Source: Rhodobacteraceae bacterium S2214
GTDB taxonomy: Bacteria; Pseudomonadota; Alphaproteobacteria; Rhodobacterales; Rhodobacteraceae
Direction: 5' to 3'
Assembly: GCA_025141675.1 (NCBI GenBank)
Contig: CP081161.1
Span: 3,449,501 to 3,513,500 of the forward strand
DNA: 64,000 nucleotides
Shown here: positions 1 to 64,000 of the stretch, piece after piece
How the letters are laid out: every line of letters starts with the position of its first letter
How positions within the stretch are numbered: position 1 is the stretch's first letter
Made by a program: the position numbers and the translations under genes
The notes under the pieces: model-generated
Databases searched by the model: none
What the model was told of the DNA's origin: nothing
The model's input: only the letters and a program-made list of their open reading frames with translations

Positions 1-287
1 TGGCGCAATTTATGGGCGGTCATAATGTCGTGGCCCTGCCAGACGGGCACTTTGCGATCCGCACGGATGCGGTTTCAGTCACGGCCCCCACAGCGGGCGC
101 TGTCGAAGGAAACGTCACAGCTGTCGAATATCAGGGCACGCATGTGTCGGTATCAGCACGGATCACCGGTGAACAAGAGGTTCTGGCGCTGATCCCCGAC
201 AGCACATTTTTTGCCAATCCACACCAGCCCGGCGACCGGATCGGTTTGCACTGGGACGCCGTCAATCAACACAAACTGATCGCATGA
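1..287 (+). CDS. ABC transporter ATP-binding protein, C-terminal end (partial)
   Basis: The reading frame is open from the left edge to a stop at 285-287, so only the last 95 or so residues are present and the nucleotide-binding motifs lie outside the window. The visible part looks like the beta-rich TOBE/OB-fold tail of PotA-type importer ATPases (pattern around VTAVEYQGTHVSVSARI, ending near PGDRIGLHWD). It is followed on the same strand by a binding protein and two permeases, so it very probably supplies energy to that importer. The family call rests on the tail and context only. Confidence 0.75.
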   Translation, partial: AQFMGGHNVVALPDGHFAIRTDAVSVTAPTAGAVEGNVTAVEYQGTHVSVSARITGEQEVLALIPDSTFFANPHQPGDRIGLHWDAVNQHKLIA

Positions 288-339
288 ACTGCGGCGCAAA
301 TAATTTGAACTAAAAACGAACCGACAAGGAAACTGAACA

Positions 340-1617
340 ATGACAAGATTCACACAACGAAATGGCCTGAGCCGACGGACGCTATTGAAAGGCGCCACTG
401 CGGCAGTTGCAGGCTCTACCCTCGGCGCACCAATGCTTTGGGCGCAAAACATCAAGGACGTAACACTCCGCCAGTTCGGCACAGGTGTATCAAACCTCAA
501 TGACGTTGCCACAAAAGTCAAAGAAGACCTTGGCTTCACATTGGAAATGACCGCACTGGATACCGACAGCGTGACACAACGTGCGGCAACCCAGCCGAAC
601 AGCTTTGACATTGCCGATATCGAATACTTCATCTGTAAGAAGGTTTGGGCTGCAGGTAACCTGCAAGCCATGGATACATCCAAAATCGCTAATTACGACA
701 AGATTGCCGGCACATTCCGCAGTGGCCTACTGACGCCGGAAAGCACCATCGCACAGGGTACAGCGCCGCACACGGTTGGCTTTACATCTGGTCCAAACGG
801 CACCGATTTCGTTCAGGAAGAATCCGGTTGGATGACCCTGATCCCAACAATCTACAACGCCGATACGCTGGGCATCCGTCCCGACCTGATCGGCCGTCCG
901 ATCACCAATTGGTCCGAACTGTTGAACCCTGAATTCAAGGGCAAAGCATCCATCCTTGATATCTCGTCGATCGGGATCATGGATATGGCGATGGTCGTGG
1001 AATCCATGGGTGAATACACCTACCCAGACAAAGGCAACATGACCAAAGAAGAAATCGATCTGACCATCGGCATCTTCACCGAAGCCAAGAAAAACGGTCA
1101 ATTCCGCGCTTTCTGGAAGTCGTTTGATGAAAGCGTCAACTTGATGGCATCGGGCGAAGTTGTGATCCAGTCCATGTGGTCGCCTGCGATCACAGCCGTC
1201 AAATCGCAAGGCATCCCATGCGTCTATCAACCACTTGAAGAAGGTTACCGGTCATGGGGCGGCGGTCTTGGTATTTCGGCAGCGCTGTCCGGCATCGAAC
1301 TGGAAGCAGCTTATGAATACATCAACTGGTATCTGTCTGGTTGGGTTGGTGGTTACCTGATGCGTCAGGGCTATTACTCTGCCGTGCCTGAAACGTCCAA
1401 GGCGTTCATGTCCGACGACGAATGGGGCTTCTGGTACGAAGGCAAAGCGGCCGAGGGCGATATCCTATCCCCAACAGGCGATAAGCTGGCCGGTGCAGGC
1501 GAAGTGCGCGACGGTGGGTCCTTCCTTGATCGGATGGGGTCTGTGGTTTGCTGGAATTCTGTCATGGACGAGAACCAATACATGGTCCGCAAGTGGAACG
1601 AATTTATCGCCGCTTAA
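340..1617 (+). CDS. Tat-exported extracellular solute-binding protein (PotD-like)
   Basis: A 425-residue periplasmic binding protein of the spermidine/putrescine/opine class. The N-terminus carries a twin-arginine export signal (SRRTLLKGA) followed by a hydrophobic Ala-rich stretch, then a mature domain with two-lobed PotD-type composition. AAGGAA lies just upstream of the ATG. It sits 52 bp after the ATPase gene and before two permease genes, the usual order for such importers. The substrate cannot be read from sequence. Polyamines, opines or small amino compounds are all possible, and the racemase-family gene at the end of the cluster hints at an amino-acid-like ligand. Confidence 0.85.
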   Translation: MTRFTQRNGLSRRTLLKGATAAVAGSTLGAPMLWAQNIKDVTLRQFGTGVSNLNDVATKVKEDLGFTLEMTALDTDSVTQRAATQPNSFDIADIEYFICKKVWAAGNLQAMDTSKIANYDKIAGTFRSGLLTPESTIAQGTAPHTVGFTSGPNGTDFVQEESGWMTLIPTIYNADTLGIRPDLIGRPITNWSELLNPEFKGKASILDISSIGIMDMAMVVESMGEYTYPDKGNMTKEEIDLTIGIFTEAKKNGQFRAFWKSFDESVNLMASGEVVIQSMWSPAITAVKSQGIPCVYQPLEEGYRSWGGGLGISAALSGIELEAAYEYINWYLSGWVGGYLMRQGYYSAVPETSKAFMSDDEWGFWYEGKAAEGDILSPTGDKLAGAGEVRDGGSFLDRMGSVVCWNSVMDENQYMVRKWNEFIAA

Positions 1618-1627
1618 GCCAAATATT

Positions 1628-1652
1628 GGGTGCGCCGCGATGTGGCGTACCC
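1628..1652 (+). promoter_or_regulatory. Intergenic stem-loop after the binding-protein gene
   Basis: GGGTGCGCC (1628-1636) pairs with GGCGTACCC (1644-1652), with one G-U pair and a 7-nt loop, between the binding protein and the first permease. There is no T-tract, so it is more likely an mRNA-stabilising or attenuating hairpin that favours binding-protein expression than a full terminator. Such hairpins are common at this position in ABC importer operons. Confidence 0.45.
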
Positions 1653-1675
1653 ATTCCCCAATTTAAGAATACCTA

Positions 1676-2539
1676 ATGAAAAAATTGCGCGCCAATCCTG
1701 CTTTATCCAGTTTACTCATGGTGTCGCCATTGGCTGCCGTGTTGCTTGTTTTTCTGGTGTTGCCGATTGTTCTGATCGTGATCGTCAGTTTCTGGCGCGC
1801 CACTGAATTTTCGATCATCCCCGCGTTTGAATTTGACAACTACGCGTTCCTGTTTGGGTCGCCCGTGACTTACACGGTCTTTTTCAACACCTTCAAATAC
1901 GCCTTGATCACGTGGACCTGTACCTTGGTGCTCGGCTTCACCGTCGCCTATTATTTGGCTTTCCATATTCGCAGCCTGACATGGCAGATCGCTTTGTTCC
2001 TCCTATGCACGATCCCGTTTTGGACCAGCAACATCATCCGTATGATCTCTTGGATTCCGTTTTTAGGGCGCAATGGGATCGCCAATTCGACACTGATGTC
2101 GTGGGGCGTGATTGATGAGCCAATTGAGTGGCTACTGTTCTCGGATTTCGCGGTCATCCTTGCCTTTGTTCATCTTTACACGCTGTTCATGGTCGTCCCG
2201 ATCTTCAACACGATGATGCGGATCGACAAATCGCTGATCGAAGCCGCGCGGGACGCAGGCGCAAGTGGCGCGCAAATCCTGTGGAATGTGATCATCCCGC
2301 TCACCAAACCGGGGATCATGATCGGGACGATCTTTGTGGTCACGCTAGTGATGGGTGATTTCATCACCGTGCGGTTCATGTCCGGGTCACAATCGGCCAA
2401 CGTAGGGCGCTTGATCTCGAACGATATCGCGCTGCTGCAATACCCCAGTGCCTCTGCCACGGCGATAGTGCTGCTGCTGACGGTGCTGATCACGATCGGC
2501 ATCCTGCTGCGTTTTGTCGACATCCGGAAGGAACTGTAA
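1676..2539 (+). CDS. ABC transporter permease (PotB-like)
   Basis: A 287-residue inner-membrane permease with about six hydrophobic segments starting near residue 14. The cytoplasmic EAA loop that docks to the ATPase is visible (EAARDAGASGAQILWNVIIP, then LTKPGI). Length and layout match the PotB/PotH family. Its stop is one base before the ATG of the next permease, indicating translational coupling. It forms the importer with the flanking binding protein, second permease and ATPase. Confidence 0.85.
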   Translation: MKKLRANPALSSLLMVSPLAAVLLVFLVLPIVLIVIVSFWRATEFSIIPAFEFDNYAFLFGSPVTYTVFFNTFKYALITWTCTLVLGFTVAYYLAFHIRSLTWQIALFLLCTIPFWTSNIIRMISWIPFLGRNGIANSTLMSWGVIDEPIEWLLFSDFAVILAFVHLYTLFMVVPIFNTMMRIDKSLIEAARDAGASGAQILWNVIIPLTKPGIMIGTIFVVTLVMGDFITVRFMSGSQSANVGRLISNDIALLQYPSASATAIVLLLTVLITIGILLRFVDIRKEL

Positions 2540-2540
2540 A

Positions 2541-3380
2541 ATGGAGCCGCGCCCTCGGTCCTTCTATATCCTCAGCGCCTTTTTCGCATTGTTCATCCTA
2601 TTCCTTTACGGCCCCACGATCACCATTGGCATCCTATCATTCCAAGGCGAAGGCGGCGGGCTGACCTTTCCGATGCGCGGCGTGTCGCTTTATTGGTTCT
2701 ATGATCTGTTCGAACAGCAGGCGGTCGGCGACATCTGGGGCAGCTTCAGACGTAGCTTTGTGCTGGGCCTCATGGTGATGGTGGTCACCGTTGTGGTGTC
2801 GGTGATGGGCGGCTTGGCGTTTCGACGCAAATTCCCCGGCTCCAACATCCTATTCTACCTGATCATCACGTCGTTGGTGATCCCGTCGATCCTGATTTCA
2901 CTGGGGGTCGGCCTGCTGTTTTCTCAATCAGGTTTGAACGTGCATTGGTCCACCTCCGGCTTTGGGTCACAACTGACATGGACGTTGCCCTTTGGTCTGC
3001 TGATCATGTTCGCGGTCTTCAACCGCTTCGACAAAAGCTATGAAGAAGCAGCCCGCGATTTGGGTGCGACCCCATGGCAAACATTGCGCCATGTTGTTCT
3101 GCCGATCATCGCGCCATCGCTGATCGGGGTGGCCTTGTTTGGCTTCACGCTCAGCTACGATGAATTTGCCCGCACCTTGCTGACGGCGGGCAGCTACAAC
3201 ACGCTGCCGCTTGAAATCTATGGCATGACGACAAACGTTACCTCGCCGGTGCTTTACGCGTTGGGCACGCTGACGACAGTCTTCTCGCTCTTTATCATCG
3301 GGGCGTTCCTTTGTGTCGCTTTGATCGCAAACAAACGCCGCGCCCGCCAAGGCTCAGACGCGGGCAAGGGCCACCTATGA
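2541..3380 (+). CDS. ABC transporter permease (PotC-like)
   Basis: The second permease of the importer, 279 residues from the ATG at 2541, chosen because it lies one base after the upstream stop; an in-frame ATG at 2514 would overlap the previous gene. The EAA motif is clear (EEAARDLGATPWQTLRHVVL). Hydrophobic segments fit the PotC/PotI fold. The gene ends in an ATGA overlap with the racemase-family gene, so the two are co-translated. Confidence 0.85.
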   Translation: MEPRPRSFYILSAFFALFILFLYGPTITIGILSFQGEGGGLTFPMRGVSLYWFYDLFEQQAVGDIWGSFRRSFVLGLMVMVVTVVVSVMGGLAFRRKFPGSNILFYLIITSLVIPSILISLGVGLLFSQSGLNVHWSTSGFGSQLTWTLPFGLLIMFAVFNRFDKSYEEAARDLGATPWQTLRHVVLPIIAPSLIGVALFGFTLSYDEFARTLLTAGSYNTLPLEIYGMTTNVTSPVLYALGTLTTVFSLFIIGAFLCVALIANKRRARQGSDAGKGHL

Positions 3381-4009
3381 TCGTCATCATCAACCCCAAC
3401 AGCACGCAGTCCATGACCGACGCGATGGTCGCAACAGCCCGCCGCACAGCACCGGACGCCGAAGTTGTCGGTTGGACGTCAACGGATGGCCCGCCCGCAA
3501 TCCAGGGCGAGCAGGACGGGGATGCGGCCGTTCCACCGCTTTTAGAACTGGTAAAAAAAGCGGACGCCGCCAATGCCAAAGCGGTCATTATCGGGTGCTT
3601 TGATGATACCGGCCTTAGCGCCGCTCGCGCGCTCGCAAACTGTCCGGTCATCGGTATCGGGCAAGCAGCCTATCATCTGGCGTCACTGTATGGCGCGCGG
3701 TTTTCGGTTGTCACAACGTTAGATGTTTCTGTGCCGGTTCTCAGCACAAACGTCAGCCAATATGGGCTGGACAGAAACCTAGGGCGCATTCGGGCGAGCG
3801 GCGTGCCGGTCCTTGACCTTGAACGCGATCGTGCGAACGCAACAGAGCGAGTGAGGGCCGAGATCAAAGCTGCGGTAAAACACGACGACATCAACAGCGT
3901 TGTGCTCGGCTGCGCAGGAATGGTGCACATCGTAGAAGAAAGTGACGACATTTCGATCAAGCTGATCGATGGCGTTCATGCCGCAGTGCGTTTTGCGACG
4001 ATGCTCTAA
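3377..4009 (+). CDS. Aspartate/glutamate (hydantoin) racemase-family protein
   Basis: A 210-residue protein beginning MIVIINPNST, the N-terminal signature of the Asp/Glu/hydantoin racemase superfamily. The two catalytic-type cysteines are present at about residues 74 (VIIGCFDD) and 179 (VVLGCAGM), each followed by small residues as expected for two-base racemases. The start at 3377 overlaps the permease stop (ATGA); upstream in-frame ATGs would run into the permease gene. Its place at the end of an importer operon suggests it acts on the imported compound or a derivative. The exact substrate is unknown. Confidence 0.8.
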   Translation: MIVIINPNSTQSMTDAMVATARRTAPDAEVVGWTSTDGPPAIQGEQDGDAAVPPLLELVKKADAANAKAVIIGCFDDTGLSAARALANCPVIGIGQAAYHLASLYGARFSVVTTLDVSVPVLSTNVSQYGLDRNLGRIRASGVPVLDLERDRANATERVRAEIKAAVKHDDINSVVLGCAGMVHIVEESDDISIKLIDGVHAAVRFATML

Positions 4010-4062
4010 ATTGACAGGCGTACCTTCTTCAATTTCGCGAAGAGACCCAAATCGCTAAGCCG

Positions 4063-4572
4063 TTATGCGACGGGCGATGTCGACTGAACTAACGGCACGT
4101 CGCCGATCAAGTCATCGATAAATACGCTCAACAGCTGGGGCCGTCCGGTCACCCCGGCTTTCCGGTAAATCGCGTTTGTTTGTGCTTTGATGGTACCTTC
4201 GCTGACGCCTCGCAAAGCAGCCATTTCTGCCGTGGACATCCCCTTGATCGCAAAGAGCGCTACATCGCGCTCTGCAGGGGTGAGCCGCCATGAGGCGAAG
4301 TGCTCTTCGAGGACGTCCATGAAAGCGCCTGAGGCAACGCGTAATTGCCCTTCCATCCGATCGTGTTGCCGCATCGTTGCGCGCAACATTACGGCACCAA
4401 GTCCGGCGCCGACGATCAGGCCGAGACCAGCGGCAATCTCGATCAACTCATAGAACGCCCAATTGATCCTAAATATCCCCGTGACCGTGGACAAAAAGCC
4501 GACCAAAAAAAGAATCGCGCAAAGGACCTGAAAGACAAGCAGCGCCAGATACAATGCACGACGCGATTTCAC
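4063..4572 (-). CDS. Membrane-anchored LuxR-type HTH regulator
   Basis: 169 residues from a GTG start with GGGAG upstream. Two hydrophobic helices (about residues 7-31 and 41-66) are followed by a LuxR/GerE-type helix-turn-helix (about 95-155: LTPAERDVALFAIKGMSTAE, then SEGTIKAQTNAIYRKAGV). There is no receiver or autoinducer-binding domain, so the DNA-binding head seems tethered to the inner membrane. It lies 33 bp downstream of, and on the same strand as, an Asp-rich PepSY-like gene, and may respond to envelope or ionic conditions. The regulatory target is not evident. Confidence 0.75.
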   Translation of the reverse strand: MKSRRALYLALLVFQVLCAILFLVGFLSTVTGIFRINWAFYELIEIAAGLGLIVGAGLGAVMLRATMRQHDRMEGQLRVASGAFMDVLEEHFASWRLTPAERDVALFAIKGMSTAEMAALRGVSEGTIKAQTNAIYRKAGVTGRPQLLSVFIDDLIGDVPLVQSTSPVA

Positions 4573-4605
4573 GAATGAGGCTCCCGTAAGGCGATCTGTG
4601 CTGGA

Positions 4606-5157
4606 TCAATTCTCATCATCATCGTCGTCGTCATCATCGTCTTCATCATCATCGTCGTCGTCATCATCGTCTTCATCATCGTCGTCTTGGTCATCCTCCT
4701 CATCTTCTTCATCATCGTCGTTTTTGTCGTCATCATCCTGATCATCTTCGTCATCTTGACTGCCACTGTTCCCGGAGCCGCTGTTCAGGCTCCCGGACCC
4801 CGCGTTTGTGCCGCCGTCTTCGTCATCATCGCGCCGACTGCCACCACCGGAGTTGGAGGCCGAAGGATTACGCAAGCCTGGTGTGCTTTCGTCATCGCGG
4901 TCGTCCAGCGGTTCCCAATAGTCACGCAGAATTTCGCCTGTTCCCGGGTTGAAGATCAATTCGCGTTCAAGGGTTGAGCTGGTCGCGTCGATCCGGACCC
5001 GACCCAAAAGTGTCCGCTGCACTTCGATCCGGTTGAAGCCCTGGGCCTGCAATTGACGTATAATCTGTTCTTCCACGGTTTCTGCTGCGGCAAGGTTCGG
5101 CAGAGCCAGTGCAAGGCCCGCCGTGACAGACAGTATTTTGATGGACTTCATAGACAT
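4606..5157 (-). CDS. Secreted PepSY-like protein with poly-Asp tail
   Basis: 183 residues: a Sec signal peptide (about 1-25, ending LAAAE), a small PepSY-like region (about 26-85: EEQIIRQLQAQGFNRIEVQR, then ERELIFNPGTGEILRDY), a Ser/Gly/Asn linker and a C-terminal tail of some 60 residues made almost only of Asp and Glu. The tail is encoded by GAT/GAC/GAA triplets and includes a perfect 30-bp tandem duplication at about 4614-4673. GAGG stands 6 nt before the ATG. It is a paralogue of the protein at 5979-6521. An acidic tail suggests Ca2+ or other cation binding in the periplasm, but that is inference. Confidence 0.7.
   Translation of the reverse strand: MSMKSIKILSVTAGLALALPNLAAAETVEEQIIRQLQAQGFNRIEVQRTLLGRVRIDATSSTLERELIFNPGTGEILRDYWEPLDDRDDESTPGLRNPSASNSGGGSRRDDDEDGGTNAGSGSLNSGSGNSGSQDDEDDQDDDDKNDDDEEDEEDDQDDDDEDDDDDDDDDEDDDDDDDDDEN
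4614..4673. repeat. 30-bp perfect tandem duplication of Asp/Glu codons
   Basis: Two identical 30-bp units of CAT/CGT/CTT-type triplets lie head to tail in the tail-coding part of the PepSY-like gene. They are prone to replication slippage in steps of 3 bp, so tail length probably varies among relatives. Confidence 0.75.
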
Positions 5158-5267
5158 CAGTTACCTCGCGAAAGTCCGAAAAGGTACGGACATCTTTGCC
5201 CGCAGCACAGCGCCCGTTTTCAACATAACACGCCCCGCAACATTCCAAAAGTTGGGCTTGCACGGCT

Positions 5268-5891
5268 TCATTTGCGCGCCGTTTTGTAGGTCGCGTTGAA
5301 CGCGATACTGACACGTTCGCCGTCCGTTTCATTGGGATAGACCCAATGGACGAGATACGATGGAAACAGAATGATCTCGCCGGGTTCTGGACGCATTTTC
5401 TTTTTCAGACGATAGGGGGCCGCCTTGAGAATGCGCCAGTTTGGTAAATCTGTGCGGGCATCGACAAATTCGATCATTCCTGAATTGCCTTCGTCCACAT
5501 CTGGCTGGGCGACATAATAGACCCCAGACCAATGGGCACCTGGATGGGTATGGGGCGCATTAAAAGCACCTTTTGGATTTGCGTTCATCCATCCAAATAA
5601 CTTGAGCCGCAGATCGTCTGACTTTGCCTTGGCGCCGATGGCCTTGTTTGCATCCTCTAACGCACTTTCGACCGCAGATCGCAGCGCACTGATCGCCGCT
5701 GCCCCCTGATCAAACAGGTTGCCTTCGGAATGCCACCCGCCGCGGTTGGACTTTGACAGGCCCTCTGTCGCTGCGCGCATTGTCGCTGCTTCCGCAAGTA
5801 AAGCGGTGTTGAGTTGGTCTGGATTGGCGACGCGATACCGCAAGAGAGGTGTGTAAAAGAGTTTGTCAAAACGTTCCCGGTCAATTTTCAT
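5268..5891 (-). CDS. Putative 2OG-Fe(II) oxygenase
   Basis: 207 residues. The C-terminal half shows a 2-oxoglutarate/Fe(II) dioxygenase core: an iron-ligand region NAPHTHPGAHWSGVYY (His 114, 116, 120), a distal His 182 in SYLVHWVYPN, and Arg 193 in ERVSIAFN that would bind 2-oxoglutarate. This resembles the uncharacterised TIGR02466-type oxygenases found in marine bacteria and phages. It lies between the two Asp-rich PepSY-like genes on the same strand. Hydroxylation of aspartate is known for other members of the superfamily, so modification of the acidic tails is conceivable, but this is speculation; both tail proteins are exported and this enzyme has no signal peptide. Confidence 0.75.
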   Translation of the reverse strand: MKIDRERFDKLFYTPLLRYRVANPDQLNTALLAEAATMRAATEGLSKSNRGGWHSEGNLFDQGAAAISALRSAVESALEDANKAIGAKAKSDDLRLKLFGWMNANPKGAFNAPHTHPGAHWSGVYYVAQPDVDEGNSGMIEFVDARTDLPNWRILKAAPYRLKKKMRPEPGEIILFPSYLVHWVYPNETDGERVSIAFNATYKTARK

Positions 5892-5978
5892 GGATCATCC
5901 GCTGTGTTGTTCATTTGAACACTGGCCTCACCGCATCACAATGAGGCCAGTTTGGTCAAGAATGCGACGAGGCGTCAA

Positions 5979-6521
5979 TCAGTCTTCATCGTCGTTTTCA
6001 TCATCATCTTCATCGTCGTCTTCATCGTCGTCTTCATCATCTTCATCGTCATCGTCTTCATCATCGTCGCGTTCGTCATCGTCGCGTTCGTCATCGTCGC
6101 GTTCGTCATCGTCGCGTTCGTCATCGTCGCGTTCGTCATCGTCGCGTTCGTCATCGTCGCGTTCGTCGTCATCTCGCTCGTCATCATCGCGTTCGTCATC
6201 GTCGCTGCGAGAGCCCCCGCGCCCGTCCACAAAATCGCGATCTTCCGTCCGTGTCTGGACGCCGCTCCGACTGCGGTCTTCTGCATCGGATGTCCCGGCT
6301 TCCTGCTTGAGAAGCTCACCCGTGTTCAGGTCATAGACATATTCGACCTCCTGTGTGCCACGCACAGCTTCGATCTTGACTTGGTTAGGGCCATTCTTGA
6401 TTTCGAAATAGTTGAAGCCTTCTGCCTCCAACTGGCTGACAACCTGATCAGCGATGGATTGGGCCTGCGCCGTAGAAGCAATACCAAGCGCCAAGAGCGC
6501 TGAAAAAAGTGAATGTTTCAT
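5979..6521 (-). CDS. Secreted PepSY-like protein with DDDER repeat tail
   Basis: 180 residues: a signal peptide (about 1-20, cut near AQA), a PepSY-like region (ADQVVSQLEAEGFNYFEIKN, then VEYVYDLNTGELLKQE), a short Ser/Arg/Gly linker, nine DDDER pentads, and a final stretch of Asp/Glu. The same architecture occurs at 4606-5157, but the tail there has no Arg, so the tails evolved separately after duplication. AAAGGA precedes the ATG. It is probably a periplasmic or extracellular cation-binding protein. No biochemical role can be assigned. Confidence 0.7.
   Translation of the reverse strand: MKHSLFSALLALGIASTAQAQSIADQVVSQLEAEGFNYFEIKNGPNQVKIEAVRGTQEVEYVYDLNTGELLKQEAGTSDAEDRSRSGVQTRTEDRDFVDGRGGSRSDDDERDDDERDDDERDDDERDDDERDDDERDDDERDDDERDDDERDDDEDDDDEDDEDDDEDDDEDDDENDDED
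6063..6203. repeat. 15-bp tandem repeat array (DDDER codons)
   Basis: About nine head-to-tail copies of a 15-bp unit (plus strand TCGCGTTCGTCATCG, a few with single silent changes) inside the tail of the PepSY-like gene. The unit is a multiple of 3, so copy-number changes keep the frame. Confidence 0.85.
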
Positions 6522-6894
6522 CTGGATCGTCCTTTGTTAAATGTCTGCACACCAGACACCCTTTGTCTGGCCGTCACTGATCATCAGCTCAAAATCCGAC
6601 CTAAGTCTCTTGGCCATCGGTTGATTTCACCGTGCTATATCGCTGGGCATAAAGCCATAAACCTTAGTTTAGCTAGACCGACTGGAAGAATTGTGGTGGT
6701 TAATCACACGTCGCTCAAACTTGGCCTACACCTCCTGTAACAAGTTGGATTGTAGCTATAATTTCAATTCCTTTGCCCTTGCGCAGCTTGCGATACCAGT
6801 CATCCGCATGAAGGGATCATCGAAGAATTGACCGTTCTTCAGATGTGCAACAAATGACTGTAACGTCATCAAAAGCAGATAAGGCTTACGTAGC
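6522..6894. other. Gene-free stretch between acidic protein and cytochrome genes
   Basis: 373 bp with no convincing coding region. The part next to 6521 must hold the promoter of the DDDER-repeat gene. A small hairpin (CCAGACA/TGTCTGG at about 6551-6569) is present without a T-tract. I see nothing else. Confidence 0.5.
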
Positions 6895-7827
6895 CTAGTC
6901 CACTCCGGGTACGATCAACAGATAAGCAGCGATCGCTTCTAGGTCTGCGTCGGGCAGCTGGCTCGTATTGGCGATCACATCAACCATTTCGCCACCAGCT
7001 GAATCATAGTCCGGTGTGAGCCCAGTTTTCAGATAAGCCACGATATCGCCCTGTGACCACTCAAGGTTTTCTGGACGGAGATCTGGCGTTCGTCCCTGTT
7101 CGCCAGGGATCGGCGCGCCTGCGAGCCAAGCGGTGCGGTCCATGCCACCCAAAATGTTGCGCGGTGTGTGGCACTCGCCGCAGTGGCCCATGGCCTCAAC
7201 CAGCATGCGTCCACGTTCTTGTTCAGGTGTAAGGTCCTCTTCAATGACCCAACCTCGTTCGGTGAAAAACCACTTCCACCCTCCCAAAGTTGCACGTATG
7301 TTGAACGGGAACCCGACGTCGTGCGCCCGACTTGGTGTTTGATCTGCCGGCAGGCTTCGCAGATGCGCTATCAGGTCGGCCACATCAGAAGCCGCGACCT
7401 GTTCGTAGGATGCATAAGGAAAGGCGGGGTAATAGTGCGAGTTGTCAGGCGCAGTACCTTTCAAAACCGCCGTCGCAATTTCTCTATCCGACCAAGCGCC
7501 AATTCCCATCTGCCTATCGGATGAAATGTTGGGCGCATAAAACGTCCCAAAATCGCTTGGAAAGGCGCGGCCACCAGACAGGATGGCTTGATCTTCCGAT
7601 CCTGGTGCCATGTGACAGGATGCACAGCCCATCGCCGCGAAGATCAATCGCCCACGCTCCGCATCATGACGTGCACTTGCAAGAAAATCATTCGGCACCG
7701 TTTGAGGCCGCGTCATCCATAGACCCGCTGCCCCAAGACCGGTCATGATCACAACCGACCGTATCAGAAAACGTTTCAAAGTCTCTTGATCGCTCAGTTT
7801 CTGGGCGCGCGGTAAGGTTTGTGACAA
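6895..7827 (-). CDS. Membrane-anchored di-haem cytochrome c
   Basis: About 310 residues with two haem-attachment motifs, CASCH (residues 68-72) and CGECH (216-220), in two class-I cytochrome c domains. An N-terminal hydrophobic segment (about 21-37) is likely an uncleaved membrane anchor, placing the haems in the periplasm. This resembles cytochrome subunits that pass electrons from periplasmic dehydrogenases to oxidases. The start is uncertain: the longest frame begins at a TTG (7827) overlapping the preceding cytochrome c'-like gene by 34 bp, while the first ATG (7746) would cut into the anchor. The overlap indicates co-transcription. Confidence 0.8.
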   Translation of the reverse strand: MSQTLPRAQKLSDQETLKRFLIRSVVIMTGLGAAGLWMTRPQTVPNDFLASARHDAERGRLIFAAMGCASCHMAPGSEDQAILSGGRAFPSDFGTFYAPNISSDRQMGIGAWSDREIATAVLKGTAPDNSHYYPAFPYASYEQVAASDVADLIAHLRSLPADQTPSRAHDVGFPFNIRATLGGWKWFFTERGWVIEEDLTPEQERGRMLVEAMGHCGECHTPRNILGGMDRTAWLAGAPIPGEQGRTPDLRPENLEWSQGDIVAYLKTGLTPDYDSAGGEMVDVIANTSQLPDADLEAIAAYLLIVPGVD

Positions 7828-8273
7828 CCACCACAGGATTCGCCTAGCCCGCCCATCCCTGCCTTCAGCGCAGCCAAATCGGTCCGGGCAGCTGCCTGCA
7901 TTGCCAAAGCGGCAGCCGCAAAATCAGCGCCTTTTTGTCCAATGTCGCTGCCAGCTTCCCAAATAGCAGGTAAAGCACGGCTCCCTTCGACACTCGCGCT
8001 ATCGCTTCCGGGCAACCAGTAACCCGCCTGCGAGACCTGAGACAGCGCGACGAGGTTGTCCGCCGCAGCTGAGGCCGCTTCTGCATCATAGGGTATTTCC
8101 TCTTTCGCCATCCCGCCCAACGTGGCCAGATTGAAGGAATACAGCTGCATATGCGCTTTGCGCGCTTTTACCGCGGCCTCGATCTGTTCATCGCTGATGT
8201 GGCCGTCAGATATGGCCACCCCGCCGATCGACACAATAACAGCCGTAATACAGGCAATGGTGCTCTTATTCAT
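7794..8273 (-). CDS. Cytochrome c'/c556-type protein
   Basis: 159 residues from the ATG at 8273, chosen because AGGAG lies 7 nt upstream; an in-frame start at 8306 lacks such a site. A signal peptide (about 1-22) is followed by a four-helix-bundle-like sequence and a single C-terminal haem site CGGCHKPYR, the hallmark of the cytochrome c'/c556 family (about 130 mature residues). It would be a periplasmic electron carrier or a gas-ligand (NO/CO) binding haem protein. It is transcribed first in a pair with the di-haem cytochrome and is divergent from a LysR regulator 102 bp away. Confidence 0.8.
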   Translation of the reverse strand: MNKSTIACITAVIVSIGGVAISDGHISDEQIEAAVKARKAHMQLYSFNLATLGGMAKEEIPYDAEAASAAADNLVALSQVSQAGYWLPGSDSASVEGSRALPAIWEAGSDIGQKGADFAAAALAMQAAARTDLAALKAGMGGLGESCGGCHKPYRAPRN

Positions 8274-8375
8274 AATGATGCTCCTAAATGTAAAAGTAAG
8301 ATTCATCTTGCCCTAAGGGTAACTGTTCGAAAATATAGAAACAGTACGAAATTTTGCGTCTAGGGCTACGAAAAA

Positions 8376-9224
8376 ATGCACAGCGAAAATTGGGATGATC
8401 TCCGCTATGTTCTGTGTGTTGTGGAAACCGGCTCCGTTTTGCAGGCGGCCAAACATCTTGGCGTCAATCATGCCACGGTCCTGCGTCACGTGGCGGCGTT
8501 TGAAGAGCGGCACAACGTGACCATTTTTGAGCGGACCTCACAAGGGTACCGACTGCGATCCGAAAGCACCCATATCATCCAAGCGGCACAAGCCGCCGAA
8601 ACGGCGATCCGAGAGGTGGCGCGGCTGGCGGGCGGTGGTCTTCTTCCACGATCGGAAACGATACGCATTACCTCCACTGACACGCTTTGTGCTTATGCCT
8701 TGCCGCAATTCATATCGGCCGCACAGGGACGTGGCCAAAACCGAAAATTCGTTCTATTGAGCAGCAACGCTCATATCGACGTGCTACGTGAACAGGCACA
8801 CATTGTGGTACGCGCGTCTGTGTCCCTTACCGAAGATCTCGTGGGAACTTCCGCCGGCACCCTCGCATTTAAAGCTTATGCAGCTGAAACAGGCGTTAAA
8901 AAATGGCTGAGCCTGTCTGGTCCACTTTCAAGGTCGGTCGCAGGCACTTGGATGGCAAAAAATATAACTGCGGACATGGTTTGTGCAACGGCTGATAGCT
9001 TTTTGACATTGGCAAGTCTTGCCCAACGCGGCCAAGGCATTTCTATCCTTCCAACCTTTGTTGGCGACGCAACGCCGGGCTTGCAAGAAATAACTGACGC
9101 GATCCCAGCGCTCACCGTCCCCGTATGGGTGGCGCACCATGTCGAAGCAAAAATGACGCACGAACTGAATGAGGTTCGATCAAATTTGACGGCGTTTCTA
9201 GAAGAATACTTGAAGAGAGCCTGA
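8376..9224 (+). CDS. LysR-family transcriptional regulator
   Basis: 282 residues. The N-terminal winged helix-turn-helix is clear (WDDLRYVLCVVETGSVLQAA, then HLGVNHATVLRHVAAFEER), followed by a short linker and a degenerate type-2 periplasmic-binding-like effector domain. It is divergent from the two cytochrome genes with a 102-bp shared intergenic region, the classic arrangement for a LysR regulator and its target. Control of the cytochrome pair is therefore likely but not shown. Confidence 0.8.
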   Translation: MHSENWDDLRYVLCVVETGSVLQAAKHLGVNHATVLRHVAAFEERHNVTIFERTSQGYRLRSESTHIIQAAQAAETAIREVARLAGGGLLPRSETIRITSTDTLCAYALPQFISAAQGRGQNRKFVLLSSNAHIDVLREQAHIVVRASVSLTEDLVGTSAGTLAFKAYAAETGVKKWLSLSGPLSRSVAGTWMAKNITADMVCATADSFLTLASLAQRGQGISILPTFVGDATPGLQEITDAIPALTVPVWVAHHVEAKMTHELNEVRSNLTAFLEEYLKRA

Positions 9225-9768
9225 GAACACTGGCTTCGGAATATTGCGGCGTTGGGCCATATAGACCTGCTCAAATTGGAATGTCGGCTATACCAGCAAA
9301 AACGAGGTCACTTTCATCTGCAGCGAAAGTCTGCTTCCCGCCAATACTGTTGAAAAAATCCGTTTTTGGCAAAATCGGTGAAATCTTTGTCCGTACAGCG
9401 CTACCAACGTTTCGAGCCGAGGGGTTCGGCCAAATTGGTCTTCTGCCGCGCATGTGGCAGCTCATAGCGCCGCATGGCAGATCTCACCTGACTTTTCCGT
9501 ATCACGAGTTCTTTCCGAAAAAACACGACATCCGAAATTCGGATTTTTTCAACACAATGCGCCGTTCTACCCTTAGTGCTAGCTCAGTTTGAATTTTTGG
9601 CAGTACATTTGTGCGAAGAACCTAGAACCGTTATTTTTTGGATATATTTCATGCAGTTATATAAATTTGCACCTCCAGACAAATATGTGAACCCTCCTAC
9701 CCAAACGTGTCGAAAGTCACGAGAATTCGGTCCAATTGATGCCGACCAAAGCAATGGGGTATTCTAGG
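9225..9768. other. Intergenic stretch at the left border of the island
   Basis: 544 bp without a gene I can support. Open frames exist but have no ribosome site or protein-like composition. It is A+T-richer than the flanking core genes and contains one terminator-like hairpin (9530-9549). It marks the change from core genes to the accessory island. Confidence 0.4.
9530..9549 (+). terminator. Possible Rho-independent terminator
   Basis: ATCCG/CGGAT stem with AAATT loop, running directly into six T residues. The stem is short. It may end read-through from the LysR gene 300 bp upstream. Confidence 0.4.
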
Positions 9769-10107
9769 ATGAACTTGATAGATTTCGCAAAACAGATGCC
9801 AAAAGACCAATCCGAACAGGAGTTTGTCGATAGTCTGAAGCAGTTGGTTGATCTTGGCGAAATTGAAAACCTGTCGAAAGCAGACCGTGACGCCTTGTTT
9901 GATACAGTTCAGTATCTGACAGATTTCACCCTATTCGTTCGAGAAGCTAAAGGTGAGTTGGGGTCTCACGGGAATGCTCCATACGTTGAGTACAGCGGAC
10001 CATTTATACCGAACGCCCTTACTCGACCTGGCGATGCTCCTCTGGATCTTTCGATCCTGCAAAACTTTGGCGTTGGCGCCGCCGACAAGTATCTGGGATC
10101 GGATTAA
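9769..10107 (+). CDS. Hypothetical protein, unknown function
   Basis: 112 residues if started at the ATG at 9769 (an alternative in-frame ATG lies at 9736). The sequence is soluble, acidic and protein-like (MNLIDFAKQMPKDQSEQEFV at the N-terminus; helical, charged), with no signal peptide or membrane segment and no motif I recognise. It lies alone at the left edge of the island, facing the frameshifted AAA+ gene. It may be a cargo gene or a fragment of a mobile element. Confidence 0.5.
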   Translation: MNLIDFAKQMPKDQSEQEFVDSLKQLVDLGEIENLSKADRDALFDTVQYLTDFTLFVREAKGELGSHGNAPYVEYSGPFIPNALTRPGDAPLDLSILQNFGVGAADKYLGSD

Positions 10108-10140
10108 AGCCTGTACCGGCAGCCCCGCCAAACCAACGGA

Positions 10141-10248
10141 TCATCCGCAGCAGCCTTTGGCGGTCCGAAATGGTTCTTCCGCTAATAAGCTTCCCTCCTG
10201 TAAGACGACGATCTCGCCGCCAAGATATGGAATAGCTTGATAATCCAT
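10141..10248 (-). CDS. Small 35-residue open frame downstream of the AAA+ gene
   Basis: An ATG at 10248 lies 9 nt after the stop of the AAA+ ATPase frame, on the same strand, and gives MDYQAIPYLGGEIVVLQEGS plus 15 residues before a TGA. The composition is protein-like and a second gene in the operon is plausible, but the abrupt end suggests a truncated remnant. No counterpart follows the second AAA+ copy. Confidence 0.3.
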   Translation of the reverse strand: MDYQAIPYLGGEIVVLQEGSLLAEEPFRTAKGCCG

Positions 10249-10257
10249 GGCGCAATC

Positions 10258-11351
10258 TCAATTCAACAGCGGCTTGTAGGCCAGCGTTTGTGCGCGATCA
10301 AGCATGCGGCTCACCGTGCGAAGACTCAGCCCAGCGTTTATGATTGCGCCACAATCAAAGACATCCATTAAGGCGGCCATCGCGGGAGCTGGTAAGTCGC
10401 GGCGCGCGCCTTCGGTTTCCGCAAATTGCCGCAGCTGATCAGTCGTAAGATCTGGAAGGTCCAGGACCATACAGCGGCTTTGCAGCGGCTCAGGCAAGCC
10501 TTGGCGGCTGTTTGCTGTCATCACCCAGTTCACCCAAGACATATCACATTTGATTTGGAAAAATGGACACTCCCATGTTGCGGCTGTCATACGTTCAAGC
10601 AGCGGCAGCAAGGCGTCGGTCAACGAATGGCGTGTACCTTTGCTGAAATGGATATCACCTGACTTCTCGACCTCATCAACGATGACAAGCGGTCCGCCGT
10701 GGCGCTCCCGCAGGATTGTCTGCAGCAGCTTACCCGGTGTCGCGTTGGACCAGCCGCGCTGGGACCCGACGATGGCAAACGTAGCGGGTTCGCCCGTCGC
10801 GTCGATCATGGTCGTTGGCACGGCAAGGTGATGCGCAAGACGGCGAGCCCAATGGCTCTTGCCGATCCCAGGGGAACCGACCAAAACGAGCGGAGTGAAC
10901 CGCAGCCCCCCGCGCGCCGATGCGCGTAGTCCGTGCCACACAGCTTCAGTTGCCGGTGCCATCCACGGCATCTCGGCGTGCAACGCCGCCGCGATCTCGT
11001 CAGCCTCGTGCTCGGTGGCGACGCGGGCCACTGGCAACCCGCCTCTGAGGGATGTAAGCCTGACACGGTTCTCATCGCTGAGGTGATGCATGCCGGTTGA
11101 AAGCTGCTTGCGTTCGAGGAACCATATATAGCGCGACGCCTGATGCGCCCCATGTCCGCATCACCGACCAGGTCGTACGGATACACCCGGTCCTCCTCTG
11201 CCATGCGGCCCGTCTCAATCTCAATCCGCTGCGCCCTTTTGCGGGTCGACTCTAGGAACGTCTTTAACCGAGCCTCCACATCGCGCATTTTGGGCAGGTC
11301 GTCGTAGAACGTCAGATTATGAAACGGGATCTTGGATTGAGATTGGGTCAT
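10258..11351 (-). pseudogene. Lon-type AAA+ ATPase, copy 1, frameshifted
   Basis: Homologous along its whole length to the intact gene at 16691-17785. The first part (ATG 11351, AAAGG upstream; MTQSQSKIPFHNLTFYDDLP) is in one frame to about 11128. The rest (Walker A GSPGIGKS, Walker B VIVDEVEK, sensor MTAN, Arg finger LPEPLQSR) is in another. The shift lies near the ATATAT run at about 11122-11130, just after RIRRRAIY. After correction, WFLERKQLSTGMHHL continues the alignment to the paralogue. The downstream part could still be made from an internal ATG (11091). The Lon protease domain is absent, as in copy 2. Confidence 0.75.
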
Positions 11352-11432
11352 GTCGGTTGCCTTTCAAAACGCGGGGAATACTCAGCGCAGCTGCCCGACC
11401 GTCAATGACTGTCGAGGCAATGGGATATGAAA

Positions 11433-11444
11433 GGTTCCGGAACC
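11433..11444. promoter_or_regulatory. 12-bp perfect palindrome in leader of AAA+ copy 1 (putative operator)
   Basis: GGTTCCGGAACC, 82 bp upstream of the AAA+ start. The second copy has GGCTCCGGAGCC at the equivalent place (83 bp): the two differences compensate each other so symmetry is kept. Flanks ATATGAAA and a TTAGG-AACAAAGTG stretch are also shared. This is the pattern expected of a conserved protein-binding site. Confidence 0.6.
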
Positions 11445-11560
11445 TGTGAGAACATTTAGGAAACAAAGTGGCGGGTATGACAAGCCCGAGATCGTTCGGG
11501 CTATTTGGGATATCGCATCCTGACAACCAAACGCCCAATATCTTATAAGATACTGAAATT

Positions 11561-11593
11561 AAATAAAAACCACCGACCTTACAAAGGTCGATG
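11561..11593 (-). terminator. Terminator-like hairpin in leader of AAA+ copy 1
   Basis: On the reverse strand a 10-bp stem (11584-11593 with 11571-11580, one mismatch, 3-nt loop) is followed by a T-rich run (11561-11569). The second AAA+ leader has a hairpin of different sequence but the same form at the same place. It lies upstream of the AAA+ start, so it is either an attenuator or the end of a short leader RNA. Confidence 0.55.
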
Positions 11594-11595
11594 GA

Positions 11596-11633
11596 CATTT
11601 GATCTGTGCGGAGTGGTCAAAAAACACCCCATA
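11596..11633. repeat. 38-bp direct repeat, copy 1
   Basis: Identical over 38 bp to 18032-18069, in the same orientation relative to each AAA+ gene. Homology continues with three mismatches over the next 21 bp. Recombination between the two would remove the IS element, the ORC-like ATPase and its partner. Confidence 0.9.
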
Positions 11634-11634
11634 A

Positions 11635-11695
11635 TGGCCAAGTTATGGGGTGTCCCGCATGTCCACAAGCTGTCGGACACCCCATAACTTGGCCA
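11635..11695. repeat. 21-bp perfect inverted repeat with 19-nt spacer
   Basis: The arms are 11635-11655 and 11675-11695 (core AAGTTATGGGGTGT and its complement). A third, partial copy of the core (ACACCCCATAA, 11624-11634) precedes the left arm and can form an alternative smaller hairpin with it. No T-tract follows, so it is unlikely to be a simple terminator. Multiple inverted copies of one motif look like a recombinase or transposase binding array. Confidence 0.75.
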
Positions 11696-11823
11696 CTCTG
11701 TGAAATCTGCCCCCTTATTTCATTGAGTTTCCACGCACATTCGGCGGCCTGTCCGTCGTCAGAGTTTTTGGAACCAATGGCGGCCTAATCTAAGAGAGAG
11801 TTTGGCTCATCTGGTTTGTTTGA

Positions 11824-12845
11824 TTATGCGGCATGCTGGCGGTGATGCAAGCGCCGCGTTTCGAGCGTCTTTCGTTTGATCCTTTCCCTTTGTTTTAGAA
11901 TGGCTTTGTCACGGCCAAAGTAGACGTCGGCAGGTGTGACGTTGTTGATGCTCTCGTGATAGCGCTGGTGATTGTAGTGTTCGACGAAGGCTTCGATTTG
12001 GCGTTCGAGATCGCCGGGCAAGAAGTAGTTTTCCAGCAAGATGCGGTTCTTGAGGGTTTGGTGCCAGCGTTCGATTTTGCCTTGGGTTTGCGGATGATAC
12101 GGCGCACCGCGCGAGTGCTTCATGCCCTTGTCCTGCAGCCATTCAGCCAGATCACCTGAGACATAACTTGAGCCATTGTCACTCAGTAGCCGTGGCTTGT
12201 GAACGACGTGAACCTGATCGCAGCCGGATGCCTGCAATGCGAGGTCCAGTGTATCCGTCACGTCTTCAGCCCGCATGTTCGTGCAAAGCTTCCATCCCTC
12301 TCGGGACATTGCTGCGCAATACCCTGCCGGGCAGTGGAGACGATGTAGCGGCTGTAATCGTCGAGGACCGTGCTGAGGTAGAACCAGCCCCAGCCCAATA
12401 CCTTGATGTAGGTGAAGTCTGTTTGCCAAAGCTGGTTGATCGCAGTTGTTTTGTCTTTGAACTCGCTGGCTGCCTTGAGCACGATAAATGCAGGGCTGGT
12501 GATCAGATCATGGGCTTTCAGCACGCGATACACCGTGGATTCCGAGACAAAATACCTTTCTTGATCCGTAAGCGACACCGCCAACTCGCGTGGTGACAGC
12601 TCCGTCTCCTTCAGGGCGAAGTCGACAACCTTGCGCTTCACTTCATCGGGCACGCGGTTCCAGACGTGTTGTGGCTTGGGAGATCGATCCTGCAGCCCAG
12701 CTTCGCCACGCTGCAGATACCGGTCGTACCAGCGATAGAATGTGGTCCGGGGGATACCCAGCTTGGCCAATGTCCTGCGGGCCGACAGATGGCTTTCCTC
12801 GACCAAACGGATGATCTCCAACTTCTCTGATGCAGCATACCTCAT
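11824..12845 (-). pseudogene. IS3-family transposase OrfB (DDE integrase), interrupted
   Basis: The N-terminal part carries a HTH-like region and the start of the rve integrase core (LWQTDFTYIKVLGWGWFYLS, first catalytic Asp, then LDDYSRYIV). The rest, in another frame, has the second Asp (LLSDNGSSYVS) and the catalytic Glu (TQGKIERWHQTLKNR). Between DDYSRYIV and WKLCTNMRAED the expected single codon is replaced by 44 nt (12295-12338), a net insertion of 41 bp that shifts the frame. Both halves are otherwise well preserved, so inactivation looks recent. Confidence 0.85.
12295..12338. repeat. Short imperfect-palindromic insertion in transposase OrfB
   Basis: 44 nt in place of one codon, centred on ATTGC-TGC-GCAAT with GGG/CCC further out. 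The size and dyad symmetry resemble REP-like miniature elements, but no second copy is visible in this window. Confidence 0.5.
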
Positions 12846-13207
12846 TCGCGGTCGTCCCCATCCCCGAACATGCTTTTTTTGAGCAAGCGGAGTTCGAGCG
12901 TTTGCTCCGCAACCACCTCTTTGAGGTCCTTTGCCTCGCGACGCAGTTCCTTCACCTCGTCAGTATTTGCCGCACGCGCCGTGTCCCCAGCCAGCCGCTT
13001 CTTACCGGCCTCCATGAAGTCCTTCGACCACTTGTAATAGATGCCCTGCGATATCCCTTCGCGACGGCACAGCTCAGCAATGCTGTCCTCGCCGCGCAGG
13101 CCATCCAGCACGATCCTGATCTTCTCTTCGGATGAATAATGCTTGCGCGTGGCGCGTTTGATGTCTTTGACGATCTTCTCGCCGAGTGTCTTCGTTGTCT
13201 TTCTCAT
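12842..13207 (-). CDS. IS3-family transposase OrfA
   Basis: 121 residues from the ATG at 13207 (MRKTTKTLGEKIV). A helix-turn-helix of the IS3/IS911 OrfA type (YSSEEKIRIVLDGLRGEDSI, then CRREGISQGIYYKWSKDF) is followed by a C-terminal leucine-zipper-like helix (EVKELRREAKDLKEVVAEQ). OrfA stop and OrfB start overlap (ATGA). A run of seven A on the coding strand (plus-strand T at 12874-12880) lies where a -1 shift joins OrfA to OrfB, as in other IS3 elements that make an OrfAB fusion. Confidence 0.85.
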   Translation of the reverse strand: MRKTTKTLGEKIVKDIKRATRKHYSSEEKIRIVLDGLRGEDSIAELCRREGISQGIYYKWSKDFMEAGKKRLAGDTARAANTDEVKELRREAKDLKEVVAEQTLELRLLKKSMFGDGDDRE

Positions 13208-13317
13208 CGTCCACTCCTCAGTAGTTACGATGAGCAACAAACCCTCTCTTAGCAAACCACCCTATTTGACCCCATAAGAGCTGACGTCAGACAAAAGGAC
13301 CGCTAATCGTAACGGGT

Positions 13318-15897
13318 ATGCGCGGGTGCGGCAAAACCATGCTGCTTCGCTCTCTGCAGTTTCATGCTCATGCTCGGAAAGGCGCAAAGGAAACTGATCA
13401 AGCTGTTTTGAAGCGGCTCGAAGAGGATGGCTTTGTAGGTTTTTTTGTTTCAGCCCAAGTCTTAGTGGACAGTGTTAGTGGTGAACCCGTGGCCAACGAA
13501 CAGCTTTTCGCTCGGTTGACGGTGGCATATGCACTTGAAGCGGCAAGAGCACTGGCCCACTTGAAGGATATTGACGAGGAGCTGGTCACGCAGCGAAGTC
13601 CCGCAATACTTGGTGAGGTTCTCGAGCAGCTCCTAACCAACTTTGAAATTGAGGCGCAAACCACCTCGATTGAACGTTTTGAGCACACTCTTATTCGCAA
13701 GTTTTTGGAAGTCAGCAGGGCCGACAGCCAATGTACGCTTGAGATACATCCATCTAAGGCCTTTCCTGCGCTGGCTAAGGCTATCGTAGACTGCTCCAAG
13801 CTGTGGAGGTCTTCACGCATATTGTTTCTTTTGGACGATGTTTCAACGCGATACCTTGAACCGAACAAAATTGAAGAAATTCTGTCAGCTATTATTTTCC
13901 AAACCACGGATCAAACAGTTGATTGTTCCTTCAAGCTAACCTCAGAAACCCAGACCATATTTCTTTCCCTGAAATCTTTAGGGGGAGTTGAGCAAGCCGC
14001 TCATTGGCGTGATTTTGAGACGTTTGATTTGGGGGCAGAAGTTTATAAGCGATTGAAAGGTGGAGGTGGAAAAGACTTTATTGGCAAGATTCTTGCTCAA
14101 CGGTCCGACTACTTCACGGGACACCCGGAAGAACCACCTGCCGCCATCTTGGGCGATAAGACCCTAAAGAGTATCGCTGAAACAATTTGCCAATCCTCGC
14201 CAACATCTGCGAGCCGAAAATCTGTTTATTCAGGAATCTCTGCTCTCAAGGCAGTTTGCGTTGGAGACATTGGAAGCGTGATCCAAATTTACGAGAGCAT
14301 CCTTCAGAAAGGTGAAACCAAGTTCCCGGTTTCTGCCCGAGCGCAGTCTGAGGTTTTTCAAGATCACTGCACACAGCATCTTTATGTCTTGGACAGGCGC
14401 GGGAGTGAGCTGAAGAATGCAGCTAAGTCCTTTGCTTCCGCATCCAACCGTGCAATGCGAGATTCCTATAAGAAGGGCGAAACAAGGGGTCTACGCCAGT
14501 ACACTTCCATTTATGTGCGTGTCTCAGCAGAGGATGAAAGGGCCCAAAGCGATCATCTCAGAGAGCTTGTCGACGCGGGTGTGTTCGTATTCCATGGTGG
14601 CACGCCAAGAAGCAAAACCCACGATTCTGATCCCGTGCAGCAGTTTCAACTTGTTTTTAGAAAGATCTATGGCCTCGCCGATTTTATGCCGTTGGCAGAT
14701 AGAGATCGCTTTGAGCTATCGGGACAAGCGCTGACAGAATGGCTTACAAAACCGGAAGATGGTGCGGATTTGCTATGCCGAAATCTGGGGAAGATTTCCG
14801 ATGAGGAGATAGAGCATGATGAAGTTATTGATGTTGATCCAGGAGCAGAAAATGGCGAAGCAGCAGCTCAAACTTCCTTCCAGTTCCATGACCCTAAAAT
14901 ATCTGCCAATGACCATTTCCTAGAAAAAAGCTTACCACTTCCGAGCATCAAAGAGCTTTCCAAGGACGACATCTCCAAAATACTAAATGTATCGTACACT
15001 ACCGCGCTTGGTTTTGAAGATTGTTGTGAAATATCCGTAGCGCGCTGCATGAAATTGCTAGATCCACAGCAAGTTCGATGTATTAGATACACTGTGCCTG
15101 GGCGGAGTGAGCAGATTTTGGGCTCACTAAAGGGGCGCGGGAAAGACATCCGTGTCTATGAAGAGACTGACAGCCATTTCTTTCAAGATCTGGATACGCA
15201 CGAGAACATAGTCGTCGATATTTCCGGGCTTTCCAAATCTCTTATTTTCAGGACTGTTTCTGAAGCCTTGCGGACGCGAGGCAAAGTATTGGTTTGCTAT
15301 ACCGAACCGGATGCTACTGGCCCAAACGACCAATCATTACAGAATGTTCTCAAGGCCCAAGAAATGCTTGAACAGGTTTCGGTAGTTGAGGAGTTGAGGA
15401 AGATCGTGGGCAGTGAGTTTCCGCCCTACAGCAATCAATCGGTTGAAAGCATTGAATCAGATGCCACTAGAGCGAAAACCATGCTGGCTTTCTCGTCACC
15501 ATCACACGAACGGATCGTGCATCTGGTGACCGATCAAAACTATAATCACGTCGACGTTATTACAAATTCTGGTTCCGATGCACGATCTAGGATTGCTGCG
15601 ATGGTCGCTCATGTTGCTGTACGAGAAGCGGAAACTCACGAAGTCATCGAACGTGATATTTTTGACCTATCAGTAATACTTGAAGCAATTGAGAATTCGT
15701 ACCGTCGCAAGTACTTTCAAGGGGGTATGAATTTCGAAATCGGCCTGACAGGCGGAAAGCTTTCGACCCTCGCCAGTGCTGAATTTTGCTCAATGTATCG
15801 CGCCAACAATGTTTGGTACGTCCGACCCAACGGGTTTGACACGGACAAGTTTTCCACCGGGGCAAAAGAAACTCGGTTCTTCGAGATCTCAGTTTAG
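13318..15897 (+). CDS. ORC/Cdc6-like AAA+ ATPase with CARF-like C-terminal half, 5'-truncated
   Basis: 859 residues from the first ATG. Protein-like sequence continues upstream in frame to about 13285 (GPLIVTG before the ATG), so the real P-loop is GMRGCGKT and its first Gly precedes the only ATG; the N-terminus is lost. Walker B is RILFLLDDVS (about 167-176) and a sensor-like strand SFKLTSETQ is at about 204-212. A variable acidic linker (about 495-520) leads to a second half with VVDISGLSKSLIF (632-644), KVLVCYTEP (656-664) and FEIGLTGGKLSTLAS (806-820), which resembles Rossmann/CARF-type sensor folds with their TGG-K loop. Base composition is A+T-richer than neighbours. It is paired with the membrane protein gene 36 bp downstream. 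I propose a defence sensor; homology calls are from pattern, not a search. Confidence 0.65.
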   Translation: MRGCGKTMLLRSLQFHAHARKGAKETDQAVLKRLEEDGFVGFFVSAQVLVDSVSGEPVANEQLFARLTVAYALEAARALAHLKDIDEELVTQRSPAILGEVLEQLLTNFEIEAQTTSIERFEHTLIRKFLEVSRADSQCTLEIHPSKAFPALAKAIVDCSKLWRSSRILFLLDDVSTRYLEPNKIEEILSAIIFQTTDQTVDCSFKLTSETQTIFLSLKSLGGVEQAAHWRDFETFDLGAEVYKRLKGGGGKDFIGKILAQRSDYFTGHPEEPPAAILGDKTLKSIAETICQSSPTSASRKSVYSGISALKAVCVGDIGSVIQIYESILQKGETKFPVSARAQSEVFQDHCTQHLYVLDRRGSELKNAAKSFASASNRAMRDSYKKGETRGLRQYTSIYVRVSAEDERAQSDHLRELVDAGVFVFHGGTPRSKTHDSDPVQQFQLVFRKIYGLADFMPLADRDRFELSGQALTEWLTKPEDGADLLCRNLGKISDEEIEHDEVIDVDPGAENGEAAAQTSFQFHDPKISANDHFLEKSLPLPSIKELSKDDISKILNVSYTTALGFEDCCEISVARCMKLLDPQQVRCIRYTVPGRSEQILGSLKGRGKDIRVYEETDSHFFQDLDTHENIVVDISGLSKSLIFRTVSEALRTRGKVLVCYTEPDATGPNDQSLQNVLKAQEMLEQVSVVEELRKIVGSEFPPYSNQSVESIESDATRAKTMLAFSSPSHERIVHLVTDQNYNHVDVITNSGSDARSRIAAMVAHVAVREAETHEVIERDIFDLSVILEAIENSYRRKYFQGGMNFEIGLTGGKLSTLASAEFCSMYRANNVWYVRPNGFDTDKFSTGAKETRFFEISV

Positions 15898-15933
15898 CGC
15901 AAGTAACTACATACATGGAAAAGGCAGGAGTGA

Positions 15934-16428
15934 ATGAAGCAGTCACCATATCTTAAAGATGATGCCCGGTTAGCAGATGTGATAGCGGCCATTCAGGCGA
16001 TGAGTATCTACAAATTTTACAAACTTGATTTTGCGGGATGGGCAGACAGAATTTCTGGCGACCCAAGTCAAGGAGAGCATTGGCGCCAGGTATTTGTAGA
16101 ACATCCCGAGTTTTTCCGGCTTGACACTGCACGGAAAAAGGCTTCGCTTGTGGCACGCCGACAGCACCCGAAAAACTACGATGTAGACACTCGTAGATAT
16201 ATCCAGAAAGTCGACTTCCCTGCCTTGAGTATTGAGCAAAAACAGCGAATTTCCAGAAGCCCTCTTGGGCAAGACGAGATTGCATCTCTGATACACACTG
16301 CCGTCGAGCTTCACTCCAGGGCTTTGGAGCAATCAAAAGATCAACGATGGTGGATACCAGTTCTTACAGCGCTGATAGGTGCAATATCTGGTATAGCAGG
16401 CACTCTTATTGGTGTAATTGTCACCTAA
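15934..16428 (+). CDS. Small protein with C-terminal membrane helix, partner of the ORC-like ATPase
   Basis: 164 residues, with AGGAG about 7 nt upstream of the ATG. A soluble N-terminal domain (about 1-110; core YKFYKLDFAGWADRISGD, then WRQVFVEHPEFFRLD) leads to a helical stretch rich in charges and one C-terminal transmembrane segment (about 143-164: WIPVLTALIGAISGIAGTLI). No catalytic motif is recognisable. The N-terminal part looks like a compact helical DNA- or protein-binding fold. Its tight linkage to the ATPase suggests a sensor/effector pair in which this protein damages or gates the inner membrane. That is inference. Confidence 0.65.
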   Translation: MKQSPYLKDDARLADVIAAIQAMSIYKFYKLDFAGWADRISGDPSQGEHWRQVFVEHPEFFRLDTARKKASLVARRQHPKNYDVDTRRYIQKVDFPALSIEQKQRISRSPLGQDEIASLIHTAVELHSRALEQSKDQRWWIPVLTALIGAISGIAGTLIGVIVT

Positions 16429-16690
16429 ATTCGATCACAACGGTGTTCCCACTCGAATGTGAAAATATGTTTTGACCGAATTTAATTTCAGCAACCACAC
16501 AATCTAACAAGCGGAACAATTGGCATATCGACTACCCAAGTGAGAGCGGCATGGCTTGGGCATTTTTTTGGGTGGGGGCCTCTACTGGGGACTACAGAAT
16601 GAGTGCTGTTTTGAAATATGTGGACAACATCCGCATCGCCAAAGGTAACTGTCGCCGATGCGAGGTGCAGCAACTGTCCGTGTTCTGGCC
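16429..16690. other. Intergenic stretch between the defence-like pair and AAA+ copy 2
   Basis: 262 bp. It contains a terminator for the upstream pair and a 32-residue plus-strand frame (16599-16697, MSAVLKYVDNIRIAKGNCRR then CEVQQLSVFWPH) that I do not support as a gene. Confidence 0.4.
16535..16569 (+). terminator. Rho-independent terminator after the ATPase/membrane-protein pair
   Basis: CCCAAG (16535-16540) pairs with CTTGGG (16555-16560), followed by CA and seven T. It lies 107 bp after the stop of the membrane-protein gene and would end the two-gene transcript. Confidence 0.55.
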
Positions 16691-17785
16691 TCACTGAAGG
16701 ACTGGCCTAGAAATCATCGCCTCAGCCCGATCCAGCATTCTGGATACTGTGCGAAGGCTTAGGGTGTGCTCAGCCCAAACTTCATGATCAAGCACTGCGT
16801 CTAACGCCGAAAGGCTGGGCTCCAAGAGGCCGCGCCTTTGACCTTCTGTTAGAGCAAAGTCACGCAACTGAGACCGCGTCAGGTCTGGAAGGTCAAGAAC
16901 CACGCAACGGCTTTGCAACGGCTCCGGCAAACCCTTGCGGCTGTTCGCGGTCAGCACCCAGTTGGCCCAGGACATAACAAAGCGGATCTGAAAAAAGGGA
17001 CACTCCCAACCCTCCGCAGTCATGCGCTCCAACAACGGAAGCAGAGCATCAGTTAGTGTATGACGCGACCCGTTGACTGCGTTGACGTCTCCAGTCTTTT
17101 CGACTTCGTCCACGATCACCAGAGGGCCGGCGTGGCGTTCCCGCAGCACGGTCTGCATGAGTTTGCCTGGTGCGGCGCTGCCCCATCCGCGCTGAGCTCC
17201 AACCAGTGAAAACGTCGCCGGTTCACCGGTCGCCTCGATTTTGGTTGTCGGCACCGCAAGGTGATGCGCTAACCGCCGTGCCCAGAAGCTTTTGCCGATG
17301 CCGGGTGACCCAACCAAGACCAACGGATTGAAACGTAAACCAGGTAGCCCCTCACGCGCGGATCGCCTGAGACCATGCCAGACTTCTTCGGTCGCGGGCG
17401 CCATCCAAGGCATTTCTTCATGCAAGGCCGCTGCGATCTCGTCAGCTTTGTGTTCGGTGTGGATGTTGGTCACTGAGATACCATCCCGCAACGCATTCAA
17501 TTGGGTTTTCGCCGCGTCTGGCAAATGGCTCATGCCGGACAGGCTTTGCATTCGCTCTAAAAATCGGATCGCACGGCGCTTGGTCATTGTACGATCATTG
17601 TCGTTGATCAATTGATGCCATAGAACCGGATCATTGCCGTGATCAACGCTTCCCGCAGCCATCAACTTCCGGTTCCTTAACTCACGTAGAGTTTCCTTGA
17701 GGCGATCATCCACCTCTCTCATGCGAGGCAGCTCATCGATAAATTTAAGCGAGCAGAATGGGATCGGTGTTTTCGTGAGGGTCAT
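16691..17785 (-). CDS. Lon-type AAA+ ATPase without protease domain, copy 2 (intact)
   Basis: 364 residues from the ATG at 17785, chosen for AAAGGA upstream and for the match of MTLTKTPIPF to the start of copy 1. Walker A GSPGIGKS, Walker B VIVDEVEK, sensor-1 VLTANS, Arg-finger region LPEPLQSRC and a C-terminal small helical domain follow the Lon AAA+ order, but the Ser-Lys protease domain is missing. An N-terminal helical region of about 130 residues is specific to this family. It could be a DNA-remodelling or transposition-helper ATPase of a mobile element. The substrate is unknown. The neighbouring genes give no protease partner. Confidence 0.75.
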   Translation of the reverse strand: MTLTKTPIPFCSLKFIDELPRMREVDDRLKETLRELRNRKLMAAGSVDHGNDPVLWHQLINDNDRTMTKRRAIRFLERMQSLSGMSHLPDAAKTQLNALRDGISVTNIHTEHKADEIAAALHEEMPWMAPATEEVWHGLRRSAREGLPGLRFNPLVLVGSPGIGKSFWARRLAHHLAVPTTKIEATGEPATFSLVGAQRGWGSAAPGKLMQTVLRERHAGPLVIVDEVEKTGDVNAVNGSRHTLTDALLPLLERMTAEGWECPFFQIRFVMSWANWVLTANSRKGLPEPLQSRCVVLDLPDLTRSQLRDFALTEGQRRGLLEPSLSALDAVLDHEVWAEHTLSLRTVSRMLDRAEAMISRPVLQ

Positions 17786-17867
17786 TGGCGGCATCCTTTC
17801 ACAGCGCGACCCCATGCGGGTTGCGCCAAAGGCCTGAACCGTTTGGTTCGGCGATTGAATATGAAAA

Positions 17868-17879
17868 GGCTCCGGAGCC
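17868..17879. promoter_or_regulatory. 12-bp perfect palindrome in leader of AAA+ copy 2 (putative operator)
   Basis: GGCTCCGGAGCC, 83 bp before the start codon, the counterpart of 11433-11444 with compensating changes. A second small inverted repeat (GAACC-GTTT-GGTTC) lies nearby at about 17836-17849. Confidence 0.6.
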
Positions 17880-17990
17880 GATGGGAACACTTAGGGAACA
17901 AAGTGAATTAGGGGTCAATAGGCGAAACCAGTTATGCTCATCCGCAAACTCATCTGGAGGGCAGCTCCCGCAAAACACCCTAAGCCACTG

Positions 17991-18030
17991 ATAAATAAAT
18001 TAAAACCACCGGCAGGAAAACTGCCAGTGG
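17991..18030 (-). terminator. Terminator-like hairpin in leader of AAA+ copy 2
   Basis: On the reverse strand 18021-18030 pairs with 18006-18015 (10 bp, one mismatch, loop of 5 nt), followed by a T-rich run (17991-18005). Form and place match 11561-11593 while the stem sequence differs, indicating selection for structure. Confidence 0.55.
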
Positions 18031-18031
18031 T

Positions 18032-18069
18032 CATTTGATCTGTGCGGAGTGGTCAAAAAACACCCCATA
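18032..18069. repeat. 38-bp direct repeat, copy 2
   Basis: Identical to 11596-11633. The block continues to about 18090 and ends 26 bp before the nrdJ stop, so it marks the right border of the island. Confidence 0.9.
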
Positions 18070-18115
18070 GTGGTCAAGTTATGCGGTGTCTAACAACAAC
18101 CCTCGATACCCTAGC

Positions 18116-20392
18116 CTAACCGCATTTCGAATAGCCGCATGATCCACACGTCATGCAGCCTTCGACCATGCGCAACTCGTAGCCGCCGCAGGATGAACAG
18201 GCCTTACCTTTTGGCGCGTTGTTCAGCGCTACGACGTCTGCTTGTGGGTCTGATTTCAGGCCCATCCCCTCACCTGCCAAAAAGCCCGTTGCGATCATGT
18301 GCTTTTCGATTACGCCACCGATGGCTGCCAAGATGGACGGCACGTATTTGCCCTGCATCCATGCGCCGCCGCGCGGATCGAACACCGCTTTCAGCTCTTC
18401 GACCACGAACGACACGTCACCCCCACGCCGGAACACCGCCGAGATCATGCGTGTTAGCGCCACTGTCCACGCGAAGTGTTCCATGTTCTTCGAGTTGATG
18501 AAGACCTCGAACGGGCGACGGTGCCCTGCAACGATCAAATCGTTCACAGTAATGTAGATCGCGTGTTCGGAGTCAGGCCATTTGAGCTTGTAAGTCGCAC
18601 CATCGAGTTCTTGCGGGCGGTCCAACGGTTCCGCAAGATACACAACCTCAGCCTTTTCGCCGTCAGTGCTGACCTGAACGGGCGCTTCTTTACTGTCCTC
18701 GGACACAGACAGAACAGAGCCCGTCACATCGTTTGGACGGTATGTTGTGCAGCCCTTACAGCCTTGATCCCATGCCGCCATGTAGACCTCTTTGAAATCA
18801 TCAAAGCTGATATCTTCTGGGCAGTTGATCGTCTTGGAAATCGACGAGTCGATCCATTTCTGAGCTGCTGCCTGCATACGCACGTGATCCAATGGGGCGA
18901 GCGTTTGGGCATTGACGAAATAGTCGGGCAGTTCGGCGTCGCCTTTCAATTCGCGCCACAATTGCACGGCGTAATCAACGACTTCTTCTTCCGTGCGGCT
19001 GCCATCTTTTTGCAAAACCTTGCGCGTATATGCGTAAGCGAAGACAGGTTCGATGCCCGATGACACGTTACCCGCGTACAGTGAAATTGTACCAGTTGGC
19101 GCAATCGACGTTAGCAAAGCGTTGCGGATACCGTGTTCGCGGATCGCGTCACGCACGTCGTCGTCCATGTCCTGCATCGCACCGGACGCAAGGAATTTGT
19201 CCGCATCGAACAGCGGGAACGCGCCTTTTTCTTTCGCCAAATCGACCGAGGCCAGATAAGCTGCGCGTGCAATCGCGTGCATCCATTTGTCGGTCTGGGC
19301 TGCTGCCTCTTCCGATCCATAGCGCAGGCCAACCATCAACAGCGCGTCAGCCAAACCTGTGACACCAAGACCGATGCGGCGCTTTGCTGCGGCTTCTTGT
19401 GCTTGTTGTTGCAGCGGGAATTTCGACGCATCAACGACGTTGTCCATCATGCGCACGGCTGTCGCGACGAGGTCGATCATCAACGCTTCGTCCATTTCAG
19501 GCGCGTCACCAAACGGGTCTTTGACCAGACGGGCCATGTTGATGGACCCGAGCAAACACGCGCCATACGGCGGCAAAGGTTGTTCACCGCATGGGTTCGT
19601 CGCTGCGATAGTTTCGCAGTAGGACAGGTTGTTGGCCTTGTTGATCCGGTCGATAAAGATGACGCCCGGTTCAGCGTAATCGTAGGTGGATTGCATAATC
19701 GCATCCCACAATTCACGCGCCTGAACAGTTTTGTAGGTCTTGCCGTTAAAGACCAAATCCCACGGTTTGTCGGCCTTCACTGCATCCATGAACGGATCAG
19801 TGATCAGAACGGACATGTTGAACATCCGCAAACGGGCAGCGTCGGATTTTGCAGTGATGAAATCCTCAACATCCGGGTGGTCGCAGCGCATCGTGGCCAT
19901 CATCGCACCACGACGGGACCCGGCAGACATGATCGTCCGGCACATCGCGTCCCAGACATCCATGAAAGACAGTGGGCCAGAGGCGTCCGCTGCCACACCT
20001 TCAACCAACGCGCCTTTCGGACGAATCGTCGAAAAGTCGTAGCCGATGCCACCGCCCTGCTGCATAGTCAGCGCTGCTTCTTTCAGCATATCGAAAATGC
20101 CGCCCATGCTGTCTGGGACCGTGCCCATGACAAAGCAGTTGAACAACGTCACAGAACGGGCAGTGCCGGCACCTGCAGTGATCCGGCCAGCGGGAAGGTA
20201 CTTAAAGTCTTCTAGGGCTTCGTAAAATTTCGGCTCCCACGCCTTCGGATCCTTTTCGACGCTCGCCAGCGCACCGGCGATACGGGACCATGAATCCTCG
20301 ACCGTGTTATCAATCGGGGTGCCATCCGCTTGTTTAAAACGGTATTTCATGTCCCATATTTGTTCGGCGATTGGGGCGGTAAAACGGGACAT
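18116..20392 (-). CDS. nrdJ: Adenosylcobalamin-dependent (class II) ribonucleotide reductase
   Basis: 758 residues from the ATG at 20392 (MSRFTAPIAEQIWDMKYRF; AAAGG upstream), preferred to an upstream in-frame start at 20437. It reduces ribonucleotides to deoxyribonucleotides using a radical made from coenzyme B12. The sequence shows the ten-stranded-barrel motifs (SVTLFNCFVMGTV, NPCGEQPLPPYG with the radical-site Cys, SIAPTGTISLYAGNVSSGIE) and a C-terminal cysteine cluster (CSSCGGYELRMVEGCMTCGS) typical of alphaproteobacterial NrdJ. Probable NrdR boxes lie upstream. The gene borders the accessory island at its 3' end. Confidence 0.95.
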   Translation of the reverse strand: MSRFTAPIAEQIWDMKYRFKQADGTPIDNTVEDSWSRIAGALASVEKDPKAWEPKFYEALEDFKYLPAGRITAGAGTARSVTLFNCFVMGTVPDSMGGIFDMLKEAALTMQQGGGIGYDFSTIRPKGALVEGVAADASGPLSFMDVWDAMCRTIMSAGSRRGAMMATMRCDHPDVEDFITAKSDAARLRMFNMSVLITDPFMDAVKADKPWDLVFNGKTYKTVQARELWDAIMQSTYDYAEPGVIFIDRINKANNLSYCETIAATNPCGEQPLPPYGACLLGSINMARLVKDPFGDAPEMDEALMIDLVATAVRMMDNVVDASKFPLQQQAQEAAAKRRIGLGVTGLADALLMVGLRYGSEEAAAQTDKWMHAIARAAYLASVDLAKEKGAFPLFDADKFLASGAMQDMDDDVRDAIREHGIRNALLTSIAPTGTISLYAGNVSSGIEPVFAYAYTRKVLQKDGSRTEEEVVDYAVQLWRELKGDAELPDYFVNAQTLAPLDHVRMQAAAQKWIDSSISKTINCPEDISFDDFKEVYMAAWDQGCKGCTTYRPNDVTGSVLSVSEDSKEAPVQVSTDGEKAEVVYLAEPLDRPQELDGATYKLKWPDSEHAIYITVNDLIVAGHRRPFEVFINSKNMEHFAWTVALTRMISAVFRRGGDVSFVVEELKAVFDPRGGAWMQGKYVPSILAAIGGVIEKHMIATGFLAGEGMGLKSDPQADVVALNNAPKGKACSSCGGYELRMVEGCMTCGSCGYSKCG

Positions 20393-20519
20393 GGTCAGAA
20401 CCTTTCGTGACAACGGCTGGCAAAGGGAGACATCCACACTAAGTGGATTCTCACAAGATGAAAACGGGTATTACGCTGCTCAGCGCCACAAGGGACGCTT
20501 TGTTATTGCGGCAGTCATA

Positions 20520-20566
20520 CATCAAGATATGGTGTTCGCAATCTGAAAAATTACCAAATATGGTGA
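20520..20566 (-). promoter_or_regulatory. Pair of putative NrdR boxes upstream of nrdJ
   Basis: On the reverse strand, ACACCATATCTTGATG (20520-20535) and TCACCATATTTGGTAA (20551-20566) approximate the known NrdR consensus ACACWAKATNTTGTGT. Their start-to-start distance is 31 bp, the spacing typical of NrdR box pairs. They lie 128-174 bp before the nrdJ start, so they fit repression of nrdJ by NrdR when dATP is ample. The match is imperfect. Confidence 0.55.
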
Positions 20567-20628
20567 ATTCTTTTCTTGAAGTCACCTATATCACGCACTA
20601 CGACAGGGAACGCAATTGGGGACGGCAC

Positions 20629-21060
20629 GTGAGTAAAACTGTTAACCTTATTAAGCTATCCGTCGGCACCGAAGATGTCGCAGGTCTGGCTGCATGGCAA
20701 GCCACGCGGCGGGCGCAATCGGATGATGGCTACCCACAGCACGTTACCCGTATGTGGCCAAAACGCGAATCGGAAATCCTGAATGGCGGCTCAATTTACT
20801 GGGTCATCAAGGGTGTCATCCTTGCGCGACAGGAAATTGTCCGACTTGATGAATATAACTCCGCCGATGGCATCCGGCGCTGCGCCATTGTCTGTGATCA
20901 GCCGCTGATCCGCGTGGCTGCAACCCCGCGTCGGGCGTTTCAGGGCTGGCGGTATCTCACACCGGAAGACGCCCCAATCGACCTGCCAGAAGGGCGCGAA
21001 GACGAAGAACCGCTGCCCGCCGAACTCAGCGCGGCGCTCGCGGCGATTGGCGTGCGCTAG
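20629..21060 (+). CDS. DUF1489 family protein
   Basis: 143 residues from a GTG start with GGGGAC upstream; MSKTVNLIKLSVGTEDVAGL is the typical beginning of DUF1489 proteins, and longer in-frame starts at 20443 or 20560 would add an atypical N-terminus. It contains a central basic region (RMWPKRESEILNGGSIYWVI) and no membrane segment. The function is unknown. Members are conserved in alphaproteobacteria. It is divergent from nrdJ across the region with the NrdR boxes. Confidence 0.8.
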   Translation: MSKTVNLIKLSVGTEDVAGLAAWQATRRAQSDDGYPQHVTRMWPKRESEILNGGSIYWVIKGVILARQEIVRLDEYNSADGIRRCAIVCDQPLIRVAATPRRAFQGWRYLTPEDAPIDLPEGREDEEPLPAELSAALAAIGVR

Positions 21061-21081
21061 CCTTTCTTTTGGACTTAAATA

Positions 21082-21111
21082 TCCCTGGGGTGTGGGGGCT
21101 GGCCCCCACCC
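21082..21111. repeat. GC-rich palindrome between convergent genes
   Basis: GTGGGGGC-TG-GCCCCCAC (21092-21109) in the 68-bp gap between the DUF1489 gene and hisG, which converge here. It may serve as a bidirectional transcription barrier. As I recall, similar GC-rich palindromes occur between many Roseobacter genes. Confidence 0.5.
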
Positions 21112-21128
21112 TGCCTGCCGCCACACAT

Positions 21129-21818
21129 TCAAATGTCGAGCAATGCCACCAGCCGTTTCAACGTCGTCCGCTGCTCATCGGACCAGTCACGCCGCGTGCC
21201 GCGGAACAACGTCGCCTGAGACGCGTGAATGAGCCCGTCGTCAAGGATCTTCAGACCGTTCGCCCGCAACGTCTCGCCCGTGGATGTGATATCCGCAATC
21301 GCCTCAGCCGTCTCGTTCTTGACCACGCCTTCGGTCGCGCCTTGGCTATCAACGAGCCTGTAATCGGCCACGCCTTTTTCGCGCAGGAATTCACGGACAA
21401 GTCGGTGATACTTCGTCGCGATCCGCAAACGCATCCCGTGATTCTGACGGAACGCAGCCGCCGCCGCGTCCAGATCATCTAAAGTATCCACATCAACCCA
21501 GCCCTGTGGGACTGCGATAATCAAATCAGCACCACCAAAGCCCATCAACGCAAGTTCAGTCACTTGGCTATCCCAAAGCGCTAATTTCTCGCGGACCAGA
21601 TCAGAGCCGGTGACACCAAGGTGAATGTTCCCCGCTGCCAGTTCACGCGGAATTTCACCTGCGGACAGCAGGACAAGTTCCACGCCGTCGATCCCGTCAA
21701 CCGCACCGGCATATTCACGATCCGATCCGGACTTGCGCAGCGTCACGCCGCGCGCCCCAAACCAGTCAAACGTCTTTTCCATCAGCCGCCCTTTAGACGG
21801 CACGCCCAGCTTCAACAT
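21129..21818 (-). CDS. hisG: ATP phosphoribosyltransferase, short form
   Basis: 229 residues. Catalyses the first step of histidine synthesis, joining ATP and PRPP. The sequence opens LKLGVPSKGRLMEKTFDWF and has the substrate-binding patterns of HisG (AGNIHLGVTGSDLVREK; ADITSTGETLRANGLKIL). It lacks the C-terminal regulatory domain, so it is the HisG-S form that needs HisZ, which is encoded directly upstream with a 1-bp overlap (TAATG). Feedback control by histidine would act through that complex. Confidence 0.93.
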   Translation of the reverse strand: MLKLGVPSKGRLMEKTFDWFGARGVTLRKSGSDREYAGAVDGIDGVELVLLSAGEIPRELAAGNIHLGVTGSDLVREKLALWDSQVTELALMGFGGADLIIAVPQGWVDVDTLDDLDAAAAAFRQNHGMRLRIATKYHRLVREFLREKGVADYRLVDSQGATEGVVKNETAEAIADITSTGETLRANGLKILDDGLIHASQATLFRGTRRDWSDEQRTTLKRLVALLDI

Positions 21819-22885
21819 TAGCGGACCTCCAGCAGTAGATCGGGGCGGATGACGGCACCAACGGCAGGCACGGCACGCCCGTCACCCAAAACTTGGGTCA
21901 GCGCATCGTAGCGCCCGCCTGTGGCCACGGGCCGGTTGTCTTTCACACCGTAGAACCCGAAGACAAAGCCATCGTAGTATTCCAATGACGTGCGCCCATA
22001 GCTGCCTTCAAAGGCCAATGCATCAACATCAACGCCGCGCTTGGCCATCGCATCAAGGCGCGCCTCGTAGGTCTTCACAGCCGCATCGATCGCAGGCATG
22101 TCGACCGCTATATCGTACAGCGCAGACAGGATATGAGGGGCTGTTTCGCTCAGGTTCAGAATGGATTCGATCACACTGATTTCTTCGTTCGAAATCGGTG
22201 CCGCCGCTGCATCAGCACGCAAGGCGTCGATCCGCTGCTGGACTTCGCCCCGCGACCGCACGCCGACCTCGGGGCCCGCATCCGCAAACGGGTCACTCGC
22301 ACCAAGCAGCGCCACACGTTTGGCGGGGGCCGCAATACGTCCGCCAAACCGATCAAGCAGCGATTTGAACCGCTTGGGTCGCCAAATATGACGCATCAAT
22401 GCCGCTTTACGCGCTTCTGTCGTTTGCAACCCTGCGACTGCTGCTTTGAGCAACCCGATATCGCCCGTCGCTGCCCGCACTGGCGCATCGGCAAGTGCGG
22501 CTTTCACCGTCGCAAACACCTCTGCATCAGCGGCGGCCGGATTTTGGCCGTCGAAGACTTCGAACCCGACCTGCGTATATTCACGCGCACGGCGGGGGTC
22601 TTCGTCCTGCTTCCGGAACACGGGGCCAGCATATGTGTACCGCGCAGGGTCCGCGTGGCTTTGCATATGCATCTGCACGACGGGCACGGTGAAATCAGGC
22701 CGCAGCATCATTTCGCCCTGCACCGGATCGTTCGTCACATAGGCGCGACCACGGATGTCTTCGCCGTAAAGGTCCAGCAAAACATCAGCAGGTTGCAGGA
22801 TCGCGGCCTCGACGGGTTCTGCCCCCGCAGCCTGAAACACCGCCGAAATACGGGCGGCCTCGTCTTTGATCATGGCTGTGGTCAC
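21818..22885 (-). CDS. hisZ: ATP phosphoribosyltransferase regulatory subunit
   Basis: 355 residues from a GTG start that overlaps the hisS stop by 4 bp. It is a catalytically inactive histidyl-tRNA-synthetase-like protein that assembles with short HisG. Class-II synthetase features remain ([55 protein letters not shown]), but the tRNA-binding domain is absent. The gene order hisS-hisZ-hisG is one tightly coupled operon. Confidence 0.92.
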
Positions 22886-24363
22886 TTTGCTTGCCCCGCC
22901 AGAATTTCGCGCACTTTTGCAACCAGATCACCACGTGCGACCTCGTACTGCGAAGGACGGTCTTTCCATTCTTCAAGTGTCGCGTTCTTCGCGATCTCAG
23001 CACCAAGGATCAGGTCCTTTATCTGCACGACACCGCTGTCGAATTCGTCGCCACCCGCAATCACCGCAATCGGCGACTGGCGTGCATCTGCGTATTTCAA
23101 CTGGTTGCCAAAGTTCTTGGGGTTGCCAAGATAGACCTCGGCCCGAATGCCGTTATTGCGCAGTTCCGCGACCATCGCCTGATAATCGGCCATGCGGGAT
23201 TTATCCATGACGGTCACGACGACAGGGCCGACCGACGCCTTGGACAAACGCCCTTTTGCATCAAGTGCGGCGAGCAGGCGATCTACGCCGATGGAGACAC
23301 CTGTTGCAGGGACTTCTTGCCCTGTGAAACGCTTTACCAGATCGTCGTAGCGACCACCGCCGGACACAGAACCGAAGTTGCGCGGGCGGCCTTTTTCATC
23401 GGTGACTTCAAACGTCAGTTCCGCCTCGTAGACAGGACCAGTGTAGTAGCCAAGGCCACGCACAACGCTTGGATCAATCTCGATCCGGTTTGCGCCGTAG
23501 CCTTGGGCGTCCAGCAGTTCAGCGATGGTTTCCAATTCATTGACACCATCAGCGCCGATCTTGGATCCGATCACCAATTCATTCAAACGCGCCACTGTGG
23601 CGGCACCTGTATCGCGTTTCGCGGACATGAAGCCCATCACGATTTCGGCCTGTTCAGCGCCAAGGCCAGCACCTTTGGTAAAGTCGCCGCTTTCGTCCTT
23701 GCGGCCTTCGCCAAGTAGGGCACGCACGCCGTCATCACCAAGTCGGTCAAGCTTATCAATCGCGCGCAGCACGATGCCGCGTTCCGCTTCTTTGTCATCG
23801 CCGGACAAGCCAGCAACTTCCATCACGCCATTCAAAACTTTACGGTTATTAACCCGCACGATGTAGTCGCCGCGGTCGATGCCCACGGTTTCCAAAGTAT
23901 CAGACAGCATCGCGCAAATCTCTGCATCAGCCGCCACGCTTGGCGCACCAACGGTATCCGCATCGCATTGATAAAACTGACGAAAACGACCCGGTCCCGG
24001 CTTTTCGTTCCGCCACACTGGCCCCATCGCGTAACGGCGATACGGCGTCGGCAGGTCATTGCGGAATTGTGCGTAAACACGCGCCAACGGGGCGGTCATA
24101 TCGTAACGCAGCGCCAGCCAATCGCCGTCTTCTTCCCACGCGAACACACCTTCGTTCGGACGGTCCACGTCAGGTAGGAATTTCCCCAAAGCTTCGACCG
24201 TTTCAACGGCAGATGTTTCCAGCGCATCAAACCCGTAATGATGGTAGACGCCAGCGATCTGATTAAGCATTTCAGTGCGCTTGGTCACCTCAGCGCCAAA
24301 ATAGTCGCGGAACCCTTTCGGGGTTTGCGCCTTTGGCTTGGGTGCTTTTTTCATCTTGGCCAT
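22882..24363 (-). CDS. hisS: Histidyl-tRNA synthetase
   Basis: 493 residues from the ATG at 24363 ([24 protein letters not shown] upstream). The longer in-frame extension to 24522 is out of character. It charges tRNA-His. Class-II motifs are visible: motif 2 ([20 protein letters not shown]), the histidine-binding [12 protein letters not shown] and motif 3 ([11 protein letters not shown]), followed by an anticodon-binding domain ([20 protein letters not shown]). It is first in the hisS-hisZ-hisG operon. Confidence 0.95.
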
Positions 24364-24475
24364 TTCGGGTCCTATGGGTTTTTCGCTTAATTGCGCCTGC
24401 CGTTTAGCGCGGACTGCCAGTTGGGGCAATGCGCATTGGCTTTGCAGCGCTCTGCGGGCGTGATAGGCGACGAAT

Positions 24476-24679
24476 ATGACAGACGTGACACACCTAGAAG
24501 AACAGATCGCCCACCTCACCAAGACGGTCGAAGACCTGTCGGATGTCGTGGCGCGTCAGGAAAACGAACTTGCTTTGGCGACCCGCCGTTTGGCTATGCT
24601 GATGGAACGCGAAGCAGGCCGCGAAATGGACGCTGGCAGTAGCGTACCATTGGCCGATCAACGCCCGCCGCACTGGTAA
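24476..24679 (+). CDS. slyX: SlyX family protein
   Basis: 67 residues with a heptad-patterned helix ([20 protein letters not shown], then [19 protein letters not shown]) and a conserved C-terminal PPHW. Length and coiled-coil form match SlyX. The cellular role is not known. It is divergent from hisS with 112 bp between starts. Confidence 0.85.
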
Positions 24680-24738
24680 ACCACGGAACCAATCTGCTGC
24701 TGCAAAGTTGTCCTGCTATTCCAAGCATGGAGACAACA

Positions 24739-24927
24739 GTGGCACATACAGACCGCGACACGTCCGATAGAATCGTCCAACCCATTGATGCGGTCAGCGC
24801 AATCGTTCTGACGGTTTTGACCGCAATTGTTGCAATCGGAATTTATGCATACACGACTGATATGTTCATTAATGATCAGCTCAACACAGGCGAAGACATG
24901 ATCGTCGATCTGCCCGGTCTGGAATGA
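24739..24927 (+). CDS. Small single-pass membrane protein
   Basis: 62 residues if the GTG at 24739 is used, favoured because GGAG stands 6 nt before it; an in-frame ATG at 24727 would add four residues and lacks a site. One transmembrane helix (about 20-42: AVSAIVLTVLTAIVAIGIYA) is flanked by acidic ends. No family is recognised. It ends 6 bp from the convergent flavoprotein gene. Confidence 0.55.
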   Translation: MAHTDRDTSDRIVQPIDAVSAIVLTVLTAIVAIGIYAYTTDMFINDQLNTGEDMIVDLPGLE

Positions 24928-24933
24928 TTGCGT

Positions 24934-26007
24934 TTAAGTAAAGCGCGCTGGACTAAGCGCCGCGACGATGTCCGACCCAAGCTCTGACGGCTTACCTGCG
25001 ACCAAATCCGACACTAACCGGCTGGCTGCCGGTGCGGTCGCAAAACCGTAGCCACCCTGCCCAGCGCACCAGATAAAACTGCTGTCCTGCGCCGACGCCC
25101 CCAATACCAATGCTCGATCCGGCGCAAAAGTCCGCAATCCGGCCCAAGACGCCAAAAGGCGTGTCACAGGTTCGGTCACGTGTTGGCTATAGCGGTCCAA
25201 CCCTTCCGCCAGTACCAAATCATCGGCCCATGCATCATGCGGTTCAGCCGGTTCTTCGTCTGCCGGTGACACGATCAATGCGCCTGCGTCCGGCTTCGCG
25301 TACCATGCTTCGTTCACGCCAAAGACCATCGGCCAATCCGACACATCATGCCCGCCCGGCGCAGGTATGCGGGCCATGGATCGCTTGTACGGTTGGAAAC
25401 CTAACGGAGAAATACCCGCCAAAACCGCAATCTGGTCCACCCACGCACCAGCCGCGTTAATGATCACTTTGGCATCATACACCTCGCCCGCGTAAACCTG
25501 CCAGCCATGGTCCGAGCGCGATATGCTTGTGACAGCAGCATTTGTGACGATGGTCCCGCTGTGCACGCGCAGATCGCGCGCGAAGTTCTGCATCAGCAGG
25601 TCGGTATCAATATCCAATGCGCCCGCGTCATATGCAGCATGCGTCAGGACGTTTGTATCAAGAATCGGGATCATCCCTGCGGCATCTGTCACGCTGATCT
25701 CAGTCAGATGCATGTTTTGAACGTCGGCCTCGAACGCCGCCTCTTCGCCAGCCCGCCCCACAAGCATCAAGCCGCGGGGCGACAGCACACCGCCATGAGC
25801 CGTCTTGTGGTACGCAGCGCTGGCCTTGTTCAGCGCCTTCACTGCCGCATTGCCGTAGTTTTCTTCGAACAACGCCGCCGACCGGCCAGAGGCATGATGG
25901 CCGACGGATTTCTCTGCCTCCAGAACCGTGACTTTTCCGTGGACGGAAAGCCGTGCAGCCACGGACAGACCCGCGATCCCGCCGCCGATCACTAGAAAAT
26001 CGATCAT
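24934..26007 (-). CDS. FAD-dependent oxidoreductase (DAO family; D-amino-acid dehydrogenase-like)
   Basis: 357 residues. The N-terminus has the dinucleotide-binding GxGxxG fold (FLVIGGGIAGLSVAARLS) with the FAD-contact motif (LEAEKSVGHHASGRSAALFE), and the C-terminus the second FAD motif (FIWCAGQGGYGFATAPAAS). The HASGRSAA pattern and length are like D-arginine dehydrogenase and related glycine/D-amino-acid oxidases. It probably oxidises a D-amino or imino acid. The start overlaps the aldo/keto reductase stop by 4 bp, so the two may act together. Confidence 0.8.
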   Translation of the reverse strand: MIDFLVIGGGIAGLSVAARLSVHGKVTVLEAEKSVGHHASGRSAALFEENYGNAAVKALNKASAAYHKTAHGGVLSPRGLMLVGRAGEEAAFEADVQNMHLTEISVTDAAGMIPILDTNVLTHAAYDAGALDIDTDLLMQNFARDLRVHSGTIVTNAAVTSISRSDHGWQVYAGEVYDAKVIINAAGAWVDQIAVLAGISPLGFQPYKRSMARIPAPGGHDVSDWPMVFGVNEAWYAKPDAGALIVSPADEEPAEPHDAWADDLVLAEGLDRYSQHVTEPVTRLLASWAGLRTFAPDRALVLGASAQDSSFIWCAGQGGYGFATAPAASRLVSDLVAGKPSELGSDIVAALSPARFT

Positions 26008-26936
26008 GCCTCTTCAAGCCGATCCGTTGCCGGTGCAGGGCTAATCGATAGCGCCGTGATCCGGTCGTACAGCGTTGCATCCATCGCAAAGCCTTCAGCC
26101 GCCAATGATGGCGCCAACTGCTCTGTTGATCGCGCGGAAATGATCGGCGACGGGTTTGCCGCATGTTTCGCCGCCCATGCCACGGCAAGGGTCGCGGGAT
26201 GCGTGCCCAGCTCAGCTGCGATGTCCGAAAGCGCCTTTGCACATTCGTGCATCCAATCCACGCTGTAGCGTTTTTTGTACATAGCGTCATCGGTCAGACG
26301 CCCCGTTTCGCCAGCGGCATATTTGCCCGTCAGTAACCCGCCACCTAGCGGCGAATACGGGACAATCTTGATCCCCTGATCAACGGACATCGGGAAAATC
26401 TCGACCTCGGACTGGCGTTTGACGAGTGAATACATCGGTTGGATGACGTCAATCTTGGTGCCCAGCGTCGCACAGACCGCCTGTGCTTTCATCACTTGCC
26501 AAGCTGCGTAATTCGACACGCCGATATGGCGGATTTTGCCCGCCTGTTGAAGTTCGGCCATCGTCGCGAACGTTTCTTCCAGCGGCGTATCATCATCAAA
26601 CCGATGCAGGTACAACAGATCGACCGTGTCCAACTGCAACTGACGTTGGCAGGTTGCGAAATGGTCGAGGATATTGGCGCGGCCAGCACCGCCCTTATAC
26701 GCCACCTTGGTCGCAAGATAGATGTCGTCCCGTTTTTCCGTGACCATCGGGCCAAGCAGCGTTTCAGACTGCCCGCCCGTGTAACCAACAGCCGTGTCAA
26801 AATGGTTGATGCCCGCGCCAAACGCCGCATCGAACATCGCACGCGATGCCGTTGCATCAGCGTTCCCGCCAAACTGCATGGTTCCAAATGTCAGGCGGGA
26901 AAGCGGGGTGCCGTTGGCAGTATCAAGCTGGGTCAT
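26004..26936 (-). CDS. Aldo/keto reductase
   Basis: 310 residues with the AKR barrel pattern: FDTAVGYTGGQSETLLG (catalytic Asp and Tyr region), VDLLYLHRFD (His), IGVSNYAAWQV and the NADPH-binding end (IISARSTEQLAPSLAA). It should reduce a carbonyl using NADPH in the cytoplasm. It forms a two-gene unit with the flavoprotein. The substrate is unknown. Confidence 0.88.
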   Translation of the reverse strand: MTQLDTANGTPLSRLTFGTMQFGGNADATASRAMFDAAFGAGINHFDTAVGYTGGQSETLLGPMVTEKRDDIYLATKVAYKGGAGRANILDHFATCQRQLQLDTVDLLYLHRFDDDTPLEETFATMAELQQAGKIRHIGVSNYAAWQVMKAQAVCATLGTKIDVIQPMYSLVKRQSEVEIFPMSVDQGIKIVPYSPLGGGLLTGKYAAGETGRLTDDAMYKKRYSVDWMHECAKALSDIAAELGTHPATLAVAWAAKHAANPSPIISARSTEQLAPSLAAEGFAMDATLYDRITALSISPAPATDRLEEA

Positions 26937-26963
26937 CTCACAATCGTAGCGCGTCTTTGACCT

Positions 26964-27809
26964 TTATGACACCATATTTGACAGGATCATCGACAACGAC
27001 GCCCCATCATCACGGTCAAAACCGTAGGCTACAAAATCCTGATGAGCACCGCGTGAAACCGACGACCAGATTTCCGCAAAATGGGTTTCGCGCGTGTTGA
27101 TTACCTTCTTCGCGTTGCCGTTTTGGCGCAGCTCTGTCGGTGCTACGGTTTCGCCCCATGTCGCAACATAGATGAGGGTCGCCTCGGCAACCGCAAAGTT
27201 TTCCTGCTGGGTCTGGCTATCCGCATATGCTGTCATCTTGCCGGACACATAGCTTTTATAGCGCGCAAAGGCCGAAGGGCTGATCGCGGCGGCCCCATTG
27301 GCCATATTCTTCAGCATTTCACGACACAGCACGCCGTGGGCCGTATCGACCACGCGGTCAGGTCCAATATTGATCCGCTGCGGCATAAATCGGGTCGCGG
27401 CACTGATCATTGTCAGCGTTTCGTAGATGGCTACGGCACGCGGATCACCCGAACGCGCGCATAACGTTGCAAGCGACGGCGCAAGGCCAAGATTGCAAAA
27501 GTGGGCGGCATCAATCCTGCGAAACGAGCTGGCTGAATGATCGAGGATGCCGACGTCATCCTTTTGGAAACTCAGGTCCCAATCGCTATCGCGGCGGGCG
27601 CCTGTGTTAAACTGATGGGTCGCCTTAATGCTCACATATTGCGGCCATTGATCACTTGGGATCTGCAAGACATGCATCAGCATCCGGTAGCTATACATGT
27701 ACAAAAAGAAAAACCGCATCCGCGCTTTACTGTGCGCGACCAACGCATCACGCAAAATCCCGGACTGCGCTAATGCCGTTGGACTTGGGTCTGTGTGAAT
27801 ACGGCCCAT
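26964..27809 (-). CDS. Hypothetical protein, unknown function
   Basis: 281 residues from the second of two close ATGs (27809), which puts AAGGGG at normal distance. It is soluble, helical and rich in His/Arg/Tyr in its first half (KARMRFFFLYMYSYRMLMHV), without signal peptide. I recognise no domain. It lies after the BMP binding-protein gene on the same strand, behind a strong terminator, so it probably has its own promoter. Confidence 0.6.
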   Translation of the reverse strand: MGRIHTDPSPTALAQSGILRDALVAHSKARMRFFFLYMYSYRMLMHVLQIPSDQWPQYVSIKATHQFNTGARRDSDWDLSFQKDDVGILDHSASSFRRIDAAHFCNLGLAPSLATLCARSGDPRAVAIYETLTMISAATRFMPQRINIGPDRVVDTAHGVLCREMLKNMANGAAAISPSAFARYKSYVSGKMTAYADSQTQQENFAVAEATLIYVATWGETVAPTELRQNGNAKKVINTRETHFAEIWSSVSRGAHQDFVAYGFDRDDGASLSMILSNMVS

Positions 27810-27874
27810 GATCATTACCCCTTAAGCTACAATTTACGGTTGCAACGCTAACGATCACACACGCAATGTCACGC

Positions 27875-27906
27875 AAAAAGGGCCCCTGCATTCCTGCAGA
27901 GGCCCC
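27875..27906 (-). terminator. Rho-independent terminator of the purine operon
   Basis: On the reverse strand an 11-bp GC-rich stem (27895-27905 with 27880-27890, one G-U pair, 4-nt loop) is followed by five T. It stands 26 bp after the stop of the BMP binding-protein gene, closing the long operon that starts at xdhA. Confidence 0.85.
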
Positions 27907-27931
27907 AGAATTATGTCGCGGTGCAACTGTT

Positions 27932-29017
27932 TTACTGTGGAACGTCGCCCACGATGCCTTCAACGTAGAAGTTCATGCCAGCAAGACCATCGTCACCGTA
28001 GTCGGACGCGACTTCGCCTTCAGCCAACCAAGCAGACCCGTCTTGCTTGTTGATCGGGCCTGTGAACGGGTGGTAGTCGCCCGCGCGCATTGCTTCGACC
28101 ATGGCTTCCGCAGATGCCTTCACGTCCGCAGGAACTGCGTCAGTGATTTCACCGATACCAACCATGCCTGGTGCGATACCGTCCCATGTGCTGGTGCTTT
28201 CCCATGTGCCATCCATGACCGCCTGTGTGCGGGCGATGTAGTATGGTGACCAGTTGTCGATGATGGATGATACGCGTGGGAATGGGCCAAATTCGGCCAT
28301 GTCGGATGCCTGACCAAATGTCACAACGTTACCAGCGGCTTGTGCAGCAGCCTGTGGTGCTGTGGAATCGGTGTGCTGCAGAACAACGTCTGCGCCTTGT
28401 TCGATCAGAACGGTGGCAGCTTCAGCTTCTTTCGCAGGGTCGAACCATGTGTACGCCCAAACGATTTTGAATTCGACGTCTGGGTTTACTTCTTTGGCGT
28501 GCAGGTAGGCAGAGTTGATGCCACGGATCACTTCCGGGATTGGGAAGGACGCGATGTAGCCTACGATGTTGCTTTCAGTCATGTGACCCGCGATGTGGCC
28601 CTGAACTGCGCGACCTTCATAGAAACGTGCAGAATAAACGGACACGTTGTCGGCCTGTTTGTAACCAGTTGCGTGTTCGAATTTCACGTCTGGGAACTTG
28701 GCCGCGACGTTGATGGTCGGATCCATGTAACCAAAGGATGTCGTGAAGATCAGGTCAGCGCCGTCCAGCGCCATCTGTGTCATCACGCGTTCAGCGTCTG
28801 GGCCTTCTGGAACGCTTTCCACGAAGACGGTTTCAACCGCGCCGCCGAAATGCTCTTCAACTGCCAAACGGCCAACGTTGTGTTCGTATGTCCAGCCGCC
28901 GTCGCCCACTGGGCCAACGTAGACAAAGCCGACTTTGGTTGTTTCATGACCGTCAGCGAAGGCTGCTGTCGCCATCCCAAGGGCCAGCGTGGCCCCCGTC
29001 ATAAGTGATTTGATCAT
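27932..29017 (-). CDS. BMP/PnrA-family nucleoside or purine ABC binding protein
   Basis: 361 residues with a Sec signal peptide (about 1-21, cut near AFADG) and a GGGGAAAA site before the ATG. The mature part is the BMP (basic membrane protein) fold: KVGFVYVGPVGDGGWTYEHN at the start, ADLIFTTSFGYMDP, and VVLQHTDSTAP for ligand contacts. Members bind purine nucleosides or related heterocycles. It is the last gene of the purine uptake operon, next to two permeases and an ATPase. Confidence 0.88.
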   Translation of the reverse strand: MIKSLMTGATLALGMATAAFADGHETTKVGFVYVGPVGDGGWTYEHNVGRLAVEEHFGGAVETVFVESVPEGPDAERVMTQMALDGADLIFTTSFGYMDPTINVAAKFPDVKFEHATGYKQADNVSVYSARFYEGRAVQGHIAGHMTESNIVGYIASFPIPEVIRGINSAYLHAKEVNPDVEFKIVWAYTWFDPAKEAEAATVLIEQGADVVLQHTDSTAPQAAAQAAGNVVTFGQASDMAEFGPFPRVSSIIDNWSPYYIARTQAVMDGTWESTSTWDGIAPGMVGIGEITDAVPADVKASAEAMVEAMRAGDYHPFTGPINKQDGSAWLAEGEVASDYGDDGLAGMNFYVEGIVGDVPQ

Positions 29018-29053
29018 TGTTTTTCCCCTGTTGGTGGTCTTGATCGTATGCCT

Positions 29054-29968
29054 CTATCGCGAGGCGTGAAAGATTCGGCCCAGTGATCCGGGTGCGCGTC
29101 CAGCACGCATAATAACCAGAACCACAATGGTTGCCAGATATGGCGACATTGAAAGATATTCGACCGGAATAGCCATGCCAGCGGCTTGCAGGTTCAGCTG
29201 CAAAACAGTCACCCCGCCGAACAAATAAGCACCCAGCAAAAGACGCCCCGGTTTCCAACTGGCAAAGACAACAATCGCCAATGCAATCCAGCCCGCACCA
29301 GCGGTCATCCCTTCGGTCCACTGCGGGACACGGACAAGGCTGAGGTACGCGCCGCCCAGACCAGCACAGGCCCCGCCGAACATGATCGCTAGCATCCGCA
29401 CGCGTTTGACCTTGTATCCCAAAGCATGGGCCGCATCATGGTTTTCACCCACCGCCCGCAGGATCAATCCCGCACGGCTAAAGGTCAGAAACGCCCAGAC
29501 TCCAAGCACGATCAGCAGGCCGACATAGACCATCGGATCATGCTGGAACACGATCGGACCGATCACCGGAATGTCGCCCAGCAGCGGAATGTGCCAATCT
29601 GGAAAGCTAGGTGCTTTTATCCCGATATACCCCTGCCCCATCAGGGCACTCAGCCCCAGACCGAACAGCGTCAACGCAAGGCCCGTCGCCACTTGGTTCG
29701 ACAAAAGATACTGGGTCAGAAATCCGAAAAGCGACGCCAAAATCGCCCCGCCAATCGCCGCCCCGATAAACCCAAGCCATGGTGATCCAGTGTTCACGGC
29801 GACGATGAAGCCACAGACAGCACCCGTGATCATCATACCTTCGACACCAAGGTTCAGCACACCGGAACGTTCGACAACAAGTTCCCCAATCGCTGCGAGC
29901 AAAATTGGAGTAGCAGCGACCATAAGTGACGCCAGCAAAAGGATCGGGTTAATAGATGACAGATCCAT
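29054..29968 (-). CDS. ABC transporter permease, nucleoside/purine type (YufQ-like)
   Basis: 304 residues, multi-pass, with an N-terminal segment starting at SSINPILLLASLMVAATPILLA and the VERSGVLNLGVEGMMITGAV motif typical of the second permease of BMP-type importers. It forms the channel with the permease at 30288-31370. The start overlaps the stop of a small membrane-protein gene by 1 bp (TAATG). Confidence 0.88.
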   Translation of the reverse strand: MDLSSINPILLLASLMVAATPILLAAIGELVVERSGVLNLGVEGMMITGAVCGFIVAVNTGSPWLGFIGAAIGGAILASLFGFLTQYLLSNQVATGLALTLFGLGLSALMGQGYIGIKAPSFPDWHIPLLGDIPVIGPIVFQHDPMVYVGLLIVLGVWAFLTFSRAGLILRAVGENHDAAHALGYKVKRVRMLAIMFGGACAGLGGAYLSLVRVPQWTEGMTAGAGWIALAIVVFASWKPGRLLLGAYLFGGVTVLQLNLQAAGMAIPVEYLSMSPYLATIVVLVIMRAGRAPGSLGRIFHASR

Positions 29969-30288
29969 TACGCCAATCCCCCGCGCAAAATATGCTGCAA
30001 AGCCGGGTTATTCATCAGCGCTATCCCAAACAAGTTGGCAAAATACAGGCAGACGCGTAGCCCGCCAAGGTTCCCTGAGCTTTCGCCGCTAACTACATGA
30101 ACCTTTCGAAGTCTTGCGATGAAAAACCCAACCATTAGCGAATTTATCAAAACCGCGATAATCAATAATTGATAAACTCCGATCTGCCCCCCTAAACGAG
30201 CTGTCCCCACTTCATTCAAGACGACTAAGAAACCCGGCAAGAGTAAGCATATGGTCACTCCGACCACACTCATCAGAAAAGCGTTCAT
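29968..30288 (-). CDS. Small membrane protein inserted between the two permeases
   Basis: 106 residues with three likely hydrophobic segments (about 4-26, 36-59 and 80-96). It fits exactly between the permease genes, with TAATG overlaps at both ends. Nucleoside importers of this type are normally encoded with the two permeases adjacent, so this gene is extra. I recognise no family. It could be an accessory subunit or a captured small gene. Confidence 0.6.
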   Translation of the reverse strand: MNAFLMSVVGVTICLLLPGFLVVLNEVGTARLGGQIGVYQLLIIAVLINSLMVGFFIARLRKVHVVSGESSGNLGGLRVCLYFANLFGIALMNNPALQHILRGGLA

Positions 30289-31370
30289 TACGCGACCTCC
30301 CCTTTGCCAAATCGGACGCGGTAATGTGTCAGCACATCCACGGCCAGCAGGAAGAACAACAGCATCCCCTGCAGCAATTGGATCGCCGCCCCCGGAAGGC
30401 CCAACTGGCTCTGCGCAATTTCGCCGCCGATATACGTCAGCGCCATTAGACCACCCGCCAGCAGAATTCCCACCGGATGCAAGCGGCCAAGGAACGCGAC
30501 AATGATCGCGGTAAAACCGTAGCCCACGTTGAAATCGATGCTGATCTGCCCTGCAGGTCCCGCGACTTCAAACAATCCAGCCGATCCGGCAAGCCCGCCT
30601 GAAATTGCCATACAAATCAAAATTAAACGGCTCGGATTTACGCCGGAAAATGCAGCGGCACGTGGTGCGAGCCCAGATAGTTTCACCTGAAACCCAAAGA
30701 TGTGGCGGGACAGCATGACATAGGCAAAAATCACAGCGATCAAAGCTGCCACAACGCCCCAATGCATGCCTGACCCGCTGATCAATTCGAGGTTTGCAGC
30801 CGATGGATATTGCGCAAGGTTCCGCGATCCAGGAAAGCCCATCCCGTCAGGGTTTCGCAACGCGCCAAGCGCCATCGACGCCAGCAATTGTTCGGCCACA
30901 TAGACCAACATCAGCGACACTAAAATCTCGTTTGTCCCAAATTTAACCCGCAAAATGGCCGGGATCATCGCCCACAGCATCCCGCCCAATGCCCCCGCGA
31001 TCACCATCGCAGGGAAGATCAGGATGCTTTCAGCCGGATACATGGCCAGCCCAACCGCAGCGCCACAAATCGCGCCAACGATATACTGGCCCTCGGCCCC
31101 GATATTCCACACACCGGCCCGAAACCCGAACGACAACCCAATGGCGATCAGCACCAATGGTGCGCCTTTCACCAGCAATTGCGGGCGATAATACCAAGCG
31201 AATTCAGAAAATAACGGATCAAAGAAAATCACGCGGATCGTTTCAATCGGATCATTGCCAAGGACCGCAAACAATGCGCCCCCCACAATCATCGTCAAAA
31301 CAACGGCCAACACGGGTGTGGCAAACGTCCATCCCCGCGACGGTTGCGGTCGCTTTTCAAGCATGATCAT
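30288..31370 (-). CDS. ABC transporter permease, nucleoside/purine type (YufP-like)
   Basis: About 360 residues (two ATGs six bases apart at the start). Multi-pass, with the family motif GFRAGVWNIGAEGQYIVGAI and a long N-terminal part, as in the first permease of BMP-type importers. It couples to the ATPase encoded 33 bp upstream. Confidence 0.88.
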   Translation of the reverse strand: MIMLEKRPQPSRGWTFATPVLAVVLTMIVGGALFAVLGNDPIETIRVIFFDPLFSEFAWYYRPQLLVKGAPLVLIAIGLSFGFRAGVWNIGAEGQYIVGAICGAAVGLAMYPAESILIFPAMVIAGALGGMLWAMIPAILRVKFGTNEILVSLMLVYVAEQLLASMALGALRNPDGMGFPGSRNLAQYPSAANLELISGSGMHWGVVAALIAVIFAYVMLSRHIFGFQVKLSGLAPRAAAFSGVNPSRLILICMAISGGLAGSAGLFEVAGPAGQISIDFNVGYGFTAIIVAFLGRLHPVGILLAGGLMALTYIGGEIAQSQLGLPGAAIQLLQGMLLFFLLAVDVLTHYRVRFGKGEVA

Positions 31371-31403
31371 GGCCGCGCCCCCTGTTCCAAATAAATCACT
31401 GCG

Positions 31404-32927
31404 TTACGCGTCAACATGCGCCACCTCCATGTCGTGCGCTCCACCGAGCATCAGACCGATTTCTTCAACCGTTAGCCCGTTCGCAGGACGCGGTTCAGAC
31501 AACCGCCCTTCGTTCAATGCCGCGAAATGATCGGATATTTCCATCAGCTCGTCCAAGTCTTGCGAAATCACAACAACTGCAGCGCCGTTCGCCGCCATAT
31601 CCAGCAACGCCTGCCGGATCGCGGCTGCAGCGGCGGCATCGACACCCCAAGTCGGCTGGTTCACAACCAACACGTCAGGGGCCTGCAAAATCTCGCGCCC
31701 AATGACAAATTTCTGTAAATTCCCGCCGGACAATGACCCTGCCGTATTCACGGCGTCAGGTGTCCGCACATCAAAATCACCGATGACCTTTTCCGCAAAA
31801 GCACGTGCCCTGCCCCACCTTAAAAACCCGCGTGCCGTTAAGTCTTGGCGCACAGCGCCTGTCAGAACAGCGTTTTCAATCAAAGACATATCGCCGGCCG
31901 CCGCATGACCGTTGCGTTCTTCAGGGGCAACGGACAGCCCGCGCTTACGCCGTGCATTTGGCCCAAGTTTACCAATCGGCGCATCATCCAACATCACCAT
32001 GCCGGCAGCAGTGCGCATTTCACCAGACAGCGCCGCGACGAGTTCATCTTGACCGTTGCCAGCCACGCCGCCGATCCCCATCACCTCGCCCGCACGTACG
32101 CGCAGATTGATGTCGCGCAGTGGCGTCCCGAATTGATGCGGTGCCGGTGCGGACAATCCGTTCAGCACCAGAATACCACGCCCGACAGCGCGGTCAGCCT
32201 TTGTTGGGACTTTCAGTTTCGCACCCACCATCAGTTCAGCCATGTCGCGTGCCGATGTGTCACGCGGAATGCAATCACCCACAACTGCGCCCAAACGCAG
32301 CACGGTCGCGCGATCACACAGGGCGCGGATTTCCTCCAGCTTATGCGAGATATAAAGGATCGCAGTGCCTTCCGCCGACAGCTTGCGCAGCGTTTCAAAC
32401 AGGATATCAACCTCTTGCGGGGTCAGCACCGACGTCGGTTCATCCATGATCAACAGCTTCGGATCCTGCAAAAGACAGCGAATGATCTCAACGCGTTGGC
32501 GTTCACCTGCAGACAATTCGCCCACAATCCGACTTGGATCGAGCGGCAGACCGTATTTCTCGGATACCTCACGCACACGCGCCGCGATTTCACGTTGTGG
32601 GGGCGGGTTTTCCATGCCCAGCGCGATGTTTTCAGCCACGTTCATCGCGTCAAACAGCGAAAAATGCTGAAACACCATCGCCACACCTGACGCACGCGCC
32701 GCACGCGGTTCCGCAGGCGTAAAGGCAGCCCCGTTCAGGGTCATCGTGCCAGTGTCGGGTTTCACCAAGCCGTAGATTGTTTTCACGAGCGTCGATTTAC
32801 CCGCACCGTTTTCGCCCAGCAGTGCATGGATTTCGCCGCGTTCAATATCAAAAGATACGACACTGTTTGCAACGACACCGGGATAGGCCTTTGTTAGGCC
32901 CTTCAGCGATAGCAAAATGTCACTCAT
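31404..32927 (-). CDS. ABC transporter ATP-binding protein, tandem NBD (YufO-like)
   Basis: 507 residues with two nucleotide-binding domains. The first has Walker A GENGAGKS, signature LSAGERQRVEI and Walker B LLIMDEPTS. In the second the P-loop is degenerate (GVAGNGQDELVAALSG), with SLSGGNLQKFVIGRE as signature. This asymmetry is usual for sugar/nucleoside importer ATPases. It overlaps xdhC by 4 bp, tying transport to purine oxidation. Confidence 0.9.
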   Translation of the reverse strand: MSDILLSLKGLTKAYPGVVANSVVSFDIERGEIHALLGENGAGKSTLVKTIYGLVKPDTGTMTLNGAAFTPAEPRAARASGVAMVFQHFSLFDAMNVAENIALGMENPPPQREIAARVREVSEKYGLPLDPSRIVGELSAGERQRVEIIRCLLQDPKLLIMDEPTSVLTPQEVDILFETLRKLSAEGTAILYISHKLEEIRALCDRATVLRLGAVVGDCIPRDTSARDMAELMVGAKLKVPTKADRAVGRGILVLNGLSAPAPHQFGTPLRDINLRVRAGEVMGIGGVAGNGQDELVAALSGEMRTAAGMVMLDDAPIGKLGPNARRKRGLSVAPEERNGHAAAGDMSLIENAVLTGAVRQDLTARGFLRWGRARAFAEKVIGDFDVRTPDAVNTAGSLSGGNLQKFVIGREILQAPDVLVVNQPTWGVDAAAAAAIRQALLDMAANGAAVVVISQDLDELMEISDHFAALNEGRLSEPRPANGLTVEEIGLMLGGAHDMEVAHVDA

Positions 32928-33676
32928 CCGGTGCGCTCCTCTTTCACGCGGTGTGCGATCAACATCGCAGTTGCGACGCCAAGTGCAATCGCTTGGGGGT
33001 GTTTTCCGAGACTCGGATCACCGATAGGGCACGCAATACGTGCAACCTGTTCAGCCCCATGCCCCATGCCGTGCAGGCGCTTGCGAAACCGCGTCCATTT
33101 CGTGTCGGACCCGATCAAACCGACACTGCCAAAATCGCGCCGCAACAGCGCGTCGCATAGGGCCAGATCAATGTCGTGCGAATAGGTCAGGATCAGGTGA
33201 TCCGCATTTGCAGGCGCCAAACCCACAACCCGTAGCGGATCAGCGGCCACCAACGGCGTCACCGCACTTGGCAGATCATCAGGCATCCGGTCAGCAGTTG
33301 TATCCACAACAGTGATTGCACGATCCTGAAACGGGGCCATGACTTGCGCAATCGCGCGACCCACATGACCACCACCCCAAATCCAAAGCGGAGGCGCTGT
33401 CAGCCTTGCGTCGACGACTCCACGATCAAAATGTAGCGTCACGGTTCCCCCACAACATTGCCCCAGATCAGGCCCCAACGGCATCACCCGCTGCATATGT
33501 TGCGCGTCGCCCGCCAACATATCGCGCGCGATCGTGGCCGCTTCATATTCTAGCGCACCGCCACCAATCGTGCCGTCTTGGCCCTGCGCATAAACACGCA
33601 TCATCGTGCCCACATCGCGTGGTGCGGACCCTTGGACCCGCACAACACTGACGGTGATTTGATCGCGATCAGCCAT
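32924..33676 (-). CDS. xdhC: Xanthine dehydrogenase accessory protein
   Basis: 250 residues from the ATG at 33676, which overlaps the xdhB stop by 8 bp; a GTG at 33685 is possible. It delivers and sulfurates the molybdenum cofactor for xanthine dehydrogenase. The XdhC/CoxI pattern is visible: VVRVQGSAPRDVGTMMRVYA, then IWGGGHVGRAIAQVMAPF and GLIGSDTKWTRFRKRL. It lies third in the xdhABC order. Confidence 0.9.
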   Translation of the reverse strand: MADRDQITVSVVRVQGSAPRDVGTMMRVYAQGQDGTIGGGALEYEAATIARDMLAGDAQHMQRVMPLGPDLGQCCGGTVTLHFDRGVVDARLTAPPLWIWGGGHVGRAIAQVMAPFQDRAITVVDTTADRMPDDLPSAVTPLVAADPLRVVGLAPANADHLILTYSHDIDLALCDALLRRDFGSVGLIGSDTKWTRFRKRLHGMGHGAEQVARIACPIGDPSLGKHPQAIALGVATAMLIAHRVKEERTG

Positions 33677-36065
33677 TGCGCACACGGTTCACAGCCGCCA
33701 AGACGGTTTCTGCCGTCGCAGGCGCATCCAATGCGGGATAGGCATCACCACAGGCAGACACAGCGTTAGACAGCGCCAAGAACGCAGAAATCCCTAACAT
33801 AAATGGCGGTTCACCCACGGCTTTTGACCGATACACGGTTTGCGCAGGGTTCGGTTGGTCCCAAAGTGCGACGTTGAAAATATCAGGGCGATCCGAACAG
33901 GCCGGTATTTTGTAGGTCGCAGGCGCATGGGTGCGCAGCCGGCCCTTACCGTCCCAAACAAGCTCTTCCGTCGTCAGCCACCCGGCCCCTTGCACATAAC
34001 CGCCTTCCACCTGTCCAATGTCCAAATCAGGGTTCAGCGACGCGCCCGCATCATGCAGCACATCGGCCCGCAGAATCCGGTTTTCGCCTGTCAGCGTGTC
34101 GATGACGACCTCGGTCACGGCACAGCCATGCGCAAAGTAGAAGAACGGCCGCCCTTGGCCCTTGATCCGGTCCCATTCCAGTTCCGGCGTTTTGTAATAC
34201 CCTGTCGCAGACAGGCTGACGCGGTTGGTATAGGCCAGCGTCGCAGCTTCGGCGAAGGTCATGACCACATCGCCCGCACGCACCTGACCATCTGCAAACA
34301 CGACATCTGCGACCTCAACCCCATGCACCCCAGCCACACAGTCAGCAATTCGGTCACGGATCGTATCACAGGCAATCTGCACAGCCATCCCGTTCAGATC
34401 GGTCCCAGATGACGCGGCAGTCGCGGAGGTATTTGGAACCTTCCCCGTATCCGTCGCCGTGATCTTCACGACATCCACATCGACGCCAAAGCGGGACGCG
34501 GCAACTTGAGCCACTTTTTGAAAAAGCCCCTGCCCCATCTCGGTGCCACCATGGTTCATCCGGATCGACCCGTCTTGATACACATGCACCAGCGCACCGG
34601 CTTGGTTGAGGTGGGTCAGGGTAAAGGAAATTCCGAATTTCACCGGTGAAAAGGCAATGCCACGCTTTAGAACACTGTTCTCAGCATTGAATTGATCAAT
34701 CGCGGCACGCCGCGCCGCATAGTCTGCGCTTTCCAACAATGCATCCGTCATCCCATGCAGAATGAAATCCTTCACCTCCATGCCGTAGGGCGTAGTCTGC
34801 AAGACAGGTTTCGGGGAATGTGCGCCACCAAATGGCACACCGCGCCCCTTCTTTTGGTCGGAAATATCCTCGGGGGTGCTGGAGGCAGACAGCCCCCCAT
34901 GTGCCGCAGGCACATTCTGCGCCATCTCGGCATAATAATTCCGCTGGCGCACGATCACAGGATCAAGGTCAAGTGTATCGGCAATATGATCCATCACCCG
35001 TTCAATCCCCAACACACCTTGCGGGCCGCCAAACCCGCGATAGGCTGTCGCAGATTGGGTGTTGGTTTTATAGCGGTGCGACGTGATCCGCGCGGCAGGC
35101 AGGTGGTAAGCATTATCGGCATGCAACATCGCACGGTCGGCCACAGGAATTGACAGATCAAGCGCCCAGCCACACCGCGTGGCCTGCGTAAAATCAACGC
35201 CCGTTAACCGTCCGTCAGCATCAAATCCCGCATCGTAATCAATCCGAAAGTCATGCCGTTTACCGGTGATCATCATGTCGTCGTCGCGGTCGTACCGCAT
35301 TTTGCAAGGCTTACCGGTCAGCCGCGCGGCAACAGCACAGCCCACAGCCAACGCATTGCCCTGACTTTCCTTGCCGCCAAAACCACCGCCCATACGGCGG
35401 ACTTCGCACCGGACATCATGCATAGAAACGCCCAGCGCTTCAGCGACCTTATGCTGGATTTCAGTCGGGTGCTGCGTGGAAGAATGGACAACCATTTCGC
35501 TATCGTCTTGCGGCAAAGCAAGTGCGGCTTGGCCTTCAAGATAGAAATGTTCCTGCCCACCCATGTCGATTGTGCCTTGCACACGGTGGGTCGCCGCGGT
35601 CAGAGCAGCATCAACATCGCCTTTGCGCCAGATACGCGGACCATCCTCGAACCGGCTATCGGCGGCCTGTGCGTCTTCAATCGTCAAAATCGGTGTGCCC
35701 GCGTCGATCGCCACATCACCAAGACGCGCCGCTTTACGTGCCAAAAGGTGCGATTTGGCCACGACCATAAATATAGGCTGACCAAGGTAATGCACCTCGT
35801 CAGTCGCCAGCAGCGGTTCGTCATGTGCCGATGGGGACACATCGTTCGCAAAAGGCAGATCATCGGCAGTAAGGACAGCTACGACACCTTCCGCTGCGCG
35901 CACTTTGTCTAGATTCAGGTCGGTGATTGTCCCGCAAGCCACATCAGACATGCCAAACGCCAGATGCAGCGTCCCTGTAGGGGTGGGAATATCGTCGATG
36001 TAACGGGCGGCCCCGGTCACATGCAGTTTGGCCGCGTCATGGGGCAGTGATTTTGCAACGCTCAT
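33669..36065 (-). CDS. xdhB: Xanthine dehydrogenase, molybdopterin-binding subunit
   Basis: 798 residues from the ATG at 36065 ([20 protein letters not shown]), which overlaps the xdhA stop by 4 bp; the in-frame extension to 36236 would overlap xdhA. It oxidises hypoxanthine and xanthine to urate. The Moco-contact regions are present ([54 protein letters not shown]), and the catalytic Glu lies in [10 protein letters not shown] near the end. Confidence 0.93.
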
Positions 36066-37411
36066 GGCTGGACCTCCAACACATTGGTGGCGGCGCCAGT
36101 GGTCTCTGCAAAGTAGCGACGCAGCATGTTTTGCGCAGCGGTCAAGCGATAGTCGGCAGAGGCACGCATGTCCGTCATCGGGGTGTAGTCTTCTCCGAAT
36201 TTTGCGGCAGCGGCTTCCACGGTATCCGCGCTCCATGGCTGGTTCACTAACGCCGCTTCAACCATCGCGGCTCGTTTCGGAGTGCCCGCCATGCCCCCAA
36301 AGGCGATCCGCGCTGATGCGACTACGCCATCTTTGACGACGATGTTGAACGCACCACACACCGCAGAGATATCCTGATCGAACCGTTTCGACAGCTTGTA
36401 GCAGCGCAACGCATCTTCGCCCAACGGCAGTGTCACACCTGTGACAAGTTCGCCCGCCGCGCGATCTTGCTTACCATAATCGATAAAGAAGTCCTCAATC
36501 GGCAGGTCACGGGGCACGTCCCGCAATTGCAGGTGAAGCGTTGCCCCCAGTGCGATCAACGCAGGTGGGTTATCGCCAATCGGAGACCCGTTCGCGATGT
36601 TGCCACCAATCGTCGCCGCATTACGAACTTGAACCGATCCGTAGCGACGGATCATTTCAGCGTAGGACGGGTAATCATCGCGGATCGTTTCCAGCACATC
36701 CGTCATCGTGACGCCCGCACCAAAGGTCACGCGGTCGGCGTGGCGTGTGATCTGGCGCAGTTCCGGACAACGCCCGATAAAACCGACCTTTTCCAGTTCA
36801 CGCAGCTGCTTTGTCACCCACAACCCTACATCCGTTGCACCGGCGACCAGCGTCGCATCTGGGTTATCCGCGTACCATGCCGCGAAATCGTTCAAGCTGA
36901 TGTCAGGCGCTTTCGCCGTGTTATCAGCCGTGTCTTTGACCCAAACGGGAACAGGCTGCTCCGCTGCCGCTTTCGCCGCGCGAATGATCGGGGCGTAGCC
37001 CGTACAACGACACAAATTACCCGCGAGCTGATCATCATGATCCGCGCGACCATTGCGATGGGCGGTTGCCATGCTCATCACAAAACCGGGTGTACAAAAC
37101 CCGCATTGCGATCCGTTGTGATCAACCATCGCCTGTTGAACAGGATGCAATTCACCATCGGGGCTCGCCAATCCTTCCACCGTGCGGACTGCTTTGCCGT
37201 CCAACTGCGGCATAAACAGGATGCAAGCGTTGAGCGCCCGTGCGCCATCCGCATCCGTGACCATAACAGTGCAAGCGCCACAGTCGCCTTCATTGCAGCC
37301 CTCTTTGGTGCCACAAAGACCTTGGTCCTCGCGCAGCCAATCCAGCAGTGTGACCGTCGGCGCGGCCTCAACGCTGATCGCTTCTCCGTTCAGAGAAAAC
37401 GCAACTTTCAT
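36062..37411 (-). CDS. xdhA: Xanthine dehydrogenase, iron-sulfur/FAD subunit
   Basis: 449 residues. The N-terminal plant-type [2Fe-2S] domain has [19 protein letters not shown], the second [2Fe-2S] domain CGFCTPGF and CRCTGY, and the C-terminal half an FAD domain ([29 protein letters not shown]). It passes electrons from the molybdenum site in XdhB to NAD+. It is first of the operon that continues through the purine importer. An ArsR-type gene lies 198 bp upstream on the same strand. Confidence 0.92.
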
Positions 37412-37609
37412 GATGTAAAACCTGCCGCCTTACCAAAGTCATCGTAGGATCTGGCACAGCGTCGATGCGGCGTAGACGCGTCTGCCCCCTTGGGTTGGAC
37501 CGATCAAAGCCCGCATATCGACGTTTGGCAAGGACAAACGCGGGACTGACCACAGGTTAAATGCGAATTTCACGGGCAAATGCCCAAAAATCAATCAGAC
37601 TATGTACAT

Positions 37610-37900
37610 TTAGTCATCGATTTGGCCTTCCCACACGGTTCGCTGCCAAGCAAGCCAACCCTGCGCTTCCAGCAAGGGGGCAGGTTCAAGGTGACAGGTC
37701 CGCACGCGTCCTTTCTTGATCGACCGAACAAGACCCGCGCGTTCCAACACACCCAAATGCCGCATAAAAGTCGGCAAGGCCATATCATGTGGTGCTGCAA
37801 GATCACTGACGGTTGCGGGCCCACGCACAAGCCGTTCCAGCACAGCACGACGGGTCGGGTCGGACAATGCCGCGAAGAATTCATTCAGATGTGAGCCCAT
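37610..37900 (-). CDS. ArsR-family HTH regulator
   Basis: 96 residues with the ArsR winged helix (FFAALSDPTRRAVLERLVRG, then SDLAAPHDMALPTFMRHLGV and LERAGLVRSIKKGR). The metal-binding Cys pairs of ArsR/SmtB are absent, so it likely senses something else or acts by simple DNA binding. It is upstream of the xdh/purine operon on the same strand and divergent from dnaE. Confidence 0.8.
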   Translation of the reverse strand: MGSHLNEFFAALSDPTRRAVLERLVRGPATVSDLAAPHDMALPTFMRHLGVLERAGLVRSIKKGRVRTCHLEPAPLLEAQGWLAWQRTVWEGQIDD

Positions 37901-37984
37901 GCATCGGTTATTTCCCGCTGCGAACGCATGGTCAATTGCGTTTCATACCTTCCCCCTGCCGACCACGCGGCATAGGATCAGTCC

Positions 37985-40900
37985 ATGTCTGATCCCCGCT
38001 TTATTCACCTTCGCCTGCATACCGAATATTCCCTTCTAGAAGGGGCCGTTCCGGTTAAGAAACTGATCGGCCTCGCCGCTGGCATGGATATGCCGGCAGT
38101 CGCGGTCACCGATTCGAACAATATGTTCGCGGCATTGGAGTTTTCCGAATACGCGTCGAAAGCAGGCATTCAGCCTATCGTCGGCTGTCAGGTCGATATT
38201 CGCTACACAAAACCCGATCCCGGCAAAAAACCGGAAGCCCCCGCGCCCATCGTGCTGCTGGCCAAATCAGAAGCGGGTTACATGAACCTGATGAAAATCA
38301 ATTCATGCGCCTACCTTGATCAAGGCAACGAAGTCCCACAGGTCGATGTGCAAGAATTGGCGGAATTCAGCGACGGTTTGATCTGTCTGACCGGCGGCCC
38401 TGACGGTCCGTTCGGACGGCTGTTGCGACAGGGTCAGCGGCCTAAGGCCGAGTTGTTAATGGACCAGTTTCAGGACATCTACGGCGATAACCTTTATGTC
38501 GAACTGCAACGGCATCCCGGTGAAAACGGGCTGACCGACGCGGAAAAGCAATCGGAGCGCGGGCATGTAGAAATGGCTTATGCCAAAGGCATTCCGCTGG
38601 TCGCCACCAACGATGTCTATTTCCCGAAATCCGAACTGTACGAAGCGCATGACGCGCTGATCTGTATCTCGGAAGGCGCCTATGTTGACCAACAGGAAGA
38701 CCGTCGTAGGCTGACCCCGCAGCATTACATGAAAACACCGCAGGAAATGGTCACGCTGTTTGCCGACCTCCCTGAGGCGATTGAGAACACAATCGAGATC
38801 GCCAAACGCTGCGCCTTCAAGACGTACAAACGTGACCCGATCCTGCCGAAATTTGCTGACGACGAGGTCGCGGAATTGCGCCGTCAGGCACAGGAAGGTC
38901 TGAAAGCCCGCCTCGCCGTGATCCCGCATGCCGCAGAGGTTAAAGAATACGAAGACCGGCTCGAATTCGAACTCGGCATTATTGAGGGCATGGGGTTCCC
39001 CGGCTATTTCCTGATCGTTGCCGACTTTATCAAATGGGCGAAGGATCAAGGTATCCCCGTGGGTCCGGGCCGAGGGTCCGGTGCGGGGTCGCTCGTGGCC
39101 TATGCGCTACTGATCACCGACCTTGATCCGCTACGCTATTCGCTGCTGTTCGAGCGGTTCTTGAACCCCGAACGGGTTTCCATGCCCGACTTCGATATCG
39201 ACTTTTGCATGGACCGTCGTGAAGAAGTCATTCGTTTCGTGCAGGAAAAATACGGGCGCGACAAAGTGGGGCAGATCATCACCTTTGGTGCGCTGCTGTC
39301 CAAAGCCGCAGTGCGTGACGTGGGGCGCGTATTGCAGATGCCTTATGGTCAGGTGGATCGCCTGTCGAAAATGATCCCCGTTGAGGGCGTCAAACCGGTA
39401 TCGATTGAAAAGGCGCTCGCCGATGAACCGCGTCTGCGCGAAGAGGCCAACAACGAAGAAGTCGTCGACCGTCTGCTGACCTACGCCCAACAGGTCGAAG
39501 GCCTGCTGCGGAACGCATCCACCCACGCGGCGGGTGTTGTGATCGGCGACCGTCCGCTCGATGAATTGGTGCCGCTGTACCAAGATCCACGATCCGACAT
39601 GCCTGCGACCCAGTTCAACATGAAATGGGTGGAACAAGCGGGTCTGGTGAAGTTCGACTTCTTGGGCCTGAAAACCCTGACCGTCATTCAGAACGCTGTG
39701 AACCTTGTGGTAAAATCAGGGCGTCCGCTGCATGTGAATGCGGGCGGAGACGAACTGTTCCAGCCACCGGAAGGCCTGATCAACGACATCGGGACCATCC
39801 CGCTCGATGACGAAAAATCCTACGCGCTGTATTCATCCGCCAAAACCGTCGCCGTGTTTCAGGTGGAATCCAGCGGCATGATGGACGCGCTCAAGCGCAT
39901 GAAGCCCAACTGTATCGAAGACATCGTGGCGCTCGTGGCGCTCTACCGGCCCGGCCCGATGGAGAACATCCCAACCTATTGCGAGGTCAAGAACGGGCAG
40001 AAGGAGATCGAATCCGTTCACGAATCCATCGACTATCTGCTCGCCGAAACCCAAGGCATCATCGTTTACCAAGAACAGGTGATGCAGATCGCGCAGGTCA
40101 TGGCGGGCTATTCGCTTGGCGGCGCTGACCTTCTGCGCCGTGCGATGGGTAAGAAAATCGCCGAAGAAATGGCCAAAGAACGTCCCAAGTTCGAAAAAGG
40201 GGCGATGGAAAACGGCGTCGACAAAAAGAAAGCCTCTGAGGTTTTCGACCTTCTCGAAAAGTTCGCGAACTACGGCTTCAACAAATCGCACGCGGCGGCC
40301 TATGCGGTGGTCAGCTACCAAACAGCATGGCTGAAAGCGAACCACCCAGTCGAATTCATGGCGGGGGTCATGAACTGCGATATCCACCTGACTGACAAGC
40401 TGGCGGTCTATTTCCAAGAGGTCAAAAAAGGCCTGTCGATCGACTACATCCCGCCCTGCGTGAACCGGTCAGAGGCGACGTTCGACGTGCGTGATCAGAA
40501 ACTGGTCTACGGGCTGGGCGCGTTGAAAAACGTCGGTGTGGAGGCGATGAAGCTGATCGTGGATGGCCGCGACGGACGCGAATTTGTGAATCTGTTCGAT
40601 TTCGCGCGGCGCGTTGATCTGAAACGGGTCGGCAAGCGTCCGCTTGAAATGCTCGCCCGTGCAGGTGCATTCGACGTTTTGGACGGCAATCGCCAACGCG
40701 TGTTCCGGTCGCTCGATCCGCTTGTGGCCTATTCCGCTGCGATCCACGAACAAAAGACGTCGAACCAAGTGTCCTTGTTCGGCGAAGCTGGCGACGACCT
40801 GCCCGAACCCCGCATCGCAAGCGGCGACGATTGGTTGCCCGCAGAACGGCTGGCTGAAGAATTCAAGGCCATCGGTTTCTATCTGTCCGGCCACCCGCTT

Positions 40901-41482
40901 GATGACTACATGGCTGCGCTGAAACGCAAAGGCGTGCTGACATTGGACGAAGTCACAGCCAAGGCAGAACGCGGCGCGTGCATCGTCAAAATGGCCGGTA
41001 CCGTGTCAGGGCGGCAGGAACGCAAATCGGCACGCGGCAACCGTTTTGCATTTGCGCAACTGTCCGATCCGACAGGGCAATACGAGATCACGATCTTCTC
41101 GGACACGTTGGAAACTGCCCGCGAACATCTCGAAACAGGGTCGCAGGTCGTCATTCAGGCAGAGGCGACAATGGAATCCGATCAGCTGAAATTGCTCGGC
41201 CGGTCCGTCGCCCCCATCGACAACGCGGTGGCGGATGCGGGCAGTAGCGGGTTGCGGGTTTTCCTTGATGCACCTGATGCCATTCCATCGGTTGCAACGA
41301 TCCTCGAAAACGCCAGCCGTGACGGTGTGAAAGGCGGACGCGGACCAGTCTATTTCTGTCTGATGGGCGCAGATTTGCCGGGAGAAGTCGAGATCGATCT
41401 TGGTCAAAATTTCCCAGTGAACCCGCAAATCAAGGGTGCGCTGCGGTCACTGAACGGTGTGATCGAAGTCGAAGAAGTGTGA
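37985..41482 (+). CDS. dnaE: DNA polymerase III alpha subunit
   Basis: 1165 residues, the replicative polymerase. The N-terminal PHP domain begins FIHLRLHTEYSLLEGAVPVK. The polymerase palm carries the catalytic Asp motif PMPDFDIDF (about 399-407) with GPGRGSGAGSLVAY before it. The C-terminal end has an OB fold (VKMAGTVSGRQERKSARGNR). Length is normal for DnaE. It has its own start region between the divergent ArsR gene and this gene. Confidence 0.97.
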   Translation: MSDPRFIHLRLHTEYSLLEGAVPVKKLIGLAAGMDMPAVAVTDSNNMFAALEFSEYASKAGIQPIVGCQVDIRYTKPDPGKKPEAPAPIVLLAKSEAGYMNLMKINSCAYLDQGNEVPQVDVQELAEFSDGLICLTGGPDGPFGRLLRQGQRPKAELLMDQFQDIYGDNLYVELQRHPGENGLTDAEKQSERGHVEMAYAKGIPLVATNDVYFPKSELYEAHDALICISEGAYVDQQEDRRRLTPQHYMKTPQEMVTLFADLPEAIENTIEIAKRCAFKTYKRDPILPKFADDEVAELRRQAQEGLKARLAVIPHAAEVKEYEDRLEFELGIIEGMGFPGYFLIVADFIKWAKDQGIPVGPGRGSGAGSLVAYALLITDLDPLRYSLLFERFLNPERVSMPDFDIDFCMDRREEVIRFVQEKYGRDKVGQIITFGALLSKAAVRDVGRVLQMPYGQVDRLSKMIPVEGVKPVSIEKALADEPRLREEANNEEVVDRLLTYAQQVEGLLRNASTHAAGVVIGDRPLDELVPLYQDPRSDMPATQFNMKWVEQAGLVKFDFLGLKTLTVIQNAVNLVVKSGRPLHVNAGGDELFQPPEGLINDIGTIPLDDEKSYALYSSAKTVAVFQVESSGMMDALKRMKPNCIEDIVALVALYRPGPMENIPTYCEVKNGQKEIESVHESIDYLLAETQGIIVYQEQVMQIAQVMAGYSLGGADLLRRAMGKKIAEEMAKERPKFEKGAMENGVDKKKASEVFDLLEKFANYGFNKSHAAAYAVVSYQTAWLKANHPVEFMAGVMNCDIHLTDKLAVYFQEVKKGLSIDYIPPCVNRSEATFDVRDQKLVYGLGALKNVGVEAMKLIVDGRDGREFVNLFDFARRVDLKRVGKRPLEMLARAGAFDVLDGNRQRVFRSLDPLVAYSAAIHEQKTSNQVSLFGEAGDDLPEPRIASGDDWLPAERLAEEFKAIGFYLSGHPLDDYMAALKRKGVLTLDEVTAKAERGACIVKMAGTVSGRQERKSARGNRFAFAQLSDPTGQYEITIFSDTLETAREHLETGSQVVIQAEATMESDQLKLLGRSVAPIDNAVADAGSSGLRVFLDAPDAIPSVATILENASRDGVKGGRGPVYFCLMGADLPGEVEIDLGQNFPVNPQIKGALRSLNGVIEVEEV

Positions 41483-41573
41483 CGGCACGTTTTTGCCTTA
41501 TCCAAACAGCTAGATAGACAGGTGCCCGCTAAATCGCGTAAAGACAGCGCTGGGACAAATGGGGATTTTGGGC

Positions 41574-42326
41574 ATGCACCTGCGATTTGCAGCAATTCTA
41601 GGCACTTGTGCGTTTGTAGCGGGCTGTTCAGGCGTACCGGCAAGCAAACCTGCCCCAGCAGAACCTAGCATCGAAAGTCTTAGCGACGTTGCGCTTCCTG
41701 AAGGCACGTCACAAGAAGACGCCGTCGCCGCGGCACTAGCGCTGGCGGCTACGCCAGCTGAGACGCAAGGCGGTGGTTTCCTATCGGGGCTCTTCAGCGG
41801 CAATGGCGGAAGCACAAATCGCGCTCCTGCGCCGCGCACTGGCCCTGATGCGCAAATCATCCCGTTCGGCGAAAGCGTGGCTTACGGCGAAATTGCGACG
41901 GTGTGTGATGCCCCCCGTGGCGGTCTTGGTACCGAAGTCGCCAACATCAGCGGCTACAAAATCTACGATTCCGGCACAAATGGCACATCTATGCGGGCGC
42001 ATTACATCACGGGATTTGATGACGGATGCGCCCGTCAGTTTTCAGCAGCGCTAAGTCTAACCGGCGATGTCGGAACACATGAAGTTGTGCGTTATCTACC
42101 CACGAACCGGAACGTGCCTTACAGCGCAACAGACAACGCATACGAAGCGATCAAAGCGTCTGTTTGTCGTGTTAGCCACGGCACGCCGTGTGGCGCACGC
42201 ATAGATACACTTGCCGCCGACACAACCTTTGTAACGGCCTATGAAAAGTTCGGCGCGCATCCCCGTTGGGTCGAAATCCTGTTGCACGACGGTGAAGTCA
42301 AAGCGATCGATTTCAAAGAACGCTGA
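41574..42326 (+). CDS. Predicted lipoprotein, unknown function
   Basis: 250 residues from the ATG at 41574 (an ATG at 41559 is also possible). The signal peptide ends in a lipobox, FVAGC, so it is probably an outer- or inner-membrane lipoprotein. An Ala/Pro-rich linker leads to a mature domain (about 95-250) with four Cys that could form disulfides (VCDAPRGG, GCARQF, VCRVSHGTPCG). No family is recognised. Confidence 0.7.
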   Translation: MHLRFAAILGTCAFVAGCSGVPASKPAPAEPSIESLSDVALPEGTSQEDAVAAALALAATPAETQGGGFLSGLFSGNGGSTNRAPAPRTGPDAQIIPFGESVAYGEIATVCDAPRGGLGTEVANISGYKIYDSGTNGTSMRAHYITGFDDGCARQFSAALSLTGDVGTHEVVRYLPTNRNVPYSATDNAYEAIKASVCRVSHGTPCGARIDTLAADTTFVTAYEKFGAHPRWVEILLHDGEVKAIDFKER

Positions 42327-42418
42327 TCAACCTACAGTCAGAAAAATCACACCACCGACTTGTCCGCAGGCCTGCCTATGCTGATAGTGACCTTTGATTG
42401 ACCCCAAAGGATTTTGAC

Positions 42419-42895
42419 ATGCGCGCCCTTATTATCTCTGCACTGTTCACTGCAGTTCCCGGTTTTGCATTCGCAGATGGACATGCAAATGCGTTGGCAA
42501 GGTTGGAATCTGGCACAGAAAAGATGACCAACAACTTGTTGGATTTCTATGTGTCACGGGTTCCGTCATTGGAAGACGTGCGTCCTGATATGTCGTGGGA
42601 CGCCGAATTTCGGGACGCGGGGCAGTGTGTCTTGGACGGCCTCGACACCGATGGTGGCACAACCGCAGTTGCGGATTATCTGGCGGCCCTAGAAGAATTC
42701 GCTGACGCCGAAATCGTCAATTTCACCGACATGACCACCCAAATGCCTGCTGCGCTTTCCAGCAATGTTGTGTTGGGCCTGTCCAATTCCTGCGGCATGA
42801 TCCGGATCGGGACCGAACGCATGGCGGCGAGTGGGTTGAACGACGCATTTGCCCAAGATGGCGTGATGCAAAAGGTGCTCGCCCCCGCAGAGTAG
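42419..42895 (+). CDS. Secreted protein, unknown function
   Basis: 158 residues from the ATG at 42419, with AAAGGATT upstream. A Sec signal peptide (about 1-17, FAFADG) is followed by a small acidic mature domain with two Cys (GQCVLDGLD; NSCGMIRIG). No motif is recognised. It lies alone between the lipoprotein and the convergent flavoprotein gene. Confidence 0.7.
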   Translation: MRALIISALFTAVPGFAFADGHANALARLESGTEKMTNNLLDFYVSRVPSLEDVRPDMSWDAEFRDAGQCVLDGLDTDGGTTAVADYLAALEEFADAEIVNFTDMTTQMPAALSSNVVLGLSNSCGMIRIGTERMAASGLNDAFAQDGVMQKVLAPAE

Positions 42896-42969
42896 CACCT
42901 GTGTGCACCTGCGGGAGCCTCCGGCGGGGATTTGGAAGGACCCAAAGAAGCCAGATGGCGTGGCCAGCT

Positions 42970-45465
42970 TTAACCATCCACCCGGATTTTAGCGTTTTTT
43001 GGGTCATAAGGACTGTCTTCGACAATTGTTGCGTCCCAAAGTTCATTGAGCATCCGCACCTTCAGCGTCGTCCCGACCTCTGCCAGTTCAGGGCGGACGT
43101 AGCCAAGGCCGATGGACTTTTCGAAAGCGACTGAATAACCGCCCGACGTCAAACGCCCGACGCGCGTGCCGTCTTGTGCATAAAGCGCCTCGCGCCCCCA
43201 CGGATCCGCGTCATCCGGCCCGTCGATCAGCAGTGTCACACATTTGGACCGGATGCCTTTTTCGACCATGGCGTCTTTGCCATAAAAATCTTTGTTCAGA
43301 TCAATGAAACGCGGCAAATCCGCCTCTGCCGGAGTCGCATCGCGGCCCAGTTCGTTGCCAAAAGCGCGATACGATTTTTCCTGACGCAACCAGTTTTGCG
43401 CCCGCGCCCCGACCAGCTTCATGCCGTGCTTTTCACCCGCTTTTTCGAGCAAATCGAACAAGTAGTTCTGCATTTCGATCGGGTGGTGCAATTCCCAACC
43501 GAGTTCGCCTGTATAAGCCACGCGGATCGCGTTCACCGGACACATACCCAATTCGATCTTTTTGGATGACAGCCATGGGAAACGTTTGTTGGACAGTGCT
43601 GTTTCCGGTTCTGCGTCTTTGATTACGTCCAGCAGCACGTCCCGCGATTTTGGCCCTGCGATGGCAAAGACGCCGTATTTCGTCGTCACGTCCTCTTCAT
43701 TGATGCGGCCAAATTCCGGCTCTTTCTCCATGATCGCTTTGTAGAGATAATCCTGGTCGTAAGCGTGCCAAGCCCCTGCGGAGACAAGATAAAAATCATC
43801 CTCCGCAATGCGCACGATGGTGTATTCTGTCCGCGTTGTGCCGTGCGATGTCAGCGCGTATGTCAGGTTGATCCGGCCCACTTTCGGCAGTTTGTTAGTG
43901 GTAAACCAATCAAGGAACGCTGCAGCCCCCTGCCCGGAAATCCGGTGTTTAGTAAAGGCTGTTGCATCAATCAGGCCGACTCCTTCACGGATCGCTTTCG
44001 CCTCTTCCACCGCGTATTGCCACCAATCGCCACGCCGGAAGGACCGCGCGTCGTGGTCGTTGAACCCCAGTGGCGCAAAGTAGTTTGGCCGTTCCCACCC
44101 GTTCACGAACCCGAATTGCGCGCCGCGTGCTGCTTGGCGGTCATAGGCGGGTGATGTGCGCAGCGGGCGGCAGGCAGGCCGTTCTTCATCAGGATGGTGC
44201 AGGATGTAGACGTGGTCGTAGCATTCTTCGTTCTTGCGCGCCGCGAATTCCGTCGTCATCCAATCGCCGTAGCGTTTGGGATCAAGTGACGCCATGTCGA
44301 TCTCGGCCTCGCCGTCGACCATCATTTGAGCGAGGTAATACCCCGTGCCGCCGGCTGCGGTGATGCCAAAGGAAAACCCTTCGGCAAGCCACATATTGTG
44401 CAAACCGGGGGCTGGTCCAACCAGCGGATTACCGTCAGGGGTGTAGCAAATCGGGCCGTTAAAATCATCCTTCAGACCGCTTTCCTCGCATGACGGGATG
44501 CGGTGGATCATGGCCATATATTGATCCTCGATCCGCTCCAGATCGAGCGGGAAAAGATCAGCGCGGAACGCATCGGGCACGCCGTATTCAAACACGGCAG
44601 GCGCGTTTTTCTCGTAGACGCCCAAAATCCAGCCGCCGCGTTCTTCGCGGACATAGGATTGCGCGTCAGCGTCGCGGATCACGGGATGTTCAACGTTCCC
44701 TTCGGCACGGAATTTCACGAGATCGGGGTCCTGATCCATCACGATGAACTGGTGCTCAACGGGGATCGCAGGGATTTTGATGCCGAGTTTATTCGCCGTG
44801 GTCTGTGCGTGATTGCCCGACGCGGTGACGACATGTTCCGCCGTGATCACAACCTGTTCGTCTGACGGGATCAGGTTACCACCCTTTTCAACCATCTTCG
44901 TGCAGGTGACTTCCCACGCATTGCCGTTCCAGTGAAACGCATCGGCCTGCCATTTGCGTTCAATCGTTACGCCACGTTGGCGGGCACCCTTGGCCATCGC
45001 TTGGGTCACATCGGCCGGATTAATGTAGCCGTCGGTGTTGTGGTAAAGCGCACCTTTCAGATCGTCGGTCTTGATCAGCGGCCATTTCGCCTTGATCTGA
45101 TCGGGTGTCATCCATTCGTATGGCACATCGCAAGTTTCAGCCGTCGACGCATAAAGCATGTATTCGTCCATGCGTTCCTGCGTCTGCGCCATGCGAAGGT
45201 TGCCAACGACTGCAAAACCGGCGTTCAGCCCTGTCTCGGCCTCCAGTTCTTTGTAAAAGTCGACGGAATATTTGTGAATGTGTGTGGTCGCATAGGACAT
45301 GTTAAACAGCGGTAGCAAACCCGCTGCATGCCATGTTGAACCGGATGTCAGTTCATCCCGTTCCAACAACATCACATCATCCCAACCCGCTTTCGCAAGG
45401 TGATAGGCAATTGATGTGCCGACTGCACCGCCCCCAACAACCAAGGCTTTGACAGTAGTTTTCAT
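42970..45465 (-). CDS. Dimethylglycine/sarcosine dehydrogenase-like flavoprotein with GcvT domain
   Basis: 831 residues from the ATG at 45465. The N-terminal DAO domain has VVGGGAVGTSIAYHLAKAGW and SGSTWHAAGLL, where the His is the usual site of covalent FAD in dimethylglycine dehydrogenase. The C-terminal half is a GcvT-type folate domain (GQGAAAFLDWF; YTGELGWELHHP; SGGYSVAFEKSIGLGYV). It would demethylate dimethylglycine or a relative, passing the C1 unit to tetrahydrofolate. This is common in Roseobacter members that degrade glycine betaine. No betaine genes are adjacent. Confidence 0.85.
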   Translation of the reverse strand: MKTTVKALVVGGGAVGTSIAYHLAKAGWDDVMLLERDELTSGSTWHAAGLLPLFNMSYATTHIHKYSVDFYKELEAETGLNAGFAVVGNLRMAQTQERMDEYMLYASTAETCDVPYEWMTPDQIKAKWPLIKTDDLKGALYHNTDGYINPADVTQAMAKGARQRGVTIERKWQADAFHWNGNAWEVTCTKMVEKGGNLIPSDEQVVITAEHVVTASGNHAQTTANKLGIKIPAIPVEHQFIVMDQDPDLVKFRAEGNVEHPVIRDADAQSYVREERGGWILGVYEKNAPAVFEYGVPDAFRADLFPLDLERIEDQYMAMIHRIPSCEESGLKDDFNGPICYTPDGNPLVGPAPGLHNMWLAEGFSFGITAAGGTGYYLAQMMVDGEAEIDMASLDPKRYGDWMTTEFAARKNEECYDHVYILHHPDEERPACRPLRTSPAYDRQAARGAQFGFVNGWERPNYFAPLGFNDHDARSFRRGDWWQYAVEEAKAIREGVGLIDATAFTKHRISGQGAAAFLDWFTTNKLPKVGRINLTYALTSHGTTRTEYTIVRIAEDDFYLVSAGAWHAYDQDYLYKAIMEKEPEFGRINEEDVTTKYGVFAIAGPKSRDVLLDVIKDAEPETALSNKRFPWLSSKKIELGMCPVNAIRVAYTGELGWELHHPIEMQNYLFDLLEKAGEKHGMKLVGARAQNWLRQEKSYRAFGNELGRDATPAEADLPRFIDLNKDFYGKDAMVEKGIRSKCVTLLIDGPDDADPWGREALYAQDGTRVGRLTSGGYSVAFEKSIGLGYVRPELAEVGTTLKVRMLNELWDATIVEDSPYDPKNAKIRVDG

Positions 45466-45713
45466 GGCGATGCTCCGCAGAATGTACTTTCGCCCAATGT
45501 GTCGCAATCGACGCTGGCAAGACAGAACCATCCGACCTTGAAAGTGCTAAAACCGACGTGGTGACAAATTCTTAAAGGTTGAGGCGCTATCGTGGCCACT
45601 ATGCAGAAATGACACTGGAACGATTTGGTTAAAATTGCAGACTCAACAGACGCCGTCGAAAAGACTATATTAACCTCACCACACGTAAGATGTGGGAAAT
45701 GAGGAGTAGTTTC

Positions 45714-45869
45714 ATGACACGCTTGCTAACCATGCTGGCGTTAGTCTCAGCGAGTTTGCTGAGCGCTTGCGCTGCGACGCCTGATAGCTATGTGGCTGGT
45801 CGGGCTGACAACGATTTGTTGCGCTTTTCCGCCGCTAATTATGCGATTCCATCGGGTCCTGCCCGTTAA
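45714..45869 (+). CDS. Small lipoprotein, 51 residues
   Basis: A strong GAGGAG site precedes the ATG. The sequence has an entericidin-like small lipoprotein form: MTRLLTMLALVSASLLSACA, with LSAC as lipobox, then a 32-residue mature part ending in PSGPAR. It is in the gap between the flavoprotein and heparinase-like genes. The function is unknown. Confidence 0.65.
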   Translation: MTRLLTMLALVSASLLSACAATPDSYVAGRADNDLLRFSAANYAIPSGPAR

Positions 45870-46023
45870 GATTCGATCGCTTTTGGCTATCTGACGCTGA
45901 TACACGACCGCGTGCCCGCTTGATGGACACGCGCCCTATTCGCGATTCAGCTCTTTCCCATTCCAGCTCAGTCGCCGTTGCCCACGAAGTTTTCGTGACT
46001 CAAACCCCGCGTCAGGTTAACGT

Positions 46024-47829
46024 TTGGCCAACAACAAAAATCAAAGCAGGCAGCCCCCAGTGGAACAGGCACAAACATGGCGTGCCCGACGCACCGAATT
46101 TATGCATCGCTACCATGCGCGGCGGTCCGCCCGCGCACGTCCGGCGACCGGTTTCGTGTCACAACCGGAGCCCAAGACGATTGGCCACTTTGCCCGCGGT
46201 CGTCAGCTGATCAGCGGCAATTTTCTGTTTGCCGGATCGTTCGCCCAAGCACCCAACGCGTTGATCTGGGACATTGGCATCGACAACATGCGCGTGGCCG
46301 AAGAAATTCAGGGCTGCGCATGGCTTGATGATCTGGCCGCTGTCGGCGACATGCGTGCCCGCGAACGAGCGCAAGCATGGGTGTCGGAATGGATCGTCCG
46401 GTTCGGGAATGGTACCGGCCCGGGTTGGACACCGGATTTGACAGGTCGGCGGCTGATCCGCTGGATCAACCACGGCCTGTTCCTTTTGCGCGGTCAGGAC
46501 AAAGCCAAGTCCGACACGTTCTTTCGGTCGCTGGGCCAACAAACCCTGTTCTTGGCAAAACGCTGGCGCACCGCTGAACCGGGTTTGGCGCGTTTCGAAG
46601 CGCTGACAGGCATCATTTACGCAGGGCTGGCCCTTGAAGGGATGGAGAAATTCGCGCCACCTGCGATCAAAGCACTAGCCGAAGACTGTGATACGCAGGT
46701 CGACGCAATGGGCGGGATACCTACGCGAAATCCCGAACATTTGCTCGAGGTTTTCACACTCATCACATGGGCCACGCAGGCGTTAACAAATGTGGGCCAA
46801 ACGCCACCGCGGCAATTCACCGACGCGCTAGAACGGATTGCGCCCACGCTGCGTGCTTTGCGACATGCGGACGGTAGCCTTGCCCGATTCCATGGCGGCG
46901 GGCGTGGCATTGATGGCCGCCTTGATCATGCTCTGGCCGATTCGCTCGTACGGGTGACCCCGACGGAACAGCGGGACCTGCATATGGGTTTTGCCCGCAT
47001 TACCGCAGGCCGGACTTCGATGATCGTCGATGCGGATGCGCCACCCGTCGGTCCTGCGTCCAGCGACGCCCACGCCAGCACGCTGGCATTCGAAGTCACA
47101 TCAGGTCGCCGCCCGATCATCGTGACATGCGGATCAGGCCGCAGTTTTGGCGAAGATTGGCGCAGGGCAGGCCGCGCCACACCGTCCCATTCAACGCTTT
47201 GGATTAACGGGTATTCATCATCCCGCCTCGCCCCACCTGTCAAAGGCAGCCGCGCGACCGAACTTTTGCTCGATGTTCCGCAGCTGGTGCAATGCGAATT
47301 TTCGAACCTCGATGATGGGAAACGGATCGAGCTGTCCCATGATGGTTACCGCCACACACATGGCCTGACGCACGCCCGCACGATCGACATCGCCATTGAT
47401 GGTCGCGGGATCGTGGGCGAAGATTTGCTAACCACACTGGGGCCAAACGACGAAAGCCGTTTTGACGCGCTGCAATCGCGGACCAGTCCCGGCGTGCCCT
47501 ACACCATCCGCTTTCACCTGCACCCCGACGTCAACGCGACCGTCGATTTGGGCGGTGGCGCCGTGTCGTTAATCCTGAAATCCGGTGAAGTTTGGATATT
47601 CAGGCACGATGGACAGGCAAGATTGAGCCTTGAACCGTCAGTTTATTTGGAAAATGGCAGATTAAAGCCCCGCGCAAGCCAACAGGTGGTTTTAACCAGC
47701 GCCGCAATGGCATATGCGACGCGCGTCCGCTGGTCGTTGGCCAAAGCACAAGACACGCCCGATGCGGTGCGTGATCTGACCCCAAATGACCCGGTGGGCG
47801 GTTACGATGACACATCACGGGGACACTGA
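46024..47829 (+). CDS. Heparinase II/III family protein
   Basis: About 601 residues from a TTG start (AGG 7 nt upstream); the first ATG is at 46102. The N-terminal alpha/alpha-toroid-like part (about 40-300: [20 protein letters not shown]) and C-terminal beta-rich heparinase II/III domain (about 320-570: [31 protein letters not shown]) are present. There is no signal peptide. In Rhodobacterales this gene commonly precedes purH, as here (1-bp overlap). A polysaccharide-lyase role is possible but not shown. Confidence 0.82.
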
Positions 47830-49418
47830 TGACCGATCTCGCACCACTGCGCCGCGCGCTTCTTTCTGTATCTGATAAAACTGGCCTGATTGAATTGGGC
47901 CAAGATCTTGCCAAGCGTGGGGTTGAACTGCTCTCCACGGGCGGCTCTGCCAAGGCGCTGCGCGATGCGGGGCTGGACGTGAAAGACGTGGCTGACGTCA
48001 CAGGCTTTCCCGAAATGATGGACGGGCGCGTGAAGACGCTGCACCCGGTTGTGCATGGCGGGCTGCTCGCACGGCGCGATCTGGAAGGTCACGTCGCAGC
48101 GATGGACGAACACAACATCGGCCCAATCGATCTGCTTGTTGTCAACCTGTATCCGTTTGAAGATGCCGTCGCCAAAGGCTCTGATTACGACACTTGCATC
48201 GAAAACATCGATATCGGCGGTCCTGCGATGATCCGGTCATCCGCCAAGAACCACGCTTTTGTAACGGTTGTGACGGACGTCGAAGATTACGCCGCGCTGC
48301 GTGCTGAACTCGACGCGAACGACGGCCAGACCACTTACGCATTCCGCCAGCGCCAAGCGCAGATCGCTTACGGCCGCACCGCTGCTTACGACACCGCTGT
48401 CAGCACATGGATGGCAAGCGCGATTGGCAACAATGAACCGCGCCGGCGGTCCTTCACTGGCACATTCGTCCAAACAATGCGCTACGGTGAAAACAGCCAC
48501 CAGTCCGCCGCGTTCTACACTGACGGAACCAACCGTCCGGGTGTGGCAACAGCCCAGCAGCATCAGGGCAAAGAGCTGTCTTACAACAACATCAACGACA
48601 CCGACGCTGCGTTTGAGCTAGTCGCGGAATTTGATCCGGCCCATGGTCCTGCCGTTGCGATCATCAAACACGCGAACCCATGTGGCGTTGGCCAAGGTGC
48701 GACAATGCTCGAGGCGTACACAAAGGCGTTCGACTGCGACCGCACCTCTGCGTTTGGCGGCATTGTCGCGCTGAACCAACCGCTTGATGAAGACACGGCC
48801 AAAGCCATCGTCGAAATCTTTACCGAAGTTGTGATTGCGCCCGGTGCATCCGATGCAGCCAAGGCGATCTTCGCGACCAAGAAGAACCTGCGCCTTCTTA
48901 CCACTGACGGCCTGCCAGACCCACAGGAACAGTCATTGGCCTACCGTCAGGTCGCGGGTGGCATGTTGGTGCAGGACAAAGACACAGACGATCTTCGGAT
49001 CGAAGACCTGAAGGTTGTGACGAAGGTTGAACCGACCGACGATCAACTCAAAGACCTGCTGTTCGCTTGGAAAGTCGCGAAACACACCAAATCCAACGCC
49101 ATCGTCTACGTCAAAGACGGCGCAACGGTTGGTGTTGGCGCGGGCCAGATGTCACGTCTCGACAGTGCCTTGATCGCTGCGAAGAAAGCGGAACGTATGG
49201 CCGACGCCATGGGTCTGTCACAGCCGCTGACTATCGGTTCTGCTGTCGCATCTGACGCGTTCTTCCCGTTCGCGGATGGCCTGATGGAAGCCGCCGCAGC
49301 AGGGGCGACCTGTGTCATCCAGCCTGGCGGGTCTATGCGCGATGACGAAGTGATCAAAGCCGCAGACGAGGCGGGTATCGCCATGGTCTTCACCGGCACA
49401 CGCCACTTCCGGCACTGA
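47829..49418 (+). CDS. purH: Bifunctional AICAR transformylase / IMP cyclohydrolase
   Basis: 529 residues. Catalyses the last two steps of IMP synthesis. The N-terminal MGS-like cyclohydrolase domain (about 1-150) has [20 protein letters not shown] and [20 protein letters not shown], and the transformylase domain has [13 protein letters not shown] with the catalytic Lys-His. It ends GTRHFRH as usual. Start overlaps the upstream stop (TGATG). Confidence 0.97.
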
Positions 49419-49429
49419 GGATAAATCGT

Positions 49430-49930
49430 ATGCGCCCGCTTTTTTGGACAGCTTTCTGGGTCTTCCTGATTGACCAAGTGACGAAATATTACGTCGTACA
49501 TTGGCTTGGCCTGATCAATGCACCAGGTGGGCGCATCACCGTCTTTCCACCATTTCTTGAATACCGCATGGCGTGGAACCGTGGGGTCAATTTTGGCCTT
49601 GGCGCGGGGTACGACATGCGTTGGGTGTTGATCGGGGTCGCACTTGCGATTTCCGTCGGCGTCATCGTTTGGCTCTGGCGTGCAGGTGGAACACGCAACA
49701 TGATGATCGCGGCTGGTCTGTTGATCGGCGGGGCCATTGGTAACGTCGTTGATCGGGTTATCTATGGGGCGGTCGCCGACTTCCTGAACATGTCTTGCTG
49801 TGGCATCGACAACCCCTATGCATTTAACGTCGCAGACATCGCGATCTTTGCTGGTGCAATTGGCCTCGCATTCCTATCAGAAGACGGCGGTTCTAAGCCG
49901 TCCAAAAAACGCGGCACAAAGAGATCGTGA
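49430..49930 (+). CDS. lspA: Lipoprotein signal peptidase (signal peptidase II)
   Basis: 166 residues, four hydrophobic segments, GAGGAT before the ATG. It cleaves prolipoprotein signal peptides in the inner membrane. The two catalytic Asp are in GNVVDRVIYG and FNVADIAIF. The sequence starts with DQVTKYYV as in other LspA. It is in an operon with purH. Confidence 0.95.
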   Translation: MRPLFWTAFWVFLIDQVTKYYVVHWLGLINAPGGRITVFPPFLEYRMAWNRGVNFGLGAGYDMRWVLIGVALAISVGVIVWLWRAGGTRNMMIAAGLLIGGAIGNVVDRVIYGAVADFLNMSCCGIDNPYAFNVADIAIFAGAIGLAFLSEDGGSKPSKKRGTKRS

Positions 49931-49983
49931 CGCGGGCGCATTCCTGCGCTAAACACGCATCACCAAAGACTTAAGGAACGGCA

Positions 49984-50190
49984 ATGCGTGCAATTATACT
50001 GGCAAGCGTCACACTTTTGGCACTTGCCGCATGTTCAAGCGGTCCTGCGACTCCGATCCGCGATTTCGGGGCGGTCACGATCACCTCTGTTGAAAATAAT
50101 CTAGAGATCGCAAAAGAACTGGCCTTGCCGCCGACCCTGCAAACATTGCCGCAACCTACACCGGGTGGCGTGAACAGGGCCGACAATTAG
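49984..50190 (+). CDS. Small lipoprotein, DUF3035-like
   Basis: 68 residues, AAGGAA upstream. Signal peptide with lipobox LAAC at about residues 14-17, then a short mature part ending LPQPTPGGVNRADN. The TPGG-NR-D ending resembles DUF3035 lipoproteins that follow lspA in Rhodobacterales, but it is much shorter than I recall for that family, so it may be a reduced version. Confidence 0.6.
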   Translation: MRAIILASVTLLALAACSSGPATPIRDFGAVTITSVENNLEIAKELALPPTLQTLPQPTPGGVNRADN

Positions 50191-50193
50191 GTT

Positions 50194-51780
50194 CTACTTG
50201 GAGCGACGCATCGCTGCCTTGAATTCAGCAAGCCTGAACGCACCAATGATCTGCCCAATTGCGAAATAGCTCACGATCCCCGCGACGACGAGGATCAACA
50301 ACCCGATCATGCGCAATCCACCCGCAGCCAACAAAGGCTGCAAAGCCCAAGCGACGCCAAACAGGACGACGCCCATCAAACACGCGGCTACGATAATCCG
50401 CCAAATGCGCCGTTTGAAACGCGCATCGAATTGCGCAGATTTGCCCATCCCGCGTGCCCCCCACCACAGCTGCCCAACCATCGCCCAGCTTGTCAGTGAC
50501 GTACCGACGGCTGCCGCGATAAATCCGATATAGTCGCGCAATCCATACGCAAGCACAGCGTTCAGGACCATTGCGACAAGAGCATAGTAGAACGGCCGCT
50601 TCGTGTCGCCACGCGCGTAGAACAACGGCTGCAGGGCCTTCTGCAGTACGAATGCAGGCAACCCGAGACCGTAGATAGCAACGGCCAAGGCAGTCGCAGC
50701 CGTGTCGCTTTGGGTAAACGCGCCGCGTTCGAACAGGACCGATACTAATGGGATCGGGATGACGATCAGCGCGATGGCTGCAGGAATAGTTAATGCCAAC
50801 GCAATCTCAGACGCGCGGTTAAAGGCATCTTGCCCACCGGCTTCGTCACCCGCTTGCAAGCGGCGGGACAAATCAGGCAACAGCACGACCCCAATCGCGA
50901 TCGCAATCACACCCAGCGGCAGCTGGTACAACCGATCCGCATAGCTGAGCCACGCAATCGCGCCGTCAAAGGTGCTTGCCACCTGACGCCCCACGAGCAG
51001 ATTGATCTGCAGTACGCCGCCCGCCAGCACCGCTGGCACCGCAATAATCGCAAGCCGTTTCAGGTCAGGCGTCAGGCGCGGCATCCGTAGCGCCATAGGG
51101 AAACCTGCACGCTTGGCGGCGACCCAGACCAATGCGACCTGCGCGATTCCTGCAAATGGGACAGCCCATGCCAAGGCGCGCCCAAAGCCCACGGTCGCAT
51201 CGAATTGATAGGCCCCGTCGGTAAAGGTCGCAGGGCCGAACACCCACATCACCAACATTGTGATGACAAAGAAAATGTTCAACAGGACAGGCGCCGCTGC
51301 CGCAGCAACAAAGCGCCCCGTCGCGTTCAAGACGCCTGAAAGAAGGGCGGCGAGCGATATGAACAGAATATACGGGAACGCCACTTGTCCGTAGGCAACG
51401 GCGAGCTCAAACCGGACATCGCCGCGAAATCCTGCGGCCATCAAGGTCACAAGCGCAGGCATAAACGCGACAGCGATGCCGGTGAAAATGAGCAGGATGA
51501 ACCCGAGCCCTGCGAATGCATCTTGTGCAAAGGTCAGGGGATCATCGTCTGCTTCCAGCTTTTTAGAAAACATCGGCACAAAGGCCATGTTGAAAGCACC
51601 TTCGGCAAAAAACCTGCGGAACATATTCGGCAAGGACAGCGCGATCAAGAACGCTTCGGCAACGGGGCCAGTGCCCAAGAACGCGGCCATCATGATGTCG
51701 CGCGAAAAGCCCAAGACCCGCGATAGCAACGTCCAAAGGCCGACTGTGAAGAAGCCAGCCATCAATCGAATAGGTTTCAC
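50194..51780 (-). CDS. murJ: Lipid II flippase MurJ
   Basis: 528 residues from a GTG start with GGGGG upstream, about 14 hydrophobic segments. It moves lipid II to the periplasm for peptidoglycan synthesis. The N-terminal MOP/MviN signature is clear (LLSRVLGFSRDIMMAAFLGT, then AFLIALSLPNMFRRFFAEGAF). It converges with the small lipoprotein gene and lies downstream of glnD. Confidence 0.95.
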   Translation of the reverse strand: MKPIRLMAGFFTVGLWTLLSRVLGFSRDIMMAAFLGTGPVAEAFLIALSLPNMFRRFFAEGAFNMAFVPMFSKKLEADDDPLTFAQDAFAGLGFILLIFTGIAVAFMPALVTLMAAGFRGDVRFELAVAYGQVAFPYILFISLAALLSGVLNATGRFVAAAAAPVLLNIFFVITMLVMWVFGPATFTDGAYQFDATVGFGRALAWAVPFAGIAQVALVWVAAKRAGFPMALRMPRLTPDLKRLAIIAVPAVLAGGVLQINLLVGRQVASTFDGAIAWLSYADRLYQLPLGVIAIAIGVVLLPDLSRRLQAGDEAGGQDAFNRASEIALALTIPAAIALIVIPIPLVSVLFERGAFTQSDTAATALAVAIYGLGLPAFVLQKALQPLFYARGDTKRPFYYALVAMVLNAVLAYGLRDYIGFIAAAVGTSLTSWAMVGQLWWGARGMGKSAQFDARFKRRIWRIIVAACLMGVVLFGVAWALQPLLAAGGLRMIGLLILVVAGIVSYFAIGQIIGAFRLAEFKAAMRRSK

Positions 51781-51835
51781 GCAAGCGCCCCCGATATTTC
51801 CGGAAAAATCGTCCGAATTTTCACGAAAATCCGTA

Positions 51836-54652
51836 TCACGTCACAGCCCTTTCCGCGCCCAGTGTAATGGCTTCACGCAGTTTCGCTTCCAGCGCTTGGC
51901 GCTTGGCTTCGTTGTGATATTTCAGACCAACCATGTCTTTGACATAGAACGTATCGACGATCTGTTCGCCAAACGTCGCGATGACAGCAGACGCAATATA
52001 AACGTGATTATTCGCCAGCGTACGGGTCAGATCGTATAGCAGGCCGGGCCGGTCGCGGGTGTCCACTTCGATAATTGTGTAAATTTCGGAACCCGCGTTA
52101 TCAAAGGTGATGACAGTGGGCACCTTAAACGCACGTTCACGCTTTTTGATCTTATCACGATCTTTCAGGGCGTCGCGGGCGACCACTTCACCATGCAACG
52201 TCTTGATGATCATCTGTTGAAGACGCGGCAGGCGGGCAGCTTCGTACGGATGGCCGTCCGCGTCCTGTATCCAAAACGCCGCCGTCGCGTAGCCGTCTTT
52301 GGATGTGTAACTGCGTGCATCAACGATGTTCGCACCAACTAACGCCAACGCCCCAGTCATCCGGCTAAATAACCCCGGATGATCCACCATGGCAAAGCAA
52401 ACGCGCGTCGCGTCGCGGTCTTCGTCAAGCATCAGATCAACGGCGATACTATCGTCCGAAATTCCAGACAAAAGGTTCGCGAAAATCACATGGGTCGAAC
52501 CCGGCAAACCTTGCCAATACGGCCCATAATGACGCCCAACTTCTGCTTTTAGATCTTTTGGCTTCCAATCCGTCAAAGCACCGCGCAGCGCACGTTTTGC
52601 TTCGGTTTCTCTGGTTTCGCGGTTCAGATCTTCCAGCCCGTTGTCTAACGCATCGCGCGTCGCGGCATACAGGTTACGGATCAGCACCGCTTTCCAGTTG
52701 TTCCATGTGCCCGGCCCAACGCCCCGAATGTCGCAGACCGTCAGCACAGTCAGCAAATCAAGCCGTTCAACGGTCTTCATCGCTTTGGCGAAACCGGTCA
52801 CGGTGCGTGGTTCCGAAATATCGCGTTTTTGTGCCGTATCGGACAAGAGCAGATGATTGCGGATCAACCATTCGACCAGTTCGCATTCTTTCTTGTTCAA
52901 CCCCAACCGTGGAGCTACGACACGCGCAATCTTCGCGCCCAAAACCGAATGATCCTCTGGCTGTCCTTTGCCGATGTCATGCAGCAACAACGCGACATAC
53001 AACACCTTGCGGTTCACACCCTTCTGCAGAATGCCGGACGCAATCGGCAATTCCTCTATCAGCTCTTCGCGTTCGATCTGTGACAGATGGCTGATGCATT
53101 GGATCGTATGTTCGTCGACCGTGTAGTGATGGTACATATTGAACTGCATCATCGCCACAATCGGCGCAAATTCGGGGATAAACGCAGCCAGAAGCCCCAA
53201 TTCATTCATCCGCCGCAAGCCGCGTTCAGGGTTGCCGTGTTTCAGCATGATCCCAAGGAATAGTTTGCGCGCGGCAGGATCATTACGGACAGAATCGTCG
53301 ATCAAATGCAGGTTCGCCGCAATCATGCGCATCGCATCTGGATGCAGCAACGTACCCGTCCGAAGCACTTCTTCGATGATCCCAAGCATGTTGACGGGGT
53401 TGGCCAGAAACGCCTCTTCATCCGCGACAGTCAGACGGTTCTGTTCAATCGCATATGGGGCTTTCGCCTTCTTGCGCCGTTTGAACAAGCGCAGCAGCAT
53501 CGGTTCGGCTTTAGTATGCGTCGCCTCTAGCGATGTCAGGAAGATCCGGGTGACTTCCCCAACCTTCGTGGCATGGCGGAAGTAATCCTGCATAAAATGT
53601 TCAACAGCACGACGCCCGTCGTGATCCTTGTACCCAAGCTTTTCTGCGACCTCGACTTGCATGTCGAAGGTCAGCTGATCCACCGCACGATTAGCGATGA
53701 TGTGCATGTGGCAACGGACAGACCAAAGAAAATCTTCAGCCGTTTTGAATGTCTGGAATTCGTCTTCGTTATAGACACCAAAGGCAATCAGTTCCTTGGC
53801 GTTCTGCGTCCCGTGCACATATTTCCCGATCCAGAACAGGGACTGCAGGTCGCGTAGACCACCCTTGCCTTCTTTCACGTTCGGCTCAACCACATACCGC
53901 TGACCACCTTGCTTGCGATGACGTTCAGCACGTTCCTCAAGCTTGGCTTCAATAAATTCGGCTTCGGTACCTTTGAACAAGTCTTCCCACAACGATGTGG
54001 CAAGGGACTGCGCCAAGTCTTCGTCACCGGCAAGATAACGGTATTCCACCAACGACGTACGGATCGTGAAATCTTCGCGGCCAAGTCGAATGCAGTCTTT
54101 GATCGTCCGGCTGGCATGTCCGACCTTCAGCTTCAAATCCCACAGGATATACAGCATCGATTCGATGAGGCTTTCCGCCCACGGTGTGATTTTATACGGG
54201 TTCAAAAATAGCAAATCGACGTCGGAATGCGCGGCCATTTCGCCACGCCCGTAGCCGCCAACAGCAATAATCGCGATCCGTTCGGCCTCTGTCGGGTTTG
54301 GCAAAGGATGCAGATACGTTTGCGCGATATTCAACACTTCGCCAATAATCTGGTCTGTCAGCCAGCTATAGGCGCGCGTCCCGCGACGCCCCGGAAATGG
54401 ATCAGCGGTAAAGGCTTCTGCAATGCGCTTACGCCCTGCAACACGCGCTTCGTTCAGGATTTCGACGGTTTGGGTGCGGATGTCTTTGTCGCTATGACCA
54501 AGGCTCGCCGCGGCTTCTAACGCTGCACGGACTGCGGGTTGGTCAAAAATCTCAGACGCCGGACAAATCAAATTGTCCGGCGTTTCAAGGTCGTAAGTCG
54601 TGTTGGTCGGATCAGAGACCTGATCCGCCAAAGCTCCGTGGGGCTGGCTCAA
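51836..54652 (-). CDS. glnD: [Protein-PII] uridylyltransferase / uridylyl-removing enzyme
   Basis: 938 residues from a TTG; later alternative starts cannot be excluded. It is a nitrogen sensor that modifies PII. Order: nucleotidyltransferase domain with GGYGRGEMAAHSDVDLLF (about 130-150), the GlnD linker, an HD domain with LLLHDIGKG, then two C-terminal ACT domains (ALVGANIVDARSYTSKDGYA; TRDRPGLLYDLTRTLANNHV). Its 5' end overlaps the upstream lipoprotein gene by 41 bp if the TTG is used. Confidence 0.93.
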   Translation of the reverse strand: MSQPHGALADQVSDPTNTTYDLETPDNLICPASEIFDQPAVRAALEAAASLGHSDKDIRTQTVEILNEARVAGRKRIAEAFTADPFPGRRGTRAYSWLTDQIIGEVLNIAQTYLHPLPNPTEAERIAIIAVGGYGRGEMAAHSDVDLLFLNPYKITPWAESLIESMLYILWDLKLKVGHASRTIKDCIRLGREDFTIRTSLVEYRYLAGDEDLAQSLATSLWEDLFKGTEAEFIEAKLEERAERHRKQGGQRYVVEPNVKEGKGGLRDLQSLFWIGKYVHGTQNAKELIAFGVYNEDEFQTFKTAEDFLWSVRCHMHIIANRAVDQLTFDMQVEVAEKLGYKDHDGRRAVEHFMQDYFRHATKVGEVTRIFLTSLEATHTKAEPMLLRLFKRRKKAKAPYAIEQNRLTVADEEAFLANPVNMLGIIEEVLRTGTLLHPDAMRMIAANLHLIDDSVRNDPAARKLFLGIMLKHGNPERGLRRMNELGLLAAFIPEFAPIVAMMQFNMYHHYTVDEHTIQCISHLSQIEREELIEELPIASGILQKGVNRKVLYVALLLHDIGKGQPEDHSVLGAKIARVVAPRLGLNKKECELVEWLIRNHLLLSDTAQKRDISEPRTVTGFAKAMKTVERLDLLTVLTVCDIRGVGPGTWNNWKAVLIRNLYAATRDALDNGLEDLNRETRETEAKRALRGALTDWKPKDLKAEVGRHYGPYWQGLPGSTHVIFANLLSGISDDSIAVDLMLDEDRDATRVCFAMVDHPGLFSRMTGALALVGANIVDARSYTSKDGYATAAFWIQDADGHPYEAARLPRLQQMIIKTLHGEVVARDALKDRDKIKKRERAFKVPTVITFDNAGSEIYTIIEVDTRDRPGLLYDLTRTLANNHVYIASAVIATFGEQIVDTFYVKDMVGLKYHNEAKRQALEAKLREAITLGAERAVT

Positions 54653-55793
54653 GGGTAATCACCTGATTGTTGCGTAATTCGGCGATGGCGAGGCCACGCT
54701 GGTTCAGACCATTTGGCAGGAACCGGAAGATACCACCAGTCCCTTGAAAGCCTTGGGACGTCGTGAGCGCCTGTTTTGTCAGGGCGTTGGCGTTTCCTTG
54801 GGCAACAAGCGCGCCGATGGCGGCAATTCCATCATACGCGAGACCGGCCAGCGGATGTGGCGCATCGCCATAAACAGACGCGTAACGGTTCTGGAACGCG
54901 TTGTTCAAACCTTGATCAGGCAACGCAATGATGCCGCCTTGGGCAGCAGCGCTTCCCAGAACGTCAGCATTTGCGTCCCAACGGGTCAAACCCATAAAGC
55001 GCGCTTCGTTCGATGTCAGACCAGCGGCTGACAGACCGTCCAGAATAAACGGAAGGTCAGCAGAAGGATCACCTGTGAAGAAGACCGCATCGCTACCACC
55101 ATTCCGCGCTGCAGAAACGATACGCGCCGACGAATCGGATACGCCTTGCTGGGTCAATGGATACCCTTCGATCGCGGTCACTTGGCCCCCGTTCGCACGA
55201 ACAGCGTTTGCAATCGCATCACGGCCCAACTGCCCGGGAACTGAATTGCCATGGACAACCGTGTAGCGGTTGATGCCTTGACGGCCTGCGTACTGGACCA
55301 AACGGTTCGCTGTGTTTCCGAATGTAGACCCGAGGATAAAAACGTTACCGCCAGCAATTGTCGGGTTGTTCGAAAACGCGAGGACGTTCACATTACGGTT
55401 CGCGACAGACACACCAGCCGCGTTGGCCGCTTCACCAAACAACGGTCCCAAAATAATCTTTGCACCGTCATCGACAGCCGCATTGGCGACGCGTGCGGCC
55501 TGCAAAGGGTCACCGGCAGTGTTGTAGACGCGCAGATCGATCGTCACGCCAGCCAAATCGGAAATCGCCAACCGTGCGGCATTTTCAAGGCTAGCTGACA
55601 AACGACCTTCGTTACCAGACCCACCTGGAACCAACAGGGCAACCTGAACAGGCGCGTTCGGATCAATGCGCTGACCGGTGTTTTCATTCACACCAACTTG
55701 GCCGGGGACCGTACAGGCCGACACGAACACAAGCGTCAAAAAGATAAACAGCCGGGCTGCCGCCTTGCGGGCGTCGGCGAAACAAGCAAACAT
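54612..55793 (-). CDS. LpoA-like / leucine-binding-fold lipoprotein (penicillin-binding protein activator)
   Basis: 393 residues from the ATG at 55793 with GGAGGGGG upstream. The signal peptide ends with a lipobox VSAC, then the mature part is a type-1 periplasmic-binding fold (VALLVPGGSGNEGRLSASLE; ILGPLFGEAANAAGVSVANR). This is the form of LpoA-type activators of PBP1a in alphaproteobacteria. Divergent from rsmI, as in many relatives. A ligand-binding role is the alternative. Confidence 0.82.
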   Translation of the reverse strand: MFACFADARKAAARLFIFLTLVFVSACTVPGQVGVNENTGQRIDPNAPVQVALLVPGGSGNEGRLSASLENAARLAISDLAGVTIDLRVYNTAGDPLQAARVANAAVDDGAKIILGPLFGEAANAAGVSVANRNVNVLAFSNNPTIAGGNVFILGSTFGNTANRLVQYAGRQGINRYTVVHGNSVPGQLGRDAIANAVRANGGQVTAIEGYPLTQQGVSDSSARIVSAARNGGSDAVFFTGDPSADLPFILDGLSAAGLTSNEARFMGLTRWDANADVLGSAAAQGGIIALPDQGLNNAFQNRYASVYGDAPHPLAGLAYDGIAAIGALVAQGNANALTKQALTTSQGFQGTGGIFRFLPNGLNQRGLAIAELRNNQVITLEPAPRSFGGSGL

Positions 55794-55875
55794 AGGAAAT
55801 CCCCCTCCTGATGGTGACCTCCATCGGGTCAAACATTGGGCAACATCATAGGGCTATGCGCCAAAGGGTCTAGGT

Positions 55876-56739
55876 ATGAATTTTATAGAAAAACCCTTGA
55901 CGGCGGGTCTTTATTTCGTGGCGACTCCAATCGGGTCCGCACGAGACATGACACTGCGCGGTCTCGACATCCTCGCCAGCGCCGATCTGATTGCCGCGGA
56001 AGACACACGAACGGCCCGCAAATTGATGGAAATTCATGGCGTACCGCTTGGGACACGACAGGTTGTCGCCTACCATGACCACAGCGGGGAAAAGCCAACC
56101 GAACGCCTTGTGAGGGCTGTAAGCGAAGGAAAATCAGTTGCTTACGTGTCTGAAGCAGGCACGCCATTAGTGGCCGATCCGGGATATGAACTGGGCGCTG
56201 CAATGATTGCGGCGGACCTGCCGGTCACCACGGCCCCAGGGGCGTCGGCAGTGCTTGCCGCCCTGACCGTCTCAGGTTTGGCAACTGACCGCTTTGCATT
56301 CATCGGATTCCTGCCATCTGCAAAGACACAGCGCGAAACAGAGATCGCCGAACTACGCGATATGCCGCTGACACTGGTGTTCTACGAATCCCCAAAGCGT
56401 CTTCATGATATGCTAATGTCTTTGCGCGATGTTCTAGGGGGCGACCGCCGCGCGGTGGTCTGCCGTGAGCTGACCAAGAAGTTTGAAGAAACCACACGCG
56501 GGTCTCTTGATGACCTTGTCGCAGATTTTGCCGACCGCAAGGTAAAGGGCGAAATTGTCGTGCTGGTTGATCGTGGGAACGGTGAAAAGATCGGCGAAAA
56601 CGATGTGCAGGCGGCATTGGTTGATGCGATGCGCACGATGCGGGTGAAAGATGCCGCGACGATGGTTGCGGGTGCGATGGGTCTACCCCGCCGCCAAGTT
56701 TATCAAATGGCCCTTGGGCTGGAAAAGGACGACGAATGA
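55876..56739 (+). CDS. rsmI: 16S rRNA (cytidine(1402)-2'-O)-methyltransferase
   Basis: 287 residues of the SAM-dependent tetrapyrrole-methylase fold: GLYFVATPIGSARDMTLRGL, AEDTRTARKLMEIHGV, AYVSEAGTPLVADPGYELGA and VFYESPKRLHDML. Methylates C1402 in the decoding centre. It overlaps yraN by 4 bp. Divergence from the LpoA-like gene is the common genome order. Confidence 0.95.
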   Translation: MNFIEKPLTAGLYFVATPIGSARDMTLRGLDILASADLIAAEDTRTARKLMEIHGVPLGTRQVVAYHDHSGEKPTERLVRAVSEGKSVAYVSEAGTPLVADPGYELGAAMIAADLPVTTAPGASAVLAALTVSGLATDRFAFIGFLPSAKTQRETEIAELRDMPLTLVFYESPKRLHDMLMSLRDVLGGDRRAVVCRELTKKFEETTRGSLDDLVADFADRKVKGEIVVLVDRGNGEKIGENDVQAALVDAMRTMRVKDAATMVAGAMGLPRRQVYQMALGLEKDDE

Positions 56740-57116
56740 CATCATCGACGCAACAAGCGATGCGTGCCAGCACCAATCACCATGCAGGATTGGCGGCCGA
56801 ATCCAGTGTTGCCCGTGATTACAAACGTCGTGGCCATTCTATTGCGCATACACGATGGCGCGGGCGCGGCGGCGAAATCGATTTGATTGTCCGCGATGGT
56901 GACAGCCTGATCTTTGTCGAAGTTAAGAAAAGCAAATCCCACGCGACCGCATTGCAACGTGTCAGTCGCCGTCAGATGGACAGGCTCTGCGCTGCTGCGA
57001 GTGAATTTGTGGCAAATGAACCGCGCGGGGCGTTAACCGAAATGCGTTTCGATGTGGCAACCGTTGATCAAACGGGCAACGTGCGGATTATTGAAAACGC
57101 GTTCATGGAAGCGTGA
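56736..57116 (+). CDS. yraN: YraN family (UPF0102) endonuclease-like protein
   Basis: 126 residues. It has the restriction-endonuclease-like core GGEIDLIVRD and FVEVKKSK (Asp and Glu-x-Lys), of the UPF0102 family. The role is uncertain, with links to DNA repair or recombination suggested. It overlaps rsmI and precedes gshB. Confidence 0.88.
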   Translation: MTSSTQQAMRASTNHHAGLAAESSVARDYKRRGHSIAHTRWRGRGGEIDLIVRDGDSLIFVEVKKSKSHATALQRVSRRQMDRLCAAASEFVANEPRGALTEMRFDVATVDQTGNVRIIENAFMEA

Positions 57117-57191
57117 TCTGGCCGCCATTGCACAGGCCCGTCGCATGGGCCATGTATCTCTCAATTTCATATTGAGAAAAGGCCACAGGTC

Positions 57192-58139
57192 ATGCCCTTG
57201 AAAGTAGCGATCCAAATGGACCCGATTGGTCCTATCGATATTAACGCCGACAGCACCTTCCGCATTGCAGAAGAAGCACAGGCGCGCGGTCACAGTCTTT
57301 TCTACTATACGCCTGACAAACTCGCCTACCGCGAAGGTAAAGTTGTCGCGCGCGGCTGGCCGCTGACCATTCAGCGGGTCGAAGGCGATCATTTTACGCT
57401 GGGCGACGAAATTGAAGTCGATCTTGCCGACTACGATGTCGTTTGGCTGCGCCAAGATCCCCCTTTCGACATGGGGTACATCACCACGACCCATATTCTT
57501 GATATGATTCACCCCGGCACGCTCGTCGTGAATGACCCGTTCTGGGTACGGAACTATCCGGAAAAGTTGCTGGTTCTGAACTTCCCTGACCTGACACCCC
57601 CAACAATGATTGCGCGTGATTTGGACACGCTCAAATCATTCCGTGCCGCACATGGCGATGTGATCCTCAAGCCACTTTACGGCAATGGTGGCGCCGGTGT
57701 TTTCAAGCTGAAACAAGGTGATAGCAACCTCGCATCGCTGCACGAAATGTTCTCGGGGATTAATCGCGAACCGCTGATTATGCAGAAATTCCTGCCAGAC
57801 GTCAGTAAAGGCGACAAGCGGGTCATCTTGGTCGATGGTGAACCTGTTGGGGCGATCAACCGCGTCCCCGCCGATGGCGAAACCCGATCCAATATGCACG
57901 TAGGCGGACGCCCCGAGAAAGTTGAACTGACCGACCGTGACCGCGAAATTTGTGCGGCAATCGGACCGTTGTTGCGTGAAAAGGGTCAGATTTTTGTCGG
58001 GATCGATGTGATTGGTGACTGGCTGACCGAAATCAACGTGACCTCACCGACAGGCATTCAAGAATTGGAACGGTTTGACGACGTCAATATCACGGCCAAA
58101 ATTTGGGAAGCAATTGAAGCGCGTCGCGCTGCTGCCTGA
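57192..58139 (+). CDS. gshB: Glutathione synthase
   Basis: 315 residues. Adds glycine to gamma-glutamylcysteine. ATP-grasp enzyme with [20 protein letters not shown] at the N-terminus, [15 protein letters not shown] and a terminal [17 protein letters not shown]. The stop is adjacent to that of the convergent comM gene, with no gap. Confidence 0.95.
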
Positions 58140-59654
58140 TCACACGTCCTGAGACAGCGAGAGGCGGTAGCTTACCGCCTCCGCGACATGCGGGCGGCGC
58201 ACATCCGTTTCGCCTGCCAAATCAGCGATGGTTCGCGCGACGCGCAACACACGGTGATACCCCCGCGCCGAAAGCCCAAACCGTTCCGCGACTTTGACCA
58301 ACAGCGCCCGCCCTTCGGTATCCGGCGTTGCCACCTGTTCCAAAACGCGCCCTTCAGCTTCGGCATTTACCCGTACGCCCGCCGCGTCCGCAAACCGTTG
58401 CGATTGCACATCGCGGGCGGCGGCAACGCGGGCAGCAATCACCGCAGAGCTTTCGCCGTCTTCTGGCAAGTCCAGATCAGTGTATGCGACCGGGGGCACT
58501 TCGACCCGTAAATCAAAACGGTCCATCAATGGCCCAGAAATGCGCCCCATATATTCTTCACCACAGATCGGCACACGTGCGCAGGCGCGCGCTGGATCTG
58601 CCAGATACCCGCATTTGCAAGGGTTCGCGGCCGCGACCAACATAAAACGACAGGGGTATTTCACATGCGCATTGGCCCGCGCGACGATCACCTCGCCTGT
58701 TTCAATCGGCTGGCGCAAGGTTTCGAGCACTGATCGTGGGAATTCTGGAAATTCATCGAGAAAAAGTACCCCATTGTGCGCCAGTGAAATCTGTCCGGGT
58801 TTTGCCGTTCGCCCGCCGCCGATAATCGCAGCGGTCGACGCTGTGTGATGCGGTTCTTGGAAAGGGCGCGTGCGATTGATGCCGCCCTCTTCCAACACGC
58901 CCGCCAGCGAATGAATCATCGACGTCTCTAACGCTTCTGTCGGTGACATTGGTGGAAGGATACCGGGAATACGCTTCGATAACATCGACTTACCAGACCC
59001 CGGCGAGCCGACCATCATCAAATGATGTCGCCCAGCGGCTGCGATTTCCAACGCACGTTTCGCACGTTCCTGCCCTTTCACCTCGGCCAGATCAGAGGCG
59101 TTTGCATCAACATGCACTTCGCCCGCGACCGCCGCGTCGAGAACCGCTTGGCCGGTAAAGTGCCGTATCGCCGCGGCCAGCGACTGCGGTGCGATCACTT
59201 TTGCGGCGTCGACCCATGCCGCTTCGGGACCGCATGCACTTGGGCAGACAAGAACTTTACCTTCAACCGCTGCAGCCATTGCCGCAGGCAACGCCCCAAT
59301 GACAGGAACAAGATCACCATTTAGCGATAATTCACCAAGTGATACCGTGCCCGCAACATCATCACGCGGCAAGATTTCAAGCGCAGCCAACAACGCCAGC
59401 GCGATAGGCAAATCAAAATGCGACCCCTCTTTCGGCATATTCGCAGGCGACATATTGATCGTGATTTTCTTCGACGGCAGCGCAATTGCCATGTGCGTCA
59501 ACGCGGCCCGCACTCTTTCGCGCGCTTCTGAAACCGCTTTATCTGGCAAGCCCACGATGGCGAACCCCGGCATGCCGGGGCTGACCGCGCATTGCACCTC
59601 GACCATTTTCGCGTCGATGCCATCAAAGGCGACCGTGTAGGCAACTGCTGACAT
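58140..59654 (-). CDS. comM: YifB/ComM family Mg-chelatase-like AAA+ ATPase
   Basis: 504 residues from the ATG at 59654 (GGGAA upstream). Order: Lon-protease-like N-terminal fold (about 1-165), Mg-chelatase AAA+ with Walker A GSPGSGKSM and Walker B GVLFLDEFPEF, a zinc-type Cys cluster (ANPCKCGYLADPARACARV), and a C-terminal helical domain. ComM is a helicase that aids branch migration in natural transformation. Whether this strain is competent cannot be told here. Confidence 0.92.
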   Translation of the reverse strand: MSAVAYTVAFDGIDAKMVEVQCAVSPGMPGFAIVGLPDKAVSEARERVRAALTHMAIALPSKKITINMSPANMPKEGSHFDLPIALALLAALEILPRDDVAGTVSLGELSLNGDLVPVIGALPAAMAAAVEGKVLVCPSACGPEAAWVDAAKVIAPQSLAAAIRHFTGQAVLDAAVAGEVHVDANASDLAEVKGQERAKRALEIAAAGRHHLMMVGSPGSGKSMLSKRIPGILPPMSPTEALETSMIHSLAGVLEEGGINRTRPFQEPHHTASTAAIIGGGRTAKPGQISLAHNGVLFLDEFPEFPRSVLETLRQPIETGEVIVARANAHVKYPCRFMLVAAANPCKCGYLADPARACARVPICGEEYMGRISGPLMDRFDLRVEVPPVAYTDLDLPEDGESSAVIAARVAAARDVQSQRFADAAGVRVNAEAEGRVLEQVATPDTEGRALLVKVAERFGLSARGYHRVLRVARTIADLAGETDVRRPHVAEAVSYRLSLSQDV

Positions 59655-59710
59655 GTTGGTTCCCGTCATTCCCAATACTTATGGTTAACGACAGGACCCT
59701 TGCGAAAAGG

Positions 59711-60580
59711 TTAATTGTTCAACAACGCCATAAATTTCGGCCATGCCGCTGGGTCTGCAACCGTTTTGTCACGACAAAACGCGTTGCAGACACCAAACGT
59801 TCTGCCGTCCAGTTCCAAGTAATGCGTGACCGGTTTACCAGAATACGGGCATGTTTCGTTTTCTGACGGACCTTGATCGACAGCCCGAGCAGGCAAAGCA
59901 TCAATCGGCCATGGCTTTGTCTTCAATCCAAAATCGTATGGAAAAGGGTCGTAGCGCACAGTCTGCCCCATTGCCCGCCACTGTCGGTTAGACAGATCCG
60001 CGATATGCGCGTCGACATAGGCCTGCGCTGTGACACCCAACGGGATACCGTAGGTGGTAAAACGGTTCGCGATCGGCGCGTAGAATGCATCAGCCGCTGA
60101 GTATTGCCCAAACAGCCACGGCCCGTCTTCGCCGAACCTGTCGCGCGCCATTGACCAGAGTTCGGAAATGCGGGCCACGTCGTTCATGACCGCTTCAGAC
60201 GGTTCAAATCCGACAAGTGTATGTTCCATGTTGTGCGGGCAATCCGACCGCAATGCCCCAAAGCCGCTGTGCATTTCCGCAATCATGGACCGTGCCATTG
60301 CGCGGGCAATGGGGTCTGAGGGGTAAAGGCCTGCTTGCGGGTTTTCTTCGGCAAGCGTTTCCGCCATCGCCAAGCTATCAGTCAGTAATCCACCGCTCGG
60401 TGTGACCAATGCAGGGACCGTTTTCGCACCCGGCAAATGCGCCATGTCTTGCGCCATGGTCCCTGCGTACAAACCGACCATCGTTGTTTTGTAGGGCAGG
60501 CCAAACTTCTCAAGCAGAAGCCAGCCGCGCAAAGACCAGCTCGAAAAGGTCCGGTCACCGATGTAGAGTTCGTAAGTCAT
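59711..60580 (-). CDS. Glutathione S-transferase with C-terminal Cys-rich (YHS-like) extension
   Basis: 289 residues. The N-terminal thioredoxin-like GST domain starts YELYIGDRTFSSWSLRGWLL (Ser in the active-site position), followed by the helical GST domain to about residue 215. The last 50 residues are a separate Cys-rich unit, CPYSGKPVTHYLELDGRTFG then VCNAFCRDKTV, like YHS/TRASH metal-binding modules. The fusion is unusual. Substrate unknown. Confidence 0.8.
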   Translation of the reverse strand: MTYELYIGDRTFSSWSLRGWLLLEKFGLPYKTTMVGLYAGTMAQDMAHLPGAKTVPALVTPSGGLLTDSLAMAETLAEENPQAGLYPSDPIARAMARSMIAEMHSGFGALRSDCPHNMEHTLVGFEPSEAVMNDVARISELWSMARDRFGEDGPWLFGQYSAADAFYAPIANRFTTYGIPLGVTAQAYVDAHIADLSNRQWRAMGQTVRYDPFPYDFGLKTKPWPIDALPARAVDQGPSENETCPYSGKPVTHYLELDGRTFGVCNAFCRDKTVADPAAWPKFMALLNN

Positions 60581-60599
60581 GGTTTGGTCCCTTTACCCT

Positions 60600-61175
60600 T
60601 TAAGCGACGTGATTGATCGTTCCGATTTGCCAACCTTGCGAGGTGAGATGCACGTCCGTGACTGACAAGTTATCGATCTTGTGCCCCATTGCTTCGTACG
60701 GTGTCCCGCCGCATTGCGCGATCACTGTCATGATCATGCCCATATGACCGACAACGACAATATCTTTCGCTTTGTGGTGGTGGGCCAATTGGGTCAACGA
60801 CGCGATTACGCGTTTCGTGACAGCATTCCAGCTTTCACCGTTCGGCGGTGCCAACGTTCCGGGTTGTTCCCAGAACTGACGGCTAAGAACAGGATCACGT
60901 TCCGCGACTTCTGTGTGGTGCAGGCCGTCCCACAGCCCAAAATCAAATTCCCGCAAGGTTTTGCGGTGTGCCAAACGCGTCCTGCCACCCCCGATGGCAT
61001 CCGCTGTTTGCACAGATCGTTGCAGATCAGATGAAACAAGAAGCCCTTGCTCCGGCAGGTGGGACGACAACCGATCTAACGCCGCAGTATCGGTCAAATC
61101 CGCAGGTACATCGCGCCATCCTGTAAAGGTTTTTTGATGCGTGGGCCCGTGCCGGACCAGCCAAAAGCGGGTCAA
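60600..61175 (-). CDS. Histidine phosphatase family protein (CobC-like)
   Basis: 191 residues from a TTG start that overlaps the cobU stop by 4 bp. The RHG motif is present (FWLVRHGPTHQKTFTGW) with the second catalytic His in VVVGHMGMIMTVIAQ. Coupling to cobU suggests alpha-ribazole phosphatase activity in the last part of cobalamin synthesis. Another phosphatase role is possible. Confidence 0.75.
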   Translation of the reverse strand: MTRFWLVRHGPTHQKTFTGWRDVPADLTDTAALDRLSSHLPEQGLLVSSDLQRSVQTADAIGGGRTRLAHRKTLREFDFGLWDGLHHTEVAERDPVLSRQFWEQPGTLAPPNGESWNAVTKRVIASLTQLAHHHKAKDIVVVGHMGMIMTVIAQCGGTPYEAMGHKIDNLSVTDVHLTSQGWQIGTINHVA

Positions 61176-61744
61176 ACCTTCCCCGCGGGGAAGACGTGCG
61201 TTGCGGATACAGGATCGTAAGACCCTTTCAGAACCAGTGGCAGGCCAGAGATCACGGTCATGACGACGTCTGCCCGTGCCGCGATCATCTGGTTCACTTT
61301 TCCCTGTGCATTCCGAAACTTACGTGACAAGGCATTGTCCGGCACGATGCCCATGCCGACTTCGTTGGACACAACAACGACATCGCACGCACAGGTTAAC
61401 AGCGCATTCACCAATGCGTCGCAGGCCGCATCAATATCATGATCCCCGAGCAGCACGTTCGTCAGCCACAGGGTCACGCAATCCAGCAGGATGATGTCAT
61501 CGGCCGACGCCTGATCCAGTACCGACACGATATCGATCTGGGCCTCGATGGTTGTCCAATCGCCCCCGCGCTGCTGCTGATGCTTTTCCAGTTTCGCGCG
61601 CATTTCGTCGTCGTAGGGCTGCATCGTCGCGACATATGTTTTGGGCTTACCAGTCGCGCGAACGACCTTTTCTGCAAAGGTTGATTTGCCCGACGCAGCC
61701 CCGCCCGTCACAAAATACAATGTCTTCGGCGATTTTTCTTGCAA
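61172..61744 (-). CDS. cobU: Adenosylcobinamide kinase / guanylyltransferase
   Basis: 190 residues from a TTG start. Phosphorylates and guanylylates adenosylcobinamide in the nucleotide loop assembly of B12. P-loop GGAASGKSTFAE at the N-terminus, ILLDCVTLWLTNVL and VVVSNEVGMGIVPDN are typical of CobU/CobP. Its product is the cofactor that nrdJ in this window needs. Confidence 0.92.
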   Translation of the reverse strand: MQEKSPKTLYFVTGGAASGKSTFAEKVVRATGKPKTYVATMQPYDDEMRAKLEKHQQQRGGDWTTIEAQIDIVSVLDQASADDIILLDCVTLWLTNVLLGDHDIDAACDALVNALLTCACDVVVVSNEVGMGIVPDNALSRKFRNAQGKVNQMIAARADVVMTVISGLPLVLKGSYDPVSATHVFPAGKV

Positions 61745-61829
61745 CTTTTTCTGATCCGCTTGGTTCGACCCTTCGTAGACAGATCAATAGCACGGGAACA
61801 CCCGCGCGCAATCTGGTAGGGATCAAAAC

Positions 61830-62708
61830 ATGGCGTTTGACGGTTTTTCGGATCAGAAGATGACACGCAAGGCAATGAAAGCAGAGCTTTTGGATGCCGA
61901 AACGGAACTTGCGTTGGCATATGCGTGGCGAGATGATCGAGACGAACAAGCGCTTCATCGCCTGATCACGGCCTACATGCGCCTCGCGATTTCAATGGCA
62001 GGTAAGTTCAAGCGGTACGGCGCGCCGATGAACGACCTGATCCAAGAAGCATCCGTTGGGTTGATGAAAGCCGCCGATAAATTCGACCCAGATCGCGGCG
62101 TCCGGTTTTCGACATATGCGGTCTGGTGGATCAAAGCATCAATTCAGGATTATGTCATGCGGAACTGGTCGATGGTCCGGACCGGGTCAACGTCATCCCA
62201 AAAATCACTGTTCTTCAATCTGCGCCGTGTTCAGGCCCGTCTTGAACGTGAAGCCGCCGCAGAAGGACGCACGATTGACCGTCACGACATGCGTGAAATG
62301 ATCGCGCTAGAGGTCGGCGTTCCATTGCATGATGTCGAGATGATGGAAGGCCGGTTGTCTGGGTCCGATTATTCGCTCAACGCCACCCAATCTGCTGAAG
62401 ACGAAGGTCGGGAATGGATTGACGCATTGGAAGATGATGGTCCGCAAGCCGCTGAAACTGTGGAAAACAACCACGATAATGACACGTTGCGTCAGTGGTT
62501 GTTGTCCGCTTTGGGCGAATTGAATGATCGTGAACGGTTTATCGTCCGCGAACGTAAAATGCGTGATGATCCGCGGACATTGGAAAGCCTCGGCACCGAA
62601 CTTGGGCTATCGAAAGAACGTGTTCGCCAGCTTGAAGCGGCGGCTTTTGGCAAAATGCGCAAAAGCCTTGTAGGTCAAAACGAAGAGGTGCATCGTTTCC
62701 TCGTATGA
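61830..62708 (+). CDS. rpoH: RNA polymerase sigma factor, RpoH type
   Basis: 292 residues of a sigma-70 family heat-shock factor. Region 2 has LIQEASVGLMKAADKFDPDR and RFSTYAVWWIKASIQDYVMR, followed by the RpoH-typical NWSMVRTGST-SQKSLFFNLRR stretch. Region 4 is RTLESLGTELGLSKERVRQL. Roseobacters usually have more than one RpoH; this may be RpoHII. It overlaps the ChaN-like gene (ATGA). Confidence 0.92.
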   Translation: MAFDGFSDQKMTRKAMKAELLDAETELALAYAWRDDRDEQALHRLITAYMRLAISMAGKFKRYGAPMNDLIQEASVGLMKAADKFDPDRGVRFSTYAVWWIKASIQDYVMRNWSMVRTGSTSSQKSLFFNLRRVQARLEREAAAEGRTIDRHDMREMIALEVGVPLHDVEMMEGRLSGSDYSLNATQSAEDEGREWIDALEDDGPQAAETVENNHDNDTLRQWLLSALGELNDRERFIVRERKMRDDPRTLESLGTELGLSKERVRQLEAAAFGKMRKSLVGQNEEVHRFLV

Positions 62709-63490
62709 GGGTAGCGACATTCATCACTTTTCTAACGGTCTCTCCGGTTTACGCTGGCGAGATCGTTGCGTTTTCGGCGACTGATTTTGACGGGGCGGAT
62801 ATCGTTATTGTTGGCGAAATCCACGATGATCCGACCCATCATCAGGTGCAGGCCGACATCATCGCATTGCTTGACCCAACAGCCATCGTTTTCGAAATGC
62901 TGACATCCGATCAAGCAATGCAGATCACGACGGGCACGATCAATTCGCCAGATCTAGGTGAACTGTTGGAATGGGAAGCCAACGGTTGGCCTGACTTTGT
63001 TATGTATGCCCCGATTTTCGCGGCTGCCGAAGATGCAAAGATCATTGGCGCCGCCCCAAGTCCGGAAATGGCAGCGCAGGCCCGTGACGATATTTTGACG
63101 GCGTTCACGGACCGGCGGTTTGGACTTCACGTTCCGTTAGACGAAGATGAACAGGGGACCCGCGAACAAGGCATGCAAGACGGCCATTGTGGTGCCTTAC
63201 CTGCTGAAATGCTGCCTTGGTTCGTTGATCAGCAACGGTTCCGCGACGCTGTTTTTTCACGCGCTGCGTTGGAAGCATTTGAGACGTTTGGCGGACCGGT
63301 TGTTGTGATCACCGGCAACGGGCATGCGCGTACCGACTGGGGCATGCCTGTTTACCTGAACGCCGCATCACCTGACACACATGTGCTGAGCATCGGTCAA
63401 ATCAACGCGCCGTCCGATACCCCGCCATACGATCTGTGGCGTGTCACGCATCCGATTGACCGCCCCGATCCCTGTGCCGCATTTGAATAA
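62705..63490 (+). CDS. ChaN family (haem-iron) protein
   Basis: 261 residues. A short signal peptide (about 1-18, VYAG) precedes a ChaN/TraB-like domain: IVIVGEIHDDPTHHQVQADI, EMLTSDQAMQI and VVVITGNGHARTDWGMP. Members are lipoproteins or periplasmic proteins that bind haem or handle iron. No lipobox Cys is seen here. It is coupled to the sigma factor gene. Confidence 0.8.
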   Translation: MRVATFITFLTVSPVYAGEIVAFSATDFDGADIVIVGEIHDDPTHHQVQADIIALLDPTAIVFEMLTSDQAMQITTGTINSPDLGELLEWEANGWPDFVMYAPIFAAAEDAKIIGAAPSPEMAAQARDDILTAFTDRRFGLHVPLDEDEQGTREQGMQDGHCGALPAEMLPWFVDQQRFRDAVFSRAALEAFETFGGPVVVITGNGHARTDWGMPVYLNAASPDTHVLSIGQINAPSDTPPYDLWRVTHPIDRPDPCAAFE

Positions 63491-63552
63491 CTGCACACCG
63501 ATTGTATCCGCGCCGTCAAAGTCTTACGTTCTGATCAATTGCGGAGGCGGAC

Positions 63553-64000
63553 ATGCTGACAAACAAACATATTCTCTTGATCATTGGCGGCGGAATCGCG
63601 GCGTTCAAGTCCTTGGACCTGATCCGGCGCTTGCGCGAACGCGGCGCAAAAGTAACTCCGGTATTGACCAAGGCGGGGTCTGAATTCGTCACCCCGTTGT
63701 CCGTGTCTGCCTTGGCCGCGAACAAGCTATACACCGACCTGTTTGACTTGAACGATGAAGCCGAGATGGGGCACATCGAATTATCCCGCGCCGCCGATTT
63801 GATCGTTGTGGCCCCCGGCACTGCTGATCTTATGGCGAAAATGGCGACTGGTTTGGCGAACGATCTGGCGTCGACGCTTTTGCTCGCCACGGACAAGCGC
63901 GTTCTGGTGGCCCCGTCGATGAACGTGCGGATGTGGGAACACCCTGCAACCCAGCGGAATCTGAAAACGTTGAAGGGCGACGGCATTTTGTTCGTCGGTC
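63553..64000 (+). CDS. coaBC: Phosphopantothenoylcysteine decarboxylase / phosphopantothenate-cysteine ligase (partial)
   Basis: The frame is open from the ATG at 63553 (GGAGG upstream) to the right edge, so only the N-terminal 149 residues are seen. It matches the flavoprotein decarboxylase domain: IGGGIAAFKSLDLIRRLRER, the active-site His in MGHIELSRAADLIVVAPGTA, and APSMNVRMWEHPATQRN. It acts in coenzyme A synthesis. The ligase half lies outside. Confidence 0.93.
   Translation, partial: MLTNKHILLIIGGGIAAFKSLDLIRRLRERGAKVTPVLTKAGSEFVTPLSVSALAANKLYTDLFDLNDEAEMGHIELSRAADLIVVAPGTADLMAKMATGLANDLASTLLLATDKRVLVAPSMNVRMWEHPATQRNLKTLKGDGILFVG

What the first reader, a model, noticed from the sequence alone, without database searches (positions are those of the whole stretch)
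13285..16428. Two-gene cassette: ORC/Cdc6-like AAA+ ATPase with CARF-like half plus a single-pass membrane protein
Seen: a large protein with a P-loop (GMRGCGKT), Walker B (LFLLDDVS) and a C-terminal half with strand-loop motifs VVDISGLSK, KVLVCYTEP and GLTGGKLSTLAS; 36 bp later a 164-residue protein with one C-terminal transmembrane helix; then a terminator. Known: STAND/ORC-type NTPases and CARF sensors work in anti-phage systems, often with small membrane effectors that depolarise the cell. Inference: a sensor/effector defence module in which the ATPase detects a phage or nucleotide signal and the membrane protein acts. It sits in an island with an IS and duplicated AAA+ modules.
Basis: partly seen in the sequence, partly recalled or inferred. 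Interest (0 to 1): 0.85.

Follow-up and report, generated by a model that had tools for sequence, protein, structure and literature searches.

The report
Decapitated CARF kinase-ATPase, membrane partner
A jumping gene lies where the front third of a large, already-described bacterial signalling protein of the antiviral type should be, leaving a remnant beside an intact, uncharacterised membrane protein whose relatives often sit near other antiviral systems.

The parts
11750..13293 (-). IS3-type insertion element (orfA HTH_Tnp_1, orfB rve split over two frames), ends TGTC...GACA; abuts the ATPase remnant
   Evidence: Two further full copies in the genome define the ends (1544 bp, identity printed as 100% but rounded); Pfam. 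By eye no target duplication here or at L043/L044.
13294..13317 (+). residual codons of the original gene (KGPLIVTG), no in-frame start codon
   Evidence: the same residues precede the P-loop in P0003
13318..15897 (+). 859-aa remnant of a Zn ribbon-kinase-AAA-CARF protein
   Evidence: PDLC01925 1029 bits over profile 342-1185/1187; homologues mostly ~1206-1230 aa
13321..14487 (+). ORC/CDC6-like AAA+ region (PF24389), Walker A cut at its first Gly; Walker B at 13822-13845
14986..15831 (+). tandem CARF (two Rossmann units; VDISGLSK in the first, LTGGK in the second)
15926..15930 (+). ribosome-binding site AGGAG of the small gene
   Evidence: direct reading
15934..16428 (+). intact 164-aa membrane protein, uncharacterised family
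   Evidence: no Pfam match above its cut-off, none in PADLOC at E<=1 or NCBIfam at E<=0.01
15961..16155 (+). winged-helix-like part of the small protein (residues ~10-74)
16369..16425 (+). C-terminal transmembrane segment with glycines at 149, 153, 156, 160
   Evidence: G153, G156, G160 at least 90% conserved in 82 close relatives
16535..16569 (+). possible terminator (6-bp stem, 14-nt loop, T7)
   Evidence: read by eye; not in the scan output

Best explanation
This is a broken, apparently recently broken, copy of a two-gene unit. Shown: an IS3-type element lies where the first ~345 residues (Zn ribbon, kinase, first AAA strand) should be, leaving an AAA-plus-tandem-CARF fragment without a start codon of its own, followed by an intact 164-residue winged-helix/TM protein. 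Inferred for the intact unit in relatives: the tandem CARF binds a nucleotide or modified-nucleotide signal made during infection; ligand state is relayed through oligomerising ORC-type AAA domains to the kinase, which phosphorylates a target. The small protein, anchored in the inner membrane by its tail, is the local target or output, its conserved cytosolic winged-helix domain docking on the sensor (here kinase/AAA, elsewhere other defence complexes). Here the sensing kinase is very likely dead; the small gene could still be expressed alone.
For: Truncation: (P0003 matches the own genome once, at 330-1205). Kinase motifs in the 112 listed homologues of at least 1150 aa: H.D.H..N in 111, [AVI][IVL]D[LF]G in 112. 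GMRGCGKT in 118 of 120 listed homologues; the other two are the window and P0024, both starting at that M. Tandem CARF. CARF as a module: in G383 a kinase-AAA gene (857 aa) and a CARF6 gene (338 aa) are adjacent and separate. Intact unit: L048 and L056 have the full-length gene, the small gene 16 and 18 bp later, a C5 methyltransferase and an endonuclease. The ATPase-linked small copies with context (window, L048, L056) fall in one clade of 19 of 99 rows, support 99/100.
Against: The small gene is mostly without the ATPase, so a direct tie is inferred from one clade only. No Cas10 or other messenger synthase was found, but only the Cas10 palm model was searched. The winged helix is a weak, common match. 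L057 has the full ATPase without the small gene, so the ATPase can probably work without it. Recency rests on the near-identity of the IS copies and the open frame, not on dating. No expression or interaction data.
Confidence: 0.6

Rival explanations
1. The small protein is an independent gene (for example a membrane-anchored regulator) that hitch-hikes in islands and has no mechanistic tie to the ATPase or to defence.
For: Neighbours in several loci are not defence genes: AdoHcyase in L019, sodium symporter in L028 and a Tle1-like phospholipase in L010, OmpA in L036; nine further neighbours tested had no Pfam match at the thresholds used. None of 38 loci shows the ATPase. Winged helices are often DNA-binding (established knowledge).
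Against: hsdR-type gene in 8 of 38 loci, six of six tested confirmed by Pfam HSDR_N, against about 0.14 expected; close spacing after hsdR in L014 and L029 and overlap with the DrmMI-like gene in L037; DISARM locus in L049 (L049 and L037 are near relatives).
Confidence: 0.3
2. The 859-aa product is functional as a kinase-less AAA-CARF regulator.
For: 2.5 kb open frame without stops; database forms P0048, P0080 and P0023 begin 37-72 residues before the P-loop.
Against: The ATG is inside the P-loop, so the first Gly and strand 1 are lost; no in-frame ATG, GTG or TTG upstream. The kinase-less database forms keep the whole AAA start. Near-identical IS copies suggest a recent event, enough to explain the open frame.
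Confidence: 0.06
3. A bona fide CRISPR type III or CBASS effector responding to a cyclic oligonucleotide.
Against: The Cas10 palm model gave only weak hits in the own genome (best 27.2 bits, cut-off 27), both in proteins with a GGDEF/GGEEF motif; none in G179 and G237, which have intact genes; G383 has two weak hits (27.4 and 24.1 bits) that I did not examine. Annotated or tested neighbours in L048, L056 and L057 are type II R-M genes, not cas genes. CBASS cyclases were not searched.
Confidence: 0.08

Closest known systems
Zn ribbon-S/T/Y kinase-AAA+-CARF family (Makarova 2014, PMC4012209; PADLOC CARF6--CARF_STK_AAA)
   Same: AAA with Arg in the P-loop, CARF C-terminus; the intact relative P0003 matches the PADLOC profile over 2-1185 of 1187
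   Different: the window copy lacks Zn ribbon, kinase and first AAA strand; the 2014 paper names CARF plus wHTH, the model here shows a second Rossmann unit; a linked small membrane gene is not mentioned in the passages read
Can1 (6sce), tandem-CARF nuclease of type III CRISPR
   Different: no nuclease domain seen; AAA (and kinase in relatives) instead; no convincing Cas10
Cam1, CARF-membrane effector (8t64)
   Same: second CARF unit aligns at 2.3 A over 125 residues; membrane output by analogy (recalled)
   Different: CARF and TM on one chain in Cam1 (recalled); two genes here, and the small protein has a winged helix, not CARF
PD-T4-6 and MAD6 defence kinases
   Same: kinase half of the intact relative matches (P0003: up to 40 and 28 bits)
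   Different: this half is missing in the window; those models matched only the kinase part of P0003

Membership tests
CARF6--CARF_STK_AAA / Zn ribbon-kinase-AAA-CARF | N-terminal Zn ribbon | tested here: not met
   absent upstream and not found elsewhere in the assembly; cysteine pattern in 106 of 112 long homologues
CARF6--CARF_STK_AAA / Zn ribbon-kinase-AAA-CARF | protein kinase domain | tested here: not met
   absent; relatives have PF00069 or its motifs
CARF6--CARF_STK_AAA / Zn ribbon-kinase-AAA-CARF | AAA+ with arginine in the P-loop | tested here: inconclusive
   RGCGKT, Walker B and PF24389 present, but first P-loop Gly and strand 1 outside the ORF
CARF6--CARF_STK_AAA / Zn ribbon-kinase-AAA-CARF | C-terminal CARF | tested here: met
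type III CRISPR CARF effector | Cas10 in the same genome | tested here: not met
   one model only (PF22335): weak hits, one just over and one under the cut-off, in proteins with GGEEF/GGDEF; the model also rings in E. coli
type III CRISPR CARF effector | cyclic oligoadenylate binding | not testable with these tools
   needs biochemistry
IS3-type insertion sequence (the element at 11750-13293) | orfA HTH and orfB rve, TG...CA inverted ends, several copies | tested here: met
IS3-type insertion sequence (the element at 11750-13293) | target-site duplication | tested here: inconclusive
   none obvious at three copies by eye
small membrane effector of a defence system | dedicated genetic linkage to the sensor | tested here: not met
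   ATPase near 3 of 43 tested copies
small membrane effector of a defence system | C-terminal transmembrane helix | tested here: met
   (prediction only)
small membrane effector of a defence system | toxicity or depolarisation on activation | not testable with these tools
   needs experiment

The most novel reading that the evidence does not exclude
The 164-residue protein founds an undescribed, phylum-crossing family of tail-anchored winged-helix proteins that serve as a shared membrane output or anchor for unrelated defence systems (CARF-kinase ATPases, type I restriction, DISARM, RelA/SpoT-type enzymes): one interchangeable plug-in used by many sensors.
Probability: 0.25. Interest if true: 0.7.

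Novelty: new member of a known kind. Interest (0 to 1): 0.42.

Why it matters
The large protein family has been in print since 2014; six searches of one open library (listings, with passages of three papers read) showed me no functional test of it. Here it is an example of defence-gene decay beside an IS element. The small protein is the part worth following: 27 invariant columns in 82 aligned close relatives, no name or a doubtful one in databases ('N-carbamoyl-L-amino acid amidohydrolase' for several), and found more often than expected near type I restriction genes. If it is a shared membrane accessory, systems thought to act only on DNA would have a membrane arm.

Full report
What is there. 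ORFs of 859 aa (13318-15897) and 164 aa (15934-16428) lie on the + strand 36 bp apart. The first matches Pfam ORC-CDC6-like (PF24389, E 4.8e-13, residues 2-390) and PADLOC CARF6--CARF_STK_AAA with 1029 bits, but only profile positions 342-1185 of 1187. The second passes no Pfam cut-off (best 16.3 bits against 25) and has no PADLOC or NCBIfam match.

The large gene is cut. 967 homologues passed the E-value and the best 120 were listed. Of numbers 2-120, 112 are at least 1150 aa long: 106 of these have a Zn-ribbon-like cysteine pattern near the start, 111 the kinase motif H.D.H..N and 112 a DLG-like motif. In P0003 the P-loop follows ...SSKGPLIVTGMRGCGKT. In the window the same reading begins at KGPLIVTG, 8 codons before the ATG, right at the end of an IS element, with an in-frame stop just upstream. 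Two other full copies of the element fix its ends at 11750 and 13293 (the identity printed as 100% is rounded, since two differences are visible in the terminal 40 bases of L043). The missing half was not found elsewhere in the 5-contig assembly: P0003 matches once, at 330-1205. The ORF's ATG is the Met inside the P-loop; P0024 on another contig shows the same start. No target duplication was seen here or at two other copies, so I cannot say whether the loss came with the insertion or by later deletion.

Prior knowledge. Makarova et al. 2014 (PMC4012209; [quoted passage not shown] GMRGCGKT fits that, in 118 of 120 listed homologues. So the large family is known; I saw no functional test of it in searches (listings only, apart from passages of PMC12839542, PMC11090510 and PMC4012209).

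Context of relatives. Loktanella salsilacus plasmid (L048): metallophosphoesterase, full ATPase, small gene 16 bp later, C5 methyltransferase, endonuclease annotated as NaeI family. G179 (L056): full ATPase, small gene 18 bp later, C5 methyltransferase (62% identical to that of L048), NgoMIV-type endonuclease (PF09015). G237, same genus (L057): full ATPase (43% identical to the window), divergently transcribed C5 methyltransferase upstream, no small gene. G383 (L058): kinase-AAA and CARF6 as two genes, then a 182-aa protein, no small gene. The ATPase is rare: 3 of 292 genomes of the order draw and 1 of 394 of the family draw, the own one (G179 was not matched in that draw); in the class draw 6 of 385 rang, of which only the own and G383 were more than short weak matches. 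The small gene rang in 3 of 394 of the family draw.

The small gene has its own life. 863 relatives passed, best 120 listed; 82 sequences, the window's and 81 of those listed, share 27 invariant columns (more distant copies such as L037 and L040 are not in that alignment). Regions 11-40 and 61-80 average 85% and 82% majority residue, the TM segment 46%, W139-W140 100%. In 38 named loci (Pseudomonadota, Bacteroidota, Nitrospirota, Bryobacteraceae) tblastn found no ATPase relative; with window, L048, L056, L060 and L061 that is 3 of 43. Upstream flanks reach 2 kb in 33 of the 38, L060 and L061 have 1.5 kb, and L049 and L050 were not tested by tblastn, so absence is not always firm. A cluster holding hsdR occurs in 8 of 38 loci; six members were tested and all six carry HSDR_N. 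From 102 HSDR_N rows in 100 genomes of the window's phylum (58 of 100 with a match), 366 Mb in all, and 490,372 bases of loci, 0.14 would be expected. Loci are not fully independent (several Flavobacteriaceae) and some belong to other phyla. Other neighbours: DrmMI-like methylase overlapping the small gene in L037 and a DISARM locus in L049 (near relatives), PDC-S02 nuclease in L027, RelA/SpoT domains in L008 and L018, reverse transcriptase in L004, FRG in L009. Against: AdoHcyase (L019), symporter and adhesin-type (L028), OmpA (L036), Tle1-like phospholipase (L010), GGDEF (L018 downstream), and nine tested neighbours without any Pfam match. I tested 32 neighbour ORFs by Pfam of 552 extracted from L001-L041, chosen by nearness and size, so these are examples, not a census.

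Phylogeny. In a 99-row tree the window copy, L048 and L056 lie in one 19-row clade (99/100; bootstrap not fully settled). One pairing event followed by joint inheritance is the simplest reading. Database contig lengths agree for four further pairs (P0003/P0125, P0005/P0127, P0007/P0128, P0008/P0131), an indirect hint only.

Mechanism. Shown: architecture, truncation, clade-limited linkage, excess near hsdR. Inferred: ligand sensing by the tandem CARF, relay through AAA to kinase, small protein as membrane-side target or output. In this strain the sensor is very likely dead, and no relative of the cytosine methyltransferase partner rang.

Verdict. A correct eye for folds, but the module is a remnant of a described family; the uncharacterised small membrane family is the part that deserves attention.

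Noticed in passing
window 10409-11033 and 16842-17475; 11557-11654 and 17993-18090: Two old AAA+ paralogues on the - strand (71-75% in DNA) flank the remnant, each preceded by a better kept 98-nt element (84%) that in the left copy contains the palindrome ACACCCCATA...TATGGGGTGT; the left gene copy seems split over two frames. Looks like a repeated gene-plus-operator module.
   Followed up: partly
window 11630-11700: Inverted repeat with 26-nt arms (92% complementary) and 19 nt between, partly within the same element; may be a small mobile unit or regulatory site.
   Followed up: no
L048:13505-15372 and L056:13174-15068: Related C5 methyltransferases (62% identity) are paired with endonucleases that BLASTP cannot align (NaeI family by annotation, NgoMIV by Pfam); both enzyme types are recalled to cut GCCGGC, so the endonuclease may have been swapped at constant specificity.
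   Followed up: partly
L058:6104-10301: Split form: kinase-ORC gene, separate CARF6 gene, and a 182-aa protein with no Pfam or PADLOC match.
   Followed up: partly
small-protein family: Several database members are named N-carbamoyl-L-amino acid amidohydrolase, a name the predicted fold does not support.
   Followed up: no
G000:C1:3439334-3439542: 209-bp fragment of the same IS end (98%), about 10 kb upstream of the window; further IS-driven rearrangement nearby.
   Followed up: no
L056:8300-16285: In G179 the cassette sits between genes that look like conjugation genes, as if in an insertion hotspot of a conjugative element (by eye, names not tested).
   Followed up: no
L008 and L018, gene upstream of the small gene: RelA/SpoT-domain proteins of 538 and 385 aa, possibly toxin-like alarmone synthetases, precede the small gene in two different families.
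   Followed up: partly
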